In this document: positions 1 to 36,163 of the stretch, piece after piece
Numbering within the stretch: position 1 is the stretch's first letter
Layout of the letters: every line of letters starts with the position of its first letter
Assembly: GCA_900299035.1 (NCBI GenBank)
Contig: OMIG01000259.1
Coordinates: 1-36,163, forward strand
DNA length: 36,163 bases
Source: Pseudomonadota bacterium
Lineage (GTDB): Bacteria; Bdellovibrionota_C; UBA2361; OMII01
Direction: 5' to 3'
The notes under the pieces: generated by a model
Databases searched by the model: none
Told to the model about the DNA's origin: nothing
Seen by the model: only the letters and a program-made list of their open reading frames with translations
Program-made: the position numbers and the translations under genes

Positions 1-63
1 GAACAAGGCAAACTGGGCAGCGTCGGTCCGAAATACGGAATCGTGAGGCTCGACGCATCGTAG
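1..63 (+). CDS. C-terminal end of an upstream gene cut by the window edge (…EQGKLGSVGPKYGIVRLDAS*)
   Basis: Open frame from base 1 to TAG at 61-63; too short to identify. Confidence 0.3.
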   Translation, partial: EQGKLGSVGPKYGIVRLDAS

Positions 64-380
64 ACCTCCTTTCCCTATAAAAAACCTCCTAACGGTCAGA
101 ACGTCTCTACTCCCGCCTCACTTGTTGCTAGTCAGCAAGTGAAGCCGGCGCAGAGTAAAAACAGCGTTACAAAACCTATCAGATGAACCGGCTCTTTAAC
201 AGGTAGCTCTTTGAGCCGCAAAAAATAAAGCCCAATCGGAGCTTTTTAAAAGGCCTGCAAATTATAAAAAACAGCTTTGATTCAGTAGGTTGTACGATGT
301 TTCACTAATTTCCTCTTTGTAGATCGTTAGGCAATCGTTAACCTCGACCTCCTAAGGATTTGGTTGGAGGTTTGTTTCGA

Positions 381-2099
381 ATGGCCCAGCTCGAGAAGCC
401 CCGCAGTTTGTCAGCCGCCGTTTCCGACTCTCAGTGGCACTGCAACCTCGCCGCTGGGTTGCTCAGGCCTCAGAACACTGATGCGCTGCCAGACCTGAAG
501 ATATTCTCTCCGCTCGCGTTCAGCCCCTTCCGGGAGCTCGGCTTACCGGGCCTGAAGTCGATTCCCCTCAGTGAACAGCTAGTGCGCGGACATCCGTTCG
601 AGCGCTTCATCCGCAAGCAGAAGCCACTCAATCTGCATGACCTCCACCAGGTTCTTTCCCATCCGGTTCTCGACCTCTCTCTCGTTGGATTCAAGACGGG
701 AGCGGTCAGCGCGGCAGTCCAGAGCCAGATTTTGGACTACGAGAACTCCGGCCATGCCGAAGACTACTCCCGAAACATGTGGGCGCGAGACAGCATCATC
801 ACTGCGGCGGCGCTCAACAGGGCAGGCTACTCAGATAAGGCCGAGCAGATCGTCAAAAACCTGTGGAAGTTTGCGGGCAGCGAGTTCCACCGCGGCAAAA
901 TTCTTCAGTTCCACTGGGGGACGATGGAGGAGCGGCGCAGTCGGTTCATTGAAGGCAACAATGGCCCTCACATAAAGTTTTCAATCGGGCGCGAGGGCGA
1001 AATCGGCTTCTGTAACCACGATTGGGGGCACCAGCAGCTCGATGCACTCGGCGCGATGGCTTGGGCTCCCTACCGATTTGCGAACAACTTGGCGCTGCGG
1101 GGAGATGCCCAGACAGGAAGCTGCTTCGACCTTCGCAGGCTCGACCCTGATCGCCATGCCACTGATTCGATCCTCCCCGCGACTCTCAAGATGTTTTACG
1201 GAGCGGGCGTTCACAACACGCTTGACTACGGGCCGTGGGAGGATATCCGCGAGTGGAAGCGCGCAACGAGTGTTGGGATCGTGATAGCGGCGCTGCGGGA
1301 GGCCAAGGAGTTCCATGAGAGAGAGGGATGGGGGTACCTCCCGGTTGAGTACAATGGAGTGCAAGACCCTGTGGCATTTCGCCAGCAGGTAGAGGAGACG
1401 CTGGCCCGCTGCGAGGAGACCGTCCACGAGCGGATCCCCGAGCAAGGTTTCGCGGTCGAGTGCGACCGGCGCCCCGTCGACTCTGCCATGGTGCTGCTCC
1501 TGTACCCCTTTGAGAGCGGACTCTCCATAGAGCGGCAGAACACAATTCTTCGCACGGTGTACCGTAACATGGGGGAGACCGGCTTTAGGCGATGGGAGCT
1601 AGACCTGCTCGATGGGCCAGACCGGTACGTAGGCCAAGATTACCACTACAACCGCAATCCCCACGACAAGGGAGAGTTCGCGCAGAGGTCACCGTCGATG
1701 CGGCCGGCTGAGTGGAGTCTCTTCGACCCGCTCTTGGCGGCGTACTACTACCGTCGCTTCATCAATTCAGGCGCTCGTGAAATCGAGTCGTTCCTGTACG
1801 CCGATCGCCACCTAAAGCGCTCGCTCTCATTTATCACGTCAGAGGCAGCCACGTTGCACGTGGCAGGCAAGGACCGAAACTTTAAGATTCCCCAGGGCAT
1901 TTTGCCGGAGGCTTTCGCCTGGGATTCTCGCCGAGAGGCGTGGGTGGCAAACCACAATTCGCCTCTTCTCATGGCGCAGTCAGCGCTAGGGCTCGCCTTC
2001 GAGCGCGCCCAGGATGCCATCTTGCTCGTGGATGCTTACATTCGGGAGGCTCGCGCTCTGGAAGATCTATTCCGCTCTTCGAGCAGAGAGACTGCTTGA
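381..2099 (+). CDS. Glucan hydrolase of the (alpha/alpha)6 type, GH15 / phosphorylase-kinase-alpha-like or amylo-1,6-glucosidase-like
   Basis: Long ORF (track start 360 TTG; ATG at 381 has GGAGG at 366-370). Motifs NMWARDSIITAAAL, CNHDWGHQQLDALGAMAW, YGPWEDIREWKRATSVGIVIAALREA, GILPEAFAWD. Confidence 0.6.
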   Translation: MAQLEKPRSLSAAVSDSQWHCNLAAGLLRPQNTDALPDLKIFSPLAFSPFRELGLPGLKSIPLSEQLVRGHPFERFIRKQKPLNLHDLHQVLSHPVLDLSLVGFKTGAVSAAVQSQILDYENSGHAEDYSRNMWARDSIITAAALNRAGYSDKAEQIVKNLWKFAGSEFHRGKILQFHWGTMEERRSRFIEGNNGPHIKFSIGREGEIGFCNHDWGHQQLDALGAMAWAPYRFANNLALRGDAQTGSCFDLRRLDPDRHATDSILPATLKMFYGAGVHNTLDYGPWEDIREWKRATSVGIVIAALREAKEFHEREGWGYLPVEYNGVQDPVAFRQQVEETLARCEETVHERIPEQGFAVECDRRPVDSAMVLLLYPFESGLSIERQNTILRTVYRNMGETGFRRWELDLLDGPDRYVGQDYHYNRNPHDKGEFAQRSPSMRPAEWSLFDPLLAAYYYRRFINSGAREIESFLYADRHLKRSLSFITSEAATLHVAGKDRNFKIPQGILPEAFAWDSRREAWVANHNSPLLMAQSALGLAFERAQDAILLVDAYIREARALEDLFRSSSRETA

Positions 2100-2689
2100 G
2101 TGTAGCTATCTTTCACTCAGCTTCGGCGCTGAAGCCGGCCGACCTGCTCACGTTGCCGATGCAGCAGTCGTTGGCAGATTGGGCTGGATGTTCCGTTCAG
2201 CCTGCTTTCCGTTGGTGTTTTGCCCGCGACCCCAAAACGCTTTGGTTTAGGGCCTCGCTGCCTGGCGGCCAGCACTTCGACCGCCAACACGCACCTGGCG
2301 AGTTCGTCGAAGGCTTGTGGGAGCAAGATGTGGCCGAGTTCTTTCTCAAAGATAGCTCAGGGCGATACCAGGAGTTTAACGTCAGTCCAGCCGGCGCGTG
2401 GTGGACTGTTGCGTTGCGCGGGTACCGCACTCGCGAGGAAACCACCCCTGAGCTCTACGTGTCTGCGATTGAGGCCTCAGTCGAGGCAGACGGCTGGACG
2501 GCAGTTCTAGGCATCAGTCACGCTGGATTGTCGGTGCAGCTCGACGACTCTTCTCTGCTGCACGTGTCGGGCATCGTTCACAAGCCAGCTCGCCAATTCC
2601 TCTCCTCTCGGCCGGTTGCGGGTATTGAGCCGGACTTCCATCACCCCGAGGCATTCCAGAGGGTCAGCTTCCAAGAGTTTCCTAAGTAG
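2096..2689 (+). CDS. CBM9/DOMON-like putative carbohydrate-binding protein
   Basis: In-frame TTG at 2096 overlaps the TGA of the previous gene. ...FRWCFARDPKTLWFRASLPGG...FVEGLWEQDVAEFFLKDSSGRYQEFNVSPAGAWW... resembles CBM9-like domains. Confidence 0.55.
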   Translation: MSVAIFHSASALKPADLLTLPMQQSLADWAGCSVQPAFRWCFARDPKTLWFRASLPGGQHFDRQHAPGEFVEGLWEQDVAEFFLKDSSGRYQEFNVSPAGAWWTVALRGYRTREETTPELYVSAIEASVEADGWTAVLGISHAGLSVQLDDSSLLHVSGIVHKPARQFLSSRPVAGIEPDFHHPEAFQRVSFQEFPK

Positions 2690-2970
2690 CTGGCTCGGCT
2701 AGGGAAACGCGGCCTGGTAGGATGCCTCAAGTCGGGGCTCCAATAGTTGAAGGGGCAGGTTCGATGTGCTAACCTGCCAGCGACTCCGGAGGGTTCCCCC
2801 GCCGGGCAGTCACAGTTCCTGTGGCTGCAACGTTATCCTGATAACTAAAGGTTTCTCAGGGTCACGCTCACGGTGACGACGCATGGGTTTCGTCTTGGGG
2901 CCGGCTAGTTGAACCACCGGGTGACAGAAGGGGATCATGTGCCCAGCGGGCCTCTGGCAAGCTGGGTTCG

Positions 2971-3552
2971 ATGCGCAGATGTATGGCTACAGGGGCTTCG
3001 CAACCGACTTCTCTCTCTCTCTGGGATGCAATCAGCAGGATTGCTTCTGAGGAGGGAGTGCTGCTCTTCGACTTGGACTTGCCAGGTGGTGGAGAGGGCG
3101 GGCATGCCGGAATCCTTCGGGTGTACATCACCAGGGAGAAGGGCTCGGGTGAGCCGTCTGTTGTTGAGCCGTCGGATGTAGAGACGGGCGACAGCGACGG
3201 GGACGAGGTTTTTCCGAAGCGCACCGGCGTGTCCTTCGAGGATTGTACCCGGGTGTGCAAGCGCATCCTCGATGTGGACGAGCAAGAAGGGCTCATCCCA
3301 GAGGGATGCCTGCTTGAGGTTTCGAGCCCGGGGATTAATCGGCGGCTGCGGAGGGCGGAGCATTTCCGTGGGGCCGTCGGAGAGAGAGTTCGGCTAAAGT
3401 TTCGCGAGCCGAGCGGCTCTTACAGAGTTGCGACAGGCATCCTCTCCGTTATGGAGGGAGATACTGTGTCGCTTGAAGCGGAAGGGCAGCGCGAGCTGCT
3501 GCGGGTGAGCCTGAACGACATCAAGGATGCCCGCGTAGACTTTAAGTTTTAG
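2971..3552 (+). CDS. rimP: Ribosome maturation factor RimP (true start may be ATG 2983)
   Basis: CTRVCKRILDVDE...LEVSSPGINRRLRRAEHFRGAVGERVRLKF; directly upstream of nusA. Confidence 0.85.
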   Translation: MRRCMATGASQPTSLSLWDAISRIASEEGVLLFDLDLPGGGEGGHAGILRVYITREKGSGEPSVVEPSDVETGDSDGDEVFPKRTGVSFEDCTRVCKRILDVDEQEGLIPEGCLLEVSSPGINRRLRRAEHFRGAVGERVRLKFREPSGSYRVATGILSVMEGDTVSLEAEGQRELLRVSLNDIKDARVDFKF

Positions 3553-3612
3553 GTAAGCCTGGGGCGCCAAGGAGAAATGCCCCAAGGCAAGAGAAAAAGA
3601 TGAGGTAACGCT

Positions 3613-5109
3613 ATGTCAGCAAACTTTGACCTGAACGCGATTCTAAGCCAGATGGGGCGTGACAAGGGCATCGACAAGCAAGTGCTGGTCGAGGCAGTCG
3701 AGTCGGCGATGCTCTCCGCGGCGCGCAAGCACTTCGGCCACAGCCTCAACCTTGAGACGAAGCTGAACGAGGAGACTGGCGAGATCGAGGTAGTGCAGTT
3801 CAAGGTCGTCGTTGACAACGTAGAGGATCCTGACACGCAGATCTCCATCGCTGAAGCCCGCGAGACGGTCGATCCGGACGCGATGGTTGGAGACGAGCTC
3901 GGAAAGAAGCTCGACACAGAGGTGCTCGGCCGCATCGCGGCGCAGACAGCCAAGCAGGTCATCATGCAGAAGGTCCGCGATGCAGAGCGCGGCGTCATTT
4001 ACGAGGAGTACAAAGACTCCAAGGGTGACCTCATTAACGGAATCGTGCTTAGGCTTGAGCGCGGCAACATCATCGTAAACCTTGGGCGCACGGAGGCGAT
4101 CCTCCCGAAGCGCGAGCAGATCTCCCGCGAGCGTTACCGCCCTGGCGATCGCCTGCGCGGAATGATTCTCGACGTAGACCGCTCAGCCCGTGGTCCGCAG
4201 ATCGTTCTCACGCGAAGCCATCCGGACCTGCTCAAGAAGCTCTTTGAGCTTGAGGTTCCAGAAATTGCGGACGGAGTGATTGAGCTCAAGGCAGTTGCGC
4301 GCGAGCCAGGCGAGCGGGCCAAGATCGCAGTCAGCTCAAGCGACCCAAGCGTTGATCCTGTCGGTGCCTGCGTGGGCATCAAGGGCTCTCGCGTTCAGGC
4401 GGTTGTGCAGGAGCTCCGTGGCGAGCGCATCGACATCATCACCTGGACTCCAGACGAGCCGTCGTTCGTTGCACGAGCGCTGTCGCCCGCTGAGGTAAGT
4501 CGAGTAGTCGTTGATGAAGACCAGCACTCGATGGAGGTTATCGTTCCGGATGACCAGCTCTCCCTGGCGATTGGCCGCAGGGGACAGAACGTGAAGCTTG
4601 CCAGCAAGCTCACCGGCTGGCGCCTCGACGTCCGAAGCGTCTCAGTTGCCGAGGAAGAGGCGAAGCGTGCCAGAGCGGCCCTCAGCTCTATCCCTGGAAT
4701 CGAGTTCATGCACGCGGAGCTGCTGTTCCAGCATGGGTACCGTGGCGTTCGTGAGGTAGCAGACGCGGCTCTTGAAGAGCTGTTCGAGGTAGAGGGGCTC
4801 AGTCAGGATCAGGCCTCTGAGATCCTCCAGTCCGCGAAAGAGTACGCCGAGAAGATGGGCGACCTGCTCGATCAGGTAGCAGAAGCTAGTGGTGAGTCTG
4901 TCTCGGACCTTGAGAGGCTTCCGATTCCGGCTGATATCCGCGAGATGCTGGTTAATGCCGGATTTAAGACGATTCAGAGCGTAGTCGAGGCAGAAGACGA
5001 TGCCCTGAAGCAAGTCAGTGGTATTGAGGAGGGCGACATCGCGCAGATCCGTGCAGCGGTAGAGACGTTCCTCAGGGCAGGCAGCGTACGTCCGGCGCCT
5101 AGCCTCTAG
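3613..5109 (+). CDS. nusA: Transcription termination/antitermination factor NusA
   Basis: S1 and KH signatures (DPVGACVGIKGSRVQAVVQELRGERIDIITW; VPDDQLSLAIGRRGQNVKLASKLTGWRLDV) and C-terminal HhH repeats; SD-like GAGGT upstream. Confidence 0.97.
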   Translation: MSANFDLNAILSQMGRDKGIDKQVLVEAVESAMLSAARKHFGHSLNLETKLNEETGEIEVVQFKVVVDNVEDPDTQISIAEARETVDPDAMVGDELGKKLDTEVLGRIAAQTAKQVIMQKVRDAERGVIYEEYKDSKGDLINGIVLRLERGNIIVNLGRTEAILPKREQISRERYRPGDRLRGMILDVDRSARGPQIVLTRSHPDLLKKLFELEVPEIADGVIELKAVAREPGERAKIAVSSSDPSVDPVGACVGIKGSRVQAVVQELRGERIDIITWTPDEPSFVARALSPAEVSRVVVDEDQHSMEVIVPDDQLSLAIGRRGQNVKLASKLTGWRLDVRSVSVAEEEAKRARAALSSIPGIEFMHAELLFQHGYRGVREVADAALEELFEVEGLSQDQASEILQSAKEYAEKMGDLLDQVAEASGESVSDLERLPIPADIREMLVNAGFKTIQSVVEAEDDALKQVSGIEEGDIAQIRAAVETFLRAGSVRPAPSL

Positions 5110-5132
5110 GCTTCGGACGTTGAGGAGGCCGA

Positions 5133-5474
5133 TTGGCAGCCCAAGAGCGCACCTGCGTTGTTTGCCGCTCGAAGGCCCCGAAGGGGACCCTCGTCAGGCT
5201 GGTTTTGCGCGGTAAGGCGCTGGTTTTGGACGAGAGGCAATCGCTCCCCGGGCGGGGAGGGTACGTGCACCCCTCGGTGGAGTGCGTCAGCAAGATGGCG
5301 CAGCCAGCGAAGTGGGACAGGGCACTGCGGGCAGGACCTGGTGGGCTCGATGTCGCAGAGTTGCGACGTGTGGCCCAGGGACTATTGCAGCAGCTTGCGG
5401 GAAGCAGTTCTGGAGCATCGGTCAGCGGCGCATCGAAGCCTCGCGGGCGGTTTGGCTTGGGGCGCGCAGGCTGA
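5133..5474 (+). CDS. ylxR: YlxR (DUF448) family RNA-binding protein
   Basis: ERTCVVCRSKAPKGTLVRLVL...PGRGGYVHPSVECV; between nusA and infB; TTG start. Confidence 0.85.
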   Translation: MAAQERTCVVCRSKAPKGTLVRLVLRGKALVLDERQSLPGRGGYVHPSVECVSKMAQPAKWDRALRAGPGGLDVAELRRVAQGLLQQLAGSSSGASVSGASKPRGRFGLGRAG

Positions 5475-5577
5475 GAAGAGGCTGGAAGATTTTAGGTAGT
5501 GTTTGTTTCCCGAGGGACCACGGTTGGTGGCTGTCTGGGAGACGACGTTAAGAAAGCTCAGGTAGAGCGAGAGACAC

Positions 5578-8181
5578 ATGTCAAAGATACGTATTCACGA
5601 ATTGGCAAAAGAGTTGGCGGTCGATAACAAGATCATTCTCTCGAAAGCTCAAGAGCTCGGGTTCAAGGGCAAGAGCTCACACTCTCACTCGCTCGATGCA
5701 GATGAGGCCGACGCTATTCGCCGCGCCCTCATTCGGCAGGCAATGGGCACGCCGAAGAGCCACAATTCGGAGACGGTTACTCGCCGAGTAGACCGGGTGA
5801 CGGGCGCCACCGAGGCGGTGGTCGAGAGGCGCTCAGGAGACGTCATTCGTCGGAGACGCTCAGTAGATTCAGCAGAGCAGCAGCGGTCGGCAGGGGAGCC
5901 GTCGGCGGCTCTCGGAGGCGCAGCCCGTGATATCAGCGAGTCGCACGAGCACCCAACAGCGGGAATTTCAGAGCCGCTATCGGGTGAAGAAGGTGTGACA
6001 GCGGGTGAGGAGGCTCGCGAGACTGAGGCAATTGACGAGTTGGAGCAGCCGGCCGCCCAGGCGACCGAGGAGGCAGCACAGACCGAGGCTCCCAGTGCAG
6101 AGCCGAGCGACAAGTCCTCAGTGGGCCCGCGTATCCTAGGCAAGATCGACCTACCGCAGCGCCGCACGGTCGTTAAGCCGGTAGACGCGAAGAGGCCAAC
6201 CAAGGCGCCCGGGGCCGCCGCAGCGCGTCCGGTGATCGTCGACGAGGAAGAAGGCCAGCCAAAGAAGGGCTTCAAGAAGGGCAGGAAGCGCGAGATCAGC
6301 AGCATCGACCTACTCGACTACGGCGGGCGTGAGGTTCGTCGGCCAAAGCATAAGGGCCGCAAGGGGCAGGACGAGGAGCAGCGAATTTCTGAGGCGGACA
6401 AGCCCAAGGTTGCAAAGAGAGTTATTGAGCTTGGAGACTCCATCACTGTTGGAGAGCTCGCTAAGCAGATGAGTCTCAAGTCAGGAGAGGTGATTGCGAA
6501 GCTGCTCGGCTTGGGAGTCTTGGCAACAATCAACCAGGCTATCGACAAGGACACAGCGCAGATCGTTGCCGATGATCTGGGCTACGAAGTAAAGCACGTT
6601 GAGTTCAATGAGCAGGACATCATTCAAGACGTTTCGGTGACTGAAGAGGTCGCAGAGAACCTAAAGCCTCGCGCGCCGGTGGTTACCGTAATGGGCCACG
6701 TCGACCACGGAAAGACCTCGCTGCTCGACAGAATTCGAAGCTCGTCGGTGGCGGCAAAGGAAGCTGGCGGAATCACCCAGCACATCGGAGCCTACAGCGT
6801 CACGACAGAGGGCGGAAAGGAGATTACCTTCATCGATACCCCGGGCCACGCGGCTTTCACGGCTATGCGCGCTCGCGGAGCGCAGGTCACTGATATCGTC
6901 GTGCTGGTGGTCGCAGCGGATGACGGCGTGATGCCGCAGACGCGAGAGGCTATTAACCACGCGCAGGCGGCGAAGGTCCCGATCGTGGTCGCCGTCAACA
7001 AGATGGACAAGCCCGACGCAAACCCGGACAAGGTTCGCACGCAGCTCGCAGAGCATGGCCTTCAGCCTGAGGATTGGGGCGGCGACACCATGTTCTTCCC
7101 CGTTTCAGCGCTAAAGGGTGACGGCATCAAGGAGCTTCTCGAAGGGCTCCTGCTCTTGGCGGAGGTCAAGGAGCTCAAGTCGAACCCGGATCGCCGCGCG
7201 AAGGGAACTATCATTGAGAGCAGGCAGGATCGTGGCCGAGGCGTTGTGGCAACGGTGCTCGTCCAGGCAGGCACGCTACGCGTGGGCGACATCTTCGTGA
7301 GCGGCTCTGAGTACGGCCGAGTTCGCACGATGACCGACTACAAGGGAGAGAAGCTTGAGGCCGCAGGCCCCTCAGTTCCGGTGGAGATTACGGGACTCAA
7401 CGGGATGCCGCAGTCTGGAGATGACTTCTTCGTAATGGAGAGCGAGGCAGACGCCCGAGAGGTGTCGTCGAATCGTGCCCAGCGCAAGGAGCAGCAGCAG
7501 CGTGCCCTCGCGTCTGGCCCGATCAGCCTCGAAGAGTTTGCGAAGAGAGCCAGCAGCGAGGCTGCTCAGGAGCTTAACGTCATCCTCAAGGCTGACGTCC
7601 AGGGCTCGGTCGAGGCGGTCCGCGACTCGATTGAGAAGCTTTCAGGCGAGAAGGTTAAGGTGCGTGTGCTGCACGCGGCAGTCGGCGGCGTGAACGAGAG
7701 CGATATTCAGCTTGCGATTGCGTCGCGCGCCATTATCGTTGGCTTCGGTGTCCGTGCCGAGCCGCGAGCTATGGCAGACGCGGAGCAGTCAGGCGTCGAA
7801 ATCCGCTTCTACCGCGTGATCTATGAGCTGCTTGAGGACATCAAGAAGGCGATGGTGGGCTTGCTTGAGCCGATTCGGCAGGAGTCGAGCCTGGGCCGGG
7901 TCGAGGTCCGAGAGACCTTCAGCATACCGAAGATCGGCGTCATCGCTGGCTGCTACGTCACCGGAGGCATGGTGCGCCGCAACGCCAACGCGCGGCTGCT
8001 GCGTGACAACCGAGTGATTCACGAGGGCAAGATGTCTAGCCTCAAGCGCTTCAAAGACGATGTGCGCGAGGTTCAGGCTGGATTTGAGTGCGGAATTGGG
8101 CTGGAAGGCTTTAACGACGTCAAGATTGGCGATGTCGTGGAAGTCTTTGAGTACAAGGAGATCGCTCCGACCCTTGAGTAG
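5578..8181 (+). CDS. infB: Translation initiation factor IF-2
   Basis: [50 protein letters not shown]; long charged N-terminus. Confidence 0.98.
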
Positions 8182-8216
8182 TCCGGCCCCGAGTCGGGTG
8201 TTCGACAGGCATCTGT

Positions 8217-8585
8217 ATGGCACGCAATAGGCGAGTGTACCAAATCGGCGAGCGCATAAGGGAGCTGGTGGCAGAGCACCTGATCCAGAGCGCTGACCCG
8301 CGCTTTACGCTCGTTACGATCACATCGGTAATGGTTTCGCCGGACTTGGGCCTGGCGAAGGTCTACTGGGTAGTGTCTTTTACGACCGGGATGGACCGCG
8401 ACGCGCGAATCAACGAGGTTCAGGAAGCTTTTGAAGGCGCGCAGGGACACCTCCGCCACATAATTTCTAAGCAGCTCGGAATTCGCTTCGTTCCCCACCT
8501 TCGCTTCTTCTACGATGACACCCTAGACACGGTCGAGCAGGTGGAGAAGCTCATGGGGCGTATCAAGGGTCCGGAGACGCCATGA
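8217..8585 (+). CDS. rbfA: Ribosome-binding factor A
   Basis: RRVYQIGERIRELVAEHLIQSADPRFTLVTITSVMVSPDLGLAKVYWVV...LGIRFVPHLRFFYDDTLD. Confidence 0.93.
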   Translation: MARNRRVYQIGERIRELVAEHLIQSADPRFTLVTITSVMVSPDLGLAKVYWVVSFTTGMDRDARINEVQEAFEGAQGHLRHIISKQLGIRFVPHLRFFYDDTLDTVEQVEKLMGRIKGPETP

Positions 8586-9592
8586 CGAGCACGCCTGCCG
8601 CGGTCAACGAGATGTTGGATTTCATCCTCGCGGCCAAGCGGGCAGTGGTTCTCTCTCACACCAACCCTGACGCTGATGCGTATGGGTCTCAGTGCGGCAT
8701 GGCGGCCGGGCTTCGGCTGCTGGGCCTCACGGTTTCTACCCACAATGAGAGTGGCTTCATATCTCGCTACGCGGTGATCCCCGGAGCCTCCGAGGTGACG
8801 AAGGGCGATCCACCACCGCTCGGTCCCGATGACTTGCTGGTAGTTTGTGACTGCGGAGCCTTGGAGCGCGTGGGGGATTCGCTGATATCGTACGTGAAGT
8901 CCGCCAAACGAGTGCTCAACATCGACCACCACAACTCCAACACCGAATTCGGACACCTAAACTTCGTTGTTGATGGCGCCAGCTCGACATCAGAGCTGGT
9001 GTTCGACCTGCTCAAGGCGGCTGAAGGCCGCGTCGGCAGGCATGACGTCATCTCGGCGCAGGCCTCGGCGTGCCTCTTGGCGGGCATTATTGGCGACACC
9101 GGCTCCTTTAGGTATCCCAGCACGACTCCGAAAACCTTCCGCGTTGCAGCAGAGCTCATGGAGCGCGGCGCGCGCCCCGATCTGCTTACCCAAGAGCTGT
9201 TTGCCAACCATTCGCTGCCAGCGATAAAGCTCCAGGCGGAGGCGCTGACGAATATTTCGATTCAGAACGGCGGCGCGTTCGCCGAGGTGATTGTGACGCA
9301 GGAGATGCTCAAGCGCCTCGGAGCGGACTTGCTAGACGCAGACTCGCTTGCAGAGCGCGCGCGAGACATTGAGGGCGTGAGAGTTGCAGCCCTCTTCAAG
9401 CAGGACGTAGACATGTGGCGCGTGAGCCTTCGCTCTCGGCTCGGTGCGGTCGACGTGGCTGCAGTAGCGCAGTCATTCGGGGGTGGTGGCCACAAGCCGG
9501 CGGCTGCCTTCCGCTGGCGCAAGGATCTTGAGTCTCTGAAGCAGGAGCTCCGGCGCAAGGTGACCGAAGCCCTCGCTGCCAAGCATGCGTAA
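8582..9592 (+). CDS. nrnA: DHH/DHHA1 family phosphoesterase (NrnA-like oligoribonuclease / PAP phosphatase)
   Basis: SHTNPDADAYGSQCGMA, NIDHHNSN, GIIGDTGSFRYPSTT, FGGGGHKPAAAF; overlaps rbfA by 4 bp. Confidence 0.88.
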   Translation: MTSTPAAVNEMLDFILAAKRAVVLSHTNPDADAYGSQCGMAAGLRLLGLTVSTHNESGFISRYAVIPGASEVTKGDPPPLGPDDLLVVCDCGALERVGDSLISYVKSAKRVLNIDHHNSNTEFGHLNFVVDGASSTSELVFDLLKAAEGRVGRHDVISAQASACLLAGIIGDTGSFRYPSTTPKTFRVAAELMERGARPDLLTQELFANHSLPAIKLQAEALTNISIQNGGAFAEVIVTQEMLKRLGADLLDADSLAERARDIEGVRVAALFKQDVDMWRVSLRSRLGAVDVAAVAQSFGGGGHKPAAAFRWRKDLESLKQELRRKVTEALAAKHA

Positions 9593-10481
9593 CGGGGTCT
9601 TGCTCATCGACAAGCCGGCAGGGGTAACTTCTGCTGGCGTGGTTGCGCGGGTAAAACGCGCCCTCAAGGCGAGCCGTGTCGGCCATGCTGGCACCCTTGA
9701 CCCAGACGCCACGGGCCTCCTCGTGATTCTCATCAATGGGGCGACAAAAGTGGCTTCCTACGCTGCGGACGGAGACAAAATCTACAGCGGCACCATCAAG
9801 CTTGGCGTTCGAACGGACACAGACGACACATCTGGTCGCGTGCTCAGCAGCAGCGAGGATCTTCCGGCGTTCGGAGAAGTTGAGCGGGCAGCCCAGCAGT
9901 TCGTTGGAGCGATTCAGCAGGTTCCGCCTAAAGTGAGCGCAATAAAGGTAGGCGGCAAGAGGGCTCACCGTTTGCAGCGTCGGGGAGCCGAATTCGAGCT
10001 TGAGGCGAGAACGGTGACCGTTCGGCGCTTCCTGCTCTCGCCAGCGGAGGAGGGCCTGATCCGATACGAAATTGAGTGCTCGCCCGGAACGTACGTCAGG
10101 TCGCTGGCGCGAGACTTAGGCGAGGCGCTTGGGTGCGGCGGTGCAGCCGCTTCAATTCGCCGCGAGCGATCCGCGCACCTCAAGGTGGCTGATGCCATTC
10201 AGCTTGAGCAGGTTAGCTGGGAGCTGGTGCGTGACTGGTCGGTGCTTCTCCCGGAAACGCCACGCATTGAGTTACCCGCCACCCTGGCTGCTGCGCTCCA
10301 CAATGGACAGCGCACGGCACTCGGAGAGGCGGCGCGGCTTCCTCAGCTATCTGAGAGGCTCAAGCACCCCGGCATCGTTATGTACTCTACTCTTGGCGAC
10401 AGCGAGACTCTGGGGCTTTTGCGGGTCTCAGAAGATGGAAAGCTGCAGTTTGAGCTCAATCTGGGGAGAGTGTCTCCGTAA
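9585..10481 (+). CDS. truB: tRNA pseudouridine(55) synthase TruB
   Basis: GVLLIDKPAGVTSAGVVARVKRAL...VGHAGTLDPDATGLLVI; overlaps the DHH gene. Confidence 0.96.
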   Translation: MRNGVLLIDKPAGVTSAGVVARVKRALKASRVGHAGTLDPDATGLLVILINGATKVASYAADGDKIYSGTIKLGVRTDTDDTSGRVLSSSEDLPAFGEVERAAQQFVGAIQQVPPKVSAIKVGGKRAHRLQRRGAEFELEARTVTVRRFLLSPAEEGLIRYEIECSPGTYVRSLARDLGEALGCGGAAASIRRERSAHLKVADAIQLEQVSWELVRDWSVLLPETPRIELPATLAAALHNGQRTALGEAARLPQLSERLKHPGIVMYSTLGDSETLGLLRVSEDGKLQFELNLGRVSP

Positions 10482-10529
10482 GCCGGGCGCTTCAGGCTTG
10501 CAGTTTAAGTCGGCGTGCCGGGGTTTTTC

Positions 10530-10538
10530 TGGTATAGT
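10530..10538 (+). promoter_or_regulatory. Candidate extended -10 element (TGGTATAGT) upstream of purA
   Basis: TGnTATAGT 39 bp before the purA ATG; no convincing -35. Confidence 0.35.
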
Positions 10539-10549
10539 CCTGGGCTTGA

Positions 10550-11917
<1,368 letters not shown>

Positions 11918-11997
11918 CCGGTTTTGCCCCGAAAGTGTAGTGCCTTTTGGTAGCCTTCGTGCTAAGTGAAGGGTCGTGTATTAACAGGTAGTTACCT

Positions 11998-12402
11998 ATG
12001 AAAAAGCAACAGTTTTTTGCACTCCTCGCCAGCCCTCTCTTCGTTGCCCTAAACGCGGCTTCGGCTTTTGCTGACGATATAGTCCCGCACGGTGCCGACG
12101 CTCCGGCACAGAAAACTTTCTTTCAAGTGCTCCGCGAGACGGCGCCGCTCATCCTGATCTGTTACGCGGTTTTCTACTTCTTGGTTATCCGGCCGCAAGA
12201 TCGCAAGGCGAAGGCTCAGAAGGCGCTGCTTGAGTCTCTCAAGAAGGGTGAGTCGGTTGTTACTTCTTCGGGCATCGTCGGGCGTGTGGCGGGAAGCGAG
12301 GGGGCGTTTGTGACGCTTGAGATCGCGCCGAACGTGCGCATCAAGATTGAGACATCTCACGTCGCGCGTCGCGAGAAGGAAGAGTCTAAGGCAGCTGCGT
12401 AA
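11998..12402 (+). CDS. yajC: Preprotein translocase subunit YajC
   Basis: APLILICYAVFYFLVIRPQDRKAKAQKALLESLKKGESVVTSSGIVGRV; precedes secD. Confidence 0.92.
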   Translation: MKKQQFFALLASPLFVALNAASAFADDIVPHGADAPAQKTFFQVLRETAPLILICYAVFYFLVIRPQDRKAKAQKALLESLKKGESVVTSSGIVGRVAGSEGAFVTLEIAPNVRIKIETSHVARREKEESKAAA

Positions 12403-12419
12403 GCATCGTTCGGAGCGCT

Positions 12420-13955
12420 ATGGGTAGAGATATCGTTCAGAGAGCCCTCGTTGTTGGGATCATTACGGCAGGGGCGATTCTGTCGCTGCTCCCAACAGTC
12501 GTTCGTGACAGCTTCACTGAGAAGTGGTTCACCAAGCCGATGGCTCTGGGGCTCGACATCAGTGGCGGCGTTCACCTTGTGTACCAAGTGAAGGCATCAG
12601 AAGCGGTGAAGAGCCAGCTTCAGGCCAGCTTGAGCGGAATTCGAGCAGAGCTCAGGGCCCGAAAGATAGCAGTCATTCGCTCAAGCGTGCAGCCCGACAA
12701 CACCATCCAGATTACGCTCCTGTCAGAGTCATCAGCCGAGCCGGCGCGGAACATCGTGGCGGAGAAGTTCGGGGATCTCTCGTTTGTCAGGGCTGATACG
12801 GACGCAGGGCAGGCCCGCTTGGTGTTTGGCTACTCACCTCAGGCGGTTACCGCCATCGAAAAAGAGGCTGTTGAGCAGGCGATTGAAACCTTGCGTAACC
12901 GGGTGGACTCGTTCGGAGTAGCGGAGCCTCTCATTCAGAGCTCAGGGCAAGACCGTATCATCCTCCAGATGCCCGGCGTGTCTGACATTGAGGCTGTGAA
13001 GCGAATTGTGGGAAACGTCGCGAAGCTTGAGTTCCGGCTCGTGCCGACTTCTGCCTCGTCAGCGATTGGCACCACAACCTTACGCAATAAGACGGGTGAG
13101 ACGATCGTCGTCGAGGACCAGGCGCTCATGTCAGGAGATGCGGTCTCAGATGCCCGCGTCAACATCGACCAGAAAGGCGAGGTTCAGGTTAGCCTCAAGC
13201 TGACGCCAGCTGGAGGTCAGGCTTTTGCGCGAATCACATCAGAGAACGTCGGGCGACAGCTCGCCATAATTCTCAACGGCGTGGTCACCTCCGCGCCGGT
13301 AATTCGGGAGCCGATTACGGATGGCAGCGCCTCGATCTCGGGCAGCTTCACCATGGAGGAGGCGCGTGAGCTGAAGTTCGTGCTCAAGTCCGGCGCTCTG
13401 CCGGCTCCACTTGAGATTATGGAGGAGCGTTTCGTCGGTCCTACGCTAGGAGTTGAATCAGTGAAGAAGGGGCTCCTCGCCATGGCGATTGGCTTCGTCA
13501 CCATCTCGGTATTCATGGTTTTCTACTACCTCAAGTCGGGCATGGTGGCGGTTGGAACGCTGGTGCTCAACGCACTGCTCATGCTCGGATGCCTCTCCCT
13601 CTTTGGAGCGACGCTAACGCTTCCAGGCTTGGCGGGCCTTGCGCTCACGATCGGCATGGCAGTCGACTCGAACGTCATCATCTTCGAGCGCATTCGAGAC
13701 GAGATTCGCAAGGGGGCCAGCCGAGACTTGGCAGTGCACACGGGCTTCGATAAGGCGTTTGGGGCTATCTTTGACTCCAACGTTACTACGCTTCTGGCGG
13801 GGGCGATCCTGTACTACTTCGGCACCGGCGCGATCCGAGGTTTCGCTGTGACGCTCTCCGTGGGCATAGCGACGACCCTGTTCTGTGCGGTGTACGTGGC
13901 CCGGCTGTGCTTCGATTACTTCGAGCTCAAGGGCAAAGAAGGTCTTTCGATTTAA
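12420..13955 (+). CDS. secD: Protein translocase subunit SecD
   Basis: LGLDISGGVHLVYQV; C-terminal TM domain GMAVDSNVIIFERIRDEIRKG. Confidence 0.96.
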   Translation: MGRDIVQRALVVGIITAGAILSLLPTVVRDSFTEKWFTKPMALGLDISGGVHLVYQVKASEAVKSQLQASLSGIRAELRARKIAVIRSSVQPDNTIQITLLSESSAEPARNIVAEKFGDLSFVRADTDAGQARLVFGYSPQAVTAIEKEAVEQAIETLRNRVDSFGVAEPLIQSSGQDRIILQMPGVSDIEAVKRIVGNVAKLEFRLVPTSASSAIGTTTLRNKTGETIVVEDQALMSGDAVSDARVNIDQKGEVQVSLKLTPAGGQAFARITSENVGRQLAIILNGVVTSAPVIREPITDGSASISGSFTMEEARELKFVLKSGALPAPLEIMEERFVGPTLGVESVKKGLLAMAIGFVTISVFMVFYYLKSGMVAVGTLVLNALLMLGCLSLFGATLTLPGLAGLALTIGMAVDSNVIIFERIRDEIRKGASRDLAVHTGFDKAFGAIFDSNVTTLLAGAILYYFGTGAIRGFAVTLSVGIATTLFCAVYVARLCFDYFELKGKEGLSI

Positions 13956-13971
13956 GAGCGAGGCAGAAATC

Positions 13972-14910
13972 ATGCGAGAGCTTATCTCTAGTTCGGTCAA
14001 CATTAACTTCATGGGGAAGCGTTACCTCTGCGCGCTCCTCTCCACGGCGGCGGTCGCTTGGGCGATATGGGTGTTCGTGTCATCGGGCAACCAGAAGTAC
14101 GGCACGGACTTTTTGGGCGGCAGCGAGTTCCTTGTGTCGTTTCAGGGTGATTTCAACAGCGAGAAGATTCGGGCGGGCCTGGCGGCCAATGGAATGCCTG
14201 ACGTGCGAGTTCAGGCCTTCCAAGGAACCTCGAATGAGTACTCCATCCGGCTAGGCGAAGGGTCGAACCCGACAGAGATCCGCGCAAAGATTGACTCTGC
14301 ATTAAAGGCAGCATTTGGAGATAGCGCGCAGGTACAGAAAACCGACTTCGTTGGGCCAACGATTGGAGAAGAGCTGCAGCGCAGCGCTTTGCTCGCGGTT
14401 GGGCTTGGGCTTGTTGGAATCTTGATCTACATAGCGGTGCGTTTTGAGTTCGCCGTTGGCCTTGGCTCAATTATCGCGCTCTTCCACGACGTGATTATCT
14501 CAACAGGCATCTACATCGCTTCGGGGCACCTGATCGGCATGGCGACTCTTGCGGGCGCCCTAACAATCGTCGGCTACTCGGTGAACGACACGGTTGTTGT
14601 TTTTGATCGTGTGCGCGAAGAGCGAGAGAAGAAGAAAAATGCGAATATCGTCCAGGTCGTAAACAGCGCGCTCAACTTTACGCTTTCGCGTACAGTGATT
14701 ACCCACGTGCTGACCCTCTTCTCCGCATTGGCTCTCTACTTCGTTGGAACGGGAGACATTAAGGACCTGAGCTTGTACCTCTGTGCCGGCATCGTGCTCG
14801 GTTGCTACTCGACGATATTTATCGTGGCGCCAGTTGTCATCGCCTGGGAGAAGTTCCGTGGGCGTGAGGGGGTTGTGACAGTTGCGCAGGCGCAGGCGAA
14901 GCGCGCGTAA
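13972..14910 (+). CDS. secF: Protein translocase subunit SecF (track ORF starts at 13885; ATG 13972 preferred)
   Basis: INFMGKRYLCALLS...YGTDFLGGSEFLV...GYSVNDTVVVFDRVREERE. Confidence 0.95.
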   Translation: MRELISSSVNINFMGKRYLCALLSTAAVAWAIWVFVSSGNQKYGTDFLGGSEFLVSFQGDFNSEKIRAGLAANGMPDVRVQAFQGTSNEYSIRLGEGSNPTEIRAKIDSALKAAFGDSAQVQKTDFVGPTIGEELQRSALLAVGLGLVGILIYIAVRFEFAVGLGSIIALFHDVIISTGIYIASGHLIGMATLAGALTIVGYSVNDTVVVFDRVREEREKKKNANIVQVVNSALNFTLSRTVITHVLTLFSALALYFVGTGDIKDLSLYLCAGIVLGCYSTIFIVAPVVIAWEKFRGREGVVTVAQAQAKRA

Positions 14911-14912
14911 CG

Positions 14913-15701
14913 CTACGCCGAGAGGCGATAGACGAACACTTCTCCTCTACGGGAGTCCTTAATCTCATGCCGCTCGCTAGGCTCGGCCGGGGCGGGGAAG
15001 GAGTTGCTCAGGAGCGTTGAGCCGCTGCGCATCTCGCGCTTGGCCTTTAGCCACAGGCGCTCCATCGGCGCTGGCGAGAGGAAGGTGTACACGTAGTCAA
15101 AGCGCCCGAGGTCGAGGCGCCACATGCTCTTAAATTGGATGGTGATAGAGGGCTTGAGCGCGGTGCGCAGCTTTGCAACTAGCGCGGGAAACGGCCCGAT
15201 TTCAACCCCAACAAAGGTGCCATTAGGCCGCTGCTGGCTCAGGAAGCAGAGCAGGTCACCGAACCCGCAGCCGATGTCCACAAAGGTGAAGGGGCGATCG
15301 GTTGGCAGCTCGGCGAGAATTAAGCCGTAGGCTGCCCGTTGCGTTGGGTAGTAAGGAACGCGGGTCCAAAAAGCCGGCACGTACGTGAGAGCCAAGGCGG
15401 CGAAAGCAGCGAAGAACACTCCATTAGGAATTTCTACTGCCATTGCGCAAGCCGTTGCTAGAGGCAGCACGGCATTGAGCACTATCCAGGGGGAAGACAG
15501 TCGCAGGAAGCCGGCGCAGGCTGCCGCCGTGGCAGATGAGGCGAGCAGCGCGAGGGTAATAGAAGGGAAGAGCTTCCAGGCTAGGATAGCGCTGCCGGCT
15601 GCGATTGCCTGACACGCCAAGGTCGACAGCGCGAACAGCACCGGGGCTAAGGGCCGCTTGTCGAAAATGGCCGCAGAGTCGGTCGGGCGCTCTCTACTCA
15701 T
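14913..15701 (-). CDS. Membrane-anchored class I SAM-dependent methyltransferase (start ATG at 15701)
   Basis: Several N-terminal hydrophobic helices, then [18 protein letters not shown] (motif I) and [33 protein letters not shown]; overlaps the DnaJ-like gene stop. Confidence 0.7.
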
Positions 15702-16734
15702 CGAGGATGCTCCGGGGAAGGCCCTGGCGGACAGGCTGGGCGTAGTAGGATGAGAGCTCTCCGATTTTTTCCCGCAGGCCTGGGGCATCGGGATTTTGTG
15801 GAACGGCAACCAGGAACTTGATGAAGAGGTCGCCTCGCGAGCCATCCGCGAGCCGCACTCCCTGGCTTTTGAGCCGAACCTCCCTGCCGCTCTGAGTTCC
15901 GGGCGCGACCGTCACGAGGAGTGGATCTCCGAGCGAGGGCACCTGCACTTTGCCTCCCTGAATCGCCTCGCCGATGGTGATCGGTATCTCCATCGTGAGG
16001 CCCTTAGCAGTCATGGAGAGCCAAGGGTGAAGGGCGACTCGGACCACGAGGATTACCTCTTCGGCCGGGTCTTCTTTTCGGCGGAACCGCACAATGCTCC
16101 CAGTTCGGACGCCCGGCGGAATCAGAGCCGATATCTTTCGGGTCTTGCCGGATGCGTCTGTAAGCTCAACGGTCCTGCGCACTCCGCGAATCGCGTCGAA
16201 AATAGAGATCGAAACCTCCATCAGCGAAATGCCCGAAACCTGGGTGCCCGAAGCGGCCGTCTTCGGACCGCGCTTCAGAAGCCGGTCCTTGAACGACTTG
16301 AGCCGTTTTCGGGATGACGCAGCGAGGCCAGAGAGCGAGGAGGCGCTGGGGCTAGGGGGGCGAGTGGCAGCATCGGGCTCGCTACTCTTGGAGGTGCTGC
16401 GGGGCGAGGGTTCACCAGCCGCCTTCTGTGTGCCCGAAGAGGGCGCGGGTTTCGCTGTGTGAGGGCGCTGATTCTTTCGGTACTCGCGATGCGCCCGGTC
16501 GAACGCGGAGGAGAATGACTCTCGGTTCTTCTCAAGCTCGGCGTCGTACTGCTGCCGCTGCGCTGGATCAGAGAGAACGGCGTACGCACTCGCTATTTTT
16601 TTAAAGGTCTCCGCGTTTGTCTCTCCCGGGTTTAGGTCGGGATGGTACCGGCGCGCAAGAATTCGGTACGCCCGGCGGATCTCGTCCGCGGTTGCCGCTG
16701 TAGTGACGCCGAGGACTTGGTAATGGTTGCTCAT
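15694..16734 (-). CDS. DnaJ-like co-chaperone (CbpA type: J domain plus C-terminal substrate-binding domains, no zinc finger)
   Basis: [60 protein letters not shown] with HPD motif; C-terminal [20 protein letters not shown]. Confidence 0.88.
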
Positions 16735-16862
16735 ACGCGCTTCGGGCCTGCGTCCTGCCTGCTAGAGGCAAGCCGCCAGGACCATTGAGAATTCGTGATT
16801 GCTTGCCTTTACATTAGCCCAAAGCAAGCGTTTAATAATGCTACTACGAAGGTACCCTCGCC

Positions 16863-16882
16863 CCAAGCCGCTTTCGGCTTGG
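16863..16882 (+). other. Perfect hairpin CCAAGCCG-CTTT-CGGCTTGG in the metG leader
   Basis: 8-bp perfect inverted repeat, 31 bp before the metG ATG. Confidence 0.6.
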
Positions 16883-16913
16883 CCGTCAGGGGATCGCCGA
16901 AGGCTTTTCTGTA

Positions 16914-18608
16914 ATGAGCACTAACGTCTTGCCGCCAAAAAACCGCAAAGTCCTGGTGACCGCGGCCTTGCCGTACTCAAATAACCGCCCCCACGTCGGG
17001 CATCTCGGCGGCGCTTACATCCCAGCAGACACCTACGTGCGGTACCTGCGCATGACCGGAGCGGATGTGCGGTTCGTATGTGGCTCTGACGACCACGGGG
17101 TGGCGCTCATGATCACTGCGGAAAAAGAAGGGCGCTCGCCCGCAGAGGTTGCGAACTACTACCGCGAAAAGCAGGGCCAAGATTTTGCGGGCATGGGGAT
17201 CAGCTTCGATATCTACAGCGGAACGAGCACCTGCCCCTTGCACCACAAGGAGAGCCAGCAGTTCTTCAAGTCGATGTTCGACAAAGGGTTCTTTGAAAAG
17301 CAGAGCTCTCGGCAGTTCTTTGATGAGGCCCGCAGCGCATTTCTCCCGGATCGCTACGTGAAAGGGGAGTGCGGCTTCTGCGGAACTGCTGACCAAAATG
17401 GGGACCAGTGTGAAAACTGCGGGAAGATACTCGACGTAGACTCGCTCAAGAATGCGCGCAGCACCCTCTCTGGCGAGCTGGCGGTGGTGAAGGAGACGGT
17501 CCACTGGTTTCTGGACCTTTCGAAGTTTGGGGCCCAAGTTGAGCGCTGGCTTGAGACGGCTAAGGTGCGGGAGCAGACCAAGGCGTACGTGAAGGGCCTT
17601 CTGAGCACCGGACTCGTAAAGCGCGCCATGACCCGTGACATTTCGTGGGGCATACCGGTTCCGCTCGATGATGCTGAGGCTAAAGGCAAGGTTCTCTACG
17701 TCTGGTTTGATGCGCCGATTGGCTACGTTTCGTTCACGAAAGAGCTGTGCGAGCGCGAGGGCTCAGGGGCTGCGGCGGCTGACGCCTGGTGGAGGTCAAA
17801 AGACGCTGAGGTCTACCACTTCATAGGCGAGGACAATACAGTATTCCACTGCATCATCTGGATCGCGATGCTCTCGGCTGAGGGCAGCATGCGCCTTCCA
17901 GACGGAGTGATCGTTAACCACTTCTTCAACATGCAGGTCCCGGGCGGGGCAGTCGAGAAGATCTCGAAGTCGCGTGGCACGGCAGTGTGGATAGGCGACT
18001 ACCTCGAGGCCGGAGGAGACCCAGATTCGCTTCGCTACTACCTCACCTCGATTGCGTCAGAGAAGGCCCGATCGGTCTACAAGCCTGACGATCTGGAGCA
18101 CAGGCACAACGGTGAGCTGGCCGACACCCTTGGCAATCTCGTCAACCGAATCACGTCCTTCACCATAAAGCACTGCGGACCGAGTGTCCCGGAGGTGGAC
18201 GAGTCAAAATTAGCCGACGTTGATCGTGCGCTTGACTCAAGCCTGCGTAGCGCCTTTGAGGATGCTACGCGAGAGCTTGAAGGGCACTCTTTCAAGGCAG
18301 CCCTCGAGCGCATCATGGAGTTCGCCCGACAGTGCAACAAGTACGTCGACGAGAAGGCGCCGTGGACGAGTCGCAAGACTGACATGGAAGCCACCAAGGT
18401 GACTCTCGCTTGCGTACTGCGGGCCATTCACGGGCTTGGGGTCATGCTGCTGCCGTTCATTCCGAATGCTGCAGCGAAAATAGTCTCGGCATTCGGACGG
18501 GAGCCCTCGCAGGCTCGTTGGGTCGACGCTGTGGAGGCTCGCCTGGGTGGTGCCCCGCTCTCGCAACCGCCCATACTGTTTCAGAAGATTGGCGCTCCCA
18601 AGCAATAG
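16914..18608 (+). CDS. metG: Methionyl-tRNA synthetase (no C-terminal tRNA-binding extension)
   Basis: VTAALPYSNNRPHVGHLGGAYIPADTYVRYLRM; Zn knuckle CGFCGTADQNGDQCENCG; KISKSRGTAV. Confidence 0.97.
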   Translation: MSTNVLPPKNRKVLVTAALPYSNNRPHVGHLGGAYIPADTYVRYLRMTGADVRFVCGSDDHGVALMITAEKEGRSPAEVANYYREKQGQDFAGMGISFDIYSGTSTCPLHHKESQQFFKSMFDKGFFEKQSSRQFFDEARSAFLPDRYVKGECGFCGTADQNGDQCENCGKILDVDSLKNARSTLSGELAVVKETVHWFLDLSKFGAQVERWLETAKVREQTKAYVKGLLSTGLVKRAMTRDISWGIPVPLDDAEAKGKVLYVWFDAPIGYVSFTKELCEREGSGAAAADAWWRSKDAEVYHFIGEDNTVFHCIIWIAMLSAEGSMRLPDGVIVNHFFNMQVPGGAVEKISKSRGTAVWIGDYLEAGGDPDSLRYYLTSIASEKARSVYKPDDLEHRHNGELADTLGNLVNRITSFTIKHCGPSVPEVDESKLADVDRALDSSLRSAFEDATRELEGHSFKAALERIMEFARQCNKYVDEKAPWTSRKTDMEATKVTLACVLRAIHGLGVMLLPFIPNAAAKIVSAFGREPSQARWVDAVEARLGGAPLSQPPILFQKIGAPKQ

Positions 18609-18687
18609 TGGCTTGAGGCTGCATTTCTCTCTTTCCAGCCCGCCTGCTTCGTGGTGATCTAACACAGTCTCGAAATTCTTCCGATCT

Positions 18688-19329
18688 ATGCAGGCAGCAA
18701 GGCCAATAACTGAAGATCCGCGCTGGGTCAGGCGCGTTCAGCGTCTCGTTGATGAGGCTGCCATTCTCAATGAGGATATCGAGCGGACCGTATACCAGGC
18801 CTTTGCTTCGATACCGAGAACTGGATTCGTTGAGGGATGTCCGGAGCAGCACGCCCTCGACGACAAAGATCTCCCTCTTCCTCACGGGGAGTTCCTGACT
18901 CGGCCCTCCATTCAGGTTCGAATGATGGCACTCATTGGCTTGCGGCGCCGCATGCGCGTCTTAGAGCTCGGCTTCGGAAGCGGTTACCTCTGCGCCGTGA
19001 TGGCGGCCGCTGGGGCTCAGGTATTTGGATTGGAGCAGAACACGTCTGTGGCACAGGCATCTCGCAAGCAGCTCGACACGCTCGGGCTGCACGGCATAGT
19101 GGTTCGCCGCGGCGATGGCCGGAAGGGATGGGAGGACGTGGGCCCCTTCGACGCGATCGTGGCTTCGTACCCAGTTGCGAATGAGAGCGAGCTGCCCCTT
19201 AAGCAGCTTGCGCCGGGAGGCTCCCTCGTTGCTCCGCTGCTCTGGGACGGACAGGTTCGACTTGCTGTGTGGAGCTGCGTCGGAGAAGAGACGAAGCGAG
19301 TTCTGTTTGAGAAGGTCGATTTTCGGTAG
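18688..19329 (+). CDS. pcm: Protein-L-isoaspartate O-methyltransferase family
   Basis: IPRTGFVEG...LTRPSIQVRMMALIGLRRRMRVLELGFGSGYLCAVMAAAGAQVFGLE...VRRGDGRKGW. Confidence 0.85.
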   Translation: MQAARPITEDPRWVRRVQRLVDEAAILNEDIERTVYQAFASIPRTGFVEGCPEQHALDDKDLPLPHGEFLTRPSIQVRMMALIGLRRRMRVLELGFGSGYLCAVMAAAGAQVFGLEQNTSVAQASRKQLDTLGLHGIVVRRGDGRKGWEDVGPFDAIVASYPVANESELPLKQLAPGGSLVAPLLWDGQVRLAVWSCVGEETKRVLFEKVDFR

Positions 19330-19339
19330 ACGGAGGCTC

Positions 19340-20077
19340 ATGCGATTCCTCGCTGGGTTTGTCTCGTTGGTTGCCACGCTGAGTGCTTTCACGGGCTGCT
19401 CGTTTCTTGGAGGGGCAGACGCGGGGCGTGACGAGATGTCGTACAGGGTAGCCGCCGGAGACACGCTGCATGAAATAGGCGAGCAGTTTGGCGTTCCCGC
19501 CGATGAGCTTCAGAGACACAACGGCATCTCGGATCCTCGGCAGCTAAGGGTTGGACAGCTTCTCCGAATCCCGGCGATAGGCCCCCTTGACCCCTCATCG
19601 AGTGCTCGCATCTTCTCGCACGGCGCTCAGCCAGATTCGAAGACAGCAGTGCGCATGGTCAGCATCACTCCCGTGAAGGGCTTAATCGGTGATCTCGCCG
19701 TTCCCGTGAAGAGCGGCAAGCAATCCTCCCAGTTCGGGTGGCGCTGGAGCCGTTTTCATGAGGGGGCAGACCTAGCAGCCCGAAAAGGCACCCCTGTGCT
19801 TGCCGCCCACGACGGCACTGTTGTGCTGGCGACAGAGTCTTGGGGCCGGTACGGAAAGGTTGTGGTGATTCAGGGACAGGGGCTCATGACTGTCTACGGA
19901 CACAACAGCCGGAATCGGGTGGACCAGGGCGACCAGGTCTCGAAAGGCGAGCACATCGCAGACGTCGGCTCAACCGGTGATGCAACAGGCCCGCACCTTC
20001 ACTTCGAGACCCGAGTTCAGGACGAAAACGGCGCCTGGGCTGCCATCAACCCTCTCACCTTCTACCCTAAAAAGTAG
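19340..20077 (+). CDS. NlpD-like lipoprotein: LysM domain plus M23 peptidase domain (ATG 19340; track ORF starts at 19115)
   Basis: Signal peptide with candidate lipobox FTGC; LysM YRVAAGDTLHEIGEQFGVPADELQRHNGISDPRQLRVGQLLRIP; M23 SQFGWRWSRFHEGADLAARKGTPV...GPHLHFE. Confidence 0.88.
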   Translation: MRFLAGFVSLVATLSAFTGCSFLGGADAGRDEMSYRVAAGDTLHEIGEQFGVPADELQRHNGISDPRQLRVGQLLRIPAIGPLDPSSSARIFSHGAQPDSKTAVRMVSITPVKGLIGDLAVPVKSGKQSSQFGWRWSRFHEGADLAARKGTPVLAAHDGTVVLATESWGRYGKVVVIQGQGLMTVYGHNSRNRVDQGDQVSKGEHIADVGSTGDATGPHLHFETRVQDENGAWAAINPLTFYPKK

Positions 20078-20198
20078 CAATAACAGCATCTTGCACGAGT
20101 CTCGGATTCCGCCCAAAGCGACCACGAAGTCTCTGAGACTTCGCGCTGGCGGGCAGCGCGTTGCGGCTGGAACGGCAGGATCGGTGGCGCCGGTTCGG

Positions 20199-20227
20199 TT
20201 GGCGTTGATGGGTGTTTTTGGTACCTT
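20199..20227 (+). promoter_or_regulatory. Candidate sigma-70 promoter for tRNA-Arg: TTGGCG-N17-TACCTT
   Basis: 17-bp spacer, -10 ends 10 bp before the tRNA 5' end. Confidence 0.45.
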
Positions 20228-20237
20228 GGTCCTGGAG

Positions 20238-20314
20238 GCGCTCGTAGCTCAGTTGGATAGAGCACAAGTTTCCTAAACTTGGGGTCGGGAGTTCAATCCT
20301 CTCCGAGCGCGCCA
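20238..20314 (+). tRNA. tRNA-Arg, anticodon CCU
   Basis: GCGCTCG-TA-GCTC-AGTTGGATA-GAGC-A-CAAGT-TTCCTAA-ACTTG-GGGTC-GGGAG-TTCAATC-CTCTC-CGAGCGC-G-CCA; 7-bp acceptor stem; CCA encoded. Confidence 0.96.
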
Positions 20315-20349
20315 CTAAACTCGACGGCAGCGATGGAGCCTCACCGCGC
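20286..20349 (+). repeat. Copy 1 of a 64-bp perfect direct repeat (tRNA-Arg 3' 29 nt plus 35 bp flank)
   Basis: Identical to 20457-20520, offset exactly 171 bp. Confidence 0.95.
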
Positions 20350-20485
20350 TCGGGAGGGAGGACTCCCGAGAGAACGTCTTGCGATGCGAGCTAGCGAGCA
20401 TCGCGCCCGTCCTGCCCCTCGCGGGAGCGAGGGGATAGCAGACGGGGAAGGGGAGCCGGGAGTTCAATCCTCTCCGAGCGCGCCA
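20346..20485 (+). other. Putative tRNA-like chimeric unit: acceptor stem, T-arm and CCA with the D/anticodon-arm region replaced by a ~107-nt multi-hairpin insert
   Basis: 5' GCGCTCG (20346-20352) is the same 7-mer as the tRNA-Arg 5' acceptor strand and complements CGAGCGC at 20475-20481; T-arm and GCCA copied from the tRNA; no D-arm or anticodon arm between. Confidence 0.4.
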
Positions 20486-20520
20486 CTAAACTCGACGGCA
20501 GCGATGGAGCCTCACCGCGC
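20457..20520 (+). repeat. Copy 2 of the 64-bp direct repeat
   Basis: cgggagttcaatcctctccgagcgcgccactaaactcgacggcagcgatggagcctcaccgcgc identical to 20286-20349. Confidence 0.95.
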
Positions 20521-20551
20521 GCGCCACTATTCACCACGACAATTTCGCCCG

Positions 20552-20950
20552 CTAAGCCCGCAGGGCCTTATACGCGCGGGTGATTTCTAGCATTTTTTCG
20601 TGAGCCACGGCTTTTAGCTCATCCCCGAGGTGGTTGACCTTGTCGGGATGGTACTGTTGCGCAAGTTGGCGGTAGCGGGCATCGATCTCTTCTTCGGAAG
20701 CATTCGGCTCAACACCGAGCACCTCATGCGGGGACTTCTCTTGGTCTGGAGTGCCTGCCTCAGTACCGCCTTGTTGCTGCTTGCCCCTCTGTTTTCCGAG
20801 AGTGTAGGCCTGCCAAGCCACGAGGGCAAAAACCAGCAGGTCATCGATTCTGCCCACCGGACCGAACAGGTCTGGGATCAAGTCCACCGGCCAGACAAAA
20901 TAAACGAGGGCAAGAATAGCGGCTACAGCGGATGGAGCTGGCTTTATCAT
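20552..20950 (-). CDS. YkvA/DUF1232-like membrane domain fused to a C-terminal J domain (start ATG 20950; track ORF starts at 21043)
   Basis: ILALVYFVWPVDLIPDLFGPVGRIDDLLVFALVAW (DUF1232-like) and PHEVLGVEPNASEEEIDARYRQLAQQYHPDKVNHLG (HPD motif). Confidence 0.8.
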   Translation of the reverse strand: MIKPAPSAVAAILALVYFVWPVDLIPDLFGPVGRIDDLLVFALVAWQAYTLGKQRGKQQQGGTEAGTPDQEKSPHEVLGVEPNASEEEIDARYRQLAQQYHPDKVNHLGDELKAVAHEKMLEITRAYKALRA

Positions 20951-21147
20951 GGGCCTGAGAGAGTAGCGTTTTAGTTTTTCAGCAGCAACTCCACCGCAGC
21001 CGGGCGCTCGCCAGAGCTCCCCCGTGCTTGTTGGTTTTCCCAACGGGCTCTAATTGTTGCCTAAACCTGCGGCCGTAAAAGTTTTAGCTGCTGCTCGTGG
21101 GCAAACTGCGCTAGTGTGTCCAACGGGGCTGCAGGAGGCCCGCAGCG

Positions 21148-21375
21148 ATGTCAGATCGGTCAAGCATCAAGAAGCAGATAGTAGAGGCCCTCAGCCACAT
21201 TGAGGCCGAAGACGGACTGTACTTTAACAACTTGGTGGTCGTTCACGAGGAAGAGGAGCGCCCAATCGTTCGAGGCGAGGAGCCGGATATCCGAGCCGCC
21301 CTAGAACAGCTACGCCAAGAGGGCCGCATTGAGGTTTCGGGTCAGGGAGAGGCGGCGATCTTCCGCCTTAAGTAA
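21148..21375 (+). CDS. Small hypothetical protein, 75 aa
   Basis: Isolated ORF with acidic/amphipathic composition; no family recognised. Confidence 0.55.
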   Translation: MSDRSSIKKQIVEALSHIEAEDGLYFNNLVVVHEEEERPIVRGEEPDIRAALEQLRQEGRIEVSGQGEAAIFRLK

Positions 21376-21386
21376 TCGCCGATGCC

Positions 21387-21803
21387 CTACGCGTCAGGGT
21401 AGGCGATCTTGAGCACTTCGGCGAAGCTCCTAAAGATGTCCGAAGTAGTGAGAATACCAACCAGCTTCCCGTTACGGGTCACGAGCGCAGAGCCAACGCG
21501 CAGCTCGGAGAGGCTCAGTAGCACCTGGTCGATGGGCGTGTCGTACTCCACGACGTAAGCCTCGAGATTACAAACATCGCCCACTGACAGCGAATCTTCT
21601 GACTCCGTTGTCGCAGCTATTGCGAAGGCGAGCTTGAGGTCCCGTTCCGAGAGCATGCCGACGAGCTGGCCTTCTGAGACCACTGGCAGGTGGCGGATAC
21701 CTTCGGACGTCATTATCGCTTTCGCCTCGTGAATTGACCGCGCCGCCTCGATCGAGTGGGGAAGGGGCGTCATGTAGTTGATGATGTGAGGCATTGGCTT
21801 CAT
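21387..21803 (-). CDS. Tandem CBS-domain protein
   Basis: SIHEAKAIMTSEGIRHLPVVSEGQLVGMLSERDLKLA ... PIDQVLLSLSELRVGSALVTRNGKLVGILTTSDIFR. Confidence 0.88.
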   Translation of the reverse strand: MKPMPHIINYMTPLPHSIEAARSIHEAKAIMTSEGIRHLPVVSEGQLVGMLSERDLKLAFAIAATTESEDSLSVGDVCNLEAYVVEYDTPIDQVLLSLSELRVGSALVTRNGKLVGILTTSDIFRSFAEVLKIAYPDA

Positions 21804-21996
21804 GGGCGGTCCGGCGTTGTTACACTCTTAGGTAAACTTGAGGGCTCTTTCGTACCATGTTTAGCGCCAGCATAGCAGTAAGACTTTTGCGGGGCTGGGC
21901 AAGGAGAGGACACACTGCCTCCCCCTAAAGATAGAGTCGGCTGCTTCGTAGATAAACTTAAGTGGCTTATTTACAGCGTTTTTTGGGCGACTAAGC

Positions 21997-22926
21997 TCAG
22001 CTCGCTACGGGCTCGGGAAACAGGTTGGCGACCGACAGGTAGCGCTCTCCGGTGTCGTAACAGAAGGTCAGGACGGTCGCTCCCGAGGGGATTTCGGGCA
22101 GCTTCTTGGCGACCGCAGCGAGGGAGGCCCCGGATGAGACTCCCACAAGCAGCCCTTCTTCCCGGGCCGCTCGCCGGGCGTACTCGAACGCCTCCTCGTT
22201 GGTGACCTGGATTATGCCATCGAGAAGCTCAGTGTGCAGGTTTTTGGGGACGAAGCCTGCGCCTATGCCCTGGATCGGGTGAGGAGAGGGCTGGCCGCCG
22301 CTAATCACTGGCGACGCTGCGGGCTCCACGGCAAAGACCTTAAGCGCCGGGAAGCGCCGCTTGAGCACCTCTGCGCAGGCTGTGATGTGCCCACCTGTGC
22401 CGACGCCGGTGATGAGGAAGTCGACTCCCTCTGGGAAATCGGAGAGAACCTCAAGGGCAGTCGCCCGAGCGTGAGCTTGTATGTTCGAGGGATTCTCAAA
22501 CTGTTGAGGCATCCACGCGCCAGGGGTCTCGCGCAGAAGCTCTCCGGCCCGCTCAATTGCGCCTCGCATCCCTTTCTCGCGAGGGGTGAGCACCAGGTCA
22601 GCTCCATACGCGGCCATAACTTTGCGCCGCTCCAACGACATTGACTCTGGCATCACGAGCACTAAGCGGTAGCCCTTTACGGCTGCTGTCATCGCCAGGC
22701 CGATTCCGGTGTTGCCGCTGGTGGGCTCAATAATCGTCCCACCCGGCCGCAGCGCGCCACTGGCCTCGGCGTCCAGGATCATTTCGAGGGCGATCCTGTC
22801 TTTGATGCTTCCGCCTGGGTTTGCCCTCTCAAGCTTCATCCACACGGAATGTGTTGACGGGTAGAGGCGATTGATTCTCACATTGGGTGTCTGCCCGATC
22901 GTGTCGAGGATAGTTTCCGCGCGCAT
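21997..22926 (-). CDS. cysK: Cysteine synthase (O-acetylserine sulfhydrylase family)
   Basis: [19 protein letters not shown] (PLP lysine), [29 protein letters not shown]. Confidence 0.93.
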
Positions 22927-22933
22927 GGTTTTC

Positions 22934-23800
22934 TTAGGTTCCCTTTGCTAGGCGTTGACGGGTTATTTCATACAACAGAATCGACGCGGCGCAGCTAACA
23001 TTTATCGAAGACAGCTCACCTCCGATTGGGATCTTCACCACTGAGTCGCAGATCTCCCAGTAGCCGCGTGACATTCCGACGGTCTCATTGCCGAGGATGA
23101 GCAGCGTCGGGCCGGAGAGATCGACTTCCGTAACGAGCTGTTCTGCTTTGCCGCTGCTGCCAACGACGCGATAGGGAAAGCCTGCGCTTCGAGCCTTCGT
23201 TACCCAGTCGAGGACCTGGGTATGAGATTGGGCTGCGGTGACCGGGAGCCCGAAAATAGCGCCCATGCTTCCGCGCACTACGAAAGGGTCATACATGTCG
23301 ACGGCGTGGCCGGTGACGATAATGCCGTTGGCTCCGAAGGCATCGGCCGAGCGGATAGAGGAGCCGAGATTGCCTGGGCTGCTCGGCCGGTCGAAGACCA
23401 CCACGAGGCCGTCGCTTCGGGGCGCTATGTCGTCGGGTGTGAGTCGTCGGCTCTCGATAATAGCCAAAACCTCAGAGGGCTCGTCCTTTTCACTGAGCTG
23501 AGCGATTAAGTCGGTAGAGAGCTCCCAGTGCTGCTCTGCCGGGGTGTCCCGAAGCAGCTCTATCGCCCACTGAGATAGGGCGCGGGAGCCGTCATAGAGA
23601 AAAGCGAATACCTTCCATCCATGCTTCCGGGCGATGTTAATCTGGGCGACCCCTTCCACGAGGAACTGCCCGTGCTGGGTCCGCTTCTCCCGGTTGCGCT
23701 TAATGACCTCGGCCCGTTGGAAGTTGTTGTCTGGCTTTCGCACCGAGATGACTTTCGGTTTGGGCTTTGAGGAGCCCGATTTCGCATTAAGCCCTGGCAT
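22934..23800 (-). CDS. TrmH/SpoU family RNA 2'-O-methyltransferase
   Basis: [80 protein letters not shown]. Confidence 0.9.
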
Positions 23801-23952
23801 GGGGTTGTGTACCTCTCCCTCTAGCGACCGTGATGGGGAGCCACTATGGCAGGGTTTTTAACTGGTCGAAAGCACTTGGTTCGGATAAGGGAGATTGTGT
23901 TTTGACGTATAAAACGCCCGCTGGTTTTTGAAAAGAAATTCCCCAATTGTTG

Positions 23953-23997
23953 CAATCAGTTTTGACAGACTTACATCATACTGTTTATAACTGATTG
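23953..23997. promoter_or_regulatory. Candidate promoter (TTGACA 23962-23967, N17, TTATAA 23985-23990) bracketed by a 9-bp dyad CAATCAGTT / AACTGATTG
   Basis: Near-consensus -35 and -10; dyad arms at 23953-23961 and 23989-23997. Confidence 0.65.
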
Positions 23998-24114
23998 ACC
24001 TGGTGTTAAGTGGTTAGGCGGTTATTTAGGCTCAGGTTCCTCGCTACTTTGTGGCGAAAGGGAATCGGGGCCCAGTAGGCGATAGAAACTTTTAGGGCAT
24101 TAGCAGGGGTTCAA

Positions 24115-24417
24115 GTGAACAAGTCAGAACTTATTGAGAAGCTTGCTCAACGTTCTCAAATCAGCGTTGTTCAGTCAGAAGAGGTCGTTAACCTGATCTA
24201 CAGGAAGATGCGTGACACGTTGGTAAGCGGCGGTCGTATCGAGATCCGCGGCTTCGGCAGCTTCGTTGTTAAGGAGTACGGCGCTTACGAGGGTCGCAAC
24301 CCCAAGACCGGCGAGAAGATCCCTGTTCCGCCGAAGAAGCTCCCCTTCTTTAAGGTTGGTAAGGAGCTCAAAGAGCGCATCGATGCCGAAGTTAAGAGCG
24401 TTTCGCAGGCCGGATAG
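24115..24417 (+). CDS. HU/IHF family DNA-binding protein (most like IHF beta)
   Basis: NKSELIEKLAQRSQISVVQSEEVVNLIYRKMRDTLVSGGRIEIRGFGSFVVKEYGAYEGRNPKTGEKI...PFFKVGKELKERID; GTG start. Confidence 0.92.
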   Translation: MNKSELIEKLAQRSQISVVQSEEVVNLIYRKMRDTLVSGGRIEIRGFGSFVVKEYGAYEGRNPKTGEKIPVPPKKLPFFKVGKELKERIDAEVKSVSQAG

Positions 24418-24445
24418 GCCCGATTGCTAAGCTCGGTGTATTGAG

Positions 24446-24481
24446 AGCCCCTCTCGGCATTGTGCCAAGAGGGGCTTTTTT
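24446..24481 (+). terminator. Rho-independent terminator of the HU/IHF gene
   Basis: AGCCCCTCT / AGAGGGGCT (24446-24454 / 24468-24476), internal GGCA/TGCC, followed by TTTTTT. Confidence 0.92.
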
Positions 24482-24514
24482 GTGCCCCCATCCTCCGCTA
24501 CATTACCGGCGATC

Positions 24515-24805
24515 ATGACTCACAAAATCCCAGCACGAATTCAGGTCCAGGAGCTGCTGAACTCCCGTTACGGTAGCCTCTGTAAGCCCTCTCCAAGCCT
24601 CGATGATGGCCTACCTCGGCCGCTGTCCTGGGACGAGAGGGTAGAGGGCTCCGATGTTGTTCGGTCCGTGGACGGCCAAACGGTGAAGCTGTTTAGCTCA
24701 GCGATGCAGACGCCCCCCCAGCCTGGGTGGGTAATTCTTCTTACCGATGGCGATCCGCAGGCCGGTTACCGCTGGACGCTGTACGGCATGCCGCGCTCCC
24801 AGTAG
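24515..24805 (+). CDS. Hypothetical protein, 96 aa (track ORF starts at 24482)
   Basis: ORF from ATG 24515 after the terminator; no family recognised. Confidence 0.45.
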   Translation: MTHKIPARIQVQELLNSRYGSLCKPSPSLDDGLPRPLSWDERVEGSDVVRSVDGQTVKLFSSAMQTPPQPGWVILLTDGDPQAGYRWTLYGMPRSQ

Positions 24806-25086
24806 TTGGCCGTCCGGCAGGTCCCGAAAAACAGGGTCTTTGCCGTTTCGCGTAGTTACCTCCGCGTCGCTGAAGTCAACGAAAAATTCCCGATAACTGC
24901 CTCACTAGGCAAGAAGTTCCCATAAAGTGGCTCACTCCATAAAAAACCTGAACATTTTTGCCTAGCGGCAAGCATCTCATTCTCTGGAACACGAGGTGAC
25001 CGGGACGTTTTCTGTTCGGGACGCAAATTCGTGTGAGGTATACTGAAGTCACCAGGTTTGAGGTCTTCGGTTTTTAGGAGTCAGCA

Positions 25087-25281
25087 ATGGACACCCGCAA
25101 CACGCCGCCCGTCAACGACCAGACCGTCTGCATCAATACGACTATTGGAGACCTGATCGAAGCGATCACTGACATCGCTCTTCAGGCCGGCAAGACGGAG
25201 GAAGAGGGTTACAAGCTCGCTTCGTTTACAATCGAGAAGCTGCTTCGTGACAAGCGTCGCAAGGAGATGATGGAAGCGTAG
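25087..25281 (+). CDS. Small hypothetical protein, 64 aa
   Basis: SD-like AGGAG upstream, strong terminator downstream; MDTRNTPPVNDQTVCINTTIGDLIEAITDIALQAGKTEEEGYKLASFTIEKLLRDKRRKEMMEA. Confidence 0.75.
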   Translation: MDTRNTPPVNDQTVCINTTIGDLIEAITDIALQAGKTEEEGYKLASFTIEKLLRDKRRKEMMEA

Positions 25282-25316
25282 AGCTTACGCATTACGCTCA
25301 AAATCTTAGCGAAACA

Positions 25317-25366
25317 GGGACGCCTCTCACCACCGCAAAAGTGGAGAGAGGCGTCCCTAGTTTTTT
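25317..25366 (+). terminator. Rho-independent terminator of the 64-aa gene
   Basis: GGGACGCCTCTC (25317-25328) / GAGAGGCGTCCC (25346-25357), 12-bp perfect stem, T-run 25361-25366. Confidence 0.92.
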
Positions 25367-25374
25367 GTGCGGCA

Positions 25375-25986
25375 CTATAGGCCGAGTGATTCCTTGAGGA
25401 CTTGAGCGAAGCTCGGACCCGTTGCTGCTCCCCCCGATAGCCACGGCTCGAGGCTGTGATCGACGCCGTCGAGCAGGTGAACAGCCGCAAAGGGCTGGTT
25501 CTCCGCCCATGCGGAAATTCTGCATGGGGCGGAGCCTCCTGAATCATCGTCAAGCAGCCCATGCACGAGTGTTGTGGGGCGAGTTATCGAGGGTCTAGCG
25601 GAATGTGACTGCACCTCAACAGCGAAATCACGGGGCATGTGCCACTCTGAAGCTGTCTTCCGCGCATAATTCCGTTCGTAGTTGTCTATAGCCGGAGCTA
25701 GCAGCAAGACTCTCTCCACCAGGTTGGGACGATGCTCGGCAAGGAGCGCACACAGCCACGCTCCGAAGGAGTAGCCCACCAGGTGCATCCGGCGCTGGGG
25801 CGAGGCTTCGATCGTAGCCGCTGCCTCTGCCAGGGTGGTACCGATTGAAGTTTGGAGCACATCTCCGTCTCGATGGTACGCCGGAGCGATGATGCGGCAG
25901 CCGAAAGCCGCGGCCCGAAGCGCTTGCAGCTGGGGTGTGCTCTCGGGAGAAAATTGCCCGAAGCCGTGAAGGTAGAGGATTTCCAT
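25375..25986 (-). CDS. YqiA-like alpha/beta-hydrolase esterase (start ATG 25986; track ORF starts at 26037)
   Basis: MEILYLHGFGQFSPESTPQLQAL...HLVGYSFGAWLCALLAEH...VHGLLDDD...GVDHSLEP. Confidence 0.75.
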   Translation of the reverse strand: MEILYLHGFGQFSPESTPQLQALRAAAFGCRIIAPAYHRDGDVLQTSIGTTLAEAAATIEASPQRRMHLVGYSFGAWLCALLAEHRPNLVERVLLLAPAIDNYERNYARKTASEWHMPRDFAVEVQSHSARPSITRPTTLVHGLLDDDSGGSAPCRISAWAENQPFAAVHLLDGVDHSLEPWLSGGAATGPSFAQVLKESLGL

Positions 25987-26276
25987 GATGCTTTGGAGGC
26001 TGCGCGCTGCTGGTTCTGCGAGAGCGCCGCAAGTCACGCAGTGGCTGCGAACTCTCTCAACGAGGCAACTATAGATTCATCGAGCCTTCCTGGCGACCAT
26101 CCTTCCGGATGCGTGCTTGAAAACTCCAGTGAAAAGCCGGTGAACGAGCCGCTTATGGCAGATTGCGCACCCGGATTTGCCTCCTTCGGCGCTAGGCACT
26201 AGAGTAGCAGGCTGCGGCATATTCCGTACGCTCTGGGCCTCCCGCCCCTAGCGCTGCGCCGTTTCGGGGAGAGATC

Positions 26277-27287
26277 ATGAAGAAGTTGTCGAAAAATCCT
26301 GTGATAGCTATCGCTGGGGCGACTGGCCTGGTGGGCAGTGAGATGCTCAACGTGCTTGAGCAGCGCAAGGTGCCTTGCTCTGAGCTGAAGCTCCTGGCGT
26401 CGAAAGACTCAGCAGGGGAGGTCTACAAATTCAATGACCAAGAGGTCGAAGTAGAGGTTCTCTCTACCGACAGCTTTGAAGGGGTAGACATCGCTCTCTT
26501 TGGCACGTCAGCTGAGCTTTCGGCGATCCACGTGCCGGCGGCCGCTGCGGCCGGCGCTGTCTGCATCGACAACTCAAGCTACTTTCGGATGAAGCCTGAG
26601 GTGCCCCTGGTGGTGCCTGAGGTAAATATTGATGCGATTAAAGACGGCGACATGATTATCGCCAATCCGAACTGCTCGACGATTCAGCTGGTGCCGGTGC
26701 TGGACGTCATCCACCGCGCTGCCGGGCTGAAACATGTCGTGGTCTCGACATACCAATCGGTTTCCGGAGCTGGCAAGGCCGCCCTGGATGAGCTCTGGGG
26801 ACAGACCCTCGCGGTGTTCAACCAGCAGGAGATGCCTCAGGAAGCATTCCAGCACCAGATAGCGTTCAACTGCATCCCGCAGATCGACGTGTTTGCCGAG
26901 AATGGATTTACGAAAGAGGAGCTCAAGATCATCAACGAGAGCCGCAAGATTCTCGGCATTCCTGATCTTCGCATCACTGCCACTGCTGTTCGGGTTCCGG
27001 TCTTCTACGGGCACGCAGAGAGCGTGTTTATTGAGACAGAGAAGCCCTTTGATCTGGCGGAGCTCGTCAAGAAGCTGTCGAAAGCCCCTGGAGTCTCAGT
27101 TCGCGCTGCGCACGATGAGTACCCGATGCAGTTTGAGGCAGCGGGCACGGATGACATACACGTGGGCCGCATCCGACGAGACGAGTCGGTTGAGAATGGC
27201 CTGAGCCTGTGGGTGGTTGCGGACAACGTGCGAAAGGGGGCTGCCTTGAACGCGGTGCAGATCGCGGAGCGGCTCATCGCAGCCTAG
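26277..27287 (+). CDS. asd: Aspartate-semialdehyde dehydrogenase
   Basis: VIAIAGATGLVGSEMLNVLEQRKVP; VDIALFGTSAELS; IIANPNCSTIQLVPVLDVIHR; STYQSVSGAGKAALDEL. Confidence 0.96.
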   Translation: MKKLSKNPVIAIAGATGLVGSEMLNVLEQRKVPCSELKLLASKDSAGEVYKFNDQEVEVEVLSTDSFEGVDIALFGTSAELSAIHVPAAAAAGAVCIDNSSYFRMKPEVPLVVPEVNIDAIKDGDMIIANPNCSTIQLVPVLDVIHRAAGLKHVVVSTYQSVSGAGKAALDELWGQTLAVFNQQEMPQEAFQHQIAFNCIPQIDVFAENGFTKEELKIINESRKILGIPDLRITATAVRVPVFYGHAESVFIETEKPFDLAELVKKLSKAPGVSVRAAHDEYPMQFEAAGTDDIHVGRIRRDESVENGLSLWVVADNVRKGAALNAVQIAERLIAA

Positions 27288-27299
27288 GGTGCCTCTGCC

Positions 27300-28070
27300 G
27301 TGGCGAACATTAAGCTCATCGTTGAGTACGACGGCGCAGGCTTTCACGGCTGGCAGAAGCAGCCCGGACTGCGCACTGTGCAGTCAGAGCTGGAGCAGGT
27401 CATCCGCACGGTGCTGCGCGGAGAGATATCGCCTCTGCACGCGGCTGGAAGAACGGACACGGGCGTTCATGCGCGCGGCCAGGTAGTGACCTTCAAGACA
27501 GACCTGCCGGTGGATCTCTACCGGCTCTGCCAGGGCGTGAGCCATCTGATGAAGGGGGAGCTCTCTGTGCTCTCTGCGGAGGTGGTGTCCGATGACTTTC
27601 ATCCCGGCTGGTGTGCCACGCATAAGCTCTACGAGTACCGTATTCTCGCCAGGCCATCTCCCGCGGTGCTCGATGCGCGCCGGGTGTGGCACATTCCCCA
27701 GAAAATGGAGCTGGCGGAGCTTCAGGCGTGCGCGCAGGCTCTGGTCGGAAAGCGCGACTTCTCGGCGTTTCGTGACTCGACCTGCTGCGCATCAGAGACA
27801 GTGAAAACGATCTTCTCTAGCCGGTTTGAGCGAGAGGGCGACATCCTCGTGTACCGGGTCATCGGAGACGGATTCCTGAAGCAGATGGTGAGGAACATCG
27901 TCGGCACCATAACTGACATCGGGCGCCGACGGCTGAGGGGGCGGAGCATTGAAGAGATTCTTGAGAGCCGAGATCGGCGCATGGCCGGCGTGACTGCACC
28001 GGCGCACGGCCTCTGTATGGCGTGGGTGTCATATGAACCGCCCCCGCCTGTCGAGAAATCCGGCCTCTAG
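27300..28070 (+). CDS. truA: tRNA pseudouridine(38-40) synthase TruA
   Basis: LIVEYDGAGFHGWQKQPGLRTVQSELEQVI...HAAGRTDTGVHARGQVV...FLKQMVRNIVGT. Confidence 0.95.
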   Translation: MANIKLIVEYDGAGFHGWQKQPGLRTVQSELEQVIRTVLRGEISPLHAAGRTDTGVHARGQVVTFKTDLPVDLYRLCQGVSHLMKGELSVLSAEVVSDDFHPGWCATHKLYEYRILARPSPAVLDARRVWHIPQKMELAELQACAQALVGKRDFSAFRDSTCCASETVKTIFSSRFEREGDILVYRVIGDGFLKQMVRNIVGTITDIGRRRLRGRSIEEILESRDRRMAGVTAPAHGLCMAWVSYEPPPPVEKSGL

Positions 28071-28169
28071 CAGCCTTTGTTGTCGCCGAGAGGCGTGCCT
28101 TACATCGCCAGTAAGTTTCGAGGCAGTACAGATGTTTCGGTGATAAAGCGGAGAAGATGGAGGTGAAGT

Positions 28170-28206
28170 GCGCCGGATGCTAAGCTTTTACGCTAGCATC
28201 CGACGC
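28170..28206. terminator. Candidate bidirectional hairpin terminator between convergent genes
   Basis: CGGATGCTA (28174-28182) / TAGCATCCG (28194-28202), plus outer GCG/CGC; no long T-tract. Confidence 0.55.
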
Positions 28207-28216
28207 CCCTCAAACC

Positions 28217-28591
28217 TTAACGTGGATGCAGACCGCCGCCTCTAACCCCTGCAAGTATCGCCTCAAAAGCCTCGGGCTTTCGAAGCAGCTGCGGGTGGCT
28301 GAGGAGCAGGTCGCTGATGCTGCGTGGCAAGCTGCCCGCCAGATCCAGCAACGTCCTGACCTTCGAGTGGTCGACCTTCAGTCGTGCTGCAATCTCTTCC
28401 TCGGAGAGCCCTGACCTTAGCGCCAAGTTTACGGCTTCCGCCGCATCTTCGTCGAAGAGCTCCCGCAAATCCCTGAGCACCTTGATGCCCGATGGTTTTG
28501 CGTTCGCGCGCTTCAACTCGTCTTGTCGCCTCTTCGCCAGCGCCTTCCGTTGCTCGCGAGCCTTGCGATACGCGTGCCCTTTCCGTGACAT
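28217..28591 (-). CDS. Hypothetical basic N-terminus plus HTH-like protein, 124 aa
   Basis: MSRKGHAYRKAREQRKALAKRRQDELKR...LALRSGLSEEEIAARLKVDHSKVRTLLDLAG. Confidence 0.6.
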   Translation of the reverse strand: MSRKGHAYRKAREQRKALAKRRQDELKRANAKPSGIKVLRDLRELFDEDAAEAVNLALRSGLSEEEIAARLKVDHSKVRTLLDLAGSLPRSISDLLLSHPQLLRKPEAFEAILAGVRGGGLHPR

Positions 28592-28714
28592 GTGGAGAAC
28601 CCCGGTAAAACGAATAATTATGAAAACCGGATGAGCTACGCACTCACCTCCACCGCAACAGATACCACAGGCTGAAATGGGACGGTAATTCTTTCACCTT
28701 GATGAGCTTGCAAG

Positions 28715-28793
28715 GGGCCGCTCCAGGGATGTGAGGCGGCCCTCCCACGGCCCACAAACCTGCTGGCTTGCTCGCTTTCAGCGGGCCTGTGGG
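28715..28793. other. Structured intergenic region with two adjacent stem-loops
   Basis: GGGCCGC/GCGGCCC (28715-28721/28736-28742), then CCCACA-AA-CCTGCTG ... CAGCGGG-CC-TGTGGG (28751-28793). Confidence 0.5.
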
Positions 28794-28901
28794 TTCGCCG
28801 TTGCAGGGGGCCTCAACCAGCCTATAAACGACGGTTTATTTATGTGGTAACGCTTGTTATGCTTCGGCCGCGACGTCACCGGGTAGTTTCTTAGGAAGTT
28901 C

Positions 28902-30563
28902 ATGTCAAAACAGGCTGGGCGCGCCTCTGCACGGCGAACCGCACACGAGAAGAGTGACACTCCAAAAGGAGATGAGCTCGCCAGCTTGCGAATTCCACAG
29001 GCCGAGCTTCGACAGCGCAAGAGTGTCGAGCGGATACTGGGGGAGTTAGAGGATCGCGCAGTCAGTGGCAAACTGCTTGTGGAGCTCCTTCTCGCCGATG
29101 GCGTTGCACGCCAAGCAGAGGCGCAGAGGGGGTTGCAACGGTGCGTGGATTTGCTCGAAAAGCTCGACCAGAGCCTCCCCGCATCATCACGCAAGAGACG
29201 ATCAGAAGCTAAAGCCCCCCTGGACGGAGACCTAAGAGAGAGAGTAAAGGCTGCGCGCAAAGCCGTTGAAGATCTTGCAAGCCGCTCCCAGGGCATCTCT
29301 GAGTTTCGTCAACGGAGCTTGCCGCAAGGCGACCTCGACCCTATTCCAGAGCGGCAGATCCGGACCTGCCTTGAGAATCTTCGTGTTCACCGGGCCAGCT
29401 TTCAGTCCAAGATGCTTGAGTTCCCCGCGGTAGCTGATGCGTGGCGAGGGCAGGTAACACGCGTTGCCGCAGGGGAGTTGTCCGCTAAATCAATTACGTT
29501 CTGGGACCCAGGGATCGGGCGGACAGAGGCTGAGGTGCGAGTCGAGGCTCAGGAGATCTTAAGGCGCATCTCTGAGGTCGAAGAGCCTTCTGTTGGCGGA
29601 TCTGAGGCTAAGCACAACGCCCAGATCGCAGCCCTGCTGTGCCGACTTCCGATGAAGCCGGAAAGAGCTCTCCAAATTGCGGCTCAGGTGGAGAGAGATG
29701 CTGCGAGGCTTGCCGCGCTTGAGAACAGCAGCGAGGATCTCTGCCAGTCGAATAGCGCTGTGGTTTCAGCAGAGCTGCAGACGCTGCGCGCGGGTCTCGG
29801 GGGCCAGGGACCAGAAGTTGCCGATCGGTTGGCTGAACTGCGCGAATTACGCGAGCCGTACTTGCGCCTAAGAGACTACGTCGTTGCGGTTAATGAAAGG
29901 CTGGTTCAATTTTGTGCCGGAAGGATCCGGCGAGGCGTGATAGAATTCGAGGAGCTGCTCCAGGCCGGGTCTCTTGGGCTAATGAGGGCTGTCGAGCGAT
30001 TCAATCCGGCAGCTACGAACCGTTTCTCAACTTTTGCGGTTTGGTGGATTAGGCAGCAGATTTTCGTCATGCGGCAGGAAGAGTCGCCCCTTATCAAGCT
30101 TCCGCGAAATCTCATCACGCCCCTCAGGACGCTGCAGCGATTGAGTGAGCACAACACGTCTCGCTCGGCAAACGAGGACGTGCTCGAAGCGCTTGACCTC
30201 AAGAGGTGGGAAAAGGCAGGGGTGTCCCTGGTTCGTCGCCAGATCCTTAGCATCGACCAGCGACTTTCTCCCTTCGGTGAGGGCGAGGAGCGGCTGGACA
30301 GCGTGCTCGAAGACACGCGCTTGCCAGATAGCCACCTTTTGGCGGAGAAGCATGAGCTGCTTGAGATGATCGACCAGACAATGAGCCAGCTCTCGGAGCG
30401 CGAGCGGCTGGTTATTCGCAAGCGATTCGGCCCGGCTGACACGAAGATGACCCTTGAAGCGATAGCTAAAGAGCTGAAACTCACCAAGGAGCGCGTTCGC
30501 CAGAAAGAGGAAAATGCCCTTAATTCGTTGCGGTGGCTCCTCAGAAAGTTCAGGGAAAACTAG
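28902..30563 (+). CDS. Sigma-70 family RNA polymerase sigma factor with a long non-canonical N-terminus
   Basis: EELLQAGSLGLMRAVERFNPAATNRFSTFAVWWIRQQIF (regions 2.2-2.4) and LSERERLVIRKRFG...TLEAIAKELKLTKERVRQKEENALNSLR (region 4). Confidence 0.88.
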   Translation: MSKQAGRASARRTAHEKSDTPKGDELASLRIPQAELRQRKSVERILGELEDRAVSGKLLVELLLADGVARQAEAQRGLQRCVDLLEKLDQSLPASSRKRRSEAKAPLDGDLRERVKAARKAVEDLASRSQGISEFRQRSLPQGDLDPIPERQIRTCLENLRVHRASFQSKMLEFPAVADAWRGQVTRVAAGELSAKSITFWDPGIGRTEAEVRVEAQEILRRISEVEEPSVGGSEAKHNAQIAALLCRLPMKPERALQIAAQVERDAARLAALENSSEDLCQSNSAVVSAELQTLRAGLGGQGPEVADRLAELRELREPYLRLRDYVVAVNERLVQFCAGRIRRGVIEFEELLQAGSLGLMRAVERFNPAATNRFSTFAVWWIRQQIFVMRQEESPLIKLPRNLITPLRTLQRLSEHNTSRSANEDVLEALDLKRWEKAGVSLVRRQILSIDQRLSPFGEGEERLDSVLEDTRLPDSHLLAEKHELLEMIDQTMSQLSERERLVIRKRFGPADTKMTLEAIAKELKLTKERVRQKEENALNSLRWLLRKFREN

Positions 30564-30639
30564 AGTTTTCGGGAGTTGCGCCGGCGCTAGGGGGTATTTA
30601 GCAAAAGCCCCCCTTTGCGCTATGCTCCCCGGCAGCGTT

Positions 30640-32202
30640 ATGGCAGCAGCAAGACCACCTACACCCTCGCACCAACAACCTGCGCTATCAAAGCGCCTTA
30701 GCGGCGTATTGCTTCACCCAAGCTCGCTCCCGGGAGGGCACGGAATTGGTGACATGGGGAGCTCGGCGGCAGACTTTATCGATTTTCTCCATGCCGCCAG
30801 GCAGAGCATCTGGCAAGTGCTTCCGATGGGCCCCACGATTGCTGAGGAGTACCACGGCCCGTACGCGAGCGTGTCGGCGTTTGCCGGAAACCCACTGCTG
30901 ATCTCTCTCGATGCGCTCGTCGAGGACGGGCTCCTCTCTCGTGCCGAACTAGACCGTCAGCGCCGCAAGGTATCTCTGAAGGGCAGTGACTCGCGGGTTG
31001 ATTTCCGGGCAGTGGAGGCGTTCAAGGCGCCGCTCCTGAAGCATGCTGCGCGCAACTTTGAGGGGAAGCGAGCAGATGCCGCGCTTGAGCGCTTCTCGAG
31101 GGAACAGCCCTGGGCGACGAATTACGCCCAGTACGCGGCGCTGCGGGAGCGCTTTCGCACGGGGCGGCAGCGTTGGCCAAAGGCTGTGAGGTTTAAGCCG
31201 AAGCGCCTGTCAGCGGCGCTCGATGTTCCGCTTTCGAAAGCGGAGGTTCGTGGCCAGCTCGTGCTGCAGCTCCTCTTCTTGAAGCAGTGGCAGGCGCTCC
31301 GCAGCCTCGCCCGCTCCAAGGGGGTGTACCTCTTCGGAGACCTGCCGATTTACGTCTCGAATGACAGCGCCGATGTGTGGGCATCTCCAGAGCTGTTTGA
31401 GGTTGACCGTAGCAGCGGCTCGCCGACATTGGTCTCAGGAGTTCCGCCGGATATCTTCAACTCAAAGGGGCAGCTTTGGGGGCATCCGCTCTACAACTGG
31501 AAGGCGATGGAGCGTGACGGGTTCCGTTGGTGGGTAGACCGCTTTCGCGCGCTGGCTGACTCGTTCGATATCGTTCGAGTCGACCATTTCAGGGCCTTTG
31601 AGTCTTACTGGGCGGTGCCCTACGGCTCACACAGCGCAAAGAGCGGAAGCTGGCTCAAGAGCCCCGGCGAGAAGCTCTTCTCGACGGTGCAGCGGAAGCT
31701 CGGGAGTCTCCCGTTTTTCGTCGAGGACTTGGGCCTCATCACGCCGGAGGTGCACGCCCTTCGTGAGAAGTTCTCCCTGATGGGCACTCGGGTGCTGCAG
31801 TTCGCCTTTAGTGGGGACCCTACGGGCTCTAGCAAGAGCCGGCACCATCCGGTCAACACTCCACAGCACACCGTGACCTACACAGCGACCCACGACAATG
31901 CGCCCGTCGGCGACTGGTTCGCCAGCCTGCCGTCGGCGAACCGCGCCAAGATTCGAGGCCTGCTCAACGACTGCTCGGCGGAGGAGGTTCCGGGGCAGTT
32001 TGTGCGGCTGGCGATGTCGCTCCCCGCCCGCGTCTGCATCATGCCCCTTCAGGACGTAATCGGCCTGGGCAAAGGCAGCCGCATGAACTGGCCGGGAACA
32101 GCTTCGTGGAAGAACTGGTCGTGGCGCTTCTCTGAGATACCGGCTGGCACGGCGAAGCGCATGGCGCACCTGTCAGAGATATTTGAGCGCAACAGGGACT
32201 AA
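30640..32202 (+). CDS. malQ: 4-alpha-glucanotransferase (track ORF starts at 30514; ATG 30640 preferred)
   Basis: GVLLHPSSLPGGHGIGDMGSSAADFIDFL, QSIWQVLPMGPT, DLPIYVSNDSADVWASPELF, VRVDHFRAFESYWAVP, TATHDNAPVGDWF. Confidence 0.95.
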   Translation: MAAARPPTPSHQQPALSKRLSGVLLHPSSLPGGHGIGDMGSSAADFIDFLHAARQSIWQVLPMGPTIAEEYHGPYASVSAFAGNPLLISLDALVEDGLLSRAELDRQRRKVSLKGSDSRVDFRAVEAFKAPLLKHAARNFEGKRADAALERFSREQPWATNYAQYAALRERFRTGRQRWPKAVRFKPKRLSAALDVPLSKAEVRGQLVLQLLFLKQWQALRSLARSKGVYLFGDLPIYVSNDSADVWASPELFEVDRSSGSPTLVSGVPPDIFNSKGQLWGHPLYNWKAMERDGFRWWVDRFRALADSFDIVRVDHFRAFESYWAVPYGSHSAKSGSWLKSPGEKLFSTVQRKLGSLPFFVEDLGLITPEVHALREKFSLMGTRVLQFAFSGDPTGSSKSRHHPVNTPQHTVTYTATHDNAPVGDWFASLPSANRAKIRGLLNDCSAEEVPGQFVRLAMSLPARVCIMPLQDVIGLGKGSRMNWPGTASWKNWSWRFSEIPAGTAKRMAHLSEIFERNRD

Positions 32203-32235
32203 GAATAAAAAAGGCAACTACTGGAGTCAGAGCGT

Positions 32236-33849
32236 ATGACACTCGGAACGAAGACAGTCGCGTATTTTTGCATGGAGTACGGGCTTGAGAACTCATTTAA
32301 GCTTTACTCTGGAGGGCTCGGCATCTTGGCGGGCGACATGCTCAAGGCCTCCCGAGATCTCAACGCGCCGGTAGTGGGCGTCGGCATCAAGTGGCTGCGG
32401 GGTTACACCGAGCAGGTGATATCGCCGGACGGCAAGACCGTTGACTGCTATCCGGAGCACGACTACCCGTTCCTAGAGGACACTGGGGTTACGGTGACCG
32501 TTAAGATTAAGGGGCAGCGGATCGGCTGCAAGGTTTGGAAGACCGAGCGGTTCGGCAACGTGCCGCTGTACCTGCTCGACACCAATATCCCCTCGAATGG
32601 CGAGCGGCTCTACACGGCGTTCCTGTATGGCGGCGGCACGGAAGAGCGGCTGGCGCAGGAGATCATCCTGGGAGTGGGCGGTTACAAGGCGCTCAAGGCG
32701 CTCGGCATAGACGTTGATACCTACCACTTTAACGAGGGCCACGCGGTCTTCGCTGGGCTTGAGATGCTGCGTGAAGAGGTAGAGGCGGGCACAGGCTTCA
32801 AGGACGCCATTGAGCGCGTGAAGAGCAAGACGGTGTTCACAACGCACACCCCCATTCCAGCCGGCAATGAGCGTCACCCGCTCGAGGCACTGCTCTACAC
32901 GGGCGCGAATCTCGGCTTCACTACAGATCAGCTAAGCTACATCGGCAACACGCCCTTTAACATGACAGTGGCAGCGCTGCGCCTCTCGCGGAAGGCAAAT
33001 GCTGTGGCCGAGCTGCACGGGGTTACGGCCCGCGACATGTGGAAAGGGGAGCAGCGCTGCTGTGAGATCCTCTCTATCACCAACGGCGTTCATCGGCCGA
33101 CCTGGGTAGCAGAGCCCTTTCTCTCGCAGCCGTCCGAGCCGGAGGCGATTTGGAAGGCGCACACTGCGGAGAAGCAGGCCCTCATAGACCTGGTGAAGGA
33201 GCGCACAGGCGTGGCACTCGATCCTGAGGTGCTGCTGGTGGGGTTCTCGCGCCGGGCCACGGGGTACAAGCGCGGCAACCTGCTCTTTTCAGACATGGGG
33301 AGAATTAAAAAGCTGCTCGATGGCAAGCGGCTTCAGGTGGTGTTTTCGGGGAAGTCGCATCCGCGTGACTTACAGGGCCGCAGTGTCATCGCTGAGCTGG
33401 TGGCGATGGCGAAAGCCTTCCCGGGGTCGGTGGTGTACCTGCCTGGGTACGACATGCGCATCGGCAGCGCGATGACGAGAGGCGCAGACATTTGGCTCAA
33501 CAACCCGAGGCGCCCGCTCGAAGCGTGCGGAACTTCCGGGATGAAGGCAGCCATGAACGGGGTCCTCAACGTAAGCATTCTTGACGGCTGGTGGCCGGAG
33601 GCTTGCAAGCACGGCGTCAACGGTTGGGCCATCGGCGGTGAAGACGTTCCTTCGTCTGTCGAAGAGCAAGACCGCCAAGATGCCTTGAACCTGTACTCGG
33701 TGCTTGAGCAAGAGGTCATCCCCACGTTCTACAACGACCGCGCCCGCTGGAAGGGCATGATGGCTGCGAGCATCCGCTCGTGCAGCGACCAGTTCTGCGC
33801 CCAGCGGATGGTGCGGGACTACTTTGAGAAGATGTACCGCCGACAGTGA
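32236..33849 (+). CDS. glgP: Alpha-glucan (glycogen/maltodextrin) phosphorylase family, short form
   Basis: VAYFCMEYGLENSFKLYSGGLGILAGDMLKASRDL; FNEGHAVFAGLEML; TNGVHRPTW; RPLEACGTSGMKAAMNGVLNVSILDGWWPE. Confidence 0.92.
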   Translation: MTLGTKTVAYFCMEYGLENSFKLYSGGLGILAGDMLKASRDLNAPVVGVGIKWLRGYTEQVISPDGKTVDCYPEHDYPFLEDTGVTVTVKIKGQRIGCKVWKTERFGNVPLYLLDTNIPSNGERLYTAFLYGGGTEERLAQEIILGVGGYKALKALGIDVDTYHFNEGHAVFAGLEMLREEVEAGTGFKDAIERVKSKTVFTTHTPIPAGNERHPLEALLYTGANLGFTTDQLSYIGNTPFNMTVAALRLSRKANAVAELHGVTARDMWKGEQRCCEILSITNGVHRPTWVAEPFLSQPSEPEAIWKAHTAEKQALIDLVKERTGVALDPEVLLVGFSRRATGYKRGNLLFSDMGRIKKLLDGKRLQVVFSGKSHPRDLQGRSVIAELVAMAKAFPGSVVYLPGYDMRIGSAMTRGADIWLNNPRRPLEACGTSGMKAAMNGVLNVSILDGWWPEACKHGVNGWAIGGEDVPSSVEEQDRQDALNLYSVLEQEVIPTFYNDRARWKGMMAASIRSCSDQFCAQRMVRDYFEKMYRRQ

Positions 33850-33956
33850 GCGCGCCTTCTAGGTTGGCGGCTTGGACGGGAGTGGGACGTCGGGCGTTAG
33901 TGAGGCAGAGAGCAAGAAGATGGCTGGGTAACCTTCTAGTCTCACTCTCTGCCGAG

Positions 33957-34067
33957 TTACATTGCAACAGCCCAAAGAGCGACTACTGCGAGCCCGAAGG
34001 CGAAAATGATCGCCTGAGCCAGCAAAAGATCCTTGGTAACTTCCACAAACACTCGAACTGCAGTCAT
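33957..34067 (-). CDS. 36-aa single-pass membrane sORF (MTAVRVFVEVTKDLLLAQAIIFAFGLAVVALWAVAM)
   Basis: ATG...TAA read on the minus strand, SD-like GAGGTG 4 nt before the ATG; below the length cut of the supplied ORF track. Confidence 0.6.
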   Translation of the reverse strand: MTAVRVFVEVTKDLLLAQAIIFAFGLAVVALWAVAM

Positions 34068-34494
34068 GAGACACCTCGATTCATCGGAGCCCAACAAGAA
34101 CTAGCACCGCGCTATCCTCTTAGGACTCTCCAGGCATCACCGAGAGCTGGTGAGGCCTAGAGAGCCTAGAGCAACGCGAAAGCTAAGGAAGGGAGAGCCG
34201 AAGAAGTAAGACAGGGTCGTAGGGACTGGGCCCATGCACGACACGCCAAACCGAAGCCATCTTCTTGCGCCTCTGAGGCTCTCGTCGGCTTGTACGACGG
34301 CAGCATCAGGGGCGCTGGACATAAGATTGCAAACTACCCGTGCCAGCGATTTTTTTGAGCTACTTAGTTATGGCAGTGGTTGAGAAAATAGCGCTTTATC
34401 CGCAAGAGGGAGGTTCCGAGAGAGAAAAAGCCTGCTAGATGAGGGCGTTGGAATGCTGCCACTTGCAGAGGGCCCAGAGACTTGATTCGCTTTC

Positions 34495-35259
34495 CTAGCT
34501 CCCGCCCGTGGCCAGCAGGTACGAGCGCATAAAGCCAGCAGTAAGCTGTTCAAGCAGCATGAGCACCCCTGAGCCGCCGTTGAAGATCCAGGCGAGCAGC
34601 ACGGCGAACAGGGTTAGGTTCCACGCGAAGATGTACAGGATTCCAACTCCGTACCCGCCACGGATCTCGTTTATGTCCGTTTGTATCGGGGAGATGTCTC
34701 GGACGTTAAGCGTTGTGTCCACGCCGTAGCAGATCCCCACAAGCAGGGCTGCCATGGCGTGGTCGCCGCGCAGGGCGACGCTGGCGCACACCAGGCCAAT
34801 GAAGGTGAAGACGGGCAGGATGTAGGGCGCCAGCGAGATGAGGGCGTTCATGTGGGCGGTGCGCTTGGTGTACGAGTACACGAAGTGCCCGGAGTTCTCG
34901 CCGATCTTCATGCCCTTGCGCTTGTTACCGACCAGGTTGGAGACGATTGCGTGTTTCGACTCATGGATGAGCACAGACACGTGGCCGCGGATGAGCGAGT
35001 GCCCGGCGAGCATCCCTGCAACGCACGAGCCGGCGAAGATCATGAGCGCACGCTCGTCGATCGGGCGCACGTTGAGCACTGTGAGAGCAGTTAAGAGCGT
35101 GCCAGTCGGCAGCAACACAAGCAGGGATAGAAAGAAGGCGAACCCTCCTATCTTCTGCCCGGGCGGCTGCTCTGGGACAGCCGGCTCGGTCTGGAAAGTC
35201 GGCGTGGGGAGAGGCGCTCCCTCCGGTTCAACAGGCTCGTAATCTTGGTCTCTGCTCAT
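34495..35259 (-). CDS. Multi-pass membrane protein, M50-like putative metallopeptidase
   Basis: HExxH in VLIHESKHAIVSNLVGNKRKG; several hydrophobic segments; conserved-looking DISPIQTDI segment. Confidence 0.6.
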   Translation of the reverse strand: MSRDQDYEPVEPEGAPLPTPTFQTEPAVPEQPPGQKIGGFAFFLSLLVLLPTGTLLTALTVLNVRPIDERALMIFAGSCVAGMLAGHSLIRGHVSVLIHESKHAIVSNLVGNKRKGMKIGENSGHFVYSYTKRTAHMNALISLAPYILPVFTFIGLVCASVALRGDHAMAALLVGICYGVDTTLNVRDISPIQTDINEIRGGYGVGILYIFAWNLTLFAVLLAWIFNGGSGVLMLLEQLTAGFMRSYLLATGGS

Positions 35260-35311
35260 CTTGGTAGGCGCTACGGCGTTACGATATCCTTAGCATGCAA
35301 CCGCGTTGCGG

Positions 35312-36163
35312 CTAAAACCCTAAAATATTGCGCTTGCCGCCCTGGCTGCCCTTGTTGCCTCCGTTCGAACCTCCGGAATCCGAGGGGCCTATGCCGAGCA
35401 GCCCGCCCACGACGCCTAAAGCCTCGCCGGGCAGGTTCGTTATGGTGCCTGCGAGAAGCTTCGTTACATCGGGCAGCACTACGATCATCGGGCTGCGGCC
35501 CTGAATCATCACTGGGACGACAAGCTGCTGGGCTTGGTTAAGGGCGCGATTGAGCCCCTTGAAGCTCTTAACGAGCCCCATCGAGACGTCTGGAGAGAAG
35601 GTAAACGTTGATGAGAGGCTCAGGTCGCCGTCGTTAGAGACTGTGCCGTCCACGGTGAACGAGCAGATGTCGCTCACAACCTTGACTCCCTTGAGGGTGG
35701 TCTGTCCGCCGCCGTAAGAGAAGGCTCCCGTTAGTTCTCGTATTGGCGTGTCACTTGAGGAGATGTGGCCCTTGTACTTGTCTGGTACGCCACTGGTAAG
35801 CAGTCCGCTGAAAACCGGAATGGACGCGAGGTTGTTGAGAACCTGCATGGGCAGGTTGTTTCCCTTCAGCACGCCGTCGGTGAGCAGGACTGTGCCGTCT
35901 GCCTTGAGCGACTTTGACATCTGATCGCCGGTCTGGCTCGAGACCGATGCGTTGAGGGAGTTAAGGGTGCCGGCAAGGGTCTGAGCGAGCGGCGGATTGA
36001 CGGCTTGCATTAACGGCTGAAGCTGAATCTGAGTAGCCGAGGGCTGAGAGGTTAACGTGCCTGGCTTGCCCTGGACGACCTTTGTAGGGACCGAAATATT
36101 CCCGCCGAAGCCACGCACGTTGAGCGTGCTTACGTCGACGCCCTTCGGTGAAATGCCCACAGC
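35312..36163 (-). CDS. AsmA-like C-terminal region protein, truncated by the window edge
   Basis: ADGTVLLTDGVLKGNNLPMQVLNNL...FSYGGGQTTLKGVKVVSDICSFTVDGTVSNDGDLSLSSTFTFSPDVS; Gly/Ser-rich tail; frame open at the edge. Confidence 0.65.
   Translation of the reverse strand, partial: AVGISPKGVDVSTLNVRGFGGNISVPTKVVQGKPGTLTSQPSATQIQLQPLMQAVNPPLAQTLAGTLNSLNASVSSQTGDQMSKSLKADGTVLLTDGVLKGNNLPMQVLNNLASIPVFSGLLTSGVPDKYKGHISSSDTPIRELTGAFSYGGGQTTLKGVKVVSDICSFTVDGTVSNDGDLSLSSTFTFSPDVSMGLVKSFKGLNRALNQAQQLVVPVMIQGRSPMIVVLPDVTKLLAGTITNLPGEALGVVGGLLGIGPSDSGGSNGGNKGSQGGKRNILGF

Follow-up and report, generated by a model that had tools for sequence, protein, structure and literature searches.

The tRNA-Arg(CCU) locus

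The window (the whole 36,163-nt stretch of DNA analysed here) carries a gene for tRNA-Arg(CCU) that is directly followed by a 171-nt unit (Table 1). The parts of the unit stand in a fixed order: an inverted 3' half of the tRNA, a tandem-GA hairpin, a second hairpin, a direct 3' half with CCA, and the trailer. The locus contains an exact 64-nt direct repeat (20286–20349 = 20457–20520, period 171), which is far above chance and spans the trailer together with the tRNA tail, not the tail alone. A preliminary description of this DNA had placed the heptamer GCGCTCG 31 nt past the CCA of the tRNA and had counted 140 nt from there to the end of a second T-arm, acceptor 3' strand, discriminator G and CCA. 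Both observations are correct: the heptamer starts at 20346, and the second CCA ends at 20485 and belongs to the 64-nt repeat.

Table 1. Features of the tRNA-Arg(CCU) locus, with positions counted from the first base of the window.
Feature	Positions	Strand	Evidence or remark
Host gene, tRNA-Arg(CCU), CCA encoded	20238..20314	+	ARAGORN; Rfam tRNA 64.6 bits
Full unit of probable RtT type, 171 nt, from the first base past the tRNA CCA to the second CCA	20315..20485	+	Direct-repeat period 171
Trailer, first copy	20315..20344	+	Strong palindrome in sister species, degenerate in the window
Inverted arm, reverse complement of T-arm and acceptor 3' strand; includes GCGCTCG	20345..20369	+	Local alignment score 14; 1 of 2000 shuffles as high
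Tandem-GA hairpin, 7-bp covarying stem, loop CGAGCTAGCGAG	20380..20405	+	R3 match, 41.3 bits
Second hairpin, conserved 3'-side bulge ahead of AGCAG	20406..20447	+	Consensus fold, covariation
Direct copy of the tRNA 3' half: T-arm, acceptor 3' strand, discriminator G, CCA	20457..20485	+	Exact repeat
Trailer, second copy; stops where an inverted arm would start (truncated next unit)	20486..20520	+	Exact repeat ends at 20520
Third occurrence of GCGCGCCACTA (acceptor end and CCA)	20519..20529	+	Sequence; compare the empty site in G011

The third occurrence of GCGCGCCACTA is, to judge by its sequence, probably the original end of the tRNA-Arg(CCU) gene; at the matching position, the element-free genome G011 reads GCGCGCCACTATCAAGC. 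A 142-nt stretch of the locus has a folding z-score of -5.5 relative to dinucleotide shuffles, and the inverted and direct halves are predicted to pair as a long stem closing a junction that would display both hairpins.

An inverted arm matching the host tRNA

The heptamer GCGCTCG looked like the start of a tRNA because the 5' acceptor strand of a tRNA is the reverse complement of its 3' acceptor strand. The preliminary description had allowed that it might be a chance 7-mer. This alternative falls away because GCGCTCG continues into a reverse-complemented, degenerate copy of the entire T-arm and acceptor (CGCGCTCGG-GAGG-GAGGACTCCCGA compared to CGCGCTCGGAGAGGATTGAACTCCCGA), and this copy nevertheless outscores 1999 of 2000 shuffles. 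The inverted copy also covers the T-arm, a region that would not be self-complementary in a tRNA. Since the 5' arm is an inverted T-arm and acceptor, it would pair through the T-arm and leave no tRNA-like T-hairpin. The arm is about 25 nt long; it is almost perfect in G002 and G003 (CTCGGAGAGGATTGAACTCCCGAG), two sister species, and partly altered in G007 and G009. Sister species often have a degenerate direct tail yet retain the inverted arm and tandem-GA hairpin. Over 82 tRNA loci, inverted-arm scores are bimodal, with a background of at most 10 and carriers at 13 or higher.

A conserved and covarying interior

On the 3' side of the inverted arm, the elements have GAGTGATC-like letters, a hairpin of variable stem with the loop CGAGC[CT][AG]GCGAG, and a second hairpin. 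The invariant tandem-GA loop of the first hairpin is CGAGCYRGCGAG, which reads C-GA-G-NNNN-C-GA-G and thus has the form of a symmetric tandem-GA internal loop. Among eight elements, 12 of 24 base pairs show changes on both sides, with a covariation score of 0.256 (0.113 in shuffled alignments, and no higher than 0.086 when slid). The tandem-GA stem, compared in 13 hairpins from many loci, has double changes at seven of nine pairs and a covariation score of 0.689, against 0.222 when shuffled; part of this set was gathered with structure-aware searches, and its pairing percentage is therefore biased upward. The stem types (TGCGATG, AAATCG, AAAACG, CTTGATG, CAAACA, CAAATTT and AAAAATG) are clearly distinct ways of building a single structure. 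Conservation and covariation of the arm and hairpins show that the unit is not merely a duplication of the tRNA 3' tail, which the preliminary description had named as part of its alternative.

Distribution within the genus

We searched for the unit as a whole with model R2 and for the tandem-GA hairpin with model R3. R2 matched the unit in 9 of the 12 genomes of this uncultured genus (E ≤ 0.01). The unit follows tRNA-Arg(CCU) in G000, G002, G003, G007, G008 and G009 (in G003 and G008 the contig starts inside the element, and the tRNA-Arg(CCU) locus was recognised by neighbouring genes), and it follows tRNA-Met(CAU) in G001, G002, G005, G007 and G008, where its arms are those of the adjacent tRNA. 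The order of parts is identical in at least five sister species at tRNA-Arg(CCU) and in five at tRNA-Met(CAU). Tandem units in the genus measure 153–171 bp, and G005 has three of 167 bp in tandem after tRNA-Met(CAU), within a 74-kb contig. No remnant of a D-arm or anticodon arm was found in any downstream copy across the genus, and tRNA-Arg stands without the element in G010, G011, G001 and G006. Many of the elements are located at contig ends, as expected of repeats in MAG assemblies.

The preliminary description had proposed looking for the architecture after other tRNAs of the same genome. Among the tRNAs examined in the window's own genome, a downstream inverted arm is found only at tRNA-Arg(CCU) and at one tRNA-Met(CAU), where the contig ends inside the arm. 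R1 and the pattern GTGATCN10GCGAG were set aside; their matches are confined to the genus. A contig scan returned seven records, one of which (L069) is a chance match inside a gene.

Two further loci of the genus deserve mention. At a contig end in G006 (G006:C42; L055, 6100–6345), an RtT-type unit has arms (GGCAGGTTCGATCCCTGCCGAGCGC) whose parent tRNA was not found in that assembly, and the neighbouring gene was of no help. On the minus strand of G002:C2 (L095, approximately 3410–3110), two tandem 5'-half tRNA copies (GGCCCTATAGCTCAGTTGGTTAGAGCGGCCGCG) lie upstream of tRNA-Met, fused to hairpins ending in GAGCGCGCCATT, and are possibly a further variant of the upstream type.

Downstream and mirror-image forms at other tRNA genes

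By our count, R3 matched 18 of the 46 genomes of the phylum and 4 of about 337 genomes outside it at E ≤ 1e-4. Many of the strong matches within the phylum adjoin tRNA genes: those for tRNA-Arg, -Met, -Glu and -Asp in G013, tRNA-Arg and -Met in G012, tRNA-Val in several members of the genus, and tRNA-Asp in G035 and G036. We compared 23 pairings of a hairpin with a tRNA (one locus is counted twice). In 18 of these, a direct partial copy of the element's own tRNA scores above every control with another tRNA, and in 11 an inverted half scores at least 13 and above such controls.

Two arrangements can be distinguished. In the downstream form, the tRNA is followed by its inverted 3' half, hairpins and the direct 3' half; in the upstream form, which is its mirror image, a direct 5' half, hairpins and an inverted 5' half precede the tRNA. 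Mirror-image (upstream, 5'-half) or partial versions occur at genes for tRNA-Val, -Arg, -Met, -Asp and -Glu. Any arms that these elements possess are those of the adjacent tRNA and not of other tRNAs; a clear inverted arm is absent in some carriers, namely at tRNA-Glu, one tRNA-Asp and most tRNA-Val genes. One core with an identical tandem-GA hairpin stands at three tRNAs of G012, at each with the arms of that tRNA, and in G035 the tandem-GA hairpin occupies the variable-loop position of a tRNA-Asp copy.

Tandem-GA hairpins were also encountered in other settings. In G015 (L168, L187, L219, L220 and L221), a dispersed repeat made up of ACGTGCGGATAAGCGAGC..GAGCACGTAATNATTC and a tandem-GA hairpin is located away from tRNAs and resembles REP/BIME repeats. 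In G133, from another phylum (L211, 636–1105), a strong tandem-GA hairpin lies upstream of a tmRNA gene, at a distance of about 100 nt and on the other strand; after the hairpin comes GGCCCCGAAGGGGTGAGGTTGGAGCGAA, similar to part of E. coli RtT. Identical copies of a tandem-GA hairpin in G261 (L207–L210), just upstream of a transposase-like ORF (an IS, by eye), were set aside as probably unrelated. Finally, in G027 (L017, 1302–1480), tRNA-Arg(CCU) is followed by about 70 nt of hairpin sequence without the tandem-GA loop and then by a perfect 29-nt copy of the tail.

Shared architecture with E. coli RtT

RtT has been discussed in the literature for gammaproteobacteria, and the role of E. coli RtT, reportedly described in 1991 by Bosl and Kersten, is poorly understood. 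Rfam annotates RtT (RF00391, rttR) at E. coli tyrTV, proK and lysV. At tyrTV, the parts follow the same order as in the window: GGGGAAGGGTGAGAACCTTCGA, which is an inverted T-arm and acceptor with changed T-loop letters, then CGAGCGAAAGCGAG, GTTGCC..GGCAAC and the direct tail. At proK and lysV, a CGAG..CGAG motif is found together with a direct tail and an inverted tail of the locus's own tRNA (the inverted tail is GAGGATGAGAACCTCCG for proline and GATTCGAACCTGC for lysine). The tandem-GA motif is likewise present downstream of tyrT, tyrV, proK and lysV, and the periods of the E. coli RtT loci are 156–178 (168 at proK and 156 at lysV). Arm scores exceed their own controls at tyrT, tyrV and lysV; the proK arm scores 13.0, compared to 13.5 for its best control, and aligns at 15 of 17 positions in register. 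A separate observation concerns the spacers of E. coli argV-argY-argZ-argQ (L229), where RtT-like GGGAGGATAACGTTGC..GAGTAATCCTCCCGGATGCACCA occurs with direct and inverted tRNA-Arg tails and has no Rfam call.

Since the E. coli RtT loci share the order of parts, the tandem-GA hairpin and the period, we regard the window element as RtT-type, far outside Gammaproteobacteria. The RF00391 model (gathering threshold 45 bits) has no match in the window at E ≤ 5 and none at the sister loci L093, L094, L096 and L040 at E ≤ 10, while the E. coli controls score 47–137 bits; R2, in turn, finds nothing significant at E. coli RtT. Because RF00391 does not match here and our own models give no significant match to E. 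coli RtT, the label RtT-type refers to the architecture, the tandem-GA motif, the arm rule and the period, and not to membership in RF00391. With no model-level match in either direction, common descent with E. coli RtT is unproven, and it is possible that the likeness arose by convergence.

Interpretation of the element

We consider it likely that the window element is an RtT-type 171-bp unit downstream of tRNA-Arg(CCU), which is probably co-transcribed with the tRNA and would release a structured RNA. As a working form, we favour an RNA cut from the tRNA transcript over a DNA repeat that parasitises tRNA genes. The tRNA-Arg(CCU) transcript would read through into the unit, and the ordinary tRNA 3'-processing machinery would cut at each CCA, yielding a structured RNA of about 171 nt; at E. 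coli tyrT, RtT RNA is said to be cut from the tRNA transcript in this way. The inverted arm may sequester the spare tail, which would then neither compete with folding of the real tRNA nor be charged as a half-tRNA, and the tandem-GA hairpin would be the part that is recognised. The units expand in tandem, with arms that follow the tRNA hosting them. Co-transcription is not general, since a terminator-like hairpin (a GC-rich stem followed by a T run) separates the tRNA from the element at E. coli proK and lysV.

A rather unlikely alternative is that the unit is a mobile or self-amplifying DNA repeat, in which a small hairpin element integrates at tRNA genes, leaves the tRNA whole because it carries or duplicates half of it, and expands in tandem. 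Such an element would depend on its structure as folded single-stranded DNA, in the manner of attC or REP/IS200-type systems, with any RNA being incidental. Such a repeat would fit the patchy occurrence within the genus, with four genomes having a tRNA-Arg without the element, the identical tandem-GA hairpin at three different tRNAs of G012, the tandem arrays that break assemblies at contig ends and the dispersed copies in G015. It would also fit a direct repeat that includes the trailer and, in E. coli proK and lysV, even the terminator-like hairpin, as well as the presence of rtT-like sequences inside BIME repeats of enterobacteria (PMC2965389). However, no matches were found in plasmids, phages or viral contigs, and no transposase or integrase was found among the six neighbouring window proteins scanned. 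Almost every locus has a hairpin stem of its own, and the stems covary, which would not be expected of a freshly copied element; the elements in the genus (g1) follow the locus, conforming to vertical inheritance; and the arms vary by host tRNA, unlike fixed terminal repeats.

The preliminary description proposed a tRNA-like chimeric RNA, a tandem tRNA duplicate whose core was replaced and which could still be a substrate or ligand of RNase P, RNase Z, CCA enzyme or EF-Tu. Several parts of that proposal hold: the element is structured, ends in an acceptor and T-arm 3' half with CCA, is kept in relatives and has a 5' arm complementary to its tail (GCGCTCG with CGAGCGC), and the tRNA-Asp copy of G035 with its hairpin at the variable-loop position would suit a chimera. 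The duplicate with a replaced core is not supported, as the 5' arm is inverted through the T-arm, the predicted fold is a long duplex and not an acceptor with a T-hairpin, and no trace of the missing arms is left in the downstream copies of the genus. Moreover, ARAGORN and the Rfam tRNA model recognise no cloverleaf in the insert and find the host tRNA only, and the direct tail is often the part that has degenerated in sister species. We therefore deem this origin very improbable. Still less credence is due to a site-specific integration scar, in which attL and attR copies of the tRNA 3' end would flank what is left of a deleted island. Integration usually leaves a direct repeat of a tRNA 3' end behind, and tRNA-Arg, where the repeat is found here, is a common target. 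Nevertheless, this explanation is largely refuted, since sister species and other tRNAs share a structured, conserved sequence between the repeats; the inverted arm, the regular periods of 153–178 and the lack of an integrase among the six neighbours scanned argue against it as well.

More tentatively, RtT may belong, as a single branch, to a widespread and so far unrecognised class of elements that flank many tRNA genes, upstream or downstream, in several bacterial phyla. In this class, a tandem-GA core would take one direct and one inverted arm from the adjoining half of the tRNA and would move between tRNA genes, re-fitting its arms. If true, this would be a new kind of structure-defined element, tRNA-parasitic or tRNA-regulating. 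The occurrence of the same plan at several tRNAs of a distant lineage, where the arms vary with the tRNA and the tandem-GA hairpin remains constant, yields a rule for comparison (inverted half, tandem-GA hairpin, direct half) by which the function of RtT becomes testable. It also accounts for odd tRNA fragments next to tRNA genes, which might be taken for pseudogenes or scars of integration.

Comparison with known systems

Among known systems, YrlA bacterial Y RNA (RF02553) resembles the window element in being a structured RNA with a tRNA-like part. RF02553 has no match in the window and a weak one at a single sister locus (22.3 bits, E = 1.2, compared to a gathering score of 69), which overlaps the real tRNA. 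BIME and REP sequences are, similarly, hairpin-based intergenic repeats; rtT-like sequences occur in some enterobacterial BIMEs (PMC2965389), and the copies in G015 are dispersed. In contrast, the window's genome shows two tRNA loci only and no dispersed family, and the arms are tRNA-specific.

The closest counterpart is E. coli RtT, with which the window element shares tandem units after a tRNA, an inverted tail, a tandem-GA hairpin, further hairpins, a direct tail with CCA and a repeated trailer. In RtT RNA, a helix framing a tandem GA motif is supported by covariation (PMC7657543, PMC8250186), and in Actinobacillus, RtT members are located upstream of tRNA-Asn and tRNA-Lys (PMC4986893). The two differ in the loop, which is CGAGCYRGCGAG on a 7-bp stem in the window and CGAGCGNNAGCGAG on a short stem in E. 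coli RtT; in phylum and host tRNAs; and in the mirror-image 5'-half versions that relatives of the window's genome possess. The RtT arrangement itself is already known from E. coli; what appears from these sequences to be new, and was missed by the Rfam model, is its recurrence at many tRNA genes of a distant bacterial group.
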